From assembly GCF_920987055.1 (NCBI RefSeq), contig NZ_CAKLBX010000002.1:128979-192978 (forward strand): a DNA stretch of 64,000 nucleotides. Reading direction: 5' to 3'. Origin of the DNA: Novosphingobium sp. CECT 9465. GTDB lineage: Bacteria; Pseudomonadota; Alphaproteobacteria; Sphingomonadales; Sphingomonadaceae. The position numbers and the translations under genes were made by a program. The notes beneath the pieces are model-generated. The model did no database searches. It was not told where the DNA came from and saw only the letters and a list, made by a program, of their open reading frames with translations. This document shows positions 1-64,000 of the stretch, piece by piece (position 1 is the first letter of the stretch; each line of letters begins with the position of its first letter).

Positions 1-25
1 AATAGTAGCATGACAGCAATTCTCA

Positions 26-235
26 TCAATCGGCCTTTGGCCAATCGCCGCCGTGTACCTCACGCTCGTATTTCGAAATACGCTTCCATGCGATGGCGAC
101 TTCGTCAAACCCGTCGTCCGAGAACAACCGCTCGCAGAGGCGGTCGATTTCGTGCGGGTCGTCGGGCAAACTCTCGTCCTCACGGTACTTGGCCACCGCG
201 TCCATTACTTTCAGGGCGTCGTCGTAGTTTGCCAT
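26..235 (-). CDS. hypothetical protein, 69 aa
   Basis: Small acidic protein with no family I recognise. It is probably mainly helical: an N-terminal half rich in Asp/Glu/Ala leads to a predicted helix ending in a charged C-terminus (motif WKRISKYEREVHGG). The reading frame has the high third-position GC expected here, and the larger plus-strand frame over the same bases is Arg/Pro-rich, as a shadow would be. No strong ribosome binding site is visible. It lies at the window edge, outside any operon I can define. Function unknown. Confidence 0.55.
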   Translation of the reverse strand: MANYDDALKVMDAVAKYREDESLPDDPHEIDRLCERLFSDDGFDEVAIAWKRISKYEREVHGGDWPKAD

Positions 236-667
236 TTGGTTCTCGTTTCGACCGCTTGTTCGGTCGCATTGCTACAGGCCCAGTGTCAAGACCGTATCAA
301 TGGGTACCAAGCGTCTTTGAGCCTTTGAATTCAAGCGATTTTGCCACATCGGCTGATCGTCCTCTGGCGCGTAGAGGGAGGGTTATGAGACGTGAGACGA
401 CCCTTCTGGTTATCGCATTGAATCAAGCATTTGCGTCTGTGCGACATCGGCGAGGTTCGATCTCCCCGTACATCTCCGCGTATGCTTTGCCAAAAAGATC
501 CAAACTGAGTTCGGAAGGAGGGCTCATAGAGCCGAAAGCCCTTCGATAATCGTATACACCAGCGTATCGAAAGCCGATGGCAGGCAGGTCGATGACCTGC
601 AGTGCGATTGCTGATCGCCGCAAGCTTTGGCCGCTACAGACCTACGCCGGCCTGAACTGGACCCACA
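236..667. other. gap without a confident gene
   Basis: About 430 bases between two genes. A minus-strand frame (423-623, 66 aa, ending in GEIEPRRCRTDANA) could be the C-terminal piece of an older gene. A plus-strand ATG at 384 is preceded by a good GGAGGG-like site but opens only a 54-codon, Arg-rich frame. Neither is convincing. Confidence 0.3.
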
Positions 668-1465
668 ATGGCAATGACTATCGCCGAATTTTGTCGCACA
701 CCCTCGAACAGCGTGACGCGCGAGCGCATCTTCTTCCACAAGCTGTATTTCGACCTCAAGCTAGCCGCCGCGCGCCGCGGCTATGCGCTCACCCTGTTCG
801 AGCGCGAGGTGGATCGAGATTCCTATGATGTGATGCTGGACGATGGCGACACCCAGCGGCGGGTCCAGCTCAAGACGGTGCTGAAGACGGCGAAGACCGC
901 ATCCTGGGCCAGCACCAAGCGGTTCATGCGCCTTGAGGAAGTCTATGGCGACAAGCTCGGCCTCGCGCCTGGTGATTGCGGCGTCGGCGGCGGCTTCGTG
1001 CTCATCGAGATCGACGACACCGATGACGAGGGAAACGTCAGCTATCTCTACACCGACTATTACGTGATCCAGGCGCTGGCCGATCACCTCGTCAAGGAGA
1101 AGGCCTCGCGCCGTGCCTACAAGGCGTTCGGCCAGCCCGCAAAGGACCGGGCCGACTTCGCGGGCGACATCATGAAGGACCTGCACGGCGGCAGCTCGCG
1201 CGATCCGGTCAGCCTGTGCCGCAAGCACTTCCTCCGCGCGCGGGGCCCGGACCAGCTTCTTGCCCTGCTCGGACTGCACGCGATCGGCGACGTGCATGTT
1301 CCCTGCGACCGCGTGATGATGGCCGTTCAGAAGGGTTTCGCGGTCGACGATGCTGGCGTGCCACTTTCCCATGTCACCGCCGAAGCCCGGGCACTCGCCG
1401 AGCTGGCCGGGGAAGAGCTGCTCTCGCTTGTCGACGAACCCCTGCTGGTCAACTTCACGCGCTGA
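668..1465 (+). CDS. PD-(D/E)XK nuclease-like protein of unknown role
   Basis: A 265-residue soluble protein. Residues 40-70 read like a nuclease-fold core: a Glu around 45-47, Asp54 in a YDVML strand, then Gln67-Leu68-Lys69 (VQLKT), which fits the E...D...QxK pattern of PD-(D/E)XK domains. The rest is helical with several acidic stretches, and I cannot assign it. The gene stands alone on the plus strand and faces the minus-strand HEPN/HerA block. Seen directly: the motif order and spacing. Inferred: nuclease or DNA-binding activity. It could equally be a non-catalytic member of the fold (a DUF4365-like sensor). Confidence 0.6.
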   Translation: MAMTIAEFCRTPSNSVTRERIFFHKLYFDLKLAAARRGYALTLFEREVDRDSYDVMLDDGDTQRRVQLKTVLKTAKTASWASTKRFMRLEEVYGDKLGLAPGDCGVGGGFVLIEIDDTDDEGNVSYLYTDYYVIQALADHLVKEKASRRAYKAFGQPAKDRADFAGDIMKDLHGGSSRDPVSLCRKHFLRARGPDQLLALLGLHAIGDVHVPCDRVMMAVQKGFAVDDAGVPLSHVTAEARALAELAGEELLSLVDEPLLVNFTR

Positions 1466-1510
1466 AAGGCTAGGGCTACGCCCGCACGGCTTCGCGGACA
1501 CGCGCCGTCC

Positions 1511-2818
1511 TCACATCAAGCCTTTTTTCGGGTGCCAGGTTCGAATACCCGTCAGCTTCTGCGGCGGTGACCAGGCCAGCAGGGCGAGACCGTCGCGGAA
1601 CAGCGCATAGTCGTAGTCCTCGCGCGTGCGTCGGCCGACTGGTTCCGCGCCGCCAGCGGCAAAGCCCGCAAGATCGTTCACCGGCAGTTCCAGGATTTCC
1701 GGTCGTTTCCGCGGACCGAAGCGAATCATGCCGGTCAATGCGTCGAGAAACGCGGTGCCGGCTTTCTCCTCGATGACAAACATATAGAGCGGCGGCAGGC
1801 CGCTCGCCCAGCGCCGCTCCAAGCGGTGACGCCAGAACGGATGGTCATGGAGATCGTCGAACGACAGATAGGGGGATCGATACGGCGCCAGCGCGTCGGT
1901 CGAGGCAAGGAACGACCGGCCCGCATAATCGAACGTGAGGAAGGTCACCGGCTCGGCGTCTTCCGGGAAATCGCGGTCCCCATTGAGCCAGTCGATCCAG
2001 CCGGCGACCGGCAGCGCATCCATGAGGATGAAGTTCTAGCGGTGCGTCGCCAGTGCCATCGCCGCTGGCACGGGGTTCGACGCTCCTGACGCCGTCATCG
2101 GCGCGGCGATCTTTCCTGACTTGGGTTTGGATCGCAGCGTTTGCGACAGCCGCAGGAAGGCACCGGGCATCCCAGGACGCGCGCCGAACGCGATCGAGTA
2201 GCCGTGGATGACTTGGCCGTGAGGTGAGGCCGCGCCGATATAGGGGCGGACCTAACGCAGATATTTGCGCTGCGCCTCCGACGCCATCTTGGCGTCGCTG
2301 GCATTCGCGGCGAACGAACCGCGCGCCTCGGCCAGCACGACACCGTGACCGAGCGCGGTGCCACCATAATAGAGGAAATCGGCATGTGGCTCAAGCGATG
2401 ACGAAAGACAGGCTGCATTGTCGCGCCAGCCATAGCCGAGCGCGTTCATATAGAGATCGATGATGCCTGCGCCCACCCGCGAGGCGAAATGGGTGCGTTC
2501 GTTATCGGCCAAGCAGGAAATCAGGTCCGACAGTTCGAAACCGGGGCCGTCGGCAAGCAGAACCTGCGCCTCGCTCAGCGCGCTGTCCTTCATGTGCGCG
2601 AGCAAGGCCGGTGGCGCGTTGCGAAGAGTCGCGGTGCGCGCGGTCGCTGCGGCCAGGGCGGTTGGTCCGAATCGGATCTGCGGTACCAGCACCGGCGCGG
2701 TGAAGGCCGGGGCCACCATTGCGCTCTTGTGGAGATGGCGGCGCTGACCGGTCAGCGCCACCGTCTTGTCGGCTGCCCAGAGTGCGAGCTTGCTCAAAGA
2801 TCGTACCAGTCGAAGCAC
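1511..2818 (-). pseudogene. about 436-codon gene interrupted by two in-frame TAG codons
   Basis: One continuous reading frame runs from a GTG at 2818 to a stop at 1511, broken only by TAG at 2254-2252 and TAG at 2038-2036. The 70-odd codons between the two ambers keep strong GC3 bias and protein-like sequence (VRPYIGAASPHGQVIHGYS), and the frame never shifts, so all three parts belong to one ancestral gene. A start is available at 2023 for the last part alone (170 aa), but that reads as a C-terminal domain. The 5' end overlaps the upstream HEPN gene by 25 bases, which implies cotranscription. I do not recognise the family. Alternatives are three separate short genes or amber readthrough; recent decay is most likely. 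Confidence 0.6.
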
Positions 2819-3378
2819 CCCGTTGCCGCGATGAAGCGCGCAAGGATACGATCCGAGGCGAACACTAGATCACGGTCACGGAAGCTCTGGGGCGACTTCT
2901 CGCCGTGGAAGAGATTGCATCGAACCTCGTAAATGGTCCGCAGCAGCTGCTCCCAGTTTGGATGGCTGCCGGCGACCCAGCCGGCGGGCTGTTGCTTGAC
3001 ATTCTCCGCAGCGCAGAGCGCCAGCAGCGCCGCGCGGTCGTGCTGGCGAAACGCGTCATAGCCGAGCTTCGCCCGTACGCTGCGCACGTTGAGCACAGGC
3101 CACAGGGCGGTGAACTCGGTGACCATCTGCCCGAAATCGGGATCGCCGGCCATGAGCTGATCGAAAGCGTCGATCAGCCGCGGCGCAGCCACGAACGCAT
3201 CGATCATCTCCCGGTCGGTGCCTTTCAGGGTCACCGCAGACATCCAGCCGTTGAAGGCCATCCACCGGTACATAAATGCCATGAAGGAAGGGGGCTGCCT
3301 TTGCGCGTTGGCGAGCAGTTCAATTGCCACATCGCGTATTGCCGGATCGAGGCGGTGGAAGTTGCTGAAGTTGAGCAT
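2794..3378 (-). CDS. HEPN-domain protein (RNase-like)
   Basis: A 194-residue, all-helical protein. Near the C-terminus it carries the HEPN motif R-x4-H at Arg153-His158 (RCNLFHGEK), preceded by helices rich in Ala/Leu. HEPN domains are commonly metal-independent RNases in toxin-antitoxin, abortive infection and CRISPR ancillary proteins. Length and motif position fit the ApeA/RiboL-like group of single-domain HEPN proteins. It overlaps the 5' end of the amber-broken gene by 25 bases, so the two were probably a unit. No adjacent MNT nucleotidyltransferase antitoxin is present. Family assignment rests on the motif alone. Confidence 0.6.
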   Translation of the reverse strand: MLNFSNFHRLDPAIRDVAIELLANAQRQPPSFMAFMYRWMAFNGWMSAVTLKGTDREMIDAFVAAPRLIDAFDQLMAGDPDFGQMVTEFTALWPVLNVRSVRAKLGYDAFRQHDRAALLALCAAENVKQQPAGWVAGSHPNWEQLLRTIYEVRCNLFHGEKSPQSFRDRDLVFASDRILARFIAATGCFDWYDL

Positions 3379-3611
3379 CTCTTATTCCTTCACTTCCACT
3401 TGCTAGCCGTACGACGAAGCTCCCTCTGGAGCGCAATCTCGGCCGAAACTGGTCGCCTGCTTGAGCGGCTCGATGATATTGTCGGTGCCATCGCATGGCT
3501 CGCCCGGCGCGGGACCGGAGCAAGGTGCTGCTGGTGTGAACGTGGCGCTTGCCACCACTGGTCTCACCGTCAATCGCGGGAGAGCGCCGATAGCCAATGC
3601 CAAGTGAAAAT

Positions 3612-5339
3612 TTACTTCAGCCAATGGCCAAAATCGTCGGAGACGCCCGCCGCATGCCAAGGGCTTTTCCAGATCTCGTAGTATCGAATGTCGTTCGACG
3701 ACGGCTTTGGCGAGCATTCGGTGATGTATACGACGCACGGCATTGCAACCGCATCGCCGATGAGTAGCGCCTCGCCCTGCTCGAGTGCGGGCAACCCTGC
3801 GGTCAAATTGCCGAGCGTGTCGGGCAACAAGCGCCTCACATAGGCTTGGTCTTCCGGGTTCGTCAGGCGCATCGCAAGGAAATTGCTGCACTGTGAAAAG
3901 ATCGTCTCCGAGATCTCCGATGGGCGTTGGCTTGAGATCATGAGGCTGACCCCGTATTTTCGCCCCTCCTTGGCAATTCGCTCGATCGAGTTCAGCGAAG
4001 CTTTAAAACGCGCGAGATCGCTGCGCGGCGCATATTTGTGGGCCTCCTCGTAGACGAGCAGGAACGGCGTCTCGCATTGGCCGGTCTGGCGCCGCGCGTG
4101 GTACGAAAAATCGAATAGGAGCCGCGTCACCAGCGATACTGTTATGCTGAGGACCTCAAACGGTATGCCGCTCAAATCAAGGATGGTGACGTTGGAGTTT
4201 GTGGTCTTTTCATAGCCGGTTATCTGACGGATGACGTCTTCGAGCGTCGCGTCCGCAGCCTTTGGACCGAACATGAAATTGAGCCGCGAATTGTTAATCT
4301 TCGCTGATATCCGCCGGACGAACTTGTCGATCGTGCCATCGGCATAGGGACCGTTGTTAATCTTGCCTGTGGCTTTGAAAGCGAAGTCCACCGGTTGAGT
4401 ACAATAGGCGGTCAAACGCTCGCGATCGTCGGCATAGGTTACCGAATTCCCGTCCTTGGTCTTGATCGTGAGCGGATCGTTTGCATCCTTGGTCTCCCGC
4501 GAGAGATTGGCGAAACAAGTTTGTAGTTGGGCAATGTCGTACTTCAGGGGACTATCGAAATTGACTTTGGCGACCCCCGGATTGGCCATCTCCTTGCAAT
4601 GGGTGATGATCGTCCTGAGCAACGCTTCCTGATTGTAATTGTTGCTGTCGCCCGACTCGAGGAACATGTCGCCCATCTCGCCGTCGTTAAGCAGCCAATA
4701 CGGGAGCACGATGTCGTCGGCGGATAGTAGCTTGGCCGCGGGAAAGGCGGATGCATATTCTCCGTGGATGTCGAAAATGACGATGTGCGAATTGTTGAGC
4801 CCGGCGTATCCGTGCGACTTCGCGGCCGTTGCCTCCTGCAGAATTCTGGACACGCTGGACGACTTTCCCGACCCTGTCGCGCCCACTACGGCGATGTGCT
4901 TATTGAAGAAACGGTCGCCGTGGACGGGAACCTTCACATCCCGTTGCCGTGTGAGCGAGGAGAAACAGCACCGTTGCTGTTCCTCGAAAGCATTGGCGTA
5001 GATCGCAGCAATTTCTTCGCGAGTCGCAGGTACGACCCGCTTGGGCGGAATTGCAAGTTCGTCGCCGCCGCGCCGGAAGATGTTTCCCTTGAGCGTTCCA
5101 AGTGGATAAGCATCGATCATGTAGACGCGCTCGTGGTCATCGCCCTTCGCCCGCATCTCGATTGAAAAGCTTTCGATGATGCAGATCAGCGATACATTAT
5201 CGTTGTCGGAAATCTTTAGAAATGATCCGACGCGCAGCGACTGCCCGGCGATCTCGAAGGACATGAGGTTATTGACGGCAATACGCACCTTGTTCGGAAA
5301 AACCGAGACAACCTCGGCATTGATCTCGGTCTCTTCCAT
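3612..5339 (-). CDS. HerA-like DNA translocase ATPase
   Basis: A 575-residue HerA/FtsK-superfamily ATPase. An N-terminal beta-rich HAS-barrel-like segment (1-100) precedes Walker A GATGSGKS at 153-160, a Walker B region with the HerA-type motif LLVYEEAHKY, and a downstream SSQRPSE segment typical of HerA sensor/arginine-finger regions. HerA proteins form hexameric rings that pump double-stranded DNA and work with a nuclease partner. Here the partner is the gene immediately upstream, 12 bases away, so the two are almost certainly cotranscribed. Archaeal HerA pairs with NurA; bacterial defence HerA pairs with DUF4297, Sir2 or similar effectors. A role in anti-phage defence is inferred from partner and neighbourhood. 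Confidence 0.88.
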   Translation of the reverse strand: MEETEINAEVVSVFPNKVRIAVNNLMSFEIAGQSLRVGSFLKISDNDNVSLICIIESFSIEMRAKGDDHERVYMIDAYPLGTLKGNIFRRGGDELAIPPKRVVPATREEIAAIYANAFEEQQRCCFSSLTRQRDVKVPVHGDRFFNKHIAVVGATGSGKSSSVSRILQEATAAKSHGYAGLNNSHIVIFDIHGEYASAFPAAKLLSADDIVLPYWLLNDGEMGDMFLESGDSNNYNQEALLRTIITHCKEMANPGVAKVNFDSPLKYDIAQLQTCFANLSRETKDANDPLTIKTKDGNSVTYADDRERLTAYCTQPVDFAFKATGKINNGPYADGTIDKFVRRISAKINNSRLNFMFGPKAADATLEDVIRQITGYEKTTNSNVTILDLSGIPFEVLSITVSLVTRLLFDFSYHARRQTGQCETPFLLVYEEAHKYAPRSDLARFKASLNSIERIAKEGRKYGVSLMISSQRPSEISETIFSQCSNFLAMRLTNPEDQAYVRRLLPDTLGNLTAGLPALEQGEALLIGDAVAMPCVVYITECSPKPSSNDIRYYEIWKSPWHAAGVSDDFGHWLK

Positions 5340-5351
5340 CCCAAGCGCTCC

Positions 5352-6602
5352 CTATACGATTTTCATGGCCATCGCAGCACTGCGCACGGGCACAGAAATC
5401 TGCCGAAACTTCGCATCGATCGCCTGCGGTTTGCCGGCATGAAGCTGGACAACGAGTTTGCGGCGCACTGATGCATCGAGCGCGGCGGCTAACTGGGCGC
5501 TGTCACCGACGATGCGGGCCGCGATTGGCTCAAGCGCCGTCTGAGCGAGCAGAAGCTGCTGTGTAGTGAATGGCGCCCCAAAAAAGGCATAGCCGTCTGT
5601 GATCCGGTAACTTTCGCCGATCAGCTGGCTCTTTAGCTCAACGAGATCTGCGGGGTCGATACCGGGAAAAAAGAAGAAAGGCGCGTAGCGTTCTTTCGCC
5701 GGTTTGGACTTCGAGCTGTGACTGCTCCATCCGTCGATGATGTGGCGCACTAGGGTGACCAGCATATCCAAGGTTTCGGTGTCGGGCAGGTCGATGATGA
5801 AGAAGCGGTCATGATTCTCGACGTTAAGACGGGCAAAATGTGCTTCGCGGATCAACTTGCAGTAGGCCGCTTCGCTTTCCCTTCGGAGCGCCCAGGCCGA
5901 ATAAACTGCGACATTGGGCTGGATCTGCTGGAGGAAATCCTTGCGCGTCGTAGTCCGCGCGGCTTTCGACGAAGCGCTCGAGAGCGAAGCCATTGCTGAG
6001 AACGCCGACGGATAACTGTATAATTTGGCTTCGTCCTCAGCCACGTCGAGCGCGGCGCGCAGCGCTTCGATGACACGTCCTCGGTGCAGGTCGAACGGTT
6101 CGCTAAGAACGACCGTAAACCGGTCGCAAAACACGGTCAGATCCTCGTCCGACGCTCCCAGACTGGTTTGTAGATTGATCGTAGTTTTGACGCGATTCCT
6201 AGTCGTGGGATCGACGGTATACTGGGCGCGGACGAGCACGCGCTGCAAATCGGCAAGTTCATAGGATGTCGCTACGCCAGCCGAGTCTTTGAAGTAGCCG
6301 TAGAGGACATATTTTTTCCGGAGGCGAACGTCCGCGGGATAGCGGAGGAAACCCGTAATCATCGGCAAAATCGCGTCGCGCAAAGTCGAATCCGTGAGCT
6401 TTTGCGCTTCGTAGTACTTGACCTGTCCATGCGTCTGGGCCTCGTCCGCAAGAACGTCGAAGTCTTCGACCCCCTCCACGGTGATCGACTCGGACTCCGT
6501 CGCGCCAAGCACGGCGAGAATGCTCGCGTCGAACTGATACATGTAGCCGCGGATCGTTGCCGTCGCTTCGCGCTGCGCTTCCTGAACTTCCGCCTGGTCC
6601 AT
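5352..6602 (-). CDS. DUF4297/Cap4-like nuclease partner of HerA
   Basis: A 416-residue protein. Its first 70 residues carry a nuclease-like core: GYMYQFDASILA helix (19-30), Glu43/Glu46, Asp49, then Gln60-Val61-Lys62 (GQVKYYE), which matches the DUF4297-type PD-(D/E)XK pattern found in Cap4 and in HerA-associated effectors. The C-terminal 340 residues are mixed alpha/beta and would form the effector's partner-binding or sensing part. I placed the start at the ATG at 6602 because the frame continues upstream only into Arg/Trp-rich sequence. Spacing to herA is 12 bases. HerA-DUF4297 pairs are a reported phage-defence system; membership here is inferred from motif and synteny. Confidence 0.75.
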   Translation of the reverse strand: MDQAEVQEAQREATATIRGYMYQFDASILAVLGATESESITVEGVEDFDVLADEAQTHGQVKYYEAQKLTDSTLRDAILPMITGFLRYPADVRLRKKYVLYGYFKDSAGVATSYELADLQRVLVRAQYTVDPTTRNRVKTTINLQTSLGASDEDLTVFCDRFTVVLSEPFDLHRGRVIEALRAALDVAEDEAKLYSYPSAFSAMASLSSASSKAARTTTRKDFLQQIQPNVAVYSAWALRRESEAAYCKLIREAHFARLNVENHDRFFIIDLPDTETLDMLVTLVRHIIDGWSSHSSKSKPAKERYAPFFFFPGIDPADLVELKSQLIGESYRITDGYAFFGAPFTTQQLLLAQTALEPIAARIVGDSAQLAAALDASVRRKLVVQLHAGKPQAIDAKFRQISVPVRSAAMAMKIV

Positions 6603-6615
6603 ACCGCAGTCTCGG

Positions 6616-6729
6616 TTAGTGAGAGCCGTTTGGTCGGACCATGGCGGACTGCGCCTTAACCACGGGTCCCTGCTGAGCCTGCATAGACAGGCCTGCAACA
6701 ACTGACGAAGCGACCAACACTACCCACAT
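6616..6729 (-). CDS. 37-aa hydrophobic leader-like peptide upstream of nuclease-herA
   Basis: A short frame, ATG at 6729 to TAA at 6616, ends 13 bases before the nuclease start. A GGA seven bases upstream of the ATG can serve as ribosome binding site. The product begins with a signal-peptide-like stretch (MWVVLVASSVVAGLSMQAQQ) followed by a polar tail. It could be a leader peptide controlling the nuclease-herA operon, a small secreted peptide, or chance. The evidence is the site, the spacing and the hydrophobic profile only. Confidence 0.35.
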   Translation of the reverse strand: MWVVLVASSVVAGLSMQAQQGPVVKAQSAMVRPNGSH

Positions 6730-6780
6730 TTTTTCATCCGACCCTCTCGCTTGTTAGCCAAGGACGATCAATCATGACTC

Positions 6781-6802
6781 TAGAAAAATCAATAGTTTTC
6801 TA
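6781..6802. promoter_or_regulatory. inverted repeat in divergent promoter region
   Basis: Perfect 7-bp arms TAGAAAA and TTTTCTA are separated by 8 bases. They lie in the only AT-rich stretch between the nuclease-herA operon and the divergent SbcD/YhaN-like operon. Position and symmetry suggest an operator that could serve both directions. No cognate regulator is apparent next to it. Confidence 0.4.
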
Positions 6803-6910
6803 AAGTTAGTTGCAAGGCGGCGCCCAACTGGATGATGATGCAAGGCGGTGACCATAGCCAACACAAATCTGGCTGATCGCGCAGGGATATGGAAGGGGGC
6901 GAGAATTAAC

Positions 6911-8020
6911 ATGAGGCTTATTCATTCGGCGGATTGGCAATTGGGCAAGCCCTTCGGGCGGTTCGAACCCGATGTTCGCGCGGCACTTTACGAAGCTCGC
7001 TTCGACGCCATCGACACGCTCGGCCGGCTCGCCAGTGAGCATGGCGCCAGACATGTGCTGGTAGCGGGTGACGTCTTCGATACCGACGGGCCCGACGATC
7101 GCACAATGGTTCAGGCGGTTTCTCGAATGAGCCGCCATTCCTGCCGTTGGTGGTTGCTGCCGGGGAACCACGACTATGCGCGAAGTGGAGGGCTGTGGGA
7201 CCGTGTCCGGAGCAGTGTCGGTCCCACCATCAATGTCCTAACGGAAGCAGAGCCCGTCGAGATGGAGGATGATATTTGGCTCCTGCCCGCGCCTTTGACA
7301 TATCGGCACAATCTCGAGGACCCGACAGAAGCCTTTGGCGCTATGGAGACCCCCTGCGCACGGCTTCGGATTGGTCTTGCTCATGGCTCCATCCGGGATT
7401 TCGGATCGCGCGGGGAATCCAAGAACCAGATTGCTCCCGACCGTGCGACACGCTCGCGGCTCGATTACCTCGCCCTTGGGGACTGGCATGGCGCGTTGCA
7501 GGTCGATGCCCACACCTGGTACTCCGGCACTCCCGAAACAGACAGCTTCCAGCGCGACGAGCCCGGCCAAGCGCTTCTTGTCGAGCTTGACCAAGGCAGC
7601 ACACCCGTCGTCAAGCCTATTCGTACCGGCCGGTTTCAGTGGCTCATGCGGTCCTGGACCGTAAACGATCATGCTTCATTTGAGGCGGAATGCAGCCAAT
7701 TGCTTGAAACCATCGATGCGCCATCGACGTTGCTACAGCTCTCGCTTGCGGGGATTACGAGTCTGGGTGATCGGGTCGCGATGCTTCAGTCGTTGGAGAC
7801 CGACATCATTCACCGCCTGCGCTTCCTCGATGTCCGGAGCGATGACCTTGTGGGCCGGCCCAGTGAGGAGGATCTCGCCGGACTGGCGGTCGAGGGCATT
7901 CTTGGTGTTGCGGCGGCCCGGCTCAATGAGCAGGCCGCGATTGGAGGAACCGAATCGGTTCTCGCCAAGCGCGCGCTCGAACGCCTCTTTGTCGAATACA
8001 GCCGGGGAGGGCAGCCATGA
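6911..8020 (+). CDS. SbcD/Mre11-like metallophosphatase nuclease (YhaO type)
   Basis: A 369-residue DNA repair exonuclease of the calcineurin-like phosphoesterase family. The motifs appear in order: ADWQLG (Asp8), GDVFD at 53-57, GNHD at about 85-88, then AHGS and GDWHG, giving the metal ligands of an Mre11 active site. The first motif has Gln where many members have His, as is usual in the YhaO subgroup. I chose ATG 6911, with a GGGGCGAG site upstream, because it gives the canonical MRLIHSADW start; an ATG at 6848 would add 21 unrelated residues. It overlaps the next gene by 4 bases (ATGA), so the products are likely made together as a nuclease-ATPase complex. Confidence 0.88.
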   Translation: MRLIHSADWQLGKPFGRFEPDVRAALYEARFDAIDTLGRLASEHGARHVLVAGDVFDTDGPDDRTMVQAVSRMSRHSCRWWLLPGNHDYARSGGLWDRVRSSVGPTINVLTEAEPVEMEDDIWLLPAPLTYRHNLEDPTEAFGAMETPCARLRIGLAHGSIRDFGSRGESKNQIAPDRATRSRLDYLALGDWHGALQVDAHTWYSGTPETDSFQRDEPGQALLVELDQGSTPVVKPIRTGRFQWLMRSWTVNDHASFEAECSQLLETIDAPSTLLQLSLAGITSLGDRVAMLQSLETDIIHRLRFLDVRSDDLVGRPSEEDLAGLAVEGILGVAAARLNEQAAIGGTESVLAKRALERLFVEYSRGGQP

Positions 8021-10641
8021 GCCTTGTGATCCGTCGCATCGCCATCGAGAACTTCAGGAAGTTCCGTGATCCGTTCACGATCGACAATCTGACCGATGGC
8101 CTCAACATCATCATCGAGCCGAACGAGACGGGCAAGTCGACCCTGATGGAGGCGCTGCGCGCGGCGTTTTTCGTGCGCCACAACACGCAGAACCAGCTCG
8201 CCAAGTCCTACGCACCGCGCGGAGATTCGGTTGCGCCACGGGTCGAGATCGATTTCCTCATCGACGGCGCAGAGTGGTCGCTCCGAAAGAGGTTTCTCAA
8301 ATCAGCATCAATTGACGTTGAGGGGCCGCAGGGCAGGGCGCAGGGCGATGAAGCTGAAGCCCTGCTCAACACGCTGCTTGGCTCAGTGCGCGATACCAGC
8401 AGGGCAGGGGATGTTTCCACCTATGGAGCGCTCGGCCTTTTGTGGGTGGCGCAAATGGACGCGCTCGAGATCCGTGCGCCGGGTGCCATCGTGCGCGACA
8501 CGATTACCGCTTCGCTTGAAGCGGAAGTCGGATCGATCATGGGCGGCGAGGCCTACCGCAAGGTGCGAGAGCGCGTCGATGCGCAATACGAGCTCTACTG
8601 GACCCCAACGGGTGTGAAGAAGGGTCGTCAGGTCGAGGCGCTCCGTCGCTTGGAGGTCGCTGTGGCGGCCTCTGCCGAGGCTGATGACAAAGTCGCGCAG
8701 CTTGAGAAGAGCTTCGGCGAACTTGATGTTTGCCGCCAGCGCTTGTCTGTTTTGCAGCGCGAAATGGCTGATCAGACCGATAGCCAGACACGCGCTGAAC
8801 TTGTCTCATCGCTTGAGGTGGCGCGGATGGCTGCGCAGCTTCTGGCAACCCGGCAGGCAGAAAACGAGGTGGCAGCCGGGCGGCTCGCCAAACTCGAAGA
8901 TATTCAGGGGCGGCATGAAGCCGCAGTGCTGGCGCGCGACAAGGCGGCGAGGGCTCTTCAGGATGCGCGTGACCTCCGAGCAACGTCTAGCGAGCGCGTT
9001 AAAGCCTCTCAGAGCAAGGTTGGCGATGCGCGTTTGGCGTTGCTTGAGGTGCAAGCGGCACATCAGCGGGCGGCTGATGCGTATGAAGAGGGGTTGGAGG
9101 CCCACAAAGAACAGCAGCTGCAGGATGCAACGGCAGAAGCGCGTCAGCGATATCGCGAGCTGATCGGCCTCGAAGCAGAACTCGAGGCGATGAAGCGCGT
9201 CGAGCTCGGTGCGATCCCCAACGACAAGCTGGCCGCACTCGAGGGCAATGAGCGTGCTGTCGTCGAAGCGCGCGCCCGGGTCGATGCCGGCGCCGCGCAT
9301 GTCACGCTGAGCGGAGATGCCGAAGGCGTCATGATCGATGGCGAGCCCATGGCACTTGGCACCCGAGCGCTGACACAAATGACGCGTATTCAGCTTGGCA
9401 GCGCCGAGCTTGCTATCACACCGCCAGCGTCAGCCGCCAGCGCCGAAGAGCTGCTGGCCGAGGCAGTCAGCAAACAGGAGGGTGCGCTCTTCGCTCTCGG
9501 CGTTGCCGATCTCGCGGCTGCGCGCGAACGAACAATTGCCGCGCGCGAGGCATCAGCTGAGATACGGACGCTCACGGCCCAAATTGCGGCAGCTTCGCCT
9601 GCAGACGACCGCATTGGCCTTGCCGCCGGGGCAGACGCGCTGAAGCTCTTTGTCTCCTCGCTGCCGGAGCCCGCAGCCGGGGTTCATCATGTCGCCGTAG
9701 ACCTCAACGTGCTTAAGCAGCAGCTTGAGATCGATGCCACGGCGCTGGCGCGGGCTGAAGGCGTGGTTCAGAGCGCAATCGAAGATTTGCGCAAATGCGA
9801 GGCGGAGGAAGCGCCTCACGCGACTGCCGAGGCGCTGGCCCAGAATGATCTGACTACCGCGCAGAGCGTCATTGCCAGCATTGAGGCCCATCCCGATTGG
9901 GAGGGGCTTGCCGAAGCGATATCCAGTGCGCGCCAGCGCGCCGCCGAAGCTGCAATCCAGCTTGATGCCGCGTCACGCAACGCAACCGCGCACGATGTGG
10001 CGGACATCAACCGCAAGATTGCGACGATTGATGCGCGCGCGAGCGCCGCTGCGGGTCAGAAGACAGACCTTGAGAAGGACATTGCCCGGCTCGAAGCTAC
10101 AATCGAGAGTGAAGGAGGGCGCGGGCTTGCTGAGCAGGCTGCCGCAGCTCGTGACGAACTTGATGCCTCCCGGGCAGCGCTTCAGCGGGTGACCGATGAT
10201 GCCAACACCGTCATGCTTCTGCGCAACACGCTAGAGGCTGCCCGCAACGAGACCTCAGCGCGATTTGTTGGACCTGTCGCCCGCCGCGCCAAGGGCTATA
10301 TTGAGCGTCTTCTACCAGGCTGCGAGCTCGCCTTCTCTGACAGCATGGCGCTCGAGAGCGTTATACGCGCCGGAAAGGAGGAGCAGTCGGACAGCCTTTC
10401 CCGCGGTACGCAGGAACAGCTTGCGATCCTGACCCCGATTGCGTTTGCCGACATGCTCCGCGACCAGGGCAAGCCGATTTCTCTGATCCTCGACGATCCG
10501 CTCGTCTATTCCGATGACGCCAGGCTCGACACAATGATCGACATCCTGACCGAAGCAGCCTCGCAGATGCAGGTTATTCTCCTCACCTGCCGTGACCGGG
10601 CATTCCGACACGTGGACGGCAATCGTGTGCGGCTTGGGTGA
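8017..10641 (+). CDS. SMC/Rad50-like AAA ATPase (YhaN type)
   Basis: An 874-residue coiled-coil ATPase. The N-terminal ATP-binding lobe has a modified Walker A (EPNETGKST, 34-42). A long Ala/Glu/Arg-rich coiled coil fills the middle, interrupted by a globular insert around residues 420-480. The C-terminal lobe carries the ABC signature LSRGTQEQLA and Walker B LILDDPLVYSDD. No CxxC zinc hook is visible, which separates it from classical SbcC/Rad50 and fits YhaN-like proteins. Starting on the ATGA overlap with the Mre11-like gene, it probably forms the ATP-dependent end-processing complex with that nuclease. The neighbouring HerA-nuclease pair suggests a defence role. Confidence 0.87.
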   Translation: MSLVIRRIAIENFRKFRDPFTIDNLTDGLNIIIEPNETGKSTLMEALRAAFFVRHNTQNQLAKSYAPRGDSVAPRVEIDFLIDGAEWSLRKRFLKSASIDVEGPQGRAQGDEAEALLNTLLGSVRDTSRAGDVSTYGALGLLWVAQMDALEIRAPGAIVRDTITASLEAEVGSIMGGEAYRKVRERVDAQYELYWTPTGVKKGRQVEALRRLEVAVAASAEADDKVAQLEKSFGELDVCRQRLSVLQREMADQTDSQTRAELVSSLEVARMAAQLLATRQAENEVAAGRLAKLEDIQGRHEAAVLARDKAARALQDARDLRATSSERVKASQSKVGDARLALLEVQAAHQRAADAYEEGLEAHKEQQLQDATAEARQRYRELIGLEAELEAMKRVELGAIPNDKLAALEGNERAVVEARARVDAGAAHVTLSGDAEGVMIDGEPMALGTRALTQMTRIQLGSAELAITPPASAASAEELLAEAVSKQEGALFALGVADLAAARERTIAAREASAEIRTLTAQIAAASPADDRIGLAAGADALKLFVSSLPEPAAGVHHVAVDLNVLKQQLEIDATALARAEGVVQSAIEDLRKCEAEEAPHATAEALAQNDLTTAQSVIASIEAHPDWEGLAEAISSARQRAAEAAIQLDAASRNATAHDVADINRKIATIDARASAAAGQKTDLEKDIARLEATIESEGGRGLAEQAAAARDELDASRAALQRVTDDANTVMLLRNTLEAARNETSARFVGPVARRAKGYIERLLPGCELAFSDSMALESVIRAGKEEQSDSLSRGTQEQLAILTPIAFADMLRDQGKPISLILDDPLVYSDDARLDTMIDILTEAASQMQVILLTCRDRAFRHVDGNRVRLG

Positions 10642-10772
10642 TTTGAGCTGCGAAGCGTTCGCCAATGGTCGAGGTCGGCGCACGCCGATCACCAGACAAA
10701 CTTTTCTGACGGACAGCCTCCCATAGGGCCGTCGTTTCAATCCAGCACGTCCGCCTTATCCACCGCGTTAGG

Positions 10773-10925
10773 CTAGCGGAACAAATGCAACACCCAACGA
10801 TAAAGTCCAGAGAGCGCATCAGTTAATGCCAAAGCCAGCGTGCCGAGTAGCATAGCGCCGAGCATGAACCCCTCGGCCAAAAGCCACCTATCTTGCTTCT
10901 CCTTTGGCCCCATCTTGTGTTCCAT
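10773..10925 (-). CDS. 50-aa single-pass membrane protein coupled to nuclease-like gene
   Basis: The frame begins at an ATG whose A is the last base of the upstream TGA (TGATG overlap), a classic translational-coupling arrangement. The product has a charged N-terminus (MEHKMGPKEKQDRW), one long hydrophobic helix (LAEGFMLGAMLLGTLALALT), and ends in an Arg-capped amphipathic segment. Function unknown; a role with the nuclease-like protein in the envelope is inferred from coupling. The longer frame starting at 11027 overlaps the nuclease gene and is less likely. Confidence 0.5.
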   Translation of the reverse strand: MEHKMGPKEKQDRWLLAEGFMLGAMLLGTLALALTDALSGLYRWVLHLFR

Positions 10926-11362
10926 CACGGGCACCGATGGTCTTGCCAGAAGCGGTCCCAGCGCGCTGCCCAACCGCCTCGCACCATAGCGCAGCTGATA
11001 TCGCCGGACCGTGGCGAGACGCACCAAGCGCCAGTACGATCCCCGCCAGCGCCGCCGGTAGAAGTGCAGCGCATGCTAGGCCCAGAAACCAGAATATGTC
11101 CATGAGGGCCAACGCCTGTTCTGGTGCCCAGCAAATTCACCAACGCATCGCGTGAAACGATGGGGTTGCTGTCAGGGCATGGGTGGCCGGGCGAGCAGGA
11201 TCCGTCGAGCTCCCGGGCGGCGATCCCAGACAGCCGCAGCCTCGGGCCCTCCGCACACCAAACCGGGCCATCACCATCCCAGACGTGGGTGGGCGTGCAG
11301 GTGAAGGTTTGCTCTGCCGGGACAGCTGCCACCTGTAGGGCGAGGAGAAAAGAGCTCAACAT
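10925..11362 (-). CDS. thermonuclease-like (SNase-fold) secreted protein
   Basis: A 145-residue protein with a hydrophobic leader (MLSSFLLALQVAAVPAEQ). A staphylococcal-nuclease-like core follows: TPTHVWDGDGPVWC, then RLRLSGIAARELDGSC and GHPCP, and a C-terminal WDRFWQDHRCP like the Tyr/Trp-rich end of the family. Asp residues in WDGDG, the Arg in RLRL and the Glu in ARELDG correspond to metal and catalytic positions of the fold. Four or more cysteines suggest disulfides in a periplasmic protein. A paralogue lies at 57211-57594 with the same signature. It is translationally coupled to the small membrane protein downstream. Catalytic competence is uncertain because the second Arg is hard to place. 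Confidence 0.7.
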   Translation of the reverse strand: MLSSFLLALQVAAVPAEQTFTCTPTHVWDGDGPVWCAEGPRLRLSGIAARELDGSCSPGHPCPDSNPIVSRDALVNLLGTRTGVGPHGHILVSGPSMRCTSTGGAGGDRTGAWCVSPRSGDISCAMVRGGWAARWDRFWQDHRCP

Positions 11363-11700
11363 TATTGGCGGGTCCTACCTCGCTGAGCGCAATGGGCTGA
11401 AAGCTGTTTTGTAACCATGGCTTAGTCACCCAAACAGCAGTCTACGATCATTGCCCGTCGGATCAACAAACCTCAATGCCAAACCGCACCGACTGATATT
11501 CCACCGACAGGACGCCAACAGAGAAAGAAAGGCCCCTGCGAGGGGCAGTTTCGGGATGGCGTGAGATGACACCCGGAGACGGGCCCGAGGTCATCAGAGG
11601 TAAAGATGGGGCCCTTTCCTCGGGCGTCGCGGCCGATGGTCAATAGGATCTAATTTTGCACGTCCTGGTCAGGCTCCGCCAGATCGGTTAGCTCTCACCT
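11363..11700. other. 338-bp divergent intergenic region with a hairpin
   Basis: It lies between the minus-strand nuclease-like gene and the plus-strand DUF3883 gene. A perfect hairpin GCCCCT-gcg-AGGGGC sits at 11532-11546, without a clear T-tract. No coding frame is convincing. It should hold both promoters; I cannot place them. Confidence 0.4.
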
Positions 11701-12531
11701 ATGGCGGAAGGTTGGACCGAATTCGAAATTGACGCGGTTGTCGCCGACTATTTCGGAATGCTTGCCGACGAACTCGCAGGCCGTTCGTTCATTAAGCTTG
11801 CGCTCTATCGCAGCCTTGCTGAAAAAATCCCGAGAAACATCAAATCTATCGAGCGCAAGCACCAGAACATCAGCGCGATCATGATTGGTTTTGGTCAACC
11901 ATGGGTCACAGGCCTCAAGCCGGCTAAGCATTATCAGAATGCGTTGGCAGACGGAGTCTTGCGGTGGCTGGACCAACGACCGGATTGGCTTGAGCCGAGA
12001 ATTCAGGCGGATGAAGGCAATCCGGTTCGTAAAGTGTCGTCGCTACTGATTGGACCTCCACCCACGCATCAGAATGAACCGCCCTTGATAGATCCGGCTT
12101 TGATGGCCGCCATCGGCAAGAAATATGATGTGGCTGAACGCGATGCGAGAAACCGCCGACTGGGCAAGGCTGGTGAAGAGTTGGTCCTGCATCACGAGCG
12201 CCAATCGCTTTTGCGAGCCGGCCGAGAGGAGCTTGCCCATAAGGTGCGTTGGACATCCGTACAGGACGGCGATGGCTATGGCTTCGACATTGCCAGTTTC
12301 GAGCCCGATGGCCGCGAACGGCTCATTGAGGTGAAGACGACCAATGGCTGGGAACGCACACCTTTTCACATCAGCAAGAATGAAGTTACGGTTGCTGAAA
12401 CCCGGGATGATGATTGGCACCTCGTCAGGGTCTGGAACTTCGCGCGCCAACCAAGAGCATTTACCCTTCGGCCCCCGCTTTCGGCGCACGTCGAACTGAC
12501 ACCGACGAGCTTTCTCGCGGCGCTAAGATAG
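11701..12531 (+). CDS. DUF3883 (PD-(D/E)XK-like) protein
   Basis: A 276-residue protein. The C-terminal half is a DUF3883-type nuclease-fold domain: helix RNRRLGKAGEELVLHHE (151-167, Glu159/160), GYGFDIASF with Asp196, then LIEVKTTNG with Glu210 and Lys212. The N-terminal 100 residues are helical and resemble a small DNA- or partner-binding module (FGQPWVTGLKPAKHYQNAL). DUF3883 is common in restriction-like and defence operons, often beside helicases or methyltransferases; here the neighbours are a zinc-module protein and an MmeI-type enzyme. No good ribosome binding site precedes ATG 11701. Endonuclease activity is plausible from intact residues but inferred. Confidence 0.75.
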   Translation: MAEGWTEFEIDAVVADYFGMLADELAGRSFIKLALYRSLAEKIPRNIKSIERKHQNISAIMIGFGQPWVTGLKPAKHYQNALADGVLRWLDQRPDWLEPRIQADEGNPVRKVSSLLIGPPPTHQNEPPLIDPALMAAIGKKYDVAERDARNRRLGKAGEELVLHHERQSLLRAGREELAHKVRWTSVQDGDGYGFDIASFEPDGRERLIEVKTTNGWERTPFHISKNEVTVAETRDDDWHLVRVWNFARQPRAFTLRPPLSAHVELTPTSFLAALR

Positions 12532-12561
12532 TGCAAGGCTCGGCGATGACCCCATCTACGG

Positions 12562-14055
12562 TTATGCCCCGAGGCGTCCTCGCTCCTGAATCAACCAATC
12601 GAAGGTCTCTTCGGCATTCCAACTGGGAAGACTCCCAGATTGTGTCAAAGCTCTGATCGCATGCTGTCTGGCTTGGGCTACGGGCATGTTTCGACCGTCA
12701 GTGAAGTGCGCTAATTGGAGTGATGCTTCAACAGCGTGGCTCCGGTGCGCCCAGAAATCTTCAGCGCCGCTTGACCATGCGCGGCTCAAATCGATTGCAT
12801 CCCGTAAATGCTCGTCGCTCACGTTGTGTCGCATATGCGGCTTTGCTTCTCCAACCAAGGACCGCAAAATCTCGGGCGATAGGCAGTGCTCGCCGCTTCG
12901 TCCGTCCGCTCGGAGCTTGGCGGCGTCGGTGAGCAAAAGTCGGCAATCCTGGCAAACGGTAGCCTTGGAGCACGACCGGAAGATCGGAATTTCGGTCCTA
13001 TGGACCGAACGAAATGCCAAGGAGCGTTCATCTGTCTCTTCTTGGAAGTCGAATATCTCGTGAATCTGCCCCGTCCATTTTCCTTTGCCTGATAAACGCA
13101 TGATCTCACGTTTCGAGCGCGCACAACAAGCGCAGCGCCAATCGAAAGAGGCTTTGCTCCAAGGACCCGGCTTTTGCATCGCACGATTATGGTCTTGGAA
13201 CTCTTGATTGGTTGGAACTCGAATGTGTGCTGCCGCACCGTTTTTCTTTTTAGACTTGTGGCCATCACCCGCACAGGATCTTGCCCGAAACGCTTCCCAT
13301 AAAGGCGGCAGTTGACCTCTCGCTCCAGCCTGTTGTTTCGCGAGACTTAGAAACATTCGTGCGTCTTGATCACCAGCGATTTTGTATGGATCGCTTTGCT
13401 GCTCGCGATCATGCAACCCTTGTCGCAATCGCGACCCGATCATTTCCACAAACTGAAGCCGGTTCTGAAAGTCTGCATCGGCCTTCGCCCAGACTTTAAT
13501 GCCCCTGTCCAGACTACGTTCATGCGGTTCATTTGGCCGGGCAACAATGAAGGCGCCAATTTCGCTTGGGCTGAAACTGAAGTCGCGATGGACGCGGCCT
13601 CCAAGATCCTTCTTCATTGCTGCATCGGCCGCGTTGCAATCCATGCAAACTAAGGTCTCAGCAAAGCGCTCGGCAAGGGGCAGGACCGCACCACAGGCAC
13701 GCTTTCGCTGAGCAGAGAGGGTGTCCGGAATGCCCTGAAACGCGGTTTCCCGCAGGATCTTGGATGCCCAGTCTCCTAGATGGTCGTGATGACGCTCAAG
13801 CTGGCAGAGTATAATCCCACTGTCGGTCTTCCTCGCAATATCGATCTTCTGCCTCTCACATGCCGGGCATCGCCATGCTAGGGAAGTCATGGCCCATGCC
13901 TCATTCAAATGCATGAGCTCCGTCTCAAAGCGCTGCTTCAAATAGCTTGATAACGCGCTCCAGCGGCCATCGCGAAATCTGGCCAATGGGTGCTCACGCA
14001 CCTCGTAGTCATTCATCGTGGCGAAATCAGGAACGTGAACTGTGATCTCGGGCAT
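12562..14055 (-). CDS. unknown protein with two tandem Cys/His zinc modules (HNH-like)
   Basis: A 497-residue protein with an internal duplication. Module 1: WRCPACERQKIDIAR, then ERHHDHLGD, then LVCMDCNAADA and SFSPSEI. Module 2: WRCACCARSKREIMR, then QIHEIFDF, then TVCQDCRLLLTDAAK and LSPEILRSL. Each has two CxxC pairs framing a His/Asp-rich strand, as in HNH/zinc-finger nucleases; only module 1 keeps the HHDH catalytic-like cluster, so module 2 may be structural. No known family comes to mind. Its 3' end meets that of the convergent DUF3883 gene, 30 bases away. A DNA-binding or nicking role is an inference. Confidence 0.65.
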   Translation of the reverse strand: MPEITVHVPDFATMNDYEVREHPLARFRDGRWSALSSYLKQRFETELMHLNEAWAMTSLAWRCPACERQKIDIARKTDSGIILCQLERHHDHLGDWASKILRETAFQGIPDTLSAQRKRACGAVLPLAERFAETLVCMDCNAADAAMKKDLGGRVHRDFSFSPSEIGAFIVARPNEPHERSLDRGIKVWAKADADFQNRLQFVEMIGSRLRQGLHDREQQSDPYKIAGDQDARMFLSLAKQQAGARGQLPPLWEAFRARSCAGDGHKSKKKNGAAAHIRVPTNQEFQDHNRAMQKPGPWSKASFDWRCACCARSKREIMRLSGKGKWTGQIHEIFDFQEETDERSLAFRSVHRTEIPIFRSCSKATVCQDCRLLLTDAAKLRADGRSGEHCLSPEILRSLVGEAKPHMRHNVSDEHLRDAIDLSRAWSSGAEDFWAHRSHAVEASLQLAHFTDGRNMPVAQARQHAIRALTQSGSLPSWNAEETFDWLIQERGRLGA

Positions 14056-14203
14056 GCCTCTTCGTGATCGGAATCGCCGTCCAGATCAATGGTCGGACGC
14101 CAACTATAGGAACGCCGTTCCCCGCAATCTCTTGCGCGCCCAAGCGCCTGAGAGAGAACTGCGTTCGACTGCTGTACCGCGGCCCTATCCTATTCGCCAT
14201 GGC

Positions 14204-17200
14204 TCACGCCGCGTATCGCCCGTCGTTGAGCCGCCTTGCCATCCCGATGCCGGCGAGCGCGTCCAGCACCGGGCGGACGGTGGCGGCGCGTTTGCCCTTA
14301 AACGCTCGGGCGACGTCTTGCGGGGCGAGCGGAGTCGCGGCGGCGGTGAGGATGGATTGGACCGCGCTGACCTGTTCGGGGAGCGAGCCGGGCCAGGGGA
14401 TGACGTTGTCGGGCAGCGCGCCGTCGGTTTCGCCGAGGTCGAGCGTCTGGGTGACGGGGGCCTTGTAGTCGGGTGCCTGATATTCGGGGCGCAGCCAGCG
14501 GATCAAGCCGCGGGCTTCCTCGGCGGCGCGCTCCTTGTTGAGGGCGACGAGGCGCGTGAGAATTTCCTCGTCGGGCAGGTCAGCGGGCCAGCCATAGGCT
14601 TCTGCGACCAGCGCATCGATGGCGTCATGGTGCTGGCGGATCAGGGTGACGAGCCCGCGATCATGCATATCGCGCTCGGCATCGGTCAGCGCGCGGCCTT
14701 CCCGCAGGGCTTCGAGTACATTGTAGAGCTTGGTGAGGGTCAGGTCCTCATGGCTTTCGAGCACCCGCTTGCGCAACGCGTCGAACGCCTCGGCCTCGAT
14801 TCGGATCTTGCCCTTCACCACATCGGAAACATCTGCGGGAAATGGGAAAGGTTCGAAGCAAGTGGTATTGTTGTAAACCGGGTCGTTGCCTACGCCTTGT
14901 CGGCCACCTGCGGCGTCAGACCAAACGACATGTATGCGACTTGAAAGCACGCCGAGATAGAAGGCATCGTCGATTGCGACCCCACGGATCTTCTGATCGG
15001 GCAGAACGGTCGGCGATAGAAATGTGAACCACCGGTGTTTCGAGGTTTCAGTCGTCGCAATGTAGCGTGATTGCCCTTTCAGCGCAGCACGCATACCCGG
15101 CCGCGGCTTAGCGAAGAGCCACCATTCCGCTGCATATTGCTGGGAGTCTGCAGTGCCACCTGACCGTGCATCTCGACCATCTTTGACGCGATTCAGCACA
15201 AACTGAAAGAGTGGGGGTGAGGCCTCGCGGGCCTGAGCTTCATTTAGGCCGAAGTAGTCAACGATGAAACCGGGAGCCTTGTTGTCGGTCAGCTCATTGC
15301 CGACGAGATATGTACGAACGACCGACGGGAGATCGGAAAGATCGTGACCGCATTCCTTCAGCTCCTCAGCGGAAATCCGAAACCCGGTTCCCGACGGGAT
15401 CACGCCCATAAACGAGACCGTATCGTTGCTCTTCAGCGGCCCACAATCAGTGATGTTGGCCCCGATGGTCAGGTTGCTGTGGATTTGACCGAGCTGTGAA
15501 ACCAGCTCCACTACGTTCGGCTGACCCTTGACCTTTCGCTCCGATTGGATGGTTTCAAGGAAGCCCATCCGCCCGGTTTTCGCTGCTGCGGTCATCGAAA
15601 TTCGTACTTGTGCGGTCGTTTCATCATCCATCCACGGATGATCGGGAATGGCAAAACTAAGCTTTAGAGCAGGCCGGGTCTTCAGCCATTTCTCGATGAC
15701 GGCGCGATTGGTGACCTGCTTAATGCTATTGGTCGAGACCAGCCCAAATGCTCTCAATTGCCCCGACTGTGTTAGTTCTGCGCAGCGGTCCCACCAGTAC
15801 ATCACCAGATCGACACTTTTCGGCACCTTCGGCCAAGCGGCCCGCAAGGCCTTTGCGTAGTTTTCTCCAAGCCGCTTTCTCATCCGCTTATTGCCAATGA
15901 ACGGCGGATTACCGACGATGAAATCCGCCTTGGGCCACTTCGCGGCGCGTGGCTTTATGTAGCGGAAGACTTCGACCCGCGCAGTCTCGTCAGGCACCTT
16001 CTTGCCCGTAACGGGATGCACTTTCATCGTCTCGCCGTCCCAGCGGGAGACGGGGTCCCCGTTCTCGTCCAGCTCCGCAAGCTTCTTGTCCCACTCGATC
16101 AGGGCGTCGCGGTTTTCGATGGTCTTGACGTCGCGCAGGATCGGCTCGGGCGGGGTGCGATCCGCGCCGTTCACGCGGAAGTGCCACTGCAGATAGCCGA
16201 TCCACAGCACCAGCTGCGCAATTGCGGCCGCGCGTGGGTTGATCTCGATGCCGAGGAAGTTCTCGGGCGTAATGGTGTGGCCGGTGAGCTCTGCGACATA
16301 CTGGTCGTCGCCCAGTTCGACCAGCAGATCGAGCACCTCGCCCTCCAGCTCCTTCATGCGCGCCATCGCGACATAGAGGAAGTTGCCGGTGCCACAGGCG
16401 GGATCGAGAACCTTGGTCTGGGCAAGCCGGGAATGGAACGCCTCGACGAAGGCCTTCGCCTCGTCCGCCTTGCCCTCTTCGATCAGGGTGGCAGCCGCGC
16501 CGCGCACACCGTCCCAATCGGCGCGCAGCGGTTCCATGATGGTCGGGCCGATCAGCCGCTCGACATAGGCGCGCGGCGTGTAATGGGCGCCGAGCTTGGC
16601 CCGCTCCTTGGGGTTGAGCGCGCGTTCGAGCAGGGTACCGAAGATCGCGGGTTCAACCTCGGTCCAGACATGTTCGGCGGCCTGGATCAGCACCTCAAGC
16701 TCCTCCGCATCTAGGGGCAGGGCGGTGCGCTCCTTGAAGAGGTAGCCGTTGAACTTCCTGAGCGGCACGCCGAGCGCAGGCGAGAACTCGCCCTTGTCCA
16801 TCGCCACCCAAAGCGCGGAAAGCTGGTGTTCGAGATGCTCCGGATGGGCGCGCTGGTTCTTGAGGAGCTGGGTGAAGCTGCCCTCGGGGATCAGCTTGCT
16901 GTCCTCGGCGAACATCGTGAACAACACGCGCATGAGGAAGCCGCTGGTAGTCTCGGCATCATAGCCGCGCTTTTCGAGGCGGCGGGCGACGGTGGCGAGC
17001 AGATCGGCGATGTCGCGGGTAACGCGGGCGGCGCGGGCGGTGGGATCGAGGCTCTTGGGATCGGTCCAGATGGCGCGCAGGCGGTCGCGCACATCCTCGT
17101 CGCGCAGGTCCTCCAGCATGATCCGGTAGCGCGCGCGGTCGGGGAACTGGGCGTAGGCTTTGCCGGTACCGGTGAAGTCGGCGTAGACTTCGATGCAATA

Positions 17201-17680
17201 TCCGATGTCGGCGACGAGCAGGAACGGCGGCCATCCATGATCGATGGGGAGCGCCTTGGCGTAGCGTTCGGCCTGACCCTTGGCCTGAACCATTGCCTTG
17301 GCCCACCCCGGCGTGCCGCGCCGGGCGGTGCCACGGGCGACGCGGGTTTTGGCGGTCTGGCCGAAGATGTCGAGATCGTCCTCGCCCTTGTCGGCCGCCG
17401 CCCGGTCAGCCTCGCTGCCCTGCTTGGCCTCGAGGATGAAGCAGCCACGCTTGTAGCAGTCGATCCGGCCGAAACTGGAGGTGCCGTCGCCATTGTCCTG
17501 AAAGACGCGCCGCTCGAAGACGTAGTCGTTGGCGGTGTCGTCAGCCTTCGCGCCGCGCGGGGGATCGACGCCGAGCAGCCGGGCCAGGCCGTTGATGAAG
17601 GACTGGGTATTTGCAAGTTCGCTACCGCCGGTCCCGCGCCATTCGGCTATAAAGGTCTCGATATCAGAAGGTTCGGCCAT
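14204..17680 (-). CDS. MmeI-type single-chain restriction-modification enzyme (type IIL)
   Basis: A 1158-residue fused nuclease-methyltransferase. The N-terminal nuclease core has Asp74 and Glu84-Ala85-Lys86 (D-x9-ExK). A helical linker leads to the N6-adenine methyltransferase with motif I DPACGTGN at 426-433 and motif IV GNPPF at 590-594, then a target-recognition region and a helical C-terminal segment. Such enzymes methylate one strand for protection and cut at a fixed distance from the site, needing no separate subunits. I set the start at ATG 17680 (MAEPSDIETFIAEWRG); upstream codons in the same frame are the shadow of the divergent gene. The target-recognition region sets specificity, which cannot be read here. 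Confidence 0.92.
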   Translation of the reverse strand: MAEPSDIETFIAEWRGTGGSELANTQSFINGLARLLGVDPPRGAKADDTANDYVFERRVFQDNGDGTSSFGRIDCYKRGCFILEAKQGSEADRAAADKGEDDLDIFGQTAKTRVARGTARRGTPGWAKAMVQAKGQAERYAKALPIDHGWPPFLLVADIGYCIEVYADFTGTGKAYAQFPDRARYRIMLEDLRDEDVRDRLRAIWTDPKSLDPTARAARVTRDIADLLATVARRLEKRGYDAETTSGFLMRVLFTMFAEDSKLIPEGSFTQLLKNQRAHPEHLEHQLSALWVAMDKGEFSPALGVPLRKFNGYLFKERTALPLDAEELEVLIQAAEHVWTEVEPAIFGTLLERALNPKERAKLGAHYTPRAYVERLIGPTIMEPLRADWDGVRGAAATLIEEGKADEAKAFVEAFHSRLAQTKVLDPACGTGNFLYVAMARMKELEGEVLDLLVELGDDQYVAELTGHTITPENFLGIEINPRAAAIAQLVLWIGYLQWHFRVNGADRTPPEPILRDVKTIENRDALIEWDKKLAELDENGDPVSRWDGETMKVHPVTGKKVPDETARVEVFRYIKPRAAKWPKADFIVGNPPFIGNKRMRKRLGENYAKALRAAWPKVPKSVDLVMYWWDRCAELTQSGQLRAFGLVSTNSIKQVTNRAVIEKWLKTRPALKLSFAIPDHPWMDDETTAQVRISMTAAAKTGRMGFLETIQSERKVKGQPNVVELVSQLGQIHSNLTIGANITDCGPLKSNDTVSFMGVIPSGTGFRISAEELKECGHDLSDLPSVVRTYLVGNELTDNKAPGFIVDYFGLNEAQAREASPPLFQFVLNRVKDGRDARSGGTADSQQYAAEWWLFAKPRPGMRAALKGQSRYIATTETSKHRWFTFLSPTVLPDQKIRGVAIDDAFYLGVLSSRIHVVWSDAAGGRQGVGNDPVYNNTTCFEPFPFPADVSDVVKGKIRIEAEAFDALRKRVLESHEDLTLTKLYNVLEALREGRALTDAERDMHDRGLVTLIRQHHDAIDALVAEAYGWPADLPDEEILTRLVALNKERAAEEARGLIRWLRPEYQAPDYKAPVTQTLDLGETDGALPDNVIPWPGSLPEQVSAVQSILTAAATPLAPQDVARAFKGKRAATVRPVLDALAGIGMARRLNDGRYAA

Positions 17681-17848
17681 ATGGCACGTTGTAGAGCACA
17701 GCTTATCCCTTTGGGCAATGAGTGTGGCTTGGCTTGGACCGCGTTCAGCGAGCGACGGTCGATCAGCTGGTTTACAAAATTGCCTCTGGTTGACAGATTC
17801 TATAAAATGCCCATAAAGTGGGATTGCATCTGCAAGTGGGGCACATCC

Positions 17849-18457
17849 GTGGCAAAAATCTATCCTTGGGAATACCATCCGGACCTTACAGACGACCGCC
17901 TTAAGGCGGTTGCTGCTATGCTCGTCGATGGGCGCCATGCCGCGCTCGACCGCTACGATGCAGAGGCTGGCGACAATGGTTGGACCCACGGGTGCCGGGC
18001 GTTCCAGTTTTGTCGCCATCGGGTAGTCCACGCGATCGATAGCGGCGATTATCCGTGGCTGACCGCGATCGATCGGTCGCTCCAACTCATCTTCAAGATC
18101 GGCGAGGTGCCGGTGCGGATCTACAAGGGTGAGGCGGAAGACCCGACTGATCGGACTTTGAAGCAAAGCTTCGGTGAGAAGAGCCAGCTTGAAATGCTTT
18201 TCCCGGAGCACGATGAGGGTCGCGATCTAGCATATCGGTTTGCGGTTGAGACCGACATCGACGGCAGCGTGCTCGCGGTGAAGTTTGTCGGTCTACGCGG
18301 TGACGCAGCAGTGCTGATCTGGGAGGTGCCTCTCGAGGGGGTTTCTACCTTTACAGGGACGGTCGGCCGTGCGGCGACGGAGAGTGTCGAGTTGGCCGCT
18401 CCAAGTGTTGGGTTGCGCACTGAAGATGGCAGCGCAGATGGCAGCACCGGCGTTTGA
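17849..18457 (+). CDS. unknown protein upstream of XRE-ImmA/IrrE gene
   Basis: About 202 residues from a GTG at 17849 preceded by GGGG; an ATG at 17807 is an alternative. The product starts MAKIYPWEYHPDLTDDRL, with an acidic helical N-terminal half, an HGCRAFQFCRHRVVHAID segment in the middle and beta-rich sequence after it. I do not recognise the family. Its 3' end lies 28 bases before the chosen start of the XRE-ImmA/IrrE gene, and overlaps alternative starts of that gene, so they are probably one operon. By analogy with other XRE-ImmA/IrrE pairs it could be the protease substrate, a toxin or a phage sensor; none of these is shown by sequence. Confidence 0.6.
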   Translation: MAKIYPWEYHPDLTDDRLKAVAAMLVDGRHAALDRYDAEAGDNGWTHGCRAFQFCRHRVVHAIDSGDYPWLTAIDRSLQLIFKIGEVPVRIYKGEAEDPTDRTLKQSFGEKSQLEMLFPEHDEGRDLAYRFAVETDIDGSVLAVKFVGLRGDAAVLIWEVPLEGVSTFTGTVGRAATESVELAAPSVGLRTEDGSADGSTGV

Positions 18458-18485
18458 CGCCGATAGGTTGAAACGGACTATTTCT

Positions 18486-19589
18486 ATGGTCGAACCGCAC
18501 GTTTTCGACGGTGACCGCTTACGGCTAGCGCGCGTAGCGAAGGGGTACACATTGGATGACCTCGGTGGGCGTGTCAGCGCGACCCGGCAGTATCTCAACC
18601 AACTAGAGCAAGGTACCAAGCTCCCAAGCGAAGAAATGATCGAGGCGCTTGCCGCCGCATTGGGAGTAACATCGCATTTTTTCTCCTTGAGTGCACGCGG
18701 CGGCGTTTCTGTTGAGCAGTGCCATTTCCGAAAGCAAAGGACTACGCCCGTGTCGGTTGTTAGTCAGGTGCTGGCGCGGGGGACGTTGCTGGATGGATTC
18801 GTCAGTCGCCTCGATCAAGCCCTCGAGCTGCCCGAAGTTTCGTTTCCCGACATACCAGTGACATGCACCAGTGACATCGAGATCGCGGCCAAACAGGCAC
18901 GTGAACAATGGCAGCTCGGGACCGGCCCGATTTCGAGTATGATGCGGGTCGTGGAGAATGCCGGAGCCGTTGTGAGCTTTTTCGCGGGCGTGTCGGAACG
19001 TGTCGATGCTCTTTCTATAGATCGTCCCCGCCCGCTGATTATTCGGAGTGAAGCCAAGCCTGCCGCGTGTCGCTTACGCTTCGATTTAGCCCATGAATGC
19101 GGTCATTTGGTAATGCACAAGGGCATCGTGACCGGAGACAAGGCGACGGAAGATCAGGCCAATCGCTTTGCCAGTGCCTTCCTTTTACCGCGCTCTGCTT
19201 TCATCCACGAGTTCCCTCGCAGCCGCATGCTGAATTGGACTGCAATTTTCGAAATGAAACTTCGTTGGAAGGTGTCAGCATCGGCGATCCTTCGAAGGGC
19301 TTATGATCTGAAGATCTTGTCTGCCGATCAATATCGCACCGGATGCATTCACCTAAGCAAGACTGGCCAGCGCAAGTTCGAACGATTCGACGACGAAATT
19401 GCCCCTGAAATGCCTGAGCTATTGCCGTCGGCATTGGTCGCACTGGAGCAGGCATATCCAGGAGCCGTGCGACGTATTGCTGACGATGCTGGCATCGAAG
19501 GCGACATGTTTGAATGCGTTGCCGGGCTTGGATTGCCGGAAAGACCGGACCACGATTTAACGAATATTATTCCTATTTCGGGACGCTAA
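18486..19589 (+). CDS. XRE helix-turn-helix and ImmA/IrrE metallopeptidase fusion
   Basis: A 367-residue two-domain regulator. The N-terminal HTH (LRLARVAKGYTLDDLGGRV, with SATRQYLNQLEQG as recognition helix) is followed by a linker and a zinc peptidase of the ImmA/IrrE (COG2856) family with HECGH in LAHECGHLVMHKG near residue 200 and a downstream Glu in TEDQANRFASAFLLP. These proteins bind DNA and cleave a partner, typically a repressor or antitoxin, on a stress or phage cue. ATG 18486 has a GGA nine bases upstream; ATG 18426 would overlap the preceding gene. The pairing with the unknown upstream gene makes that protein the first candidate partner. Confidence 0.85.
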   Translation: MVEPHVFDGDRLRLARVAKGYTLDDLGGRVSATRQYLNQLEQGTKLPSEEMIEALAAALGVTSHFFSLSARGGVSVEQCHFRKQRTTPVSVVSQVLARGTLLDGFVSRLDQALELPEVSFPDIPVTCTSDIEIAAKQAREQWQLGTGPISSMMRVVENAGAVVSFFAGVSERVDALSIDRPRPLIIRSEAKPAACRLRFDLAHECGHLVMHKGIVTGDKATEDQANRFASAFLLPRSAFIHEFPRSRMLNWTAIFEMKLRWKVSASAILRRAYDLKILSADQYRTGCIHLSKTGQRKFERFDDEIAPEMPELLPSALVALEQAYPGAVRRIADDAGIEGDMFECVAGLGLPERPDHDLTNIIPISGR

Positions 19590-19749
19590 GCTCCGTCTGA
19601 GGTTTTGCGACAGGTCACGGCCTCAAGTCTCGCCGAGATCGACCACAGCATCAGTGTCCAACAGCACGGCAGATGATGCAGGGTGCGGCGAGCCGATGAT
19701 AACGCTTATTGATTTGTTGGGATATTCGGCCTATTTCACCCTCAATCGA

Positions 19750-19803
19750 ACCCGCCCGGCCTCTGTCCGCAAGGATATGCACACTGGGCGGGTCTTTTGT
19801 TTT
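19750..19803 (+). terminator. terminator-like hairpin with T-rich tail
   Basis: Arms ACCCGCCC (19750-19757) and GGGCGGGT (19786-19793) pair perfectly, followed by CTTTTGTTTT. The 28-base loop is long for a simple terminator. It sits between the XRE-ImmA/IrrE gene and the Abi gene, where a terminator or an attenuator of the Abi gene would be expected. Confidence 0.5.
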
Positions 19804-19832
19804 CAGGCCCTTGTCGCTAAGCATTGGCGGGC

Positions 19833-20747
19833 ATGACGCGCGTTTTCAGCAAGCCCTCGCTCAGTCTCGATCAGCAGATCGCCCACCTGCGCGACAATGG
19901 TATGGCCATCCCTGATGAGGGGCGGGCCCGGTATTGGCTGACCCACGTCAGCTACTATCGGCTGAGTGCCTATTGGCTCTATCTCGAGCGCCCGAAGGAT
20001 GAACCGGGACCGCGCTTCAATCCGGGCACCGACTTCGAGACAGTGACTGCGCTCTATGATTTTGACCGGGTCCTTCGGCGCCTTGTCATGCGCGGAACCG
20101 AGCACGTCGAGGTAGCTCTGCGCGGCAGTTGGGCCTACCAACTTGCGTCGCTCGATCATGGGCACAGCTACCTCGACGCGGGGCTCTATTCCGAGCGCAA
20201 GCAGTTCCACGACAATCTTGCGAAGCTGGCAAAGGACGTGGGGGAGTCCAACGAAACCTACATCGATCACTATCGGAAGACTTATCGCGCCCCGGCGCTG
20301 CCGCCAGTGTGGATGGTCGCCGAGATGATGTCGTTCGGTCAGCTGTCTCGATGGTATTCGAGCCTCGCGGACCGATCGCTCCGCAACCGGATCGCAGTTC
20401 CCCTCGGGCTGACCGAGACGGTTCTGGTGCCTTTCGTCCGCCACCTCGTCGATGTCCGCAACATCTGCGCACATCATGGGCGGCTCTGGAACCGGGGTTT
20501 TTTGATTTGCCCGCGTCTGCCCAGCAAACCGAGAGATCTGCAGCTTTCGCTGGACCACTCGGCCGGTGAGCGACCGCCGGCGAAGCTCTACAACACGATC
20601 ACCATGATCAATGGGGTGATGGGAACCGTAGCCCCTGAGTCTCAGTGGGCATGCGACGTGAAGGCGCACATCCTGACCCATCCGACCGGCGATCTGGCCG
20701 CAATGGGTTTCCCGGAAGATTGGGAAGAGAAGCCATTATGGCGATGA
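19833..20747 (+). CDS. Abi-family (AbiD/AbiF-like) HEPN abortive-infection protein
   Basis: A 304-residue Abi_2-type protein. The N-terminal region SLSLDQQIAHLRDNGMAI and the YYRLSAYWL motif (about 41-49) are the family hallmarks. The HEPN motif is Arg209-Asn210-x3-His214 in VRNICAHHGRLWNR. Members arrest infected cells, presumably by RNA cleavage. I prefer ATG 19833, giving MTRVFSKPSLSL; an ATG nine bases earlier is possible. It is monocistronic, preceded by a terminator-like hairpin, and it sits next to a resolvase and a VapBC-like pair. An RNA target is known for some relatives and inferred here. Confidence 0.87.
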   Translation: MTRVFSKPSLSLDQQIAHLRDNGMAIPDEGRARYWLTHVSYYRLSAYWLYLERPKDEPGPRFNPGTDFETVTALYDFDRVLRRLVMRGTEHVEVALRGSWAYQLASLDHGHSYLDAGLYSERKQFHDNLAKLAKDVGESNETYIDHYRKTYRAPALPPVWMVAEMMSFGQLSRWYSSLADRSLRNRIAVPLGLTETVLVPFVRHLVDVRNICAHHGRLWNRGFLICPRLPSKPRDLQLSLDHSAGERPPAKLYNTITMINGVMGTVAPESQWACDVKAHILTHPTGDLAAMGFPEDWEEKPLWR

Positions 20748-20799
20748 TCAGTTTCGTCGGTTAGCCCACCCATCTGCTGCAAGCACGATCAGTCAACGG

Positions 20800-21381
20800 C
20801 TATGAAGCCGCTTCGCCCCGCCGGATCGTCCGATACACCGTCGGCCGAGAGACCTTGAACAGCTTGCCGAGGTCGCTGATCGAGTATTCGCCGGTGGCGT
20901 GCATCTTGAGCAGTTCGCGCTGCTGGAGGTCGGACAGCTTGGGCGGCTTGCCGCGCAGCTTGCCCTTGTCCCGGGCGATCTTCATCCCCTCGCGGGTGCG
21001 CAGGCGAATGAGGTCGCTTTCGAACTCGGCGAAGGTGGCAAGGATATTGAAGAACATCCGCCCCATCGGATCATTGGGATCGTAGACCTGCTTGCCAAGC
21101 GCAAGGCTGACGCCGCGCTTCTCCAGCTCATCGGCGATGGCCCGCGCGTCCGGCACAGAACGGGCGAGGCGATCCAGCTTCGGCACGACCAGCGTCTCGC
21201 CGGCGCGGACTGCGGCCAGTGCCTGAGCGAGACCGGGGCGATCGCGGTTGCGGCCGGTCAGGCCGTGGTCGGTGTAGATGCGGTCCTCGGGCACTCCGAG
21301 TTCGATCAGCGCGCGGCGCTGCGCGGTGAGATCCTGCTTGTCGGTCGAGCAGCGGGCATATCCGATGAGGGTCTTGGTCAT
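20800..21381 (-). CDS. serine resolvase/invertase
   Basis: A 193-residue small serine recombinase. Catalytic Ser12 lies in GYARCSTDKQDL, the E-helix region contains FAEFESDLIRLRTREGM, and a C-terminal Hin-like HTH is present (SISDLGKLFKVSRPTVYRTI). Such enzymes resolve cointegrates or invert DNA at short sites next to the gene. No transposase of a Tn3-type element accompanies it, so it is either a plasmid-multimer resolvase or the remnant of a transposon. I could not identify its res or inversion sites in the 225 bases upstream. Confidence 0.88.
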   Translation of the reverse strand: MTKTLIGYARCSTDKQDLTAQRRALIELGVPEDRIYTDHGLTGRNRDRPGLAQALAAVRAGETLVVPKLDRLARSVPDARAIADELEKRGVSLALGKQVYDPNDPMGRMFFNILATFAEFESDLIRLRTREGMKIARDKGKLRGKPPKLSDLQQRELLKMHATGEYSISDLGKLFKVSRPTVYRTIRRGEAAS

Positions 21382-21606
21382 TTGTAACGGATGAGGCCCC
21401 TGTGTGAGAAAATAAAGCGTACCACCTTAATGAGAGAGCAGGCAAGCCGGATTTGCGGAGGGCAGGGGGGTCTGACCTCTGGCGCCTGGAAAGTGTCCGG
21501 TGAACGATCCGCTGCGGTCGCACGAGCTTCTCTCATTTCCGATGTATCGGCTTGTGCTTGATACAGGGTTCCGAAGAGTGTACTGACCCATCGACTATAC
21601 AGTGAG

Positions 21607-21864
21607 GTGCCTTATGTGAACGTGCAACGAGGAAAACTTGTTTCGGGGGGAAGGCTGCAATTGCCGGTCGAGATCCGGCGTGCGCTCTCTCTATCCGATG
21701 GTGACACCGTGCTCCTCGAAGTGGTCAATGGCGAGATCCACGTGCGACCCTATCGCGACGCTGTGGCTCGCGTTCAGGCAAAGTTGCGCAAGTACGTCGA
21801 GCCAGGTCGCAGCTTATCCGACGAATTGATGGCTGAGCGCCGGACTGCCGCAGAAAATGAGTGA
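21607..21864 (+). CDS. AbrB/MazE-fold antitoxin (VapB-like)
   Basis: An 85-residue protein with a SpoVT/AbrB swapped-hairpin DNA-binding domain: VSGGRLQLPVEIRRALSLSDGD and LLEVVNGEIHVRPY, followed by a C-terminal helical tail that would wrap the toxin. It reads from a GTG at 21607; a second in-frame GTG lies at 21616. It overlaps the PIN toxin gene by 8 bases. As usual for such pairs, it should both neutralise the toxin and repress the operon. Confidence 0.83.
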   Translation: MPYVNVQRGKLVSGGRLQLPVEIRRALSLSDGDTVLLEVVNGEIHVRPYRDAVARVQAKLRKYVEPGRSLSDELMAERRTAAENE

Positions 21865-22246
21865 TTCGCGCTACATGCTGGATGCTTCGGCCGTGCTCGC
21901 GATGATGCTCGGCGAGGACGGCGGCGATCAGGTCAGAGAGCGGCTTGCTGCCAGCCAGATCAGCGCCGTGAACCTTTCTGAGGTTGTTGCCAAACTCCAA
22001 GAAAGCGGCGTGCCCGATGAGGTCATTACGTCCAGTCTTGCGGAACTGAAATTCGACGTGCTCGCGTTCGATCAGAGTCAGGCAGTACGTGCCGGACTGT
22101 TGCGTACGGCAACGCGAAGCATCGGGTTGTCATTGGGGGATCGAGCGTGTCTTGGCGCAGCCGAGTCGTGCAATGCCGTTGCGGTGACCACCGATCGAGC
22201 ATGGAGTAAACTCGAGGTCAATGTCGCCATCGAAGTTCTTCGCTAA
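21857..22246 (+). CDS. PIN-domain toxin (VapC-like RNase)
   Basis: A 129-residue PIN protein. The acidic tetrad is visible: Asp in MLDASAVLAMM, Glu in NLSEVVAKL, Asp in SLGDRACLGAA and Asp in TTDRAW. PIN toxins cleave tRNA or rRNA when their antitoxin is degraded. It overlaps the AbrB-fold antitoxin gene by 8 bases. A paralogous pair lies at 29979-30610 with the same order. Confidence 0.87.
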   Translation: MSDSRYMLDASAVLAMMLGEDGGDQVRERLAASQISAVNLSEVVAKLQESGVPDEVITSSLAELKFDVLAFDQSQAVRAGLLRTATRSIGLSLGDRACLGAAESCNAVAVTTDRAWSKLEVNVAIEVLR

Positions 22247-22327
22247 GTTCCGCCGTCGACCCAAACTTAGTCGTTCATGAAGGCTAAGTTGTAGGTCCGC
22301 CTTCGCCCGAAACTGCCATCCGGTCGA

Positions 22328-22874
22328 TCAGAGATCCCCGGCGCACTCTCGCGCCAGTTTGATGAATGCCTTAAATGCGGCAGATGGATTGCGCCGGCTG
22401 GGATAATAAAGGGCGAGAGGCGACAGCGGTGGCGTCCAATCTGCCAGAACCCGTATCAAACGCCCCGAAGCAAGATCGTCCCGAACATCGGATTCCATGA
22501 AGAAGCCAATCCCAATGCTGTCCAATATGGCCATGCGGGAAAGACTCGCTTCGTCGAGGGTGATGGGGCCATCGACATCAACCTGAACGGGCTGCCCATT
22601 CTTCTCGAAATGCCACCGGTAGAGCGCGCCATTGGGTAGCCTGACGCGAAGGCATCGGTGGGCATGCAGATCCGTCGGAACTTGCGGTTCGCCATATTTC
22701 TCGAGATAGTCCGGTGTGGCTACGACTGCGAAATGTCTGGGACTGCCCAGAGAAACAGCGATCATATCACCGGGAACGAGGTCGGCAGACCGGACGCCGA
22801 GATCGAAGCCCTCGTCAACGACATCAACTAGTCGTCCCTCCGTGACCAGATCAATGTGAACCTGAGGATAGAGC
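22328..22874 (-). pseudogene. LysR-family regulator, 3' part cut off by IS21
   Basis: This encodes the effector-binding half of a LysR regulator ([19 protein letters not shown] onward to the natural stop at 22328). The preceding codons are found at 25394-25755 on the other side of the IS21-family element, and joining them across the duplicated bases restores [11 protein letters not shown]. The gene is therefore split, and neither half should make a working regulator. It would have controlled the divergent SnoaL/SDR/hydrolase genes. Confidence 0.9.
22866..22874. repeat. target-site duplication, left copy
   Basis: GGATAGAGC at the left edge of the IS21-family element, repeated at 25394-25402. 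One more matching A precedes each copy, so the duplication is 9 or 10 bp. Confidence 0.75.
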
Positions 22875-22986
22875 TGTGGACCGGCGTGCAAAAGGGACCC
22901 CGTTAGCGGGGTGATCGGCGTCTAAAAGGGACCCCTCATTCTGATGGTGTAGCAGGCTGCCTGGTTTTCCAGGTGGCGAGATCGGG

Positions 22987-24513
22987 ATGTTGGTGGTGGA
23001 GACAGTTGTTCGGATTCGGCGCGAGCACGCCAGTGGGAAGGCGATCAAGGCGATAGCGCGGGATCTGCGGCTGTCGCGCAAGGTGGTGCGCAAGGCGATC
23101 CGGGCGCCGGAGGGGGCATTCGATTACCACCGCACGGTTCAGCCGCTGCCTCGGCTTGGGCCGTTCCAGGAGCGGCTCGATACGCTGCTGACGGAGAATG
23201 AGGCCCGGCATCGGCGCGATCGGCTGCGGATGACGCGGATTCATGACTTGTTGTGCCGGGAAGGCTTCGAGGGATCCTACGACGCGGTCCGGCGCTACGC
23301 CCGGCGCTGGACGGAAGCGCGGCGCAAAGATGCTGGCGCCAATGGCAATGGGGGCACCCCGGCCTTCATCCCGCTGCTGTTCCAGCCTGGCGAGGCCTAT
23401 CAGTTCGACTGGAGCCACGAGGACGTGGAGATCGCCGGCAAGCCGATGCGGGTGAAGGTGGCCCACATGCGGCTGTGCGCGTCTCGGGCGGTCTACGTCC
23501 GGGCTTACCCGCGCGAGACGCAGGAGATGGTGTTCGATGCCCATGCCCGGGGATTTGCCTTCTTCGGCGGCGTTCCGCTGCGTGGAATCTACGACAATAT
23601 GAAGACCGCGGTGACCTCAGTCTTCGTCGGCAAGGAGCGTGTGTTCAACCGCCGCTTTCTGGTCATGGCCGATCATTACATGGTCGAGCCCACGGCCTGC
23701 TCGCCGGCGGCGGGATGGGAGAAGGGTCAGGTCGAGAACCAGGTCCAGACCATCCGGGGCCGTTTCTTCCAGCCTCGCCTGCGCTTTGCCAGCATCGAGG
23801 AGCTCAACGGATGGCTGGAAGCCGAGTGCCTGCGCTGGGCCGCATTGCATCCGCATCCCGAGCAGAAGGAACTGACCGTTGCCGAGGCGCTCGATCTCGA
23901 ACGGCCGGCATTGCAGCCGATGCTGGCGCCTTTCGATGGCTTCCACGAGACCGCCCATGCCGTGACTGGCACCTGCCTTATCAGCTTCGACCGCAACCGC
24001 TATTCTGTAATGGCCAAGGCCGCGCGGCGTGCCGTCCAGGTCCGTGCCTATGCCGATCGGATTGTCGTCCGCCTCGGCGATGAGGTTATCGCCGAGCATG
24101 CCCGGTACTTTGGCCGTGACCGGACGATCTACGATCCCTGGCATTATCTCCCCGTCCTCGCCAACAAGCCCGGCGCCTGGCGCAACGGCGCCCCCTTCCA
24201 TGGCTGGAACCTGCCGCCGGCACTGACGCGGCTGCGCCGCAAGCTGGGGAGCGGTGACGAGGCCGACCGGCGCTTCGTGCGCGTCCTGGCCGCTGTACTG
24301 ACCGATGGCCTGGAAGCGGTCGAGGCTGCGATCCGTGAGGCGCTCGATGCCGGTGCCGCCAGCGACGAGGTGATCCTCAACATCCTGGCGCGATACCGCG
24401 AGCCAGCAACCGACCGGCCCCTCGACTTGGTCGTCGACCTCAAGCTCAACCATCCGCCGATCGCGGACTGCGCCCGCTACGACACAGTGCGAGGCCTCGA
24501 TGCAGCGGCATGA
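22987..24513 (+). CDS. istA: IS21-family transposase IstA
   Basis: A 508-residue transposase. It has an N-terminal HTH ([25 protein letters not shown]) and a DDE core: the first Asp in [12 protein letters not shown], the second Asp in [12 protein letters not shown], and the Glu in [18 protein letters not shown]-terminal beta-rich region follows. Length is standard for IS21 IstA. It overlaps istB by 14 bases. ATG 22987 follows the multiple terminal repeats by about 30 bases. Confidence 0.93.
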
Positions 24514-25228
24514 GATGATCGAGGCGATGCGCGGGCTTGGCCTCAGGGGTATGGCCGGCGCGTTCGACGAGGCCGTCACTACGGGGCTGCAACGCAAGCG
24601 CACGACCCACGAGATCCTGACCGACCTGCTGCGTGCCGAAGCTGCGCATCGGCATGCTGCATCGATCCGCTACCGCATGACCGCAGCCAAGCTGCCGGTG
24701 GTCAAGGATCTCGATGCCTTCGTGTTCGAGGGCACCCCGATCAACGAGGGCTTGGTCCGCTCCCTCCACTCTGGCTCATTCATCCCAGCGCATCGCAACA
24801 TCGTGCTCATCGGTGGCACGGGCACCGGCAAGACTCACCTCGCCACCGCGATCACCGCCAGCGTCGTTCGTGCCGGCGCCCGCGGGCGCTACTTCAACAC
24901 GGTCGACCTCGTCACCCGGCTCGAGGAGGAGGCCCGTATCGGCAAGGCCGGCGCCATGGCCGCCCAGCTCAGTCGGCTCGACGTCGTGGTCCTCGACGAA
25001 CTGGGCTACCTGCCGTTCGCCCGCTCAGGCGGACAACTGCTGTTCCACCTGATCAGCAAGCTCTACGAGAAGACCTCGGTCATCATCACCACCAACCTGG
25101 CCTTCGGCGAATGGCCTACCGTCTTCGGCGATCCCAAGATGACCACCGCGCTGCTCGACCGCATCACGCATCATTGCGATATCGTCGAGACCGGCAACGA
25201 CAGCTGGCGCTTCAAACACCGCAGCTGA
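24500..25228 (+). CDS. istB: IS21-family helper ATPase IstB
   Basis: A 242-residue AAA+ ATPase related to DnaC. Walker A is [13 protein letters not shown], Walker [12 protein letters not shown], and sensor [12 protein letters not shown]. IstB assembles on target DNA and recruits IstA. The gene overlaps istA by 14 bases, suggesting translational coupling. Confidence 0.93.
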
Positions 25229-25393
25229 CCACCTCGAAAATCGCCTTCGCGCTGCTGCCGCCTCCGGTCGGGCTACGCCCTCCCTACGCCGCCAGCAGCG
25301 CGAAAACTGCGCCCAGCTTCAATCGATCAACGCGACGCCGAGGGGGTCCCTTTTGCGCGCCGATAGGGGGGCCCGATTGGACGCCGATTGACA

Positions 25394-25402
25394 GGATAGA
25401 GC
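25394..25402. repeat. target-site duplication, right copy
   Basis: GGATAGAGC at the right edge of the IS21-family element, matching 22866-22874. Confidence 0.75.
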
Positions 25403-25755
25403 CGCAGGAACTGTAGGATGAGCGGCGTCATGATCTCGCGAGCGGCCGTTGGAAAAGCGTTGATGCGCAAGGTTCCAGAAGGCACTTCCTGCTGCGATCG
25501 CACAGTCTCCATTGCCTCGTGAATGTCCTGCAGCGCAGGCCCTACCCGGTCGACGAAGCTTCGGCCCGCATCCGTAAGTGAGACGCTTCGGGTGGTACGG
25601 TTGAATAGGCGCACGCCAAGCTGGCGCTCGAGCTTGGCAATGGCATTGCTCAGTGCGGTGGTAGACACGCCCAGATGAGTTGCCGCGGCACGGAATGACC
25701 CCTTGCGCATGATGGCAATCACTGCGTCGAGTTCGATCAGGCTATGTCTCTTCAT
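25394..25755 (-). pseudogene. LysR-family regulator, 5' part cut off by IS21
   Basis: This is the N-terminal HTH and linker of the split regulator: [20 protein letters not shown], with the winged helix [20 protein letters not shown]. Coding sequence stops matching the family at LRLYP, exactly at the IS21 border; the remaining codons of the truncated frame come from the element. A fragment could still bind DNA but would lack effector sensing. It diverges from the SnoaL-like gene, so its former targets are probably the following genes. Confidence 0.9.
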
Positions 25756-25892
25756 CGTTCCGCCAATCGCAATGTTTCATCCCGCTTTATCCCGATTATC
25801 GCGCCGCCGCTAAGCGCTAAATTAGCCCCATCGTCGAACCAAAGATGGATGACCGCACCGGCCATCCGGTTTCTGACAGGATGGAGGAAATT

Positions 25893-26222
25893 ATGGCCAT
25901 CAATCTGCCTGAGGCTATCGTCGGCTACTTTGCTGCCGACGAGACGAAGAACCCTCAGAGCGTTGCACAGTGTTTCACCGAAACCGCTGTCGTGACGGAC
26001 GAAGGGCAAACCCATAGCGGGCGGGATGCGATCGCGGCTTGGAAGGCCTCCTCCTCGGTGAAATACAGCTATTCGGTCGAGCCGATCTCCATCGCACCAG
26101 ACGGCGACCGCCTGATTGTGACCAGCCATCTGGAAGGCGACTTCCCCGGCAGCCCAATCGACCTGCGGTACATCTTCGCACTGGATGGCGAGAAGATCGC
26201 GGCGCTGGAGATCGTCCTGTGA
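25893..26222 (+). CDS. SnoaL/NTF2-like protein
   Basis: A 109-residue cone-fold (NTF2-like) protein with the pattern [20 protein letters not shown] and [19 protein letters not shown] typical of SnoaL-like polyketide-cyclase relatives. A GGAGG sits directly upstream of ATG 25893, which decides the start over ATG 25845. Members bind small hydrophobic ligands or act as isomerases; substrate unknown. Its stop overlaps the GTG start of the following dehydrogenase (GTGA), so the two are coupled. Confidence 0.8.
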
Positions 26223-26998
26223 GTTCGTTTCTCACTCTGCAGGGCAAGCGAGCCCTGATCACCTCGGGCACCCGTGGTGCGGGGGCGGCGACGGTCAGTC
26301 TATTTCGTGAGCTTGGGGCCCAGATACTGACCACTGCGCGAACCCAGCCAGATGGTATTTCGAACAAAGAGTTTGTCGCCGCTGATCTGACTACTCTCGA
26401 GGGTTGCGCGGTAGTGGCGGCAGCGGTTCAGGAGCGCATGGCCGGGGTGGACGTGATTGTCCATATGCTGGGCGGCTCGTCGTCTCCTGCAGGAGGCTTT
26501 GCCGCTCTTGGCGATGCGGACTGGCAGAGGGAGCTCAACCTCAATCTCATGCCTGCTATCCGGCTTGATCGGGAGCTCGTGCCAGACATGCTCTCACGCG
26601 GAAGCGGCGTCGTAATCCATGTGACCTCCATTCAGCGCGAACTGCCCCTGCCGGAAGCGACCACCGCCTACGCTGCTGCCAAAGCGGCACTATCGACCTA
26701 CAGCAAGGCGCTTTCAAAAGAGACCTCGCCCAATGGCGTTCGGGTGGTGCGCGTGTCGCCCGGCTGGATCGAGACCGAAGCTTCGATCGAACTGGCCACC
26801 CGGCTCGCGGCCGAGCATGGCGGCGACATCGAGCGCGGCAAGAAGATGATCATGGATTCTCTTGGAGGCATCCCGATCGGTCGGCCGGCGAAGCCGGATG
26901 AAGTCGCCAGTCTGATCGCGTTCCTCGCTTCCGATCGCGCCGGGTCAATTACCGGCACCGAATATGTCATCGACGGCGGAACCGTGCCGACGGCCTGA
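26219..26998 (+). CDS. short-chain dehydrogenase/reductase
   Basis: A 259-residue SDR. The nucleotide-binding motif is [11 protein letters not shown], the HMLGG segment stands in for NNAG, the catalytic Ser is in [10 protein letters not shown], and the Tyr-x3-Lys motif is YAAAKAALS. The C-terminal IDGGTVPTA is the classical SDR end. I use GTG 26219 as start because it overlaps the SnoaL-like stop and gives the expected N-terminus ([17 protein letters not shown]). Likely oxidoreduction of a small alcohol or ketone in one operon with the preceding gene. Confidence 0.88.
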
Positions 26999-27067
26999 TC
27001 GGCCGTCTTAAACTGCACGATTTAGCCAGACCGCAAACATCGCAATCATTCATTGAAGGAGACTATC

Positions 27068-27859
27068 ATGGACCGAGTGCTCCCATTCATGGTCCTGTCC
27101 GCTGCAGCCGTAATGGCCGTCACCTCGCCAGCCATTGCGCAACCCACCGGTTCAACTGATAGCGCTGCTGTCAGAAATGTCGTGCTGGTGCATGGCGCGT
27201 TTGCCGATGGGTCAGGTTGGCGCAGAGTACATCAGAACCTCACCGCACGTGGGTATCGCGTTACCATTGTCCAGAACCCGCTGACCTCTCTCGCCGATGA
27301 CGTTGCGGCCACGCGGCGCGTACTGGACCGGCAAGACGGTCCCGTCATTCTGGTGGGTCACAGTTGGGGTGGGACGGTGATCACCGAAGCTGGCGTTCAC
27401 GCCAAGGTCCGGGGCTTGGTCTACGTTTCGGCCCTTTCACCGGATGCGGGCGAAACCACCGCCCAGCAATATGAGGGATATATGACGCCCCCGGAGTTCG
27501 TGATCGAGGCCGGGCAGGACGGATTTGGGTTCATCAAAGGCGACAGCTTCTTTGCCGGCTTTGCCGCCGACGCATCGCGGGAAGACGCAGATTTCCTCAA
27601 TGCTGCGCAGGTACCGATCAACATGGCTAGCTTTTCGGTCAGGTTGGAAAATGCAGCATGGCGGATGAAGCCGAGCTGGGCAGTGATCGCGACCCAAGAC
27701 AAAGCCTTTGATCAGCGGATGCTCCACGACATGGCTAAGCGCATTGGTGCCAAGGTGACCACAGTTGCCGCCAGCCATGCCGTCTATTTCACGCAGCCTG
27801 GGCTTGTTTCGGACGTGATCGACGAAGCTGCCCGGCAGTCAGCCACTATCGCGCGATAA
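27068..27859 (+). CDS. secreted alpha/beta hydrolase
   Basis: A 263-residue hydrolase with a signal peptide (MDRVLPFMVLSAAAVMAVTS ending at AIAQ). The oxyanion strand VVLVHGAFADGSGW and nucleophile elbow VGHSWGGTV identify a serine alpha/beta hydrolase of the esterase/salicylate-esterase-like group; the catalytic His is in AASHAVYFTQP. AAGGAG precedes ATG 27068, which fixes the start. It probably acts in the periplasm. It lies 69 bases after the SDR gene, in the same direction. Confidence 0.87.
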   Translation: MDRVLPFMVLSAAAVMAVTSPAIAQPTGSTDSAAVRNVVLVHGAFADGSGWRRVHQNLTARGYRVTIVQNPLTSLADDVAATRRVLDRQDGPVILVGHSWGGTVITEAGVHAKVRGLVYVSALSPDAGETTAQQYEGYMTPPEFVIEAGQDGFGFIKGDSFFAGFAADASREDADFLNAAQVPINMASFSVRLENAAWRMKPSWAVIATQDKAFDQRMLHDMAKRIGAKVTTVAASHAVYFTQPGLVSDVIDEAARQSATIAR

Positions 27860-27916
27860 GCGCTTACGCTGGCCGCTGCCACAGCGAGCCGGCACATCTC
27901 ATAGAAAGTTCGGATA

Positions 27917-29530
27917 ATGACATACTCCCTCTCCGGTGACACCGGGGACTTTGATCGGCGCGTTCGCGAGAATCAGGCTCAGCGAAGGGCAACACTCAAG
28001 TCTGTCTATGACATCATCGTGTGCGGTGCCGGCTCCTCGGGGTCAGTCATCGCGCGGCGACTAGCTGAGAACCCCGACTGTCACGTGCTGCTGATCGAAG
28101 CTGGTGCCAACGATGACGAAGAGGCGGTCATGGATCCGGCGGCTTGGCCGACGAACCTTGGTAGCCGCCGAGACTGGGGTTTCACTGCCGAGCCCAATCC
28201 GCATCTGGACGGGCGATCTTTGTCCATGTCGATGGGCAAAGGGCTGGGTGGTGGTTCCAGTGTGAACGTCATGGTCTGGGCAAGAGGCCACCGGAGCGAC
28301 TGGGACTATTTCGCCGAGAAAACGGGCGATGCGGGTTGGGGGCACCATGCTGTTCTCGATATCTATCGCCGCATCGAGAACTGGCGAGGTGTCCCCGATC
28401 CTCAATATCGCGGTACATCTGGGCCTGTCTGGGTTCAGCCCCCCAAGGATCCCAGCCCCATCGCTGGCGCTCTGCTGAATGCTGCCGAAGCAATCGGCAT
28501 TCCGAAATTCGACAGTCCCAATGGTAGTATGATGGAGAGCGCGGGCGGCGTTGCCTATTCCGACATGCTGGTACGTGAGGGACGACGCCATTCGCTCTAC
28601 AGAGCTTATGTTCACCCCTGGGCCGACCGCCCAAACCTGACCATCCTGACCGAGACATCCGTTCGGCGGATTCTATTTGACGGCATCCGGGCAACTGGCG
28701 TCGAGATCGAGCGATCGGGGGAGATCCTTCAGATCACGGCCGGGACGGAAGTCGTGCTTTCGACCGGCGCGATCAATACGCCTAAATTGCTCATGCTGTC
28801 CGGTTTAGGGGATCGATCCGAGCTGGAGCGTCATGGCATTCCGCTACTGCGGCACTTGCCGGGTGTCGGCCAGAACCTGCAGGACCATGTCTCATTCGGA
28901 TGTACGTGGGAATATCGTGAGCCGATGCCGCCGCAAAACAGCGGGAGCGAAGCGACTTTGTACTGGAAGAGCCGCTCGGATCTTGACGCACCGGATCTCC
29001 TCTTCTGTCAGGTTGAGTTCCCCGTCCCCAGTGAGAGAACTGCCTTGCTTGGTGTTCCGATGCACGGCTGGACCATGTTTGCTGGCTTGGCGCGGCCACA
29101 CAGTCGTGGCCAAGTGAAATTGCGATCCGCAGACCCAGCAGAGGCGCCAATCATCGAGGCGAACATGATGTCGGACCCTCGGGACATGGAGGCTGCGCAC
29201 GCCTGCGTTAAGCTCGCTCGTGAACTTGGTAATAACGCGGCGTTCGCTCCATATGTTTGTCGTGAAGCGATCCCTGGCGATCGAAGGAATATTGATGACA
29301 GATTCATCCGCGACGCGGCGGTGACCTACTGGCATCAATGCGGGACTGCCAGGATGGGGTTGGACGACATGTCGGTGGTCGATGCCTCACTGGCTGTCCA
29401 TGGAATTGAGCGTCTCCGCATCGCTGACGGGTCTTGTCTCCCCCGGGTCACAACAGGAAATACGCAGGCCCCATGCACGATCATTGGTGAGCGTGCCGCC
29501 GAAATTATGCGGATACAACACGGCATCTGA
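27917..29530 (+). CDS. GMC-family FAD oxidoreductase (choline/alcohol dehydrogenase-like)
   Basis: A 537-residue flavoenzyme. The FAD-binding motif is VCGAGSSGSVIARRLAE followed by LLIEAG. GMC signature 1 is around GKGLGGGSSVNVMVWARGH, signature 2 around STGAINTPKLLMLSG. The C-terminal catalytic His is in YWHQCGTARMG, and the substrate domain ends with TGNTQAPCTIIGERAAE. GMC enzymes oxidise primary alcohols to aldehydes. No signal peptide, so cytoplasmic. It follows the hydrolase by 57 bases and may be the last gene of the LysR-controlled run; substrate unknown. Confidence 0.9.
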   Translation: MTYSLSGDTGDFDRRVRENQAQRRATLKSVYDIIVCGAGSSGSVIARRLAENPDCHVLLIEAGANDDEEAVMDPAAWPTNLGSRRDWGFTAEPNPHLDGRSLSMSMGKGLGGGSSVNVMVWARGHRSDWDYFAEKTGDAGWGHHAVLDIYRRIENWRGVPDPQYRGTSGPVWVQPPKDPSPIAGALLNAAEAIGIPKFDSPNGSMMESAGGVAYSDMLVREGRRHSLYRAYVHPWADRPNLTILTETSVRRILFDGIRATGVEIERSGEILQITAGTEVVLSTGAINTPKLLMLSGLGDRSELERHGIPLLRHLPGVGQNLQDHVSFGCTWEYREPMPPQNSGSEATLYWKSRSDLDAPDLLFCQVEFPVPSERTALLGVPMHGWTMFAGLARPHSRGQVKLRSADPAEAPIIEANMMSDPRDMEAAHACVKLARELGNNAAFAPYVCREAIPGDRRNIDDRFIRDAAVTYWHQCGTARMGLDDMSVVDASLAVHGIERLRIADGSCLPRVTTGNTQAPCTIIGERAAEIMRIQHGI

Positions 29531-29978
29531 TCCTGTGGCCTGCCCGATCTACCCAGTCTGGTTGAGTAGGGTACCGGAAGCCTCTGTATGTCCGCTCTTG
29601 CCTAAAGTCGACGCTCGCTGCAACAGTCAGCAAAGGCAGCTTTGTCCCAATCCAAGCCATTCCCAGCTCGTATTTAAGTGCGCTCGGAGCGCCCCGCCGG
29701 GCAGCATTTGATCCCTGCATTAGGAACGCGCCGTTGGCCTCAAGAAGTGTCCGGAGAGCGATCCCTTTCGGACAAGCAGCGGCAAGGTGCCATCGCTGTT
29801 ACGAGGGGCGGGCGCACTAGCAGCAACGTATCGTTGAGATGCTTTTATACGACTGTGACACGCAGGCCTTTATGTGGCCCATATTATGATTTGTGCCTCA
29901 GTTTGCATCTTGTTGAATTTCGGGAGGACGTCGGCTAGAGTATGCTCTTCGGCCAACATAGCAGCAGTCGGAGCGAAC
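29531..29978. other. 448-bp gap, degenerate repeat, no gene
   Basis: No convincing frame. Bases 29630-29675 resemble the dispersed intergenic repeat (GGCAGCTTTGTCCCAATCC). A stretch near 29747 (AAGTGTCCGGAGAGCGATCC) matches one at about 21489 upstream of the first toxin-antitoxin pair with two differences. Confidence 0.35.
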
Positions 29979-30224
29979 ATGACAGTCCAAGTCAACATCA
30001 CGCCCAATGGTCGGATGAGTCTCCCGGCTGACATCCGCAAGCGGCTCGGGCTCGTCGGCGGCGGCGCGGTCTATCTGGATGAGACGCCTGATGGTGTCGT
30101 GCTACGAACAGCCGCACAGGCCGTAGCCCGCGCTCAGGCTTTGGCGAAGCAGTACACCGAAGGGAACCCAGACGCGTCGGTCGAGGCTTTCCTGGCCAAG
30201 CGCCGCGAGGATAGCGGAGAGTGA
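29979..30224 (+). CDS. AbrB/MazE-fold antitoxin (VapB-like), second copy
   Basis: An 81-residue antitoxin with the swapped-hairpin motif TPNGRMSLPADIRKRLGLVG and VYLDETPDGVVLRTA, then a helical tail. GGAG five bases upstream of ATG 29979 decides the start. It overlaps the PIN toxin by 4 bases (GTGA). Its sequence parallels the pair at 21607-22246 without being a close duplicate. Confidence 0.83.
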   Translation: MTVQVNITPNGRMSLPADIRKRLGLVGGGAVYLDETPDGVVLRTAAQAVARAQALAKQYTEGNPDASVEAFLAKRREDSGE

Positions 30225-30610
30225 GCGAGATCGTACTGGACGCCTCCGCCCTCATTGCAATGCTGAAAGGGGAGAAGGGCGCTAATAAAGTTGCCGCTGC
30301 GATAGCAGACGCTCGGATCTGCACGATCAACTATGCCGAGGTGGTCGCCCACTTCATCCATCTCGGTATGCCTGAGCGTGAGGTCGACGCGATGCTTGAT
30401 CCGCTGCCGATGACGATCGTGCCGACCGACAAGGCGCTGGCCCAAATGGCCGGGCGGCTGCGCGCCGTCACAGCTGGTCACGGGCTATCGCTTGGCGACC
30501 GTTTCTGTCTTGCGCTGGCGCAGCGTGACGGTCTTCCGGCATGGACCAGTGATCATAGCTGGAAGGCGGTCGCCGATGCCGTCAAAACCAAGGTCGTGGA
30601 TATTCGATGA
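30221..30610 (+). CDS. PIN-domain toxin (VapC-like RNase), second copy
   Basis: A 129-residue PIN protein beginning at a GTG that overlaps the antitoxin stop. Acidic residues: Asp in VLDASALIAM, Glu in NYAEVVAHF, Asp in SLGDRFCLALA and Asp in TSDHSW. It has the same length and motif spacing as the toxin at 21857. Expected to cleave RNA when released. Confidence 0.87.
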   Translation: MSEIVLDASALIAMLKGEKGANKVAAAIADARICTINYAEVVAHFIHLGMPEREVDAMLDPLPMTIVPTDKALAQMAGRLRAVTAGHGLSLGDRFCLALAQRDGLPAWTSDHSWKAVADAVKTKVVDIR

Positions 30611-30647
30611 TGCTCAGCCGGCGGGGTAGGGCGGTTGCCCTCTCGAT

Positions 30648-30730
30648 GGTGTTGCGCTGCCACAATCCTGCCTGACAGCTTCAACGAGTTTCTCGCCAAA
30701 AGCGGAAATTCGCAAATCGACCCCATAGCC
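30648..30730. repeat. degenerate dispersed repeat, copy 1
   Basis: Shares GACAGCTTCA...GAGTTTCTCGCC and a CGACCCCATAG end with the copy at 34489-34570, and its tail with the one at 37749. Weak on its own; supported as part of the family. Confidence 0.4.
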
Positions 30731-30848
30731 GTAATTCAATAACTCGTCCGCAGCCACCAAATGTCATAATCGGACGAGTCATTAAAAGTGGAACCGCAAG
30801 ATCGGTCGAGCGGCGCATACTGCCACGCGCCTAAATGGTTTCGCCACG

Positions 30849-31742
30849 ATGGAGCGGACAGTGACGACAGCACTTCAAAACTACCATGACAGGATGAAGC
30901 GGGCGCTCGATCATATCGATCGGCATCTCGACGATCAGCTTGATCTGGAAGCAGTAAGCGCTGTCGCGGCATTCTCGAAGTTCCATTTCCACCGGCAATT
31001 CACGGCGATCTTTGGGCTCTCTGTGCATCGCTACGTTCAGCTTTCTCGAATGAAGCGCGCTTCGTTCCGCTTGGCTTATCGTGACGATCAGACCGTCATA
31101 CAGATCGCGATGGATGCCGGTTATGACGCACCCGACGCCTTCGCCCGCGCTTTTCGCCAGCGGTTCGGACAATCGCCATCGTCATTCCGGAAATCTCCCG
31201 ACTGGGAGCCGTGGCTTGCGGCCTTCGGGCCTCTCACCGACGCGAGGAGCAAACTCATGCAACAGACTTTCAATGCAAGCGACGTAACAATTCAAGAGGT
31301 ATCGCCCATCCCGGTGGCGATCATGGAGCACCGCGGACCACCGGCCAAAGTCGGCGAAACCATCCAGCAGTTCATTGCCTGGCGAAAGGCGAACGGGCTT
31401 TCTCCCCGCACGAGCGAGACATTCAACGTCTTCCATTGCGACCCGAGAACCACCGACCCGAGCGATTATCGGCTAGACTTGTGTGCTGGAACAGAACGGA
31501 CCTTCGATGCAGATGATCAAGGTGTGGTCTCCGGTATCATTCCGGGCGGCCGGTGCGCAGTCTTGCGAATAGTGGGTAATACCGACGATCTGGAACCCGC
31601 CGCGCTCTATCTCTACCGCGACTGGCTTCCCAAAAGCGGCGAGGAAGCGCGAGATTTCCCGCTTTACTGCCAGCGCGTCTCATTCTTCCCCGAAGTGCCT
31701 GAACATGAGGCAGTGGCGGACCTGTTTTTGCCGCTAAAATAA
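30849..31742 (+). CDS. AraC-type regulator with GyrI-like effector domain
   Basis: A 297-residue regulator. The N-terminal double HTH (LDLEAVSAVAAFSKFHFHRQ and a second around VIQIAMDAGYDAPDAFARA) is the AraC DNA-binding unit. The C-terminal half is a GyrI-like/AraC_E_bind domain (TIQEVSPIPVAIMEHRGP, FPLYCQRVSFFPEVPEHEA) that binds small, often cationic, ligands. This Rob/BmrR-like layout is common for drug or stress sensors. Monocistronic, with no obvious target next to it. Start ATG 30849; no strong ribosome binding site. Confidence 0.9.
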   Translation: MERTVTTALQNYHDRMKRALDHIDRHLDDQLDLEAVSAVAAFSKFHFHRQFTAIFGLSVHRYVQLSRMKRASFRLAYRDDQTVIQIAMDAGYDAPDAFARAFRQRFGQSPSSFRKSPDWEPWLAAFGPLTDARSKLMQQTFNASDVTIQEVSPIPVAIMEHRGPPAKVGETIQQFIAWRKANGLSPRTSETFNVFHCDPRTTDPSDYRLDLCAGTERTFDADDQGVVSGIIPGGRCAVLRIVGNTDDLEPAALYLYRDWLPKSGEEARDFPLYCQRVSFFPEVPEHEAVADLFLPLK

Positions 31743-31830
31743 CTTTTGACGATGGCCGCTTGTCCACTTGCCCCCTGCCAGAAGCGGACAAGCGGCTCCC
31801 CACCCACGACCGGCCAAAACTCAGGTCGAG

Positions 31831-31911
31831 GCGCGATCCCGAAAGCCGCATGGCGGCTTTGCCTCGATCCTGAAAAACTCCTGCCATTCAGCAAGCGACC
31901 CCGAAGCAGAC
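31831..31911. repeat. dispersed intergenic repeat, copy 2
   Basis: GCGCGATCCCGAAAGCCGC...GGCTTTGCCTCGATCCTGAA...TCCTGCCATTC...CGACCCCGA. It aligns over its full length with 33899-33980 and with 37749-37828. A CCACCCA motif upstream is also shared. Confidence 0.65.
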
Positions 31912-31921
31912 CTTGAATACT

Positions 31922-31948
31922 GCCGTCCCGCGAAAGGCTCGGGACGGC
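31922..31948. terminator. hairpin between convergent genes
   Basis: GCCGTCCCG / CGGGACGGC, 9-bp arms with a 9-base loop, between the converging AraC-type and DJ-1 genes. There is no strong T-tract; a bidirectional terminator is inferred. Confidence 0.45.
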
Positions 31949-32004
31949 GGTCTTCGAAAAAAGCCCTGATGCACATTCCCGCGAAAGGAGCGCCTGGCTG
32001 ACAA

Positions 32005-32811
32005 TCAGGCCGGGCCTTTGCCGAGCGCCTCCATGACTAGCGCTGCCGTGCGTGCCGCCGAGGCCGGATTTTGTCCCGTGACCAGCATCCCGTCGCGCAC
32101 GGCGAATGGGGCGAAATCGGGTGCGCTCTCATGAAGCGCACCAAGCTCCCTCAGGCGCCCCTCGAGCAGGAAGGGCACCGCCCGATCAAGGCCGACGGCT
32201 CGCTCTTCGCTGTCGGTGAACGCAGTGACACGGCGTCCCGCCACAAAAGGCGTCCCGTCGGGCTGCAGGGCCGAAACGAGACCGGCCGGGCCGTGGCATA
32301 CGGCGGCAACTACTTTGCCAGAGCGATCAAAGCGTTCAACTAGCCGTGCGAGCGCCTCGCTTGCGGGATAGTCAAACATGGTCCCGTGCCCGCCCGGCAG
32401 AAACAGCGCATCGTAGCTGTCCGCGTCAAGCACCGTGAAGGGGGGCGTGGCAGCGACATCTGCCTTGAGAGCGGCATCGGAGAGATAGCGCTCGACCGAA
32501 GCGTCGTTCTGGCCGGCGGGCCCGACGCTGCGCGCATCAATCGGGACTGGGCCGCCGGCCATCGAGGCGATCGTCACCTCGGCGCCGGCATCCCGGAAGG
32601 CGTAATAGGGGGTGGTCAACTCCTCGAGCCAGAGGCCGGTCGGCTCGTCGCCCGGCGTCATGCGATCGGCGGAGGTGGTGATCATCAGGATCTTCGGCAT
32701 GGACGCATTTCCTTTTTGTGAAAACAGTTTCCCGACGCTGCCGGGCGCCCGCGTAGAGGCGAGGCTCCCGAGCAGAGCGAGGCCTTGCAGGACGTGACGG
32801 CGGCTGCGCAT
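32005..32811 (-). CDS. DJ-1/PfpI-family protein with Tat signal peptide
   Basis: A 268-residue protein. The N-terminus MRSRRHVLQGLALLGSLAST carries a twin-arginine-type signal, so export by Tat to the periplasm is likely. The core is a class-I glutamine-amidotransferase-like DJ-1 fold: LMITTSADRMTPGDEPTGLW, DALFLPGGHGTMFDYP, and nucleophile Cys in AAVCHGPAGLV with its Glu on the early loop (GLWLEE). This is the Hsp31-like/PfpI group (glyoxalase III or chaperone-like). AAGGAG upstream of ATG 32811 fixes the start; starting at the inner MPKILMI would give the cytosolic form. It diverges from a LysR gene that probably regulates it. Confidence 0.85.
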   Translation of the reverse strand: MRSRRHVLQGLALLGSLASTRAPGSVGKLFSQKGNASMPKILMITTSADRMTPGDEPTGLWLEELTTPYYAFRDAGAEVTIASMAGGPVPIDARSVGPAGQNDASVERYLSDAALKADVAATPPFTVLDADSYDALFLPGGHGTMFDYPASEALARLVERFDRSGKVVAAVCHGPAGLVSALQPDGTPFVAGRRVTAFTDSEERAVGLDRAVPFLLEGRLRELGALHESAPDFAPFAVRDGMLVTGQNPASAARTAALVMEALGKGPA

Positions 32812-32889
32812 CGGCGGTGCTCCTTGGCTTGCGCGGGAAAGATAGATGGCCGAGGAGATCACACAATCGAAGCTCTCTAGCGATCTTCC

Positions 32890-32903
32890 ATAAGAATTCT
32901 TAT
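32890..32903. promoter_or_regulatory. 14-bp palindrome, candidate LysR operator
   Basis: A perfect palindrome ATAAGAATTCTTAT lies in the 101-bp gap between divergent DJ-1 and LysR genes, ending 9 bases before the LysR start. Placement fits an autoregulatory site that also controls the DJ-1 gene. Confidence 0.55.
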
Positions 32904-32912
32904 ATCCAAACG

Positions 32913-33791
32913 ATGTCACTTCTTCTCCTTCGCAGTTTCGTCGAGGTCTATCGCCACTGCTCGCTGAGCGATGCAGCCCGGAGCCTCGGCCTGACCCAGC
33001 CTGCGGTCTCGCAGCACATCGCCGCGCTCGAGGTGCAGGTCGGCCTGCCGCTGTTCGCCCGGCACTCGCGCGGGGTACGTCCGACTGCGATCGCCGACGA
33101 TCTCGCCGCCACGATCGGCACCAGCCTCGATACAGCGGAAAGCGCGCTAGCGCAGGTTCGGGCGCGATCCCATCTCGTGACCGGGACGGTACACATCGCG
33201 GCCCCGGCGGATATGCTGGCCGATTACGTTCTGCCGCGTCTCGCTCCGTTGCTCGATGCCGGGCTTGACCTGCGCCTGCATGTCGGCGGCCGATCGGCGC
33301 TCTACGCGCTGCTGCTCGAGGACCGCGTGCACCTCGGCCTCACCGCCTCGCGGCCCGAGAACCCGCGGCTCGATTGCGTCACTGTAGGCGGAGAGGTGCC
33401 GATCGCGGTTGCGGGGCGGGAGATGGCGCGGAGGATCGCGGTATTGCCGCTGGCTGAGGCGCTCCAACGCGAGCCCCATCTTGCCTATGACCTCGAACGG
33501 CCGCTTATGCGATCATGGCTCGAGACGAATCGGATTGTGCTGAACAGGTTGCCGGTGCTGACGGCGCCCGATCTCAGGGCCCTGAGGAATGCGGTGGCTG
33601 CGGGCTTGGGGTGGAGCGTGCTGCCCGATTACCTTGCGCGCTCCGCCGTCGAAAGGGGAGAACTGGTGCGGATCGAGACGCCTCACGACGCCCCGCGCAA
33701 TGACTTCAATCTCGTATGGGCTCGCAATTCGCTTCGTCACCCTCGTGTTGCGCGCGCGCGCGAGCTGCTGCACGCGGCCCTTTCGGAGTAA
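32913..33791 (+). CDS. LysR-family regulator
   Basis: A 292-residue LysR protein. The HTH is SLSDAARSLGLTQPAVSQHI with LPLFARHSRGVRPT after it. The effector domain (about 90-292) ends PRVARARELLHAALSE. ATG 32913 gives the canonical MSLLLLRSFVEVYRH start; the frame upstream is shadow. Divergent from the Tat-exported DJ-1 gene with a palindrome between them. It probably activates that gene in response to a reactive carbonyl or similar compound, which is inferred from family and position. Confidence 0.9.
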   Translation: MSLLLLRSFVEVYRHCSLSDAARSLGLTQPAVSQHIAALEVQVGLPLFARHSRGVRPTAIADDLAATIGTSLDTAESALAQVRARSHLVTGTVHIAAPADMLADYVLPRLAPLLDAGLDLRLHVGGRSALYALLLEDRVHLGLTASRPENPRLDCVTVGGEVPIAVAGREMARRIAVLPLAEALQREPHLAYDLERPLMRSWLETNRIVLNRLPVLTAPDLRALRNAVAAGLGWSVLPDYLARSAVERGELVRIETPHDAPRNDFNLVWARNSLRHPRVARARELLHAALSE

Positions 33792-33898
33792 CCATCGGAG
33801 TGACGGTAAGCGATCAGTTTGTCACCAATTTGAACGCGTGGCGAGCACAAGCCGCCATTCGCCTATCCACCCATCGACGGTCATAAGCGGCGCCCCGG

Positions 33899-33980
33899 CT
33901 CGATCCCAAAAGCGGCTTAGCGGCTTTGTCTCGCTTCTGAAAAATTCCTGCCGTTCGGCAATCGACCCCGATGCGGACGC
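33899..33980. repeat. dispersed intergenic repeat, copy 3
   Basis: CTCGATCCCAAAAGCGGC...AGCGGCTTTGTCTCGCTTCTG...TTCCTGCCGTTCGGCA...CGACCCCGATGCGGAC. It is roughly 75-80% identical by eye to 31831-31911 and preceded by the same CCACCCAT motif. Confidence 0.65.
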
Positions 33981-34391
33981 CTAGGCGGCCTTGGTTCCAG
34001 CAGAATCTGGCTCCCATAGCCGGGAGAAAACCTGACGGTAGTGCCACACCAAGATTACGTACCAAATCGGCCAGATGCTTCCCCAGACATAGCTGTGGGT
34101 CAGGAACCAATGAAAGCCGGCAATCACGAAAATCGGGGCTCCGAGAAGGATCAGACCGATTGGCGCTGACCGGTTGAAAAGCATAGCTGCTCCACCGATC
34201 AGAAACGTGACAATAAGGGCAGGGTTCATGAAGCCGGATGCGTTCAGAGCCTGAGTAAAACGGTTAGCTTCGGGATCAACTTCCACTGGATGCTGGCCGC
34301 CCGATAGCAGCACAATCGCAATCGTAGAAAGAATGAAAAACAGCCCGAATAGTACTCGGAATACTGCGATGCCGATCTGTCGATATCTCAT
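33981..34391 (-). CDS. small DoxX-like membrane protein
   Basis: A 136-residue protein with four hydrophobic helices: QIGIAVFRVLFGLFFILSTI, ALIVTFLIGGAAMLF, APIGLILLGAPIFVIAG, and IWPIWYVILVWHY. This resembles the DoxX-like/DUF4870-sized family. ATG 34391 gives a clean MRYRQIGIAV start; the frame upstream is unrelated Arg-rich sequence. Function unknown; no operon partner. Confidence 0.7.
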   Translation of the reverse strand: MRYRQIGIAVFRVLFGLFFILSTIAIVLLSGGQHPVEVDPEANRFTQALNASGFMNPALIVTFLIGGAAMLFNRSAPIGLILLGAPIFVIAGFHWFLTHSYVWGSIWPIWYVILVWHYRQVFSRLWEPDSAGTKAA

Positions 34392-34488
34392 GGTCCAGAG
34401 GCTACGGACGCGCCTCCCGAAGGTCAACCTACATGCAGTTTGCTGACTGGCGGGTTTCCACCCATGAGCAGTCATGCGCCGGGGCAGT

Positions 34489-34570
34489 GCGCGATCCCGA
34501 AATCTGCCGGACAGCTTCAGACAGTTTCTCGCCGGGAGCCGAATTTCTCAACGCGACCTCAATGTCGCCG
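34489..34570. repeat. degenerate dispersed repeat, copy 4
   Basis: GCGCGATCCCGAAATCTGCC...GGACAGCTTCAGACAGTTTCTCGCC. Shares its 5' part with 31831 and 37749, its middle with 30648. Confidence 0.45.
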
Positions 34571-34651
34571 TTCTCACTTTTATTGCAATGACGATGGAGA
34601 AAATGAGCCGAACGGACGTTGCTGTGCGGGATCGACGGAGATAGGGGTGGC

Positions 34652-34963
34652 ATGTCGATCAGTCATTGGCTTATCGTTGCAATCGTCCTTCTGGTGCTCT
34701 TCGGGTGAGGCCGAACCTCCGAGACGATGGCTGAGTTCGGCAAAGGCATCCGCAGCTTCAGATGCGGAATGAGCGAAGAAGATCAGACCGGCCAACGCGC
34801 AGACGAACCAGTCCCAAATCCTCAGCTTGATCAACAAATCGAGAAGCCCGGACCTTCCAATCCTTGGCTGGTGATGAAGCGGATCGCTTTACTGCCGGTC
34901 CTTGCATCCGAACTGGGCTTGTTTCAGAGGCAATCTCATGGAACTCGTCGCTCTTCTGTCTGA
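34652..34963 (+). pseudogene. tatA: tatA with in-frame TGA
   Basis: From ATG 34652, with a GGAG-rich site upstream, the frame reads MSISHWLIVAIVLLVLFG, then TGA at 34706-34708, then GRTSETMAEFGKGI and RSFRCGMSEEDQTG. This is TatA: transmembrane helix, FG hinge, amphipathic helix ending in KGIRSFRCGM. In functional TatA the TGA position is usually Lys or Arg, and CGA to TGA is one transition. The tail runs on into the following terC gene. Without readthrough the product is an 18-residue peptide. No tatB or tatC is adjacent, so this was a stray copy. Clearly broken by sequence; any readthrough is unknown. Confidence 0.8.
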
Positions 34964-35741
34964 CCCGGCCGCTTGGCTCGCCCTGCTGACACTGATTGCA
35001 CTTGAGGTCGTGCTTGGGGTCGACAATCTCATTTTCATTGCGATCCTGTCAAACAAGCTGCCCGTGCACCAGCAAGAGCGCGCGCGCAGGCTTGGCCTAA
35101 TGCTCGCGTTGGGGATGCGGATCGGGCTATTGATGCTGATCGGTTGGATCGTGACGCTTCAGCAGCCGCTGTTCGATCTCGGTATCGTAGGACCGCCGGT
35201 CGAGGGCACCAACAAGGCAAGCTTTGAGACCGCCTTTTCAGGGCGCGACCTTATCTTGCTGGCGGGCGGACTGTTCCTTCTGTGGAAGGCTACCAAGGAA
35301 ATCCATCACTCGATGGAGCCGAATGACCCATCCGGCGATTTGCTCGACAAGACACCCGGCGTCGCGGCTGCGGCCACGGCCAGCTTTGGCGCGGTGATCG
35401 TGCAGATCATCGCCATCGATCTGGTGTTCTCGGTGGATTCGATCCTTACGGCGGTGGGTATGACCGACGACATCCCAATCATGGTTGCAGCGGTGGTGAT
35501 CACTGTCGGCATCATGCTGTTCGCCGCCACGCCGTTGGCGCGCTTCATCGAGACAAATCCGACGCTGGTTATGCTGGCGCTCGCTTTCCTCGTGATGATC
35601 GGGCTGGTGCTGATTGCCGACGGCTTCGGTTTCCACGTGCCCAAGGGCTATATCTACGCGGCGATGGGCTTTTCGGTGGGGGTCGAACTGCTCAACATCG
35701 TGCAGCGCAACAGGCGCCGCCGGATTGCAGGGCTCGGCTAG
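34938..35741 (+). CDS. TerC-family membrane protein
   Basis: A 267-residue protein with about seven transmembrane helices. The family motifs [16 protein letters not shown] and [17 protein letters not shown] carry the paired acidic residues thought to coordinate divalent metal in the membrane, and the C-terminus ends [18 protein letters not shown]. TerC proteins are linked to manganese efflux and metallation of exported proteins. GAGG lies upstream of ATG 34938, so it starts after the tatA tail. It neighbours two CorA genes, which suggests a divalent-cation locus. Confidence 0.9.
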
Positions 35742-35875
35742 AACCACGCCGAGACGCCGGCATAGCTCTGCGCGCCCGCGCGGACGTCGAATGAACCACT
35801 TGGCGAAGCGGATTTTGGTTCGCCATCAGAGCGTAATGCCGTTAGTGGGCCGTCCCTCCTGTTCTGGCGCAAACA

Positions 35876-36619
35876 TTGACCACCAAATATCTTACCGGGC
35901 TGCTCGCAAAGGATCTCTCGCACGCAGGTCCCGCTACGCGGACCATGGGCGAAAAGGTGTTCCAGCTGGGCTTTGCTTTGGTGCAATGGCCCTGGCTGCT
36001 CAAAAGCCTTTATGGCGGAACCAAGGCGCAAAAGGCAGCCTTGCTGCAGCGCGTTGGGCTGGATAGCGATGCTTTGCCGCATCTGGGGAGCTGGAAAGCC
36101 GATACCTATCTGCTGCACCGGATCGTTGACGAAATCGAAGCCCGCCAGCCACAGGTTGTGGTGGAATTGGGTTCGGGGGCAACCTCGCTGGTCATCGCCA
36201 AGGCATTGTCGCTGCATGGAGGCGGCGCTCTGTATAGCTACGACCAGCACGAACCATTTGTGCGGCAAATGGGAGAATGGTTGACGGAGCACGAATTGGC
36301 GGCGCGGTTCCATCATGCCCCGCTCGGGCAGCGTGATCCGGCATGGCCGGGGCTCTGGTATGAGCTGCCCGAGATACCCGCGACAATCGATATGCTGATT
36401 ATCGACGGCCCGCCGTGGGCGGTGCATCCCTTTGCCAGAGGGATGGCGGAGCGCCTGTTCGAACGAGTTGCGCCAAGGGGCGTCATTTTACTCGACGATG
36501 CGGCGCGGCCGGGTGAGCGGATCGTAGCGCGGCGATGGCGCAGGAAGTGGAGAGATTTAGACTTCACCTTCGAAGGTGGAGGAACCAAGGGGCTATTGAT
36601 CGGACGAAAGGGGCGTTGA
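35876..36619 (+). CDS. class I SAM-dependent methyltransferase-like protein
   Basis: A 247-residue protein with motif I VVELGSGATSLVIAKAL and an acidic second strand ALYSYDQHEP. IDMLIIDGPPWAVHP gives the motif-IV-like Asp-Gly-Pro-Pro and VILLDDAARPGE follows. The gene would start at a TTG (35876); an ATG at 35945 (MGEKVFQLG) is the alternative. Its stop TGA overlaps the ATG of the CorA gene (TGATG), so translation is coupled. Substrate unknown; DGPP motifs occur in FkbM/TylF-type small-molecule or sugar methyltransferases. Confidence 0.72.
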   Translation: MTTKYLTGLLAKDLSHAGPATRTMGEKVFQLGFALVQWPWLLKSLYGGTKAQKAALLQRVGLDSDALPHLGSWKADTYLLHRIVDEIEARQPQVVVELGSGATSLVIAKALSLHGGGALYSYDQHEPFVRQMGEWLTEHELAARFHHAPLGQRDPAWPGLWYELPEIPATIDMLIIDGPPWAVHPFARGMAERLFERVAPRGVILLDDAARPGERIVARRWRRKWRDLDFTFEGGGTKGLLIGRKGR

Positions 36620-37593
36620 TGGCTATCATTGCAGCACGCGACTATCGCGAGGGCCGAGTCGTCGGCGAGCCGCTTGCGCAGGGTAAAGTGGACGGCCACG
36701 AACGACAATCTCCCGACGCGTTCGCGTGGGTCGGCCTGCTCGACCCTACCTCTGAAGAAATGTCCGCCTGTGCCAAGCGTTTTGGCCTCCATCCGCTTGC
36801 CGTGGAGGACGCGCTCCACGCGCATCAGCTTCCCAAGCTGGAAATCTATGGCGACCAGCTCTTTGTCGTTGCGCGCACTGCCAAGATGGAGGCCGGGCAC
36901 ATCAGCTATGGTGAGACCGCCTTGTTCGTCGGGCGCAACCATATCGTCACCGTCCGGCACGGGTCCGACCAGGGCCACTCGGCACTACGAGAGAAACTCG
37001 AGACACGGCCTGCGCTGCTGGCGCACGGAGTGGACTATGTCCTCCATGCTCTGCTCGATATGATTGCCGACAACTACTTTCCGGTCATCGATGCGGCGGG
37101 CGAGATCGTCCAGCGGCTCGAACAGAGTGCGCTCGATTCCACACTTACCCGCGCCGAGATGCGCGAACTCTTCAACCTGCGGCGGGACCTGCTTTTGCTG
37201 CAGCGAATGCTGATCCCCATGGAAGAGGTCTGCGCGAAGCTGGCCAGCCTCGATTTGCCCAATATCGACCCCGAAGTGCGCCCCTATTTCCGCGACGTGC
37301 TCGACCACGTCCGGCGTGTTTCATCGCTGGCGGCGCTGCACCGCGAAATGCTGAATTCGGTGATGGAGACAAGCGCGTTGATCGTAGCCCAGCGCCAGGG
37401 CGAGATTACCCGCAAGCTGGCCGCTTGGGCGGCGATCCTCGCAGTTCCGACTGCGATCGCTGGAATTTATGGGATGAACTTCGAGAACATGCCCGAATTG
37501 CGAATGGAATATGCCTATTTCGGTGTGCTGGGGACTATCGCGTTCATATGTGTGATGCTTTTCCTGCGCTTTAGGAAATTGGGCTGGCTATAA
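36619..37593 (+). CDS. corA: CorA-family Mg2+/Co2+ transporter
   Basis: A 324-residue magnesium/cobalt channel. The cytoplasmic N-terminal alpha/beta domain contains GLHPLAVEDALHAHQLPK. A long stalk helix leads to two C-terminal helices: the first ends with the selectivity motif YGMNFENMPEL, the second is FLRFRKLGWL with the basic tail. It starts on the TGATG overlap with the methyltransferase gene. A second CorA lies at 38558-39529. Confidence 0.93.
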   Translation: MAIIAARDYREGRVVGEPLAQGKVDGHERQSPDAFAWVGLLDPTSEEMSACAKRFGLHPLAVEDALHAHQLPKLEIYGDQLFVVARTAKMEAGHISYGETALFVGRNHIVTVRHGSDQGHSALREKLETRPALLAHGVDYVLHALLDMIADNYFPVIDAAGEIVQRLEQSALDSTLTRAEMRELFNLRRDLLLLQRMLIPMEEVCAKLASLDLPNIDPEVRPYFRDVLDHVRRVSSLAALHREMLNSVMETSALIVAQRQGEITRKLAAWAAILAVPTAIAGIYGMNFENMPELRMEYAYFGVLGTIAFICVMLFLRFRKLGWL

Positions 37594-37748
37594 CTCGTCT
37601 AGAAATACGCCCATGCCCGCTGTCAATGGGAGATGCCTGCCAATTGGGCGATGCCGCGGTCCGCGAAGCGCTGGGTGTTCGACAAGGTCAGGGCGGGCAA
37701 AGCAGATTTTCGCCTTTCTACCCATCCCCGGACATGAGCGGGACTGGT

Positions 37749-37828
37749 GCGCGATCCCCAAAGCGGCACCGCAGCTTTACCCCGTTCGCGAAAATGCCTG
37801 CCCTTCGGCGAGCGACCCCATAGACGTC
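37749..37828. repeat. dispersed intergenic repeat, copy 5
   Basis: GCGCGATCCCCAAAGCGGCA...CAGCTTTACCCCGTTCGCGA...GCCTGCCCTTCGGCGAGCG. It aligns end to end with 31831-31911 and 33899-33980, with a CTACCCATCC motif upstream. Confidence 0.6.
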
Positions 37829-37855
37829 ATGCGGGCGCCGAGTGCGCCGTTGCCA

Positions 37856-38551
37856 TCATCGGCGGATCGTCAGGCCCAGCGTCACAGACGAGGCGGCGGT
37901 ACCGTCGATGCGGTGGCCTGCCAGCAGGTCCACGTCGATCCGTCCCCGGTCGGTCACCCAGCGCAGCCCCGCCTGACCGCCCGGCGCCCCACGATCTGTG
38001 CCGAATACCTCTCCCATCAGAACAACGTCGGGCACGAGCTCAAACTCGGCCTGAGCGCCCCAGAACAGTGCGTTGCGATCCGCTTCGCCGGGCGCGTTGA
38101 TCCAGCCCAGATTGCCATGAAGCACAAGCCGTTCATTGACCCTCGCGGAAACCGGGACTGTCATACCCATGCTCTCGATCCGGTTGTCACGCGGGTTCCA
38201 TGTGGCCGTCGCCGAGACCGCCACGCCAACGGGTGCCTCTTCGAACGAACGCAGGTTGAGCTTCAGTGCCGGTGCGATCCTGGTGGCGACATCATCGCCA
38301 AAGGTGCGCTGCACGGCACCAGCGATTTCAAGGCGCGGCAGGCCTTTGAGCGTGCAGGCGGGACTAGCGATCGCAAGGCCGCCCCCCTCGCTAGGCAAGT
38401 TCAACCAGCTTTCGACATGGCAAACCCCGGCAGGCAAGGTCGCATCGTCATCGACAATGTGTGCGCCTCCACCCGCACGAGCCGGGTCAGCCAGCCAAAG
38501 CGCAAAGCTGGCGGCGGCAAGCCGCAGCACACAGGCAGGCCCTCGAAGCAT
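37856..38551 (-). CDS. secreted beta-rich envelope protein (paralogue 1)
   Basis: A 231-residue protein with a signal peptide (MLRGPACVLRLAAASFALWL ending ARAGGG). Regular alternating strands follow (LRLEIAGAVQRTF-like repeats, PVGVAVSATATWNP) ending in TLGLTIRR, as in small outer-membrane barrels or transporter-like shells. It starts HIVDDDATLPAGVCHVESW with Cys residues that may form a disulfide. A close paralogue is at 53438-54172. It is 6 bases downstream of the second CorA gene and probably cotranscribed. No family recognised; a role in cation homeostasis is inferred only from neighbours. Confidence 0.72.
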   Translation of the reverse strand: MLRGPACVLRLAAASFALWLADPARAGGGAHIVDDDATLPAGVCHVESWLNLPSEGGGLAIASPACTLKGLPRLEIAGAVQRTFGDDVATRIAPALKLNLRSFEEAPVGVAVSATATWNPRDNRIESMGMTVPVSARVNERLVLHGNLGWINAPGEADRNALFWGAQAEFELVPDVVLMGEVFGTDRGAPGGQAGLRWVTDRGRIDVDLLAGHRIDGTAASSVTLGLTIRR

Positions 38552-38557
38552 CGCCTC

Positions 38558-39529
38558 TCACAGCCACCCGCGCCGCTTGAAATAGAGGTAGGGCAGCAAC
38601 ATCGAGATCACCATCAGCCCCAGCGCGAAAGGGTAACCATAGGGCCATTGCAGCTCGGGCATGAATTCAAAGTTCATCCCGTAAATCGAGGCCACCAGCG
38701 TTGGCGGCAGGAACACCACGGCCGCAACCGAGAAGATCTTGATGATTCCGTTCTGTTCAATGCTGATCATGCCGAGCGTAGCATCAAGCAGAAAGTTGAT
38801 CTTCTGTGAAAGGAATGCATCGTGATCGGACAAGGAACGAACATCACGTGCAACAGTCTTTAGCCGCTCGCGCAGTTCCTTGCGGCTCTTGCGCTGGAGC
38901 AGCAGGGTTGTCGCAAAGGTCGCCAGGCGTTCGAGCGACACGAGGCTGTCACGAATATTGGAAAGCTCATTGGCCTGCCTGCCGAGGTCGGACAGCACCT
39001 TGCCGAAATCGGTCTGGGACCGGGCCTTGATGTCGGTCTTGGCAAAGACGGTCTTGGCCACCGTCTCGATTTCCCGGCCATAGCGTTCGAGCACGTCAGC
39101 GAGACGATCGACAATCGCTTCGAGCAATTGCACGAACACATCTTCGCCATCGATTGCACCGGCAAGTCCGCGATCGGCGCGCTGGCTCATCAGGGCAAAG
39201 ACCCGCGGCTCGTGATGGCGCAAAGTCACCAGTGATGTTGGAGTGAGAACGAATGTGACCGGAGCCATCTCGGGCTCGTCGCCATCACCGAACGCGGGCA
39301 GGATCGCGGTCATAAAGGCAGTCGAACCCTCGATGTAGAGGCGTGAGGAGATCTCAATCTCCTCCATCTCCTCGCGATCAGGGATTTCAACGCCCAGCCA
39401 GCTATTGACCTGCTCTTCGTCCTCGGGAGTGGGACGCAACAGATCGATCCAAATCGCGTTGGTAGATTGGGCAAGTGGCTGGGTAACAAACTGAAGTCTG
39501 CCGTCACATGTATCATAGATGCGCATCAT
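38558..39529 (-). CDS. corA: CorA-family Mg2+/Co2+ transporter, second copy
   Basis: A 323-residue channel protein with N-terminal domain (IWIDLLRPTPEDEEQVNSWL, EIEISSRLYIEG), stalk helices and the selectivity motif YGMNFEFMPEL before the last transmembrane helix, which ends LYFKRRGWL. It differs enough from the copy at 36619 to be a distinct paralogue. It is followed 6 bases later by the secreted beta-rich protein in the same direction. Confidence 0.93.
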   Translation of the reverse strand: MMRIYDTCDGRLQFVTQPLAQSTNAIWIDLLRPTPEDEEQVNSWLGVEIPDREEMEEIEISSRLYIEGSTAFMTAILPAFGDGDEPEMAPVTFVLTPTSLVTLRHHEPRVFALMSQRADRGLAGAIDGEDVFVQLLEAIVDRLADVLERYGREIETVAKTVFAKTDIKARSQTDFGKVLSDLGRQANELSNIRDSLVSLERLATFATTLLLQRKSRKELRERLKTVARDVRSLSDHDAFLSQKINFLLDATLGMISIEQNGIIKIFSVAAVVFLPPTLVASIYGMNFEFMPELQWPYGYPFALGLMVISMLLPYLYFKRRGWL

Positions 39530-39834
39530 CGGTCTGCCGGTTTGTAGCGGTCGGAATTGATTGTGAAGCCCTATAGGCAGGCCAAATCATCGATCCAAGG
39601 CGCCGCGTAGAGGAAAGAGCTGCCCTTCAGCTTGCCACCCAGCTGCGGTTATGAGGGGAATCAATGCGGGTTCGCTAAAACTGCCCGGCAGCTTCTTCAG
39701 GGTCGGTGCCAAATCCCGTGATCAAGTTTCCGTCAAGCAGCACACCCACTAACAGGCCGGTCCTTGCCCTTCACGATCTGGCACGGGAGAAACCGCGCGT
39801 CCGCTTAAACTCTGAGAATGAGGCGCACTACGCG
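39530..39834. other. 305-bp gap, possible repeat fragment
   Basis: No gene seen. Around 39680-39710, CTGCCCGGCAGCTTCTTCAG resembles the centre of the dispersed repeat. It should hold the corA promoter at its left end. Confidence 0.3.
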
Positions 39835-40706
39835 CTAAATGACCCTGCCTCCCAGCACGCGGGCCCCGTTACGGCTTGCCTCGACCGATTGGCGATTGCT
39901 CAGGTGCAGCGTCATGCGTCCTGATCCGGCAGGTTCGGCCCGGTCGAGGTGACGCAGGTTGACGATCACCGAACGTTGGATGCCACGAATTCATCGGCGG
40001 GCAGGCGCTGCTCGAACTCGCCCAGCGACAGCCGCACCAGATGCCGCCGCTGAGTGATCGTGGTGACCTCGGCATAATCCTGCGCGCCTGTGATCGTCAC
40101 GATATCGCCGACAGCAATCGGCACCAGTTCGTCGCCCTGCCGCGTCAGATAGCGCTGCATCGGCCCCGAAGCGACGATCTGCACCGCAGCGGACTGCCGC
40201 CCGCCGCGCAAGGCATAGGCACAGGCAGCAACCAGCGCATAAAGCACAACGCCCTGAAACAGCTGCCACACCAGCGCGACGCCCGAGAACGTCCCGAGCT
40301 GCATCTCGCCGCGCCCGATTGCACGCAGCAGCATCAGGCTCACCAGCACCAGCGCATACCAGCTCGGCGCGGATACCGGCGCGAGCACGATGTGCCACGC
40401 CCCTTGCGCGATCACCGAACGCGGGAGCACCGCGCTGTGGAGGATCAGGTAGAACCCTGCCGCAAGCCCCGCGAGCGGCACGACATTGGCAATTGCGGTA
40501 CTGAGTGCGCTTGCCTAGCCTTCATCCAGCGTAACCGCGAAAACTATGGTGTAGAGCGCCAGCAGCAACGCGGCGCCCATGGCATAGACCGCCCCGACCG
40601 AAGGGAGGCGGTCGCCTGCGCGCAACGCTGGGGGGCGATCAGCAGCCTCCGCAGCACGCGCCGACCGCATGGGCTGATCTTTCGCCGGTTTTGCCATGTC
40701 ATTCAT
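39835..40706 (-). pseudogene. LytTR regulator with TAG and frameshift
   Basis: From ATG 40706 the frame reads an N-terminal charged tail and helix (YAMGAALLLALYTIVFAVTL), meets TAG at 40517-40515, and continues in the same frame as ASALSTAIANVVPLAGLAAG through three more hydrophobic helices into a LytTR DNA-binding domain (LVPIAVGDIVTITGAQDYAE). Near 39984-39992 a frameshift follows the ADEF codons; the other frame then supplies IQRSVIVNLRHLDRAEPAGS and GRMTLHLSNRQSVEAS, the standard LytTR C-terminus, to a stop at 39835. One gene was thus broken twice. It would have been a membrane-bound regulator; it diverges from a secreted hydrolase gene. Confidence 0.85.
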
Positions 40707-40802
40707 CGCTGCAAACGTCCGTTCACGGCTTTTTGGCAGAGGCCGGGCGGCGCAGCGGCAAGGCAGGGCGTGACCCGATCAATCAGCCGGAGATTGCGAA
40801 TC

Positions 40803-42137
40803 ATGCGCACCGCCTCGTTTCTTTCCTGTGCCGTCATGCTGCTTGAGGCCGCTGTGGCCGTGCCTATTTATGCCCAGCAACTGGACCTGCTGCAAACACT
40901 TACCGGTGCCGAGCCCGTGACGGTCGGCCTGCGCGGCTTCACTCCGGGGGAGCAGGTCGAGATCGAGGCTGTGCGCCGAAATGCCGATGGCACCTATCGC
41001 AGCGCTGCCATCTTTGTTGTCGGCCCGGACGGAGCAATTGACCTCGCGCGTGATCCCGCGATTGCCGGAAGCTATCAGGGCGTTGATCCGGCAGGACTGT
41101 TCTGGTCGATGCGGCCCACCCCTCCGGGCGCAGCTGAGCCGGCAGGCATCACCGTGCGGGCGCTCGGCAACTGTCAGGAAGTGTCCCGCGACGCAGCGGC
41201 ACTTGCCGACCTGCCCGATGGCATCGTGATGCGCCCGGTGGCCGAATTTGTCGGCGCTCGGCTTTATCGCCCCGCAGGCACGGATAGGCTTGGCGTAATC
41301 ATCGTGCTGGGCGGATCTGAGGGAGGCTCAGGCTTCGGGCGCAGTATGGGGCCGGTCTTTGCTGCGCAGGGCTATGCCGTGCTTGCGCTGCCGTATTATG
41401 CGCCGAGCTGGGGGAGTGAAGAATTGTCCGGACCGCCAGGCGCCTTCACCGACATTCCGGTTGATCGGCTTGAGGACGTGCGGCGCTGGATCTTGACGCA
41501 GCCCGATATCGACCCGGCGCGCATCGGGCTTCACGGCATATCGAAGGGCGGCGAGTTCGCGCTGATTGCAGCTACGAGGATGCCCTGGCTTCGGGCCGTT
41601 TCGGCCATCGTGCCGAGAGACGTGGTGTGGGAGGGGAGGGGCAGTGATGCGCCCCCGGGCACGGCATCGTCCTTTTCATGGGACGGACAGCCTCTGCCCT
41701 TTGTCCCCTACCGCGGGATGGAGGAAGCCATCGCCGCGCTCGCGCGCGGGGAGCGGCGCGCGCTTACTGTGCCGCATCTCGAAGGCCGCCGTGCCAATCC
41801 GGACAAGGCGGCGGCAGCCCGGATCCCCGTCGAAGAATACAAAGGACCCTTATTGATTGCCGGCGGTGATCGCGATGCCACATGGCCATCGGGCGAGATG
41901 GTGCGCGCGGTAGCGGAACGGCGGGCCGGGGAGGGCCTGCCGACGGTAGCGCTTAGCTTTGCCGAAGCGGGGCATTCCTTGGGCGGGACCGGATGGACAC
42001 CGATGGATTATGAGGGCCGCCCGGTTCCCGCGAGCATCGACGTCGCCGCGCAGAGGATCGTCCATGCCGCCGTTATCGACTTCTTTTCCCGAGAACTTGG
42101 CCGTTTGTCGTCGGAACCAACGCAAGCTGATCGCTGA
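40803..42137 (+). CDS. secreted acyl-CoA thioesterase/BAAT-like hydrolase
   Basis: A 444-residue protein with a signal peptide (MRTASFLSCAVMLLEAAVAV ending YAQ). An N-terminal beta-sandwich follows (VTVGLRGFTPGEQVEIEA, about 40-130), then a BAAT C-terminal-type alpha/beta hydrolase with nucleophile in HGISKGGEFAL, acid in IAGGDRDATWP and His in EAGHSLGGTG. GGAG stands nine bases upstream of ATG 40803. Despite the family name it would act outside the cytoplasm. It is divergent from the broken LytTR gene, which may once have regulated it. Confidence 0.85.
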   Translation: MRTASFLSCAVMLLEAAVAVPIYAQQLDLLQTLTGAEPVTVGLRGFTPGEQVEIEAVRRNADGTYRSAAIFVVGPDGAIDLARDPAIAGSYQGVDPAGLFWSMRPTPPGAAEPAGITVRALGNCQEVSRDAAALADLPDGIVMRPVAEFVGARLYRPAGTDRLGVIIVLGGSEGGSGFGRSMGPVFAAQGYAVLALPYYAPSWGSEELSGPPGAFTDIPVDRLEDVRRWILTQPDIDPARIGLHGISKGGEFALIAATRMPWLRAVSAIVPRDVVWEGRGSDAPPGTASSFSWDGQPLPFVPYRGMEEAIAALARGERRALTVPHLEGRRANPDKAAAARIPVEEYKGPLLIAGGDRDATWPSGEMVRAVAERRAGEGLPTVALSFAEAGHSLGGTGWTPMDYEGRPVPASIDVAAQRIVHAAVIDFFSRELGRLSSEPTQADR

Positions 42138-42209
42138 CGGTTGCGTTTGGCCGGTTCCAGCGAGTTTCTACTGGCGTCGTAGCTTGGCCGCCAGGAATGG
42201 GCTGCTGCG

Positions 42210-43175
42210 TTATTTGCCGCTCAGCATGAAGCTAGCGATGGCAGCTGCCACGCCCGCGGACAGCGGCAGATCGGTAGCGCGGTAGACGGCGATGTTGTCG
42301 GCCATGCTATCGCCTGCCACGTCCTTCAGCACATGGTTCATGCCGGGCACGACCAGCAGCGTGGCACGGGGCTGTGCGGCCTTCAGCCGTTCGCCATCCC
42401 CGGTGGGCACCTGAATATCCTTGCCGCCCTGCACAATGAGCATCGGCAACGCTGTGTCTGTCGCCAGACTGGCGGGATCACGCGCCATCGCGCTGATGAG
42501 ATAGCCTTGTACCGCCGGATGAAACACTTGGAGGAGCGGCCCGGGTAGGGCATCGGCGGCGACCCTGCGCCCGGCAGTGAGTTCGTCGATCGCGCGCTCG
42601 CCTGCTGCGAGCAACGGGGCGTTCGCGGGGTTGGCGCGCAGCTGTTGCCGGATCACTTCGCCAAAAGGGCGTCCGCCCGCCGAAAGCAGAACGAGGCCGC
42701 ACAAGTCATCGACCGCACCGGCCGATGCCAGCGCCACCAGCCCGCCCTCGCTATGGCCGATCAGCCATACGCAAGGCGCGCCGGTCTGCGCACGGATGGT
42801 GGAGACCCATGCGGCGATGTCGGCGACATAATCCGGGATCGTGACTGCATTGGGATCGGCCACTGCCGCGCGGCTGCCGAACATCCCGCGCTTGTCGATC
42901 CGCACGCTGGCGATGCCTTTGTCAGCCAGCGCTTCTGCCAGCAGGCGGTAGGTCGCGGCATTGCCGATCAGCGGATTGTTGCCATCGCGATCAGTGGGTC
43001 CGGAACCGGGAATGATGAGCGCCATGGCCCTCTGCGGGCCTGCGGCGCTGCGCAGGGTGCCCGACAGCGGAGCGTCAGGGCCGGGCGCGGCGATCGGTGT
43101 CTCAGCAGGTTCGCCGCCAAGGGCAGGGGACGCCAGCATCATGGCACAGGCGAGAAACAAGGTGGATTTCGGCAT
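42210..43175 (-). CDS. secreted alpha/beta hydrolase of the SdpR-SdpI operon
   Basis: A 321-residue protein with a signal peptide (MPKSTLFLACAMMLASPALG). Core motifs are ALIIPGSGPTDRDGN, RIDKRGMFGSRA, nucleophile LIGHSEGGLVAL, acid near VQGGKDIQVPTGD and His in VPGMNHVLKDV. It resembles esterase/hydrolases annotated near YqkD/BAAT. ATG 43175 follows the sdpI-like stop by 23 bases, so it is probably the third gene of that operon. Substrate unknown. Confidence 0.86.
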   Translation of the reverse strand: MPKSTLFLACAMMLASPALGGEPAETPIAAPGPDAPLSGTLRSAAGPQRAMALIIPGSGPTDRDGNNPLIGNAATYRLLAEALADKGIASVRIDKRGMFGSRAAVADPNAVTIPDYVADIAAWVSTIRAQTGAPCVWLIGHSEGGLVALASAGAVDDLCGLVLLSAGGRPFGEVIRQQLRANPANAPLLAAGERAIDELTAGRRVAADALPGPLLQVFHPAVQGYLISAMARDPASLATDTALPMLIVQGGKDIQVPTGDGERLKAAQPRATLLVVPGMNHVLKDVAGDSMADNIAVYRATDLPLSAGVAAAIASFMLSGK

Positions 43176-43198
43176 TCTGGTCTTCTCCCGGGTTCGTA

Positions 43199-43852
43199 TC
43201 AGGTGGTATGCCTGCGCGCCAGCCACCAGCTGTAGATCACCGGCACCAGTGCAGCGCAGGTCACCAGCGCGGTGATGATGATCATCCGCACGCCGGACCG
43301 TAGCGGCGCAATGGTCGCCAGCACGATCAGCCCGCCCGCCACCATCATCAGCTTGCCCCCCAACCGGTGCGTGGCGATCCAGTTGTCGGTATTGTTCAAT
43401 GTCCACGGCGTGCGGATGCCCACCAGTAAGCCGGGTCGGGATTTGGGCAGCGCATCGCCCACCATCACCAGCAGCACGCCCATGCCTACCAGCAGCAGAT
43501 CCGGCCCGAGCGTCCAGCCAAGCGCGGGCGCGGCAATCGTCATCTGGACATAGACCATTAGCAGCAGCGAGCCGATCCAGACCGCGCGCAGCACCGGCGC
43601 CGAGGCTTCCAGCTGCGGCTGAAGCGGCTCAAGGCGCGGGATCGCTACGAACAGGAGGCAGAGCATGATCGCCATAACCGCCGGCATCGCGAGCGCGACC
43701 AGCGCAGGCGCCGTGCGATCCGCCTCACCCGCCAGGTTCCAGTGAACTGGCAACTGCGCGCCCGACTTCAGCCCGGCAGCGACCCACAATCCAAACCCCA
43801 ACATCGCCAGCGCCAGCCCAAGCGACGCGGTCAGCAAACCGCGCACGCTCAT
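43199..43852 (-). CDS. SdpI-like immunity membrane protein
   Basis: A 217-residue membrane protein with about six hydrophobic helices and the SdpI family motif LVGIRTPWTLNNTDNWIATH near residue 150. SdpI in Bacillus protects against the SdpC toxin and sequesters the repressor SdpR. Here it overlaps the ArsR-type gene by 4 bases (ATGA), the same order as sdpR-sdpI. No SdpC-like toxin is visible nearby, so a general envelope-stress role is as likely as toxin immunity. Confidence 0.85.
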   Translation of the reverse strand: MSVRGLLTASLGLALAMLGFGLWVAAGLKSGAQLPVHWNLAGEADRTAPALVALAMPAVMAIMLCLLFVAIPRLEPLQPQLEASAPVLRAVWIGSLLLMVYVQMTIAAPALGWTLGPDLLLVGMGVLLVMVGDALPKSRPGLLVGIRTPWTLNNTDNWIATHRLGGKLMMVAGGLIVLATIAPLRSGVRMIIITALVTCAALVPVIYSWWLARRHTT

Positions 43853-44151
43853 GCTTGTTCCCCTATATCCCGCGCAGCGCCTAACCGGTCCTCGCCGATC
43901 CCGACCCGCCCCATGAAGCCCAGCAGCGCTTCTTCCAAGGTTGAAAGGTTGAGCGTGTAGATGATCGATCCGCCGCGGTTTTCGCCCCGTATCAGCCCGG
44001 CCGCCTTTAGCTTGGCGAAGTGGCCCGACATGGTTGGCTTGGAGACCGGAAACCGATCCGCAATCTCGCCCGCACTCATCCCGCCGCGTTTGAGCAGCTC
44101 CAGCACCTCGCGCCGGATGGGGTGGGACAGGACCTCGAACACTTCATTCAT
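43849..44151 (-). CDS. ArsR-family repressor (SdpR-like)
   Basis: A 100-residue winged-helix protein: FEVLSHPIRREVLELLKRGG, recognition region ADRFPVSKPTMSGHFAKLKA, and wing GENRGGSIIYTLN. No Cys metal site of the ArsR/CzcA type is obvious, in keeping with an SdpR-like rather than metal-sensing protein. It is first in a three-gene operon and a 20-bp palindromic site lies just upstream of its start, which predicts autorepression. Confidence 0.88.
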   Translation of the reverse strand: MNEVFEVLSHPIRREVLELLKRGGMSAGEIADRFPVSKPTMSGHFAKLKAAGLIRGENRGGSIIYTLNLSTLEEALLGFMGRVGIGEDRLGAARDIGEQA

Positions 44152-44155
44152 AGCT

Positions 44156-44175
44156 ATTTCGCTAAATTACGAAAT
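44156..44175. promoter_or_regulatory. palindromic operator upstream of the SdpR-like gene
   Basis: Arms ATTTCG and CGAAAT flank an AT-rich centre of 8 bases, five bases upstream of the repressor ATG (minus strand). Size and location fit an ArsR-type operator overlapping the promoter. Confidence 0.65.
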
Positions 44176-44577
44176 AAATCATGTCAACTCTTGCGAGGCA
44201 GGACATTGATGATTCCGAGTTCCGCACCACAGTCGTCCAGAAGAGCCGAGCGCCCCACGCACAATTGAAGCTTAGGCACTAGGCGCAAGATCACCGCGAT
44301 CTTCGACATGACCTCGCTAGCCCGTTCGTTATCAATGTCGCTTCAAAAGATGCGACGATAAAGAAACCCATCTGAGCGCATAGCTATGCACTACAGGCAA
44401 TCGAAATAGCTCAAAAGGGTCAATGTCGGAAGGCTCGGTGAATTGAGCGCCTCTGCCGATCTGATCTGATTGGGGACCCGACCAGCGCTAAGGACAAAGT
44501 GCTGCAATAACTGACGGATCACTCAACAAAATCGCAATTGCGAAAATCTATGTGACGCAACGCCTTGGAGAAATTCG
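44176..44577. other. 402-bp gap, no gene
   Basis: Lower GC than the surroundings, with no convincing frame or RNA structure seen. It should contain promoters for the repressor operon (left) and for the broken small gene at 44578. Confidence 0.35.
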
Positions 44578-44973
44578 ATGAAGCATCAAAAATTTCGGCT
44601 TGTAATAAAACCTGGCTTTGAGGGTGCCGTCCGTTTGGCCTAGTTGTGCAACTACGCAGATAATCTCAGAACCGATCAGTCGGCTTTGATTGCCTCCGCA
44701 CTATTGAACTACATCAGCAACCGCTTCTCTGATCTCGATCCTTCTATAATCATCGCTAATATACTTGAAAATCAGTTAAACGGTTGGCGCATAGAACCGA
44801 ATTCTCAGCAAGATCACGATCGCCTTATGATAGCGACCGAAGGTTCGGGCATCAGCCTCGCGAACTTGGTGGAATTAATTGAAACATTCTTGCCGGAAGC
44901 GCTCGGCCAACGAATGGTCTATGAGCCTCTTGTAAATCGACGGCCATCTGAATTCGATTTTTATCTGCACTGA
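44578..44973 (+). pseudogene. small AT-rich gene broken by TAG
   Basis: ATG 44578 has a GGAG site seven bases upstream and reads MKHQKFRLVIKPGFEGAVRL, then Ala, then TAG at 44641-44643. The frame stays open and protein-like to 44973: YADNLRTDQSALIASALLNY, NRFSDLDPSIIIANIL and LIETFLPEALGQRM. Reading through gives about 130 residues of a helical, acidic protein I do not recognise. Base and codon use differ from neighbours, suggesting transfer. A restart at TTG 44644 is possible but has no good site. Confidence 0.5.
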
Positions 44974-45011
44974 GGCAGAAGCATTCCGCCGGGATAGTGT
45001 CCATCAATGGC

Positions 45012-45911
45012 CTAGGACAGCGCGGGACCTACATATCTCGGGCAATCGCTGCGACACACCCCGTCATGGGACCATTCGGGAGGGCGCCAGAGATAGGCGA
45101 GCTTATCCCGCCAGCGCGGCGCTGTGTCCATCCGGTCCTTCAGCTGCTCGAGCCCCACAAACTGCGCCGTCAGCGGGTTGTAATCATGGGTAGGCTTGAC
45201 GAGGCCGGCATTCGGCTCTTCGCCGATCACGGCATATGTGCCGAACAACCGGTCCCATACGATCAGCACCTGGGCATAATTGCGGTCGATATATTGCGGC
45301 TGATTGGCGTGGTGCACCTTGTGGATCATTGGCGTGGCGAGCCAGCGATCCAGCCATCCAAGCCGGCCGATGTAGCTGGCATGGTTCCAAATGCCAAAGG
45401 CGTTCTTCACCACGCTCACCGCGATGAACACGACCGGCGGCACGCCAAGCAGCGCCGCCACCGTATCGAACAGTGGCCGGGGCAGGCCATCAAGGAAAAA
45501 TCCGCGGGCGGCGGTGGAATGATTGAATTCGTTGGAGGAATGGTGAATCGCATGAAACGCCCACAGGAGCCCGACACGGTGGCCAAGCCGACGCTCCCAG
45601 TAGTAGCTCAGATCATGCACGATGAAAGCGACCGGGACGGCAACGAGCAGCGGCAGCCCATCGATCAGCCGCCAATTGTCATACACCAGCACATAGACAG
45701 CGAGCGGCAACACCACGCCGATCACCAGATTGATAATGCTCGACAGCAGATTGAGCCCGATCGAGCACAGCGCGCCCTTGTTGTTGTAATCGGGATTACC
45801 GCGGATCGCCCAGACCCGTTCAAGGACCACGCTAACGAAACACACCCCCGCCAGCAACCAGATGGCCGCTGGCCCGCCAATTAAGTCGATAGCTGCTGCA
45901 AGGTTTTCCAT
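45012..45911 (-). CDS. sterol desaturase/fatty-acid hydroxylase family protein
   Basis: A 299-residue membrane enzyme of the di-iron hydroxylase family. The histidine clusters are HDLSYYWERRLGHR, HAIHHSS and HKVHHAN, spaced as in C-4/C-5 sterol desaturases and fatty-acid hydroxylases. About four transmembrane helices precede and separate them (VLPLAVYVLVY, LLVAVPVAFIV). It likely hydroxylates a membrane lipid or carotenoid. Monocistronic; the 32 bases upstream run into a peptidase remnant. Confidence 0.88.
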   Translation of the reverse strand: MENLAAAIDLIGGPAAIWLLAGVCFVSVVLERVWAIRGNPDYNNKGALCSIGLNLLSSIINLVIGVVLPLAVYVLVYDNWRLIDGLPLLVAVPVAFIVHDLSYYWERRLGHRVGLLWAFHAIHHSSNEFNHSTAARGFFLDGLPRPLFDTVAALLGVPPVVFIAVSVVKNAFGIWNHASYIGRLGWLDRWLATPMIHKVHHANQPQYIDRNYAQVLIVWDRLFGTYAVIGEEPNAGLVKPTHDYNPLTAQFVGLEQLKDRMDTAPRWRDKLAYLWRPPEWSHDGVCRSDCPRYVGPALS

Positions 45912-45942
45912 GACAAAGAAGCTATCAGCTTGGCGGCGCAGA

Positions 45943-46336
45943 TCAATCGGCTTTGCCGCGCGTCGGCCATGTTGCTGCCACGGCGACCGGATCGTCGGTT
46001 TCGGCAGGGATCAGCACGTCGGGCGCGATACCCTTGCGACGACCGGATCATGCGGCAGCCGCAGCGACCGGGTGGTTGCCCATGCCAGCTGGAACCGGCC
46101 TGATGGGGCGGGGGCGGTCATCATCTCGCCAAAGTCGATCACGCCTGCAGAATTGGCCTGCCCCATCAGCGTGCCCTTGCGGCTCTGGCGGGCGTCTATA
46201 ATGAAGTTCCCCGCCGACGTTCCGATTCCATCACTCAGGAACGCGACCCGCGCGGAGTTGGGAAGGGACCCGTCTAATAACACGATCTCAAAATTCGCGC
46301 CGCAGGTGATAAACGGCTCTGTGGCGGACTACATTC
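45943..46336 (-). pseudogene. S41-family peptidase fragment
   Basis: A C-terminal-processing-peptidase (S41)-like stretch: LSDGIGTSAGNFIIDARQS and GQANSAGVIDFGEMM carry the Ser nucleophile region. After LRLPHDP a frameshift moves to another frame giving GRRKGIAPDVLIPAETDD and a stop at 45943. Upstream, an in-frame TAG ends the frame at about 46334, and the PDZ and N-terminal parts are missing. A remnant without function. Confidence 0.6.
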
Positions 46337-46521
46337 GGTCACCCTCGTCGCGCTGGGTCTGGGCGACGTCAGGTGAAGTTGTGGCAAGTTGATCGGCGAC
46401 GCAGCGCCGGAGCTACATGTTGAGTGGGCTCACCCGGACTTCCACGCCGATGCGCCAGATCGCGCGGGTGGCAATCCACCGCAGCAAAGGGTCATAGACA
46501 AAGTCCGAACCACAGCCGTTA

Positions 46522-47127
46522 TTGCGCACGTCGATATTGGCCGAAGAGTTGAGCGGAAAGGTCGCGTGGCACGCGCTTGATGTAGCCAATGCAGACAGCT
46601 TCGATGCCTTCGCAGCGGCCGTCGAAGCGCGCTTTGCCCGGATCGATGCCCTCTTCAACAATGCCGGCGTGATGCCGCCCGCCCCGCTTGCGGCCCTCAA
46701 GCGCGACGAATGGAAGCGGATGATCGATGTCAACATCCACGGGGTGCTCAACGGAATGGCATCGGTGATTCCGCGCTTTATCGCCCAAGGCGGCGGGCAC
46801 GTCATGAATGTTGCCTCCATTGCCGGCCACTTGGTGGTGCCGACAGCGGCGGTCTATTGCGGCACCAAGCACGCCATGCGCGCCATCACCGAAAGCCTGC
46901 GACTGGAACATGACAAAATCCGCGCCACTCTGATCTCACCCGGAGTGGTGGCGACCGAACTGGGCCATGACATCACCGATCCTGCGGTAGCCGAAGCCCT
47001 GATCACATGGCGCAGGCAATCGCTCACACCTGATGCGATCGCTCGCGCCGTTCGCTTCGCGCTCGAACAGCCTGCGGGTGTCGACATCAACGAGATTATC
47101 GTGCGGCCGACATCGGCGGGGATGTAA
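46522..47127 (+). pseudogene. SDR missing its N-terminal dinucleotide-binding motif
   Basis: The frame starts at a TTG and contains SDR landmarks from the third strand on: LFNNAGVMPPAPLAAL, MNVASIAGHLVVPTA, catalytic VYCGTKHAMRA and ISPGVVATELGHD. The TGxxxGIG strand and the first 50-60 residues are absent, cut at about 46510-46522, where it meets minus-strand sequence of unknown origin. It is probably inactive, since the cofactor motif is gone. Confidence 0.7.
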
Positions 47128-47442
47128 GAAGCTGCGGCGATGTTGGCATTAAATCAAAGAATATCGAGGTCCTGTGCGTTTAGCCCATGCTATTGTACCA
47201 GGCCTTCCGGCTAATCATCGCCCTGACATTCGACCAGCCCCAAAGTGCAGTTTTGCACTTTAGGAGCATCGACTCAGCTTCAAGCGCTGCGATGTCGATT
47301 TTGGTCACCGGCATCATCGCAGTCTGCGCCCAGTCAGCGGCGTCACGGTCGGGACCGCGGAGCATATTGCAACGCCTTCGCCCATGCTCGCCGACTGTGC
47401 TTTCGGTCAGGGCAAGCGAGCCGGGCTCTTCGGCTTTTCATC
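47128..47442. other. 315-bp gap containing a VOC-protein remnant
   Basis: Apart from the remnant at 47270-47365, no gene is seen between the broken SDR and the response regulator. Confidence 0.4.
47270..47365 (-). pseudogene. C-terminal scrap of a VOC (PhnB-like) protein
   Basis: On the minus strand DWAQTAMMPVTKIDIAALEA matches the usual C-terminal end of VOC/PhnB-like proteins (a MKKIDIAALE-type tail). The rest of the domain is missing on both sides. Recognition is from the short motif only. Confidence 0.4.
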
Positions 47443-47880
47443 TCAATGGTGGGACGATCGTGCCTGTAAATGCTCAAAGATCATGCGCAGTTCGATCAGA
47501 TTCGCCACCCTCAATGCGAATTCGAACACGTCGAAGGGCTTGGTCACAATATCGCGCGCGCCGAGCGCCAGCGCGCGGCGCTTGGCTTCTATCGAGGTGT
47601 CCGCTGTCAGCACCATGATGGGGACGAGATCGCCCTCACCGGTAAGCCGCCCGAGGCTGCCGAGCAGGGCATAGCCGTCAATGCTCGGCATCATCAGATC
47701 AAGCAGTACAAGGTCAGGTTTGAAGGCGAGGTAGCGTTCGGCTGCGAGGCGCGGTTCGGTCAGCGCCTCGAAGTGCTGATAGCCCTCGCGCGCCAGCACC
47801 GCTTGGACTAAAGCGAGGTTCGCCGGTTCGTCGTCGATCGCAAGGATGCGTACATCGGTCGGCTTGCGGGGCGTGATCAT
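47443..47880 (-). CDS. single-domain response regulator
   Basis: A 145-residue receiver-only protein. Acidic pocket AIDDEPANLALV, phospho-Asp in LVLLDLMMPSIDGYAL, Thr in MVLTADTS, Lys in IVTKPFDVFEF. It has no output domain, so it would act by protein contacts or as a phosphate carrier. It overlaps the hybrid kinase by 4 bases (ATGA) and ends the four-gene operon. Confidence 0.92.
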   Translation of the reverse strand: MITPRKPTDVRILAIDDEPANLALVQAVLAREGYQHFEALTEPRLAAERYLAFKPDLVLLDLMMPSIDGYALLGSLGRLTGEGDLVPIMVLTADTSIEAKRRALALGARDIVTKPFDVFEFALRVANLIELRMIFEHLQARSSHH

Positions 47881-50219
47881 GACGTTCGCTCCATGAGGGC
47901 CAGTTCGACCACCTCGAGGAGGGAAGGAACGTCGATTGGCTTGGTCAGCACGGCCGCAGCCCCGCGCGAAGTCCAGTCGGCCTGCGCGGCGAGAGCATCC
48001 GCGGTGAGCAGGATTACCGGCAGATCGGGGAAGGACGCGCCGAGTTCGCGCAGTACCCAGTCTCCGTCCCGGTCAGGCAGGTGCAGGTCGAGCAGCACCA
48101 GATCGGGGCTATGGCGCAACGCCAGATCGAGCCCGAGCCGGGCCTGCATGGCATGAAGAATCCGCGCCTCGGGCCAATGACGCGCTGCGACCGCCTCGAT
48201 CAGCTGCGCGTTGGCGAGATTGTCCTCGACGACCAGAATAGTCAGGGGACGGGGAGCAGTGTGGTTCGGCAGCGGGGGTCGGGCGGGCAGCAGATCGGGT
48301 ATCTTCGATTGAGCGGTCAACGGCAGCTCGAACCAGAAGCACGCCCCGTCGCGGCCGTCGGCGCGCGGCGCATGGCCGATCGACCCGTCCATTGCTTCGA
48401 TCAGCGCGCGAGATAGCGACAGGCCCAGACCTGTGCCTTCGGTGCGAGCCGCGCCAGCAGCGAGCCGGGTAAAGGGCTGGAACAGTTCGCCGGCCTGGCC
48501 CGGATCGACGCCGATGCCGGTATCGATGACCTCGACCCGTACCCGTTCACCTGCGACCTCCGCCGTGATCACCACTTCGCCGCAGGGCCGGTTGTACTTG
48601 ATCGCGTTGCTCAGCAGGTTGAGCAGTACTTGCAACAAGCGCCGCCGATCCGCCGCGACAGGAGCGAGGGGGGCTGTTTCGTGCCTGATCGCGATATGGT
48701 GACTTTCCGCCTCGGGCAGCGACAGCCCGACCGCCTCGCTAATTGTATCGCAAAGCGCTACCGGCACGATCTCCATGCCTAACTTGCCGGCCTCGATCCG
48801 CGCGATGTCGAGCACCTCGTCGATCAGCGCCAGCAGATGGCGGCCGGCCCGCAAGATCTGGTCGATGCTGGCAGCGTCGGTCTTCCCGCGCCCGGAATGA
48901 TCGAGCTCCAGCAGCTGCGCAAACCCAAGGATGGCATTCAGCGGCGTGCGTAACTCGTGGCTCATGCGCGAAAGGAACAGGCTTTTGGCGCTGCTCGCCT
49001 GCTCTGCCTCTTGCCGGGAGTGCTCAAGCGCCTCCTGCGCGCGGCGGCGTTCGGTGATGTCGCGGGTCACCTTGGAAAAGCCGCGCAGCTCGCCCGCTTC
49101 GTCGCGCAGGGCAGTGATGACGACATTGGCCCAGAACAGCGTGCCGTCCTTCCTGATCCGCCATCCTTCATCCTCCATCCTGCCATCGCGTACTGCCTCG
49201 GCCAGATTGCGCATCGATCGATCATACGCGTCGTCGCCGGGATAGAAGGTCGAGAAATGGCGGCCGAGTATTTCGCCGCTCGTCCAGCCTTTGATGCGCT
49301 CGGCTCCGGTGTTCCAGCTTACCACGTTGCCCTGCGCATCGAGTGCGAAGATGCCGTAGTCGCGGACGCCCTCGATGACCAATCGGAAGCGTTCCTCGCC
49401 CTCACGCAAGGCCTGTTCGCGGGCCCTCAGCAGGGCGCTTGCCTCGGTCATCCGCACGGCAAGCAGTCCAATCTCGTCGCGCCCGGCCTCCCGTTGTTCA
49501 AGCGCCTCGCCTTGGGCAAGCAACACCGCATCGCGTTCAAGCCGCTGCACCCGGCGCACGATCCCGCTTGAGAACAGGAATACCGCAAACAGGCTTCCCA
49601 CCAGCCCTGCCAATGTGAGCAGGCCGGTGATGACAAGGCCGTTGAAGCGCACCCGATCAAGCCGGTCCTGACGCGCCGCGAGCAGCTCGCGCTCGCGTTC
49701 CTGCATACCCTCAATCTCGCCGCGCAAGGCGTCGAGCACCTGCTTGTTGGCAGCAAGACCCGCAGTGATCGTGGGATCGCTGACAACGTCCGCCCCTGTT
49801 CGCCTGCGCGCCGCCACCAGCTGCGATAGCCCCTCACGCTTCTGGCTGGCCAGTGCCTCGATCCGGGCGAGATGGACCGATGCCTCGGCATCGCGGATCG
49901 ACCCGCGCAGGCGCTGCGTGACTTGCGGGACCAGTTGCTCGGCCCGGTCATAGGGTTCGAGAAACCGCGGTTCGCCGGTCAGCAGATAGCCGCGTACCCC
50001 GCTCGAAGCCTCGGCCAGCAAGGCGTGCACTTCGTTCACATCGTTCTGGATCGCGATGGTAAGGCGCACGTCCTGCTCTGCACGCGATTCCATCCTGCTG
50101 ATCGTGTAGAGCGCGGCGACCGAGCCGAGAAAGATCAGCAGCGGGACAGCGACGACCACCAGCCCCTTGGTGGCTAGGGGCCGATTGGCCCACCAGTTCG
50201 ACACGGACCGCACCATCAC
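47877..50219 (-). CDS. hybrid sensor histidine kinase (CHASE3-HAMP-PAS-HisKA-HATPase-REC)
   Basis: A 780-residue membrane kinase. TM1 at about 17-40, a CHASE3-like periplasmic loop, TM2 at about 190-215 (LVITGLLTLAGLVGSLFAVF), HAMP, a PAS domain (YGIFALDAQGNVVSWNTGAE), HisKA with His in SRMSHELRTPLNAILG, HATPase (NLLSNAIKY, DTGIGVDP, GTGLGLSLS), and a C-terminal receiver with Asp in LVLLDLHLPDRDGD. It overlaps the LuxR regulator upstream and the receiver protein downstream by 4 bases each, so the set is one translationally linked operon. The signal is unknown. Confidence 0.92.
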   Translation of the reverse strand: MMVRSVSNWWANRPLATKGLVVVAVPLLIFLGSVAALYTISRMESRAEQDVRLTIAIQNDVNEVHALLAEASSGVRGYLLTGEPRFLEPYDRAEQLVPQVTQRLRGSIRDAEASVHLARIEALASQKREGLSQLVAARRRTGADVVSDPTITAGLAANKQVLDALRGEIEGMQERERELLAARQDRLDRVRFNGLVITGLLTLAGLVGSLFAVFLFSSGIVRRVQRLERDAVLLAQGEALEQREAGRDEIGLLAVRMTEASALLRAREQALREGEERFRLVIEGVRDYGIFALDAQGNVVSWNTGAERIKGWTSGEILGRHFSTFYPGDDAYDRSMRNLAEAVRDGRMEDEGWRIRKDGTLFWANVVITALRDEAGELRGFSKVTRDITERRRAQEALEHSRQEAEQASSAKSLFLSRMSHELRTPLNAILGFAQLLELDHSGRGKTDAASIDQILRAGRHLLALIDEVLDIARIEAGKLGMEIVPVALCDTISEAVGLSLPEAESHHIAIRHETAPLAPVAADRRRLLQVLLNLLSNAIKYNRPCGEVVITAEVAGERVRVEVIDTGIGVDPGQAGELFQPFTRLAAGAARTEGTGLGLSLSRALIEAMDGSIGHAPRADGRDGACFWFELPLTAQSKIPDLLPARPPLPNHTAPRPLTILVVEDNLANAQLIEAVAARHWPEARILHAMQARLGLDLALRHSPDLVLLDLHLPDRDGDWVLRELGASFPDLPVILLTADALAAQADWTSRGAAAVLTKPIDVPSLLEVVELALMERTS

Positions 50220-50878
50220 GCTCCCCGCCCGATGCCGTGGCGCGTTGCAAGGATCGCGGCCTGGGTCCGGTCGCGCACGCCGAGTTTACCGATCAGGCGC
50301 TCTACATGCGTCTTGACGGTGCCCGGCGTAATGCTGAGCGCAATGGCGATTTCCTTGTTGGTGCTGCCACCAGCCAGCGCAGTGAGCACTTCGCGCTCAC
50401 GCGGGGTCAGGCGTTTGATGGCTGCAAGCACGGGACCAGCCTGATCTTCAGAGACGGCCCGGCGCATCAGGGCGGGCGGGAAGGCGACACCGCCGGCCGC
50501 GACCTGCGCGAGCGCGGCGAGTACCTCGGCCCGGGCAGCGTCCTTGGCCAAAAACCCGCGCGCTCCGGCTGCAATTGCGGCCCGCAGATAGTCGGCGCTG
50601 TCGTGCATGGTGATCAGCACGACGCCAAGAGTTGGCATGGTGTCTGCCAAGCGCCGCGCAACCTCCAGCCCGTCGATCCCTCCGCCGGCATAGCGGATGT
50701 CGAGCAGCGCCAGATCGGGACTGTGCTCGGCGGCAAGGGCGAGGGCTTCCTCGCCGGTGCTTGCTTCTGCCGCGATCAGATAGCCCCCAGTGCGTTCGAG
50801 CAGCGCGCGCAGGCCTTCACGCGCGAGATCGTGGTCGTCGGCGATCAACACGCGGGTTAGGCTGCTGCCGCCGATCAT
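50216..50878 (-). CDS. LuxR/NarL-type response regulator
   Basis: A 220-residue regulator. Receiver: IADDHDLAREGLRALLE, phospho-Asp in LALLDIRYAGGGIDG, Lys in FLAKDAARAEVL. C-terminal LuxR HTH: LTPREREVLTALAGGSTNKE and ITPGTVKTHVERLIGKLGV. It overlaps the kinase upstream and the hybrid kinase downstream by 4 bases each. It is the probable direct target of the HisKA_3 kinase upstream. Confidence 0.93.
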   Translation of the reverse strand: MIGGSSLTRVLIADDHDLAREGLRALLERTGGYLIAAEASTGEEALALAAEHSPDLALLDIRYAGGGIDGLEVARRLADTMPTLGVVLITMHDSADYLRAAIAAGARGFLAKDAARAEVLAALAQVAAGGVAFPPALMRRAVSEDQAGPVLAAIKRLTPREREVLTALAGGSTNKEIAIALSITPGTVKTHVERLIGKLGVRDRTQAAILATRHGIGRGA

Positions 50879-51957
50879 CGGGCAGGGATCTCCGCAATGA
50901 TCCGGCAGCCCTGGCCGGGCGCGCTGGAGATAACGAGCGTGCCTCCGAGGCGGTTGATTCGCTCGCGCATGTAGGACAGGCCTAGCCCGCGCCCGGTGGT
51001 GCTCGCGAGGCGTGACCGTGGATCGAAGCCCGCGCCGTTATCGCGGATTTCAACGCGGTAGTGGCCCTCAGTCTCGCTAACGCGGATGGTCACGTGCGCA
51101 CCCGCACCTGCGTGCGCCCGGGCATTGTTCAAACCTTCCTGCACAATGCGGAACATCGCCGTTTCAACCAGCGTCGGCGGACGGGCACCAAGCTTCACAT
51201 CAAACGTTACATCCTGCGCTGCCCCGGCGTCTTCGATCAGCTGGCGCAGGGCTGCTGCTAGTCCCAGATCATCCAGCACCGGGGGGCGCATACCTGAAAT
51301 CACCTGCCGCAATTCGCGCACCAAGCCGCGTGCCTGCCGAGCTGCCAAGACGAGGTCCTCCGGATCGCCATCGGTCGCAAGGTCAAGCCGCCGCGCCAAT
51401 GCGGCAGCGGTCTGTGCGACCCCATCGTGGAGTTCATGCGCGACCCTGCTGCGTTCAGCCTCCTGTGCGCCGAGCAATTCTGCCAACAGCGTGGCGAGCC
51501 GCGCTTCGCGGGCGTGAGCTGCCAGCGCCCCGCCGACCAGCTGACCCAGTATCCCGAGCGCCTCGCGATCATCTGCCGTGTGCGATCCCACACGCTGTTC
51601 GAGTACCAACATGCCCACATGGTCCCGTCCGCTCCCCGGTGCTTCAAGCGGAATGACAAGGCTGTCCTCGCCAAGCTCGCCGGACCGGGGCAAATTATCG
51701 GTGCTCGCAATGGCGCCTTGCGCATAACCGGCCAAGTGCGCAGCCTGGTCAGCGATTGTCTGTGCGGCAGCATCGAGTTCGCCAGGAGCGCTCGCAGCAA
51801 GCGTCCTGCTCGCCTCGACGAGCACCCGCAACCGCGCCGCGCGCGCTTCTGAAGCGCGGTAGAGCGCGCGCAGATCGGATGCTGTTTCGGTGGGTGGTGC
51901 AGGAGAAGGGAGAGGCAACATAGCCGCAACGCTAAACCCTGGCGAAGGCTTTGTCAT
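50875..51957 (-). CDS. HisKA_3 (NarX-type) sensor kinase with GAF-like domain
   Basis: A 360-residue cytoplasmic kinase. The region at about 30-190 (LRVLVEASRTLAASAPGELD, LVIPLEAPGSGRDHVGMLVL) is GAF-like. The dimerisation H-box is AERSRVAHELHDGVAQTAAA with phospho-His, followed by HATPase (FRIVQEGLNNARAHAGAG, DNGAGFDP, GRGLGLSYMRER). It has no transmembrane helix. ATG 51957 is preferred; ATG 51921 is possible and the longest frame (52068) is unlikely. First gene of the four-gene two-component operon; divergent from a secreted protein. Confidence 0.88.
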   Translation of the reverse strand: MTKPSPGFSVAAMLPLPSPAPPTETASDLRALYRASEARAARLRVLVEASRTLAASAPGELDAAAQTIADQAAHLAGYAQGAIASTDNLPRSGELGEDSLVIPLEAPGSGRDHVGMLVLEQRVGSHTADDREALGILGQLVGGALAAHAREARLATLLAELLGAQEAERSRVAHELHDGVAQTAAALARRLDLATDGDPEDLVLAARQARGLVRELRQVISGMRPPVLDDLGLAAALRQLIEDAGAAQDVTFDVKLGARPPTLVETAMFRIVQEGLNNARAHAGAGAHVTIRVSETEGHYRVEIRDNGAGFDPRSRLASTTGRGLGLSYMRERINRLGGTLVISSAPGQGCRIIAEIPAR

Positions 51958-52067
51958 ATGCCGAACGGCATAGGTCAATCGGCCTGCCATCCGGCGGACG
52001 CCGCGCGGTGCGAGGCATGCGAAATCTCCATTCATCGCAATCATGCCATGTAGACATGGAGACACCA

Positions 52068-52655
52068 ATGAAAACCGGACCTCTTTCCCTTGTTACAGCC
52101 GCACTTCTGGCCGCCGCGTGCACCCCCGGCTATGCCAAAGAGCGTCCGCGCGCCGCCGCTGCGCCTGCCGAGCAGACCGTCAATTGCATCACCGAAAAGG
52201 AAGTCGTCGCTGCGCAGAAGGCGTGGGGCGAGGGCATCGTCAAAATCGGCAAGGTCTATCAGGACGGCGGCGACTACTCGGCTGCCGCTGCCGCGCATAT
52301 CGACCAATTCTATGCCTATGATCTGAGCCTTGTGCTGTTCAAGCCGACGCTGGCGTCGGTCGATCAGTTCCGCACTTCGTTCGATTCGGCGCTGTCCTAC
52401 TTCGTTGGCGGCAACCCGACCTATCCCGAAGACAAGGGCTTCGCGATCAAGCCGTGGAGCAAGGTGCGCTGGAAGAATGTCGGCATTACCAACAATGCGT
52501 GCACGATGGCCGTGGCGATGGGGAATTACTTCTTTACGCCCGTTGGCGCGACGGATGAAACCAAGGTCGAATACACCTTCGGCTATATTCGCGGGCCGGG
52601 TGGTGAACTGAAGATTGTCGTCCACCAGTCGTCTGTTCCCTACAACGGGGCGTAA
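52068..52655 (+). CDS. secreted protein of unknown function (misannotated-cyclohydrolase family)
   Basis: A 195-residue exported protein. The leader MKTGPLSLVTAALLAAAC runs into CTPGYAKE; the Cys may be lipidated or just precede a signal-peptidase I site. The mature part (AWGEGIVKIGKVYQDGGDYS, LFKPTLASVDQFR, MAVAMGNYFFTPVG, VEYTFGYIRGPGGELKIVV) resembles a widespread NTF2-like, SgcJ-type family often labelled phosphoribosyl-AMP cyclohydrolase by error. GGAG precedes ATG 52068. Divergent from the two-component operon, so a possible regulated target. Confidence 0.7.
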   Translation: MKTGPLSLVTAALLAAACTPGYAKERPRAAAAPAEQTVNCITEKEVVAAQKAWGEGIVKIGKVYQDGGDYSAAAAAHIDQFYAYDLSLVLFKPTLASVDQFRTSFDSALSYFVGGNPTYPEDKGFAIKPWSKVRWKNVGITNNACTMAVAMGNYFFTPVGATDETKVEYTFGYIRGPGGELKIVVHQSSVPYNGA

Positions 52656-52755
52656 TTCTCCCCCCTTTACCCCCAACTCCTGTAGGGACGGAGCGCGGGC
52701 CCGACGCGACAGGGTCGCAGGGTCCGCGCTTTCTACATTTCAAAAGCGAGTGATC

Positions 52756-53424
52756 ATGAATTTGCGCCTCATCGCCGCCGCCGCCATGTTCATCACGGCA
52801 GCCCCCGCCACGGCCACCGAAGAGGATGGCAACATCTGGCTCGGCCAATTTGCGACCATCAACGCCAGCGACAAGGTGTTCGTGAGGCTTGAGGCACAGG
52901 AGCGCTTCACCAACGATGCGGAACGCCTTGGGCAATTGTTGCTGCGCTCCTATGTCGGCTACCGCATAAACAAGGACGTCAACATTGGCGGAGGCTACGC
53001 CTTTGTATTGACCGATCCCGTGGGACCGGTCGAACTGAACGAGCACCGTTTCTACCAGGAACTGAACGTCCGCCTGCTGACCACGCCGGGGGGCACCACG
53101 CTGGATTCGCGCACGCGGCTTGAACAGCGCACCTTCGAGGAGAGGGAAGACACCCAGTGGCGCCTACGCCAGTTCGTGCAACTGCGCGTCCCGATCAGCG
53201 ACAAGGGGCACCGGATCGTTGCCTACACCGAGCCCTTTGTCGACCTTGACGAAGGCAGTGTGCAGCGCGGCGGCCTATCAATCTGGCGCAACTTCGTCGG
53301 GGTCTCAATCCCGGTCGCCAAGGGCATCGAAGTAGTGCCGGGCTATCTCAACCAACATGTTTTCCGCGACGGACAGGACCGGTCGGATCATACGGCGAAC
53401 GTCAATCTGTTCATGACGTTCTGA
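52756..53424 (+). CDS. DUF2490-like outer-membrane beta protein
   Basis: A 222-residue protein with signal peptide (MNLRLIAAAAMFITAAPATA). Alternating strands follow, with family-like motifs WLGQFATINASDKVFVRLEA, LRSYVGYRINKDVNIGGGYA and LEQRTFEEREDTQWRLRQF, and the last strand ends VNLFMTF, an aromatic terminus suited to outer-membrane insertion. DUF2490 is of unknown function. It follows the preceding secreted protein by 100 bases, possibly in one unit. Confidence 0.75.
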   Translation: MNLRLIAAAAMFITAAPATATEEDGNIWLGQFATINASDKVFVRLEAQERFTNDAERLGQLLLRSYVGYRINKDVNIGGGYAFVLTDPVGPVELNEHRFYQELNVRLLTTPGGTTLDSRTRLEQRTFEEREDTQWRLRQFVQLRVPISDKGHRIVAYTEPFVDLDEGSVQRGGLSIWRNFVGVSIPVAKGIEVVPGYLNQHVFRDGQDRSDHTANVNLFMTF

Positions 53425-53437
53425 CCGCCGGCACGCG

Positions 53438-54172
53438 CTACCGTCTGATTGTCACGCCGAATGTCAGCGTGTTGCCCGAAGCTCCGTTGATGCGGTGGCC
53501 GGCCAGCAGATCCACGTCGATCCGCCCGCGATCCGTCACCCAGCGCAGCCCCGCCTGTCCGCCGGGCGCGCCGCGATCAGATCCGAATACCTCGCCCATC
53601 AGTGCCAGCTCGCGCGCCACCGTCAACTCCGCTTGGGCGCCCCAGAACAGGGCATGACGGTCGCCGCTGCCTGTCTGCCCGATCCAACCAAGGTTGGCGT
53701 GCACGACCAGCTTTTCCTTGATCCGGTGAGACACCGGAACGTTGAGAGCGAAGGACTTGATTTGCCCATCCGCCGGGTTCCACACTGCGTTGGCTGAGAC
53801 AGCCACGCCGACCGGAACCTCCTCAAAGGATCGCAGGTTGAGCTTGAGTGCAGGGGCGATTGTGGTCGCCGCGTCTTCTCCCCACTCGCGCTGCACCGCC
53901 GCCGCAATTTCGAGCCGGGGCAGGGCTGCAAGCGTACAGGCCGGCGTCGCGACCGCGAGACCGCCGCCGTGTCCGGCCAAGGTCAGCCAGGTTTCGACAT
54001 GGCAGACCCCGGCGGGCAGGGCGGCATCATCATCGACGATATGCGCGCCGCCGCCTGCCAGCGCAGGACTCGCGAACATCGCCGCAAGCACGGCGGCGCC
54101 GGTTAGATTGACGGCAGGTACGTGGGACCGAAGCGTGGCACGATGCTTGGTAAAGGGGAAGACTGCAAGCAT
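53438..54172 (-). CDS. secreted beta-rich envelope protein (paralogue 2)
   Basis: A 244-residue protein, clearly paralogous to that at 37856-38551: shared GGGAHIVDDDA, LPAGVCHVE, PACTL, IAPALKLNLRSFEE, PVGVAVSA, VFGSDRGAPGGQAGLRWVTD and DVDLLAGHRI. The leader is longer but contains the same hydrophobic core (LTGAAVLAAMFASPALA). Probably a small barrel; no family recognised. It converges on the DUF2490-like gene, 13 bases from its 3' end. Confidence 0.72.
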   Translation of the reverse strand: MLAVFPFTKHRATLRSHVPAVNLTGAAVLAAMFASPALAGGGAHIVDDDAALPAGVCHVETWLTLAGHGGGLAVATPACTLAALPRLEIAAAVQREWGEDAATTIAPALKLNLRSFEEVPVGVAVSANAVWNPADGQIKSFALNVPVSHRIKEKLVVHANLGWIGQTGSGDRHALFWGAQAELTVARELALMGEVFGSDRGAPGGQAGLRWVTDRGRIDVDLLAGHRINGASGNTLTFGVTIRR

Positions 54173-54230
54173 TGCTGCCGGGCTCTGGCTGATCGGGTAG
54201 CGAATAGCGAGGACCTCTTTAGCAAATGAT

Positions 54231-54256
54231 GGCCCGTGCCGGGTGGGGCACGAGCC
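54231..54256 (-). terminator. hairpin downstream of the OmpW-like gene
   Basis: On the minus strand GGCTCGTGCC and GGCACGGGCC pair (one G-T) around a 6-base loop, between the OmpW-like gene and the beta-rich gene. The T-tail is weak. Confidence 0.5.
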
Positions 54257-54306
54257 GTCATATCAAGAAAAGCTTCCCCGCGCTGATTCTACGGGGGCAA
54301 GGCAGA

Positions 54307-54981
54307 TCAGAACCGGTAAGCCAGGCCCGTACTCAAGACCCACGGGTCAAGATCGTGATGACTGCGTAGCGCTACGCTGTCCCCGGCGTTGAAGGTCGCT
54401 GTGGTGCCAACGAAATAGCGCTTGGCATCAAGCGACAGCCCGAGGCCCCGATCGTTGATCGGGATGTCGACTCCTGCCTGAAGGACAAAGCCGAGCTCGT
54501 CGGACAGGTCCACTTCGGTCGCACCGAGCGCGGCCGCATCCGCGCCGACATCCTCGCCGAAGATCATGAAGTAGGTCGGGCCTGCGCCGAGGTAGGGCTT
54601 TATGCCTCCGCCCAGGTCGAAGTGATACTTGGCAGTGACGGTGGCCGGCAGGATGATCGCGTTGTCGATCAGTTCGGCACCTGCCAGGGCGCCTGCACCG
54701 CGAACATCGTGCGGCGTCACGCAGCAGATTGTCTCGATCGAGAACCTGGGTGAAACGAAGAATTCAGCGGCGATTGTTGGAACGACCGAGTCTGTCGCGC
54801 GGGTCTGAGAGCCGTCCGGCAAGCCGATGTTGTCGGCTTCGACATCACTGATTGCGCCATCGGGCAGGACGGCGGTGACGAAGCCCTTGATCTGGATAGA
54901 GCCACTTTCGTCCTGCGCCGCTGCGGGCGCGGCGATCAGGATGGCGAGGGCGGCAAATGGGAGGGTCAATCTGGACGACAT
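54307..54981 (-). CDS. OmpW-family outer-membrane protein
   Basis: A 224-residue small barrel with signal peptide MSSRLTLPFAALAILIAAPA (cut after AAAQ). OmpW features: an IQIKGFVTAVLPDG N-terminal strand, FFVSPRFSIETICCVTPHDV, ATVTAKYHFDLGGGIKPYLG with YLGAGPTYFMIF, and C-terminal LGLSLDAKRYFVGTTATFN and STGLAYRF. OmpW forms a narrow channel for hydrophobic compounds. ATG 54981 chosen; ATG 54996 would add five residues. An unusual Cys pair lies in ICCVTPHD. Confidence 0.87.
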   Translation of the reverse strand: MSSRLTLPFAALAILIAAPAAAQDESGSIQIKGFVTAVLPDGAISDVEADNIGLPDGSQTRATDSVVPTIAAEFFVSPRFSIETICCVTPHDVRGAGALAGAELIDNAIILPATVTAKYHFDLGGGIKPYLGAGPTYFMIFGEDVGADAAALGATEVDLSDELGFVLQAGVDIPINDRGLGLSLDAKRYFVGTTATFNAGDSVALRSHHDLDPWVLSTGLAYRF

Positions 54982-55351
54982 GTTGGTCTCTTTCATAGGA
55001 CTGGAGGGCGAGGCACAGCTGCCACCTGTCTGACGCCATGCTGAAAAGCCGGAGGCCGACGGGATTGACGGAGTGCATAGGACACGGCACCGCTCAAGCT
55101 CGTGCCGGGCCAGAGCGCAGCACCGCGGGCCAGTCGGAATACCGAAGGCGGGATGCGGGCTGCGACCATTGCAAACGTCTAATCGTGCGGCGTAGTGACG
55201 CCGTCTGCCAATTGGCATGCCGATTGGGTTAGGCCATCCGGCCAGTGCGACTTCGCAGTCGAAGGCACCCTGGTATGCGCCGATGTGAACCGCCAGCATG
55301 CGACCACATAGCTCTAGGCAACCACCGCAAGATCCCGGTGGCAGGGTGTGA
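54982..55351. other. 370-bp gap, no gene seen
   Basis: It lies between the OmpW-like gene start and the protease stop. The upstream extension of the OmpW frame is Arg/Cys-rich and not protein-like. A TGCCAATTGGCATGCCGATT stretch with partial dyad symmetry is present at about 55205. Confidence 0.35.
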
Positions 55352-56833
55352 TCATTTATCGATGGGTAAGGCCAGCCACACGATGTCTCGGCCATGTAGA
55401 ACGGTTATCAGCAGATTACGCCGGCCTAGTGTGCGGGCTGCGCTGACAGCTTCGGAAAATTGCTGTGGCGATAGAAGCTGCTGGCCGCTGACGGCAACGA
55501 TGATGTCGCCAACCGCCATACCTCGTGCCTCGCCGGGGCTGTTTGGCGCAACAGCCACAACAATCAAACCTTGCGCGAGTTCATTTTGCCCCGCAACTTC
55601 GTTCAGATTCCTTGTCGTTCCAGTGAGTTGAAGGCCTGAGATCGCAATGAACGAGTCCGACGGAGCCTCGGCGGCGAGTTTATTGGCGCGGTCTGCAGCG
55701 TCGGGTTTGGCGAGAGGCAGCAGTTGGACGCTGAGGGGCCTGCCATCGCGCCACAAATCGAACCGGGCGCCGCGGTTTGCCCTGAAAGTTGCCACTTCGG
55801 CGGAAAGAGCCCCTAAACTGCTGACGGCATGGCCATTCACGGACAACACGACATCTGAAGCACGCAGGCCGGCGCGCTCAGCTGGGCTATCCGGCGCAAC
55901 GCCAGTGACCAGCACTCCGTTGCCTGACGAAAGCCCAAGCGCTTCTGCAATGTCTCCAGTCAGGTTTTCAACCGCCAACCCCAGCTGGGTCCGGCTCACT
56001 CTGCCCTGCGTCTGAAGCTCGGCGATAACCCGCTGTGCCATTTCGGCCGGTAGAGCAAACCCGATACCGATATTGCCGCCAGCAGGGGCAAGAATCGCTG
56101 TATTGATCCCGACAACGTTGCCGCCGCTGTCCAGCAACGGGCCTCCGCTGTTACCTTGATTGATCGCCGCATCGATCTGAAGGAAATCATGGTAGGGTCC
56201 GGGACCGACGGTACGCCCACGCCCGGAGATGATGCCTGCGGAGACCGAGCCGCCAAGACCGAACGGCGAGCCAACGGCCGTAATATCTTCGCCTGTGCGA
56301 ATATTATCACTGTCTCCCCACGTCAGCGCCGGATAACAGCTTGCCAAGGCCTCCATGCGCAAGAGCGCAATGTCTGTGCGTTCGTCGCTACCGATTAGTG
56401 TGGCGCCGCGAACGCTGCCGTCGGCGAGGCGTATAATGATTTGGGTTGCCTGCGCGACCACGTGCTCGTTGGTAACCACCAGACCATCGCCTGATATAAT
56501 GAACCCGCTGCCAAGCGATTGCCGATTACTGGCCTGTGTCTCGCGCAACGCATCGCCAAGTGCCCCCTCGTAGCTTTCGTTGGTATCAGGGCCAAAGCGT
56601 GCCTGAACCTGGACGACTGCCGGCAGGACGGCTTTAACGATTTGCGCCCGCCCTGATCCCTGCGGCGGAAGCTTGAGAGGGGCACATTCGGCCATCGCTG
56701 CGGAGGGTGGCATCAAGACGAGCGCGGCAGCAAAACACAGATATTTCGTCAATTTCCTTGATCCCGCTCTTCTGACTTTGCCACGGCGCAAGATGAAGCC
56801 GTAGGCTGCAATGACTTCTCTTGGAAGCAGCAT
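55352..56833 (-). CDS. HtrA/Deg-family serine protease with two PDZ domains
   Basis: A 493-residue periplasmic protease. A signal peptide (core KYLCFAAALVLMPPSAAMA) precedes a trypsin-like domain with triad His124 (TNEHVV), Asp154 (RTDIALL) and Ser229 (GNSGGP). Two PDZ domains follow (LGLAVENLTGDIAEALGLSS... and ISGLQLTGTTRNLNEVAG...). It quality-controls envelope proteins. Several codons precede the signal in MLLPREVIAAYG; an internal start is possible. It stands alone, between the OmpW-like and mobilisation regions. Confidence 0.9.
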   Translation of the reverse strand: MLLPREVIAAYGFILRRGKVRRAGSRKLTKYLCFAAALVLMPPSAAMAECAPLKLPPQGSGRAQIVKAVLPAVVQVQARFGPDTNESYEGALGDALRETQASNRQSLGSGFIISGDGLVVTNEHVVAQATQIIIRLADGSVRGATLIGSDERTDIALLRMEALASCYPALTWGDSDNIRTGEDITAVGSPFGLGGSVSAGIISGRGRTVGPGPYHDFLQIDAAINQGNSGGPLLDSGGNVVGINTAILAPAGGNIGIGFALPAEMAQRVIAELQTQGRVSRTQLGLAVENLTGDIAEALGLSSGNGVLVTGVAPDSPAERAGLRASDVVLSVNGHAVSSLGALSAEVATFRANRGARFDLWRDGRPLSVQLLPLAKPDAADRANKLAAEAPSDSFIAISGLQLTGTTRNLNEVAGQNELAQGLIVVAVAPNSPGEARGMAVGDIIVAVSGQQLLSPQQFSEAVSAARTLGRRNLLITVLHGRDIVWLALPIDK

Positions 56834-57210
56834 TTGCGTTCAATGGAGACCGCCATCATCATCCAATACCGCCCATGACCGGCGACTGCCGGGCATATCG
56901 ATGCGCGAAGCCGTAAAAGGCGTCGTGGTGAAGTAAGTGGAGTCGGTGTCTGAGATTGTTGGAAAACACCTCTGGCAGCAAGCATTCGAACATCATACAC
57001 GCCGCAGAAATTTAGCCAGTACGGTGTCGCTATTTACATAATGTTTATTATCAATCTTCCGACTTGTCTCTGCAATTTAGACAGGACACTATTTCCGCTA
57101 GATTGAAATGTCACTGTCTAATGTAGTGGGGGCTGCATCAATAACAGTGTTGGCCACGAACCACACTAGGTCTTTAGGGAACCCGGCGGCGTCGACTAAC
57201 CTACGCCGGC
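56834..57210. other. 377-bp gap with inverted repeats
   Basis: No gene. AT-rich centre at 57030-57125. TTAGACAGGACA (57077-57088) and TGTCACTGTCTAA (57109-57121) form an imperfect inverted repeat, and TGTCT/AGACA at 57065-57083 a shorter one. It could be a regulator or recombinase site, or part of the protease promoter. Confidence 0.45.
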
Positions 57211-57594
57211 TCAACGCCAACGCACAACAGTGCCGGTACGCAGCATTGCATCGCCCAGATCGCGGCGATCGCTCAGCCTGCAAGAGGCAACAACCCGACC
57301 GTAGCTTTGATGCGAAGCCCGGCAGCGCATTGGCGGTGCAGAAACCTTTACGTGGCCAGAAGAAAGCCTTCCCTTGGCTCCGCCCAGAAGAGCCACCAGC
57401 GCATCACGAGCCTCGACCCCTGAGGCCCGCGGGCAAGGGTGACCTGCCCGGCAACTGCCATCCAATTCGCGCGCAGCAATGTTGCCCAGGCGGATCTTAG
57501 GCCCTTCCGCGCACCAGATCGGACCATCTCCATCCCAGACAGCAACCGGCGTGCAGAGGAACGCTCCACTGGCGGCCAGCATCAAAACACTCAT
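57211..57594 (-). CDS. thermonuclease-like (SNase-fold) secreted protein, second copy
   Basis: A 127-residue paralogue of the protein at 10925-11362: it shares TPVAVWDGDGPIWCAEGP, IRLGNIAARELDGSC, GHPCP and APPMRC, with a leader MSVLMLAASGAF. The start ATG 57594 has GGAAGG upstream; the longer frame is shadow. Unlike copy 1 it ends with TVVRWR, without the final Trp/Cys motif, and has no coupled membrane gene. It lies downstream of the SF2 helicase of the mobilisation module. Confidence 0.68.
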   Translation of the reverse strand: MSVLMLAASGAFLCTPVAVWDGDGPIWCAEGPKIRLGNIAARELDGSCRAGHPCPRASGVEARDALVALLGGAKGRLSSGHVKVSAPPMRCRASHQSYGRVVASCRLSDRRDLGDAMLRTGTVVRWR

Positions 57595-57765
57595 TCTGTG
57601 GGCCTTCCTATTTCGCCCCGCTGCAGCATCTTGAAGTGCCTCGGGCCTCCCGACCTCCCATAGCGCCGCTGATACAGAAATCAGTGCATTCCGACCCCAA
57701 AGCAAGGGCATACTGCGCATATCTGTTCTTTGGCTCACGATCAGGATCACATCAGAGGTATCGCA

Positions 57766-59883
57766 TTATGCCTGGAGTGAGGAAGGTTGGGACACAGCAT
57801 TGGGGCGCTTCCTGAGAAGGTGCTCGAACCTGCTTCGCACCTGCTCATCAAACTTGGCGTTTCGGCGCGGTATGTATGGGTTGAGGAGAGCACGCTCTGC
57901 TGAACCCTTTGGCGGCAACTCCCGGCAAACCAACACTTGCTCTACGACTTCCAGCATTCGCGCCTGTTTCTCGAGTGGTATGGAGGCCGGTTGCAATGCG
58001 CCACATTTGATCATCCGCTCGCGCACTTCCGGACGAAAGCAGACGCAGGTTGGATTGTAATACTTGTCCAACCACCGATAGTCCGGATGCTTGCTACTCC
58101 AGCGCACTTCTCCGCTCTCGATCCCGAATAATAGCTCCTCCAGCTTTGCTCTTGCTGCCTCATAACGGGCAGCGCGTGGCTTCAAATGACCGGACGCGAT
58201 CAGGCGGGCGCGCAAATCGGGGCGGTGTCCAGGAAAGCTGGGGGACAGGAGATTTCTCAGCCTGTCCTCTGCAAGGTTTAGCTTGCCATACAGCCGCAAT
58301 TTGGCGCGACCCTGGATGATCTCGTCGACGAGAGTTTCAGCCTGGAGCGTCGAATTCCCTTTGCTGAAGCTCGAGAGTTCGATGCGCGAATGCTGTATCG
58401 AGCCGGCCGCAAATTCCACATCAAAAAGGGGCACCCGCTCTGCAGGGATATCGATGCCCCCAAGCCTGATAGCCGTGCGCTTAGGAGCGGTGGTGCTGAA
58501 CTGGCCGTCGGGACTGATGTTGGTCTTCAACATGGCCACGTCCGCAAGAGTATCGTGTGAGAACGTCAGCTCATCCTCGGCAGCGTAAACCTCTCGCATG
58601 GGGTCCAAAAATGATCGGTAGTATTGCCGCGAGCGGGAGACCGCGACACTCAGAGCATCGACAGCATAATAGTATGTGCTGCCCGGCTTCTGATCCGCCT
58701 TTCTGATCAGGCGTCCGATCTTCTGGATGGCATTGCGGTAATTGTAGGGGTTCCAGGCGCAGTCGAAGCCAAGATGAAGCTCAGGGTAATCGAAACCTTC
58801 GCGAAGTCGATAGACAACGCAGGCAATTTTGGTGTGGCCTTGCGGATCGCGCCAAGCCTGGAGCTGTGGATCGATTTCGTCGGCGCCTTGCCCCGATCTG
58901 CCCTCGCCCAAAATGGCGGTCGCATAGTTTTGCGTGCCGAAAATCGTGTTTATATATTGCGCGCAGGCCCGCGCATGCGCCTTGTTGGGTAGCCAGAAAA
59001 TCGCTTTCGAGCCGCTGTGATTGGCCTGGTACAGGTTCGCCATAAGCCGATATCTGTGTTCCACCAGCGCAGGAACGTCTCGCGGGCGCAGCCCCCGCCC
59101 GGCGAGTTCCTGAAGCCGCCGGGTCAGCTTCTCGAACGTACTATCGGCACAATCCTCGTCGATGACGATATTGCTCTTTTCATGTTGGAAGGCCCTCGTC
59201 AGGTCGCGGTATTCGTCCGACAATTTGAGCTCGAGCTTCAGCGAGCAATCGACGCGCACCAAATCGACGCTGTTGAGGTGGCCGCTGTCAAATGCCGACT
59301 GATAGCCATAGAAAGCGGTGTGATTCTGCCGCTGGCCCATCGTGCTCTCGTTCAGCATCCACGGAGTTGCCGAGATCCATACCGTCTTGTGCGCCATCGA
59401 CCTAATGACGGGGAAGCACCGCTTCTGTTGGTTGGCCGATTGGAACGCACCACCCATATGACATTCATCAACGAGGGCGATGTGAGGAGTGCCCTTGTCG
59501 ATCAGCCCCTTGATGCAGGATGACACATATTTCCGCCAGGTGAGAAAATGCCACCGCTGTGCGGGGTCGGCGAGACCCTCCTCGACGAGCTCTGCGAGGC
59601 TGGCGCGAGCTTGCTTCAACAGGTCAATCGTGTGGGCGAGATAGTAGACCTCACCAAAACCGAGCGAACGTGCCAGCATCGCCATCACAACCGTCTTACC
59701 AGTCCCGGTCGGCGCTTCCAGATAGGCATAGTCGCTTCTGGCGAGGATCTCTTCCAGGTTGTCGACGAGATTGATCTGATAGTCCCGGGCTGTTCTCGCA
59801 GACGCGCCCTGCTCGCAATGGTGATCGCCAGGATCATCGTGGCGGCGGAAATCCGGGCTTTGGTCGTTCCAGGTCTTGAGCAT
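57766..59883 (-). CDS. SF2 DEAD/DEAH-type helicase of the mobilisation module
   Basis: A 705-residue helicase. Walker A APTGTGKT at 57-64, DECH at 139-142 (LVDECHMGG), SATP near 162, and the C-terminal RecA lobe with YRLREGFDYPELHLGFD and QKIGRLIRKAD. The last 250 residues contain repeated Leu/Arg-rich segments (LRNLLSPSFPGHRPDLRAR) of unknown role. ATG 59883 has an AAGGA-rich site upstream and is preferred to TTG 59898. A DEAH-like helicase in this position is seen in sphingomonad plasmid regions next to traA; its function there is unknown to me. Confidence 0.82.
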   Translation of the reverse strand: MLKTWNDQSPDFRRHDDPGDHHCEQGASARTARDYQINLVDNLEEILARSDYAYLEAPTGTGKTVVMAMLARSLGFGEVYYLAHTIDLLKQARASLAELVEEGLADPAQRWHFLTWRKYVSSCIKGLIDKGTPHIALVDECHMGGAFQSANQQKRCFPVIRSMAHKTVWISATPWMLNESTMGQRQNHTAFYGYQSAFDSGHLNSVDLVRVDCSLKLELKLSDEYRDLTRAFQHEKSNIVIDEDCADSTFEKLTRRLQELAGRGLRPRDVPALVEHRYRLMANLYQANHSGSKAIFWLPNKAHARACAQYINTIFGTQNYATAILGEGRSGQGADEIDPQLQAWRDPQGHTKIACVVYRLREGFDYPELHLGFDCAWNPYNYRNAIQKIGRLIRKADQKPGSTYYYAVDALSVAVSRSRQYYRSFLDPMREVYAAEDELTFSHDTLADVAMLKTNISPDGQFSTTAPKRTAIRLGGIDIPAERVPLFDVEFAAGSIQHSRIELSSFSKGNSTLQAETLVDEIIQGRAKLRLYGKLNLAEDRLRNLLSPSFPGHRPDLRARLIASGHLKPRAARYEAARAKLEELLFGIESGEVRWSSKHPDYRWLDKYYNPTCVCFRPEVRERMIKCGALQPASIPLEKQARMLEVVEQVLVCRELPPKGSAERALLNPYIPRRNAKFDEQVRSRFEHLLRKRPNAVSQPSSLQA

Positions 59884-59938
59884 GTCCTTTCCTTTCAAGG
59901 CAGATTTTCATTGGATCGTTCAGTGCTGGGGGATGGGT

Positions 59939-60148
59939 TCACCGCCAGAAGCCGTCGCGCCTTTGGCCGTGCTGGTTGTCGTAGTCTTCGCGCTCGTCGT
60001 AGGCGCTCTTGCGGATACCCACTTCGACGCGCTGCCCCCCGACGCTGCGGATGTGGAGATCGCGCAGATCGACCTTGTTGCGCTGCGCCCAGTCCTTCGC
60101 CTCGCGCTCACTCCCGAAGGTCCCTGCGTCTTCGTAGTCAAATGCCAT
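59939..60148 (-). CDS. 69-aa protein of the mobilisation module
   Basis: A small charged protein: FDYEDAGTFGSEREAKDWAQ, then VGGQRVEVGIRKSAYDE, ending in a basic GQRRDGFWR. AGGAG seven bases before ATG 60148 supports the start. It overlaps the preceding 143-aa gene by 11 bases and lies 55 bases before the helicase gene. Unknown function; probably nucleic-acid-associated given charge. Confidence 0.65.
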   Translation of the reverse strand: MAFDYEDAGTFGSEREAKDWAQRNKVDLRDLHIRSVGGQRVEVGIRKSAYDEREDYDNQHGQRRDGFWR

Positions 60149-60569
60149 GTCTGTTCTCCTTCCTGATGATGATTTTGACGGCCCGTTTCAGGGGCTTTGC
60201 GCGACCCTTGTGCAACGGGAGAAAGGCATCGGCGCGCCGTTCCCTGAAAAGAGCCGTCCGCTTCGCCACCAGCCTCACAAAGGCGGCCGCTATCGTGCCC
60301 ACCAAAACGGCGACAAGGATCATCAGACCTATCGCCACCAACTCGGCGGCCATTTTCTGGTCATCGAGGGCGGCTCGCAGATCAGCGCATCCCTGAACCC
60401 CGTGCGTGGTGAGATCGCAGACCACGAAGCTGTCCCCGCCAGCGGCACGCGCAATCTCCGAGAGTCCTGCCTCGTTCACCAGATTGGTCAGGGTCAGCTG
60501 CTGCGGGAGGTGAATCTCGAACGCGTCTGAAGGCGGTTCGCCCGCTGTCGCATGGCCCATCTGTGTCAC
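60138..60569 (-). CDS. 143-aa membrane-anchored protein of the mobilisation module
   Basis: It begins at a GTG with an excellent AGGAGG site. An acidic N-terminal half (FEIHLPQQLTLTNLVNEAGL) precedes one transmembrane helix (LVAIGLMILVAVLVGTIAAA) and a strongly basic C-terminal tail. Its start is 10 bases after the traA stop. Function unknown; a membrane tether for the relaxase complex is a guess from position. Confidence 0.65.
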   Translation of the reverse strand: MTQMGHATAGEPPSDAFEIHLPQQLTLTNLVNEAGLSEIARAAGGDSFVVCDLTTHGVQGCADLRAALDDQKMAAELVAIGLMILVAVLVGTIAAAFVRLVAKRTALFRERRADAFLPLHKGRAKPLKRAVKIIIRKENRHGI

Positions 60570-60579
60570 GATCTTCCTC

Positions 60580-63500
60580 CTATCGGCTGCGTTCGATGTT
60601 GCGTTCGGGCACGTCCAGTTGCGGCGTTGCCCGGAGGCTCGCCGGATCGATCCGCGAGGCAGAGGCTTGCCTGTCCTCAGGCGCCCTCAAATGATCGGGA
60701 ATTGTGGGTCGAAACTCGCCAGCCTCGCGGCCGCTGCGCTTCGTCTCGACCTGCTTTTCGCCGAGGGTTTCGAGCGCGCTGGTCTTGTCGCCCGGGTTGC
60801 GGCCGATCTGCGCCAGGAGCCGATCGCGGTCGTTGGTGACGATTGTGATGTCGTCACGCACCCGGGTCATCATGACGAGCGCCAGACGCTGGTTCGACAA
60901 GTGCCGGGCTGATGAGTGCATCTCACCGATCGCCATGTCGCGGGTGTCGCCCTGCGCCTGATGCATGTTGATCGCATAGGCCAACCCCATGCGCTCGAGC
61001 ATGCGGTCATTCTGCTTGAGTTCTACGGTCTCGCCTGCCTTGTTCTCGAGCGTGACGATCCCATCCCTGATCCCGAGGATCCTCGCCTCCTCGGACTTCA
61101 TCAGCCCCCGGGCATCATCCTTTTTGGTCCAGCGGATCTTGTCGCCTTCGTAGATTGTCTCCTTGTGTTTTTCGGAGAGCCTCAAGGCATCACGCTTGTC
61201 CGAAGGGTCGATTGCCGCCGGATCGAATTTGATGAGCTTGCCGCTTTCATCGCGCAGCATGACCCGGCCCTTCGCATCGACGCCTTCGACATCGTACCGG
61301 CCCCGAACAAGCCCTCCGGGGGCGTTCTGGCGCGTCACTTCGAGCAGCTGGCCCTTGCTGTAGGTCGAGGCGTAGCGCAGCTCCTCGCGCGTCGCATGGG
61401 CCGGGAGGAGCGTGGTCAGCCTCAGCCCTTCCCCCTGGATCGCCCCTTCTGCCTTCAGGCCCTGCTGGACCATCCGGTTGAGTTCGCCGCGCGCCGCACG
61501 TCCTGACGAATAAATCGCGGTTCGCTCGCGATCGTCCGGCGACAGCTCCAGCCATTTTTGAGCGGTGACCTTGAGGTGGTCTGCGCCTGCTTCTACGACG
61601 CGCTCGCCAAGCGAGGCAAAGCTTTCCTTGAACATGCCGGCGCGCACCAGGCCCGCCGCTTCCTTCATGTGCTCGGTGCGTTGCCGCAGACTGGTGTCTA
61701 TGCGGGCCATTGCGGGGTTATCGGACTGGATCAGCGAAAAGCTCTTGCCCGCCTCGATCGGTTGCAACTGAGCGCGGTCTCCAATCATGACCAGCTTTTC
61801 AACACCAAGCCGGTTAGCGATCGTGAGCAGGTCATTCATCGGCTTGTTCGCAACCAGCGACGCCTCGTCCAACACCAGCACTTTGCCGCGCAAGGCTTCG
61901 CGCGATGCCTCGAACTTCGGACCCGAACCCGCAAGCGCGGGCCGCAGATGCTCATTCACAAAGGATGAGACGGTTCTTGCTGCGATTTCCTGCCTGACGA
62001 CCTCTCCGTCTGGCCCGCGGATCTCCGTCCCGGTCCGAAGATCGCTGACCATCTTGTTGGCAAAGGCGAGGCCGATCACCTCCCTTCCCTCCTGATGCGC
62101 CACGCTCGCAATCGCCGAGATGATCGTCGTCTTTCCGGCACCTGCGACACCCTGGATCACGACCGTGCGGTCCTTGCTGGCGAGCGCCAGTGTTCCGGCG
62201 GCAATCTGCTCGGCGTTGAGGTCATGAGTGCCCGCGACTTGCCGCAAGCGCCCGGGTGCCTCGGCGGCTTCGATGATGACCTGGCCTGCATCCTTTCCCG
62301 CGGCGACATTGGCCAGCGTTGCCCGCTCGATCTCGACATGTTCGGGTGTGGTGTATTTCTCGGGCCGGCCATCGAGCCTGTCGCTCTTGCCCTCAAGCAC
62401 CCTCCCGTCGGCCACCAAGACGCCGATCCGTGCTTCCACCCCGTCAGCGGTCACGCCTTTTACGCCAAGGTCGAGCGCGGTCTTGACCAGGTCGCCTCGG
62501 CTCCAGGAGGTTTCACGTTCGCCGATGATCCTGATCGCAGAAGCGGTTGCCATCTCAGTGCGCAGCTGCGTGGGCGTCAGGGTGATCCGTTGCAGGCCAT
62601 TGGTTGTCAGTGTGTCCGCTGGCCGAGTGTAGAGCTTCACGCTGTCGCGGAGCGCGCTCAGCGTCTCCTGCACCCGCTGAGGCGATCCCAATGGGCTCTC
62701 GCGCCCCTCGGAGCCGCGTTCACGCGCCTGTTCGACCAGCACCTTGGCATCGAACCCCAGCCCGGCAGCGCGCTTGGCCCATTCTTGCCGGAGCGCCAGC
62801 TTGTCGTCCGGATTCAGCTTGGGATCGCGGGTGCGCTTGGTGATTTCACGCAAGGCTTCTGTGTCGTTTGCGCTCTTCCCGAGTTTCTCGGCCGTTGCCA
62901 GAATGGTCAGGCGACGCTGGCTGAAGGCTTCGATCACATCGCGCGCCACGCCCTTGATTTCGAACTGGCCGTGCTTGCCCGTGATCTGGGTTTCGTAGCC
63001 GAGCTTCTCGAGGTTCGTCCGCAGCGCGGCGTTGTAGATGGAGCCAAGGACTGTGTTGTTCTTCCAAATATCTCCGTTCCACAGCGCCTTCCAGTTACCA
63101 TCCTTGTCCTGGGTGATCGCGGCGATGACGGCATGGGTATGGTTCTGCGGGTCCAGCGCCCGGCTCGTGTCGTGCTGGAACAGGGCATAGAGGAGCTTGC
63201 CTGTGACCACGCCCTCGCCGTTGGCATTGCGTGATCGATCGCGGGCCTGCGCGTAGTGCTTCTCGAGATAGGCCATGGTCGCCTTGACAGCGGCCAGCTG
63301 TGCATCAAGGATCCGCTTGTCGCCGCCCAACTGCGCCAGCAGGCTGGCTGACTTCGGCATGGAGAATGTGAGGTCTATCCCCGAGCGGCGGTTTGCATTG
63401 CCATTTACGACCGTGTCATCGGGCAGTTTGCCATCGAGGACTTTTTCGAAGTCATCCTTGGCAACGGGACCAGCAAGACCGAGTGCTTCGGCGCCCTTCC

Positions 63501-63606
63501 CGCCCCATTCGCTGAGCTCAGCGGGACCATCTCCGACATAGTAGTCGTCCTTGGCGAAGTAGTTTGCGGCGCCGCCGGCTGACGCGACTGATGCGACCGA
63601 CAGCAT
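60580..63606 (-). CDS. traA: MobF-family relaxase-helicase TraA
   Basis: A 1008-residue bifunctional conjugation protein. The N-terminal TrwC-type relaxase has catalytic tyrosines Tyr22/Tyr23 (KDDYYVGDG) and the metal-binding histidines His145, His156, His158 (NHTHAVIA). A central RecD-like SF1 helicase follows, with Walker A GVAGAGKTTI and DE motif VLVLDEASLVANKPM, and C-terminal UvrD-like motifs (GLAYAINMHQAQGDTR). It nicks oriT and unwinds the transferred strand. ATG 63606 gives the family start MLSVASVASAGGA; the first 24 codons of the longer frame are not family sequence. First confirmed gene of a minus-strand mobilisation operon. Confidence 0.92.
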   Translation of the reverse strand: MLSVASVASAGGAANYFAKDDYYVGDGPAELSEWGGKGAEALGLAGPVAKDDFEKVLDGKLPDDTVVNGNANRRSGIDLTFSMPKSASLLAQLGGDKRILDAQLAAVKATMAYLEKHYAQARDRSRNANGEGVVTGKLLYALFQHDTSRALDPQNHTHAVIAAITQDKDGNWKALWNGDIWKNNTVLGSIYNAALRTNLEKLGYETQITGKHGQFEIKGVARDVIEAFSQRRLTILATAEKLGKSANDTEALREITKRTRDPKLNPDDKLALRQEWAKRAAGLGFDAKVLVEQARERGSEGRESPLGSPQRVQETLSALRDSVKLYTRPADTLTTNGLQRITLTPTQLRTEMATASAIRIIGERETSWSRGDLVKTALDLGVKGVTADGVEARIGVLVADGRVLEGKSDRLDGRPEKYTTPEHVEIERATLANVAAGKDAGQVIIEAAEAPGRLRQVAGTHDLNAEQIAAGTLALASKDRTVVIQGVAGAGKTTIISAIASVAHQEGREVIGLAFANKMVSDLRTGTEIRGPDGEVVRQEIAARTVSSFVNEHLRPALAGSGPKFEASREALRGKVLVLDEASLVANKPMNDLLTIANRLGVEKLVMIGDRAQLQPIEAGKSFSLIQSDNPAMARIDTSLRQRTEHMKEAAGLVRAGMFKESFASLGERVVEAGADHLKVTAQKWLELSPDDRERTAIYSSGRAARGELNRMVQQGLKAEGAIQGEGLRLTTLLPAHATREELRYASTYSKGQLLEVTRQNAPGGLVRGRYDVEGVDAKGRVMLRDESGKLIKFDPAAIDPSDKRDALRLSEKHKETIYEGDKIRWTKKDDARGLMKSEEARILGIRDGIVTLENKAGETVELKQNDRMLERMGLAYAINMHQAQGDTRDMAIGEMHSSARHLSNQRLALVMMTRVRDDITIVTNDRDRLLAQIGRNPGDKTSALETLGEKQVETKRSGREAGEFRPTIPDHLRAPEDRQASASRIDPASLRATPQLDVPERNIERSR

Positions 63607-63699
63607 CTCAGGCGTCCCCTGCCTGTTCGGGCCGGAGCATGGGCCCGGCACATTGCGCGCAAAATAGGGGGCACACATTGCAGGTCTGTCCTGCCGTGC

Positions 63700-64000
63700 T
63701 CATCGCCCAAGCTCCTGATCATCATCGATGGAAGGGTCCTGACGGCTCTGCTTTTCGTTGCTGATGCCGCGCATGTTCTCTTTGGAAAGCTCGCTCTCCT
63801 GGGCGTCTGCCCTGCTATTCTGCGCTCGCCCCTTCGGCCCTTCGATCTTCGCCTGCGCGCCGCGCTCTTCGCTGTCGCGCATGGCAAGGTTCTGCCGCTC
63901 GCGCTGGTCCTTCTTGCCAGGGCGGTTATAGCCATACAGCTCCCCTTGCGCTGGCTTGCGCTCGAACTCTGCCCGCTCCTCTTCATCCTCGATCTTGCGC
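63700..64000 (-). CDS. charged protein of the mobilisation region (partial, 5' end off window)
   Basis: An open frame runs from the right edge to a stop at 63700: EEERAEFERKPAQGELYG, then KKDQRERQNLAMRDS, ending SRQDPSIDDDQELGR. It is highly charged and helical, as in TraD-like or coupling accessory proteins upstream of traA. An ATG at 63882 could start only the last 60 residues, but the frame is continuous across it, so the start lies outside. Identity unresolved. Confidence 0.6.
   Translation of the reverse strand, partial: RKIEDEEERAEFERKPAQGELYGYNRPGKKDQRERQNLAMRDSEERGAQAKIEGPKGRAQNSRADAQESELSKENMRGISNEKQSRQDPSIDDDQELGR

Follow-up and report, generated by a model that had tools for sequence, protein, structure and literature searches.

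Among the closest described relatives of the present locus is the anti-phage system DUF4297-HerA, which for another member of the family was reported as a 12:6 complex that threads duplex DNA, cuts it and protects from phage, acting as two components (PMC11291478). Its describers state that the infection trigger is unknown, and report cell toxicity and constitutive activity of the system in vitro (PMC11291478, Discussion). A sister system, SIR2-HerA (Nezha), depletes NAD (PMC11559045). Archaeal HerA-NurA and Mre11-Rad50 share an operon, and their joint action on DNA ends has been proposed (PMC12977600). A phage protein is reported to inhibit E. coli Mre11-Rad50, thereby protecting hairpin ends (PMC12624138). 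Neither Mre11 nor Rad50 occurs in the main text of PMC11291478, PMC10853773 on HerA/FtsK capture systems mentions none of Mre11, Rad50, SIR2 and YhaN, and the available part of PMC12839542 places HerA in BREX-related systems only. Among the titles and abstract openings listed, no report was found linking Mre11-Rad50 or YhaN to DUF4297-HerA or SIR2-HerA defence; older surveys of FtsK-HerA (2004) and ABC ATPases (2020), and preprints, may well contain part of such a link.

The window, a stretch of 64,000 nucleotides from Novosphingobium sp. CECT 9465, lies on a 193-kb contig. The first-pass annotation had described a HerA and DUF4297-like nuclease pair arranged divergently from an Mre11/Rad50-like pair, and all four genes were confirmed with the open reading frame list, Pfam, PADLOC and NCBIfam. 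Each is an uninterrupted reading frame with no internal stop. The features are as follows.

3612..5339, minus strand: HerA-type hexameric DNA translocase ATPase, 575 aa (Pfam DUF87, PADLOC, NCBIfam, PDB)
5352..6602, minus strand: DUF4297/Cap4-type nuclease, 416 aa from the ATG at 6602 (PADLOC, NCBIfam, PDB)
6603..6910, no strand: 308-bp intergenic region shared by the two divergent pairs and containing an 11-nt inverted repeat
6911..8020, plus strand: Mre11/SbcD-like phosphoesterase, 369 aa (Pfam Metallophos, NCBIfam SbcD models, PDB SbcD/Mre11, motifs)
8017..10641, plus strand: Rad50/SMC-like ABC ATPase, 874 aa (Pfam AAA_23 and SMC_N, PDB Rad50, motifs)
11701-12531: PDC-S36/NOV_C gene, downstream of the pairs (PADLOC PDC-S36)
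60580-63678: TrwC-type relaxase with a helicase domain

The HerA protein matches Pfam DUF87 with 108 bits, the full-length anti-phage HerA type of PADLOC (PDLC02188) with 778 bits over residues 2-574, and PDB entry 8xau with an E value of 2e-166. Its score against NCBIfam HerA_antiphage_2 is 807 bits, below the cut-off of 850, so that it is left unnamed under NCBI's rule. The nuclease, whose longest open reading frame starts at a TTG (6701), matches the full-length DUF4297 anti-phage nuclease type of PADLOC (PDLC02187, 254 bits), PDB entry 8xav (E value 6e-39) and, slightly below the cut-off of 300, NCBIfam DUF4297_antiphage (289 bits); no Pfam family matched it at an E value of 0.1. The nuclease gene comes first and HerA follows 12 bp on, on the same strand, which is the DUF4297-HerA gene order. 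The window thus shares gene order, near full-length families and conserved ATPase motifs with the described system (PMC11291478; 8xau, 8xav) and differs from it in scoring just below the NCBIfam equivalog cut-offs and in having an Mre11-Rad50-like pair alongside. It differs from Nezha, some members of which also have the pair beside them, in that the effector is DUF4297 instead of SIR2 (PMC11559045). Judged on its sequence, this half of the locus is a standard DUF4297-HerA immune pair.

The Mre11 and Rad50 genes overlap by 4 bp. NCBIfam SbcD models match approximately residues 1-92 of the Mre11 protein, and the SbcD/Mre11 entries of the PDB were matched using the family profile. The GDxFD and GNHD motifs and the ABC ATPase Walker A and signature motifs are all present, the window Rad50 carrying EPNETGKS as Walker A, LSRGTQE as signature and LILDD as Walker B. 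Alignment of the family profile to SbcD revealed that the SbcCD metal-ligand motifs D-x-H and G-H-x-H are replaced in the window Mre11 by D-x-Q (motif I) and GDWH (motif V). In the alignment of 115 Mre11-like proteins, GDWH replaces the SbcD GHIH in 109 and D-x-Q replaces D-x-H in 100, with 5 falling outside the motif I pattern. The ATPase had been noted to lack the zinc hook of SbcCD, and this held: it has no CxxC, and the motif is missing in 113/114 related ATPases, scanned from residue 250 to 200 residues from the end and with fragments shorter than 600 aa scored as without. The YhaN-like label attached to the same protein was not upheld, as the Rad50/SMC family AAA_23 scores higher (40 bits) than AAA_27, at 21.9 bits against a cut-off of 22 for the 874-aa protein. 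A Rad50-like match lies downstream of the Mre11 gene in 90/90 loci, which together with the motifs indicates that the two genes form a stable unit and a family of their own. By these features the other half of the locus is an Mre11-Rad50-like DNA-end complex of a distinct family, predicted to be neither canonical SbcCD nor clearly YhaO-YhaN.

SbcCD and YhaO-YhaN likewise consist of a gene for an Mre11-like phosphoesterase that overlaps or abuts one for a Rad50-like ATPase, whereas the window family combines D-x-Q and GDWH with the absence of a zinc hook and an 874-aa ATPase; in L180 and L183 the YhaN-type partners are 1135-1149 aa long. The archaeal herA-nurA-mre11-rad50 operon also links a ring motor, its nuclease, Mre11 and Rad50 (PMC12977600). 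Relative to that description, the bacterial loci use DUF4297 or SIR2 in place of NurA (PADLOC and NCBIfam class the window nuclease as DUF4297), are often on plasmids, and have an Mre11 family with altered metal motifs and an ATPase without a zinc hook. Lamassu couples a Cap4-type nuclease, LmuA, with the SMC-like LmuB, and as described in the available text has neither HerA nor Mre11 (PMC10586767). A Lamassu reading of the window was rejected, as the PADLOC matches are weak or partial (LmuA 34 bits, LmuB 40 bits); the window nuclease and ATPase genes also lie on opposite strands and do not form an LmuA-LmuB operon.

The region between the two pairs had been put at about 180 bases with an inverted repeat. 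The repeat is present, with imperfect arms at 6777-6787 and 6796-6806 that are 91% complementary over 11 nt; the length is 308 bp between the ATGs at 6602 and 6911, and the starts of the longest open reading frames in the divergent gap are only 146 bp apart. A simple consensus scan of the 308-bp gap gave no sigma-70-like promoter or terminator match.

Linkage of a HerA-effector system with an Mre11-Rad50-type pair was found in 20 loci, 17 of which are collinear. The order Mre11-Rad50-effector-HerA, in which the effector is DUF4297 or the SIR2 of Nezha, accounts for 12 of the 17 (L012-L014, L066, L078, L086, L095, L134, L145, L179, L275 and L320). The effector start lies between 44 bp inside and 121 bp past Rad50 in L012-L014, L066, L078, L086, L095, L134 and L145, and the spacing is 35 bp in L179 and, according to annotation, 394 bp in L275. 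The order effector-HerA-Mre11-Rad50 occurs in L146, L180, L183, L276 and L269. The non-collinear loci are the window and L188, both divergent, and L015, which is convergent. SIR2-HerA is the system beside the pair in L015, L086, L095, L134, L145, L146, L269, L275 and L320, and YhaN-type pairs are the partners of DUF4297-HerA in L180, L183 and L276. In L015, L188 and L275, annotation places a small KTSC-domain gene immediately after SIR2-HerA.

Counted from the Mre11 side, the best 80 of 578 relatives were taken as genome loci, and a HerA-effector system adjoins the pair in five of them (L066, L078, L086, L095 and L134). In an order-wide sample of 396 genomes Mre11 was detected in 16, among which the window's own genome, G195 and G259 have HerA alongside. 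Three genomes of this sample were taken as repeats of L065, L071 and L087, and with these removed the joint count of HerA with Mre11 is 7/92, a count in which contigs ending near the pair (e.g. L067, L150) were scored negative and which includes L159 with a broken Mre11. In the close clade (at least 46% identity) HerA was found in 6/43 Mre11-ranked loci. The HerA system is the immediate, collinear neighbour in all seven HerA-positive Mre11-ranked genomic loci, with no second HerA match in the fetched stretch of any of them; under uniform placement such adjacency has a probability of ~1e-7, a value that assumes a guessed 19 gaps and ignores relatedness. Plasmid loci were kept out of this forward count because L012-L014 and H66 had been chosen with prior expectation, the former since their coordinates showed both genes and the latter for its expected likeness to H64.

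For the control, a single AbiEii locus of 9.4-17 kb was taken from each of 40 genomes of the same order, drawn from the best-scoring part of 75 positive genomes among 326, with the window's own genome excluded. HerA lies within ~8 kb in 1/40 of the control loci and Mre11 in 0/40; one locus (L312) has a lone Rad50/YhaN-like match and no Mre11. The excess of HerA on the Mre11 side is not significant against this control (7/92 versus 1/40, p = 0.24; 6/43, p = 0.07), which weakens the claim of forward enrichment.

Counted from the HerA side, 13 of the best 19 plasmid matches of the window HerA (H61-H79) were examined; those omitted were H65 (identity like that of H64 and H66), H69-H71 (as H68), H78 (as H77) and H79 (partial). 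The pair lies beside plasmid DUF4297-HerA in seven of the 13 (L012, L013, L014, L179, L180, L183 and L276, the first three of which had been picked on coordinates already showing it) and is absent in six (L177, L178, L181, L182, L184 and L185). After near-copies were collapsed, the pair is present in 5/11 plasmid groups, compared with Mre11 in 0/40 AbiEii loci (p = 0.0002, the HerA loci coming from plasmids and the control from genomes). Among the SIR2-type plasmid loci examined, the pair occurs in L015, L275 and, weakly, L188. In L188, from Sulfitobacter, a WYL gene separates SIR2-HerA from a divergent SbcDC, and this locus is a weak case of linkage because its SbcD (84-96%) lies on 14 other plasmid rows, none of which is among the HerA matches listed.

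Among HerA-chosen genomic loci, from which the window's own genome, G195 and G259 were excluded as having been noticed via the pair, an intact pair occurs in 1/11 (G601, which is L320). Of 61 distinct viral contigs matched by HerA, 60 had no pair in the fetched stretch; some of the 61 stop near HerA, and the matches in L205, L224, L273 and L274 are weak or partial. The sole exception, L269, is a tight SIR2-HerA-Mre11-Rad50 operon. Class-wide scans of 385 genomes each detected HerA (E ≤ 1e-48) in four and Mre11 (E ≤ 1e-40) in 14, with the window's own genome alone common to both sets; they indicate that both halves are rare and are by themselves uninformative on adjacency. An order-wide HerA scan was positive in 353/396 genomes. 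Among the matches listed most align only over approximately residues 340-560 and were taken for a housekeeping HerA-like protein, and defence HerA was therefore not counted from that scan. The side-by-side occurrence implied by the first-pass annotation thus proved recurrent, across several HerA lineages and three Mre11-Rad50 families and more commonly collinear than divergent; an obligate four-component system was not borne out.

Quick trees, with some long branches, were built for both proteins. The Mre11 tree of 115 proteins, 19 of them HerA-labelled, has 14 label changes, 12 of which are forced by starred branches; L179, L180, L183, L188, L269, L275 and L276 entered this tree via HerA or by coordinates. 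The HerA tree of 81 proteins, 18 of them with a pair, has 11 changes, 10 of which are forced, and the presence of the pair is clustered on it (0/500 shuffles as low). In both trees contigs ending close to the pair were scored negative and L188 was labelled. All four members of the HerA clade L086/L320/L145/L095 have a pair, but that of L320 has its best match in an SbcCD-type pair, with the SbcD of L188. All three members of the clade L078/L180/L276 have one as well, from two families and on two sides, L078 having a window-family pair upstream and L180 and L276 a YhaO/YhaN-type pair downstream. Three Mre11-Rad50 families have thus been recruited to HerA systems, and in these two HerA clades the role seems to have been kept while the partner family was swapped.

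The window HerA shares 96% identity with the HerA of G342 (L147), a genome in which the order-wide scan found no Mre11 at E ≤ 1e-30. Directly upstream of the DUF4297 gene of L147 and in the same direction, positions 5941-6147 of G342:C9 contain a scar in which the first 17 residues of Mre11 are joined to ~40-50 residues resembling the middle of Rad50, and each half of the scar beats 300/300 shuffles. The scar implies that the lineage of the window's HerA formerly had the common collinear arrangement. Its Rad50 piece is weakly similar to the window Rad50, and the homology between the window and L147 stops 36 bp upstream of the DUF4297 start. The nearest relative of the window Mre11 is in L016 (89%), in whose fetched stretch no HerA was found. 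The nearest relatives of the two halves of the window therefore lie apart, one without HerA and the other with only the scar, and the association in the window seems to have arisen by replacement or by recent rearrangement. The TrwC-type relaxase gene indicates that the contig is probably a plasmid or an integrated element, probably of a conjugative kind.

The Mre11-Rad50 pair also has other neighbours. In L148 (G418:C15, 1461-9160) it lies directly upstream of Gabija GajA-GajB on the same strand. A further recurring gene set surrounds the pair in L019, L069 and L071: next to Mre11, and abutting it, is a RecB-like/AAA nuclease-helicase of 1099-1123 aa, and after Rad50 comes a DruE-like DEAD/MZB helicase of 1713 aa. 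These families were searched for in L019 and assigned by gene size in L069 and L071. A BrxC-like gene is near the pair in L158, DUF4011 helicase-nucleases adjoin it in L097 and L155, and the neighbour searched in L080, L096 and L153 is a peptidase or a TonB receptor. The pair follows AbiE in L013 and L014 by annotation, and probably in L065 and L150, where the assignment is by gene size. By gene sizes, L013 and L065 are apparently the same Mre11-Rad50 island, with three small genes in L065 at the place that DUF4297-HerA takes in L013. The pair has several partners, of which HerA systems are the most frequent among the identified neighbours, a subset of all neighbours.

We consider it slightly better than an even bet (about 0.5) that the Mre11-Rad50 pair is an optional DNA-end module that has been repeatedly coupled to HerA-effector immunity. 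The sequences show both modules, a linkage between them that is repeated and ordered, three recruited families and the scar of a collinear ancestor. Recurrence, order, exchange of the partner family and the scar lend real support to a coupled system; what weakens this reading is the large number of unpaired cases, the lack of significance in the forward control and the rearranged state of the window. The annotation had raised a single four-component system as opposed to two separate ones. Recurrent linkage favours a functional link between the pairs, whereas 60/61 viral HerA contigs without the pair, and a pair often found with other neighbours, argue against an obligate system.

The mechanism of HerA-effector systems, the archaeal operon and the inhibitor that protects hairpin ends together led us to propose that ends are sensed for the HerA ring, or made ready for it, by the end complex. 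In the mechanism published for other members, HerA is a ring motor threading duplex DNA, and the DUF4297 nuclease becomes active once the complex has assembled. The Mre11-Rad50-like end complex would be an optional partner that recognises free, blocked or hairpin ends of phage or plasmid DNA and opens or cleans them, thereby loading or licensing the HerA-effector complex. The same end module could serve a SIR2 effector, with HerA on DNA triggering NAD loss. We infer joint action of the two pairs, in which the trigger or the DNA end comes from the end complex. In its strongest form, which is offered tentatively, the proposal is a four-component, DNA-end-gated bacterial immunity in which interchangeable Mre11-Rad50 complexes sense ends for, or load, a HerA-effector (nuclease or NADase). 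This would be the defence-side equivalent of the HerA-NurA-Mre11-Rad50 machine that carries out resection in archaea. If true, the four-component reading would offer one explanation of how DUF4297-HerA and Nezha are triggered. A DNA-end complex in the same operon in several lineages is a concrete candidate, and a removable one, for the part of trigger or loader. Bacterial HerA immunity would then be connected to the repair operon of archaea, HerA-NurA-Mre11-Rad50, and defence-finding tools, which among the models met have two-gene models only, would miss half of some systems.

Alternatively, two independent modules may share a common defence island, Mre11-Rad50 being a stand-alone anti-invader or repair complex and HerA-DUF4297 acting alone. 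This has a real, if minority, chance of being correct: the pair is also found beside Gabija, AbiE, RecB- and DruE-like helicases, BrxC, DUF4011 helicase-nucleases and non-defence genes, the forward enrichment over AbiEii is not significant, nearly all viral HerA contigs have no pair, and the nearest relatives of the window's halves are apart. However, independence does not readily account for HerA being the immediate neighbour whenever it is present in the Mre11-ranked genomic loci (7/7), for the collinearity of 17/20 linked loci, for three Mre11-Rad50 families at HerA systems, for two HerA clades that retain a pair despite a change of family, or for the deletion scar of L147. The window itself could be a recent composite, formed by loss of the ancestral collinear pair, as happened in L147, and arrival of another pair facing the other way; in its rearranged state, the neighbourhood as it now stands would then reveal little about what the genes do today. 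The 96% identical HerA of L147 with only a scar, the weak resemblance of the scar's Rad50 piece to the window Rad50, and the end of homology 36 bp upstream of DUF4297 are as such a history would leave them. We nonetheless consider it less likely than not, as the four window genes are intact and a pair again lies directly beside the effector, which fits repeated recruitment.

A protective role for the pair is improbable. In that case Mre11-Rad50 would guard the host as an antidote or a tuning module, repairing or clearing chromosome ends made by the toxic HerA-effector. The classical role of Mre11-Rad50 is end processing in repair, and the toxicity and constitutive in vitro activity of DUF4297-HerA (PMC11291478) would give it a task. 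The pair is, however, also linked to SIR2-HerA, where the harm is NAD loss and DNA repair would be of no help. Moreover, SbcCD and RecBCD or AddAB are usually already present in bacteria.

Several other genes surround the two pairs in the window. Four open reading frames (668-1465, 2252-2818, 2794-3378 and 12562-14055) have no Pfam or NCBIfam match above the curated cut-off and none in PADLOC; one of them, of 497 aa, has several CxxC motifs by eye. PADLOC identifies a type IIG restriction enzyme downstream. Relatives of the PDC-S36/NOV_C gene occur near Mre11-Rad50 in L019 and L069 (67-68%) and in L116 and L125 (36-38%).
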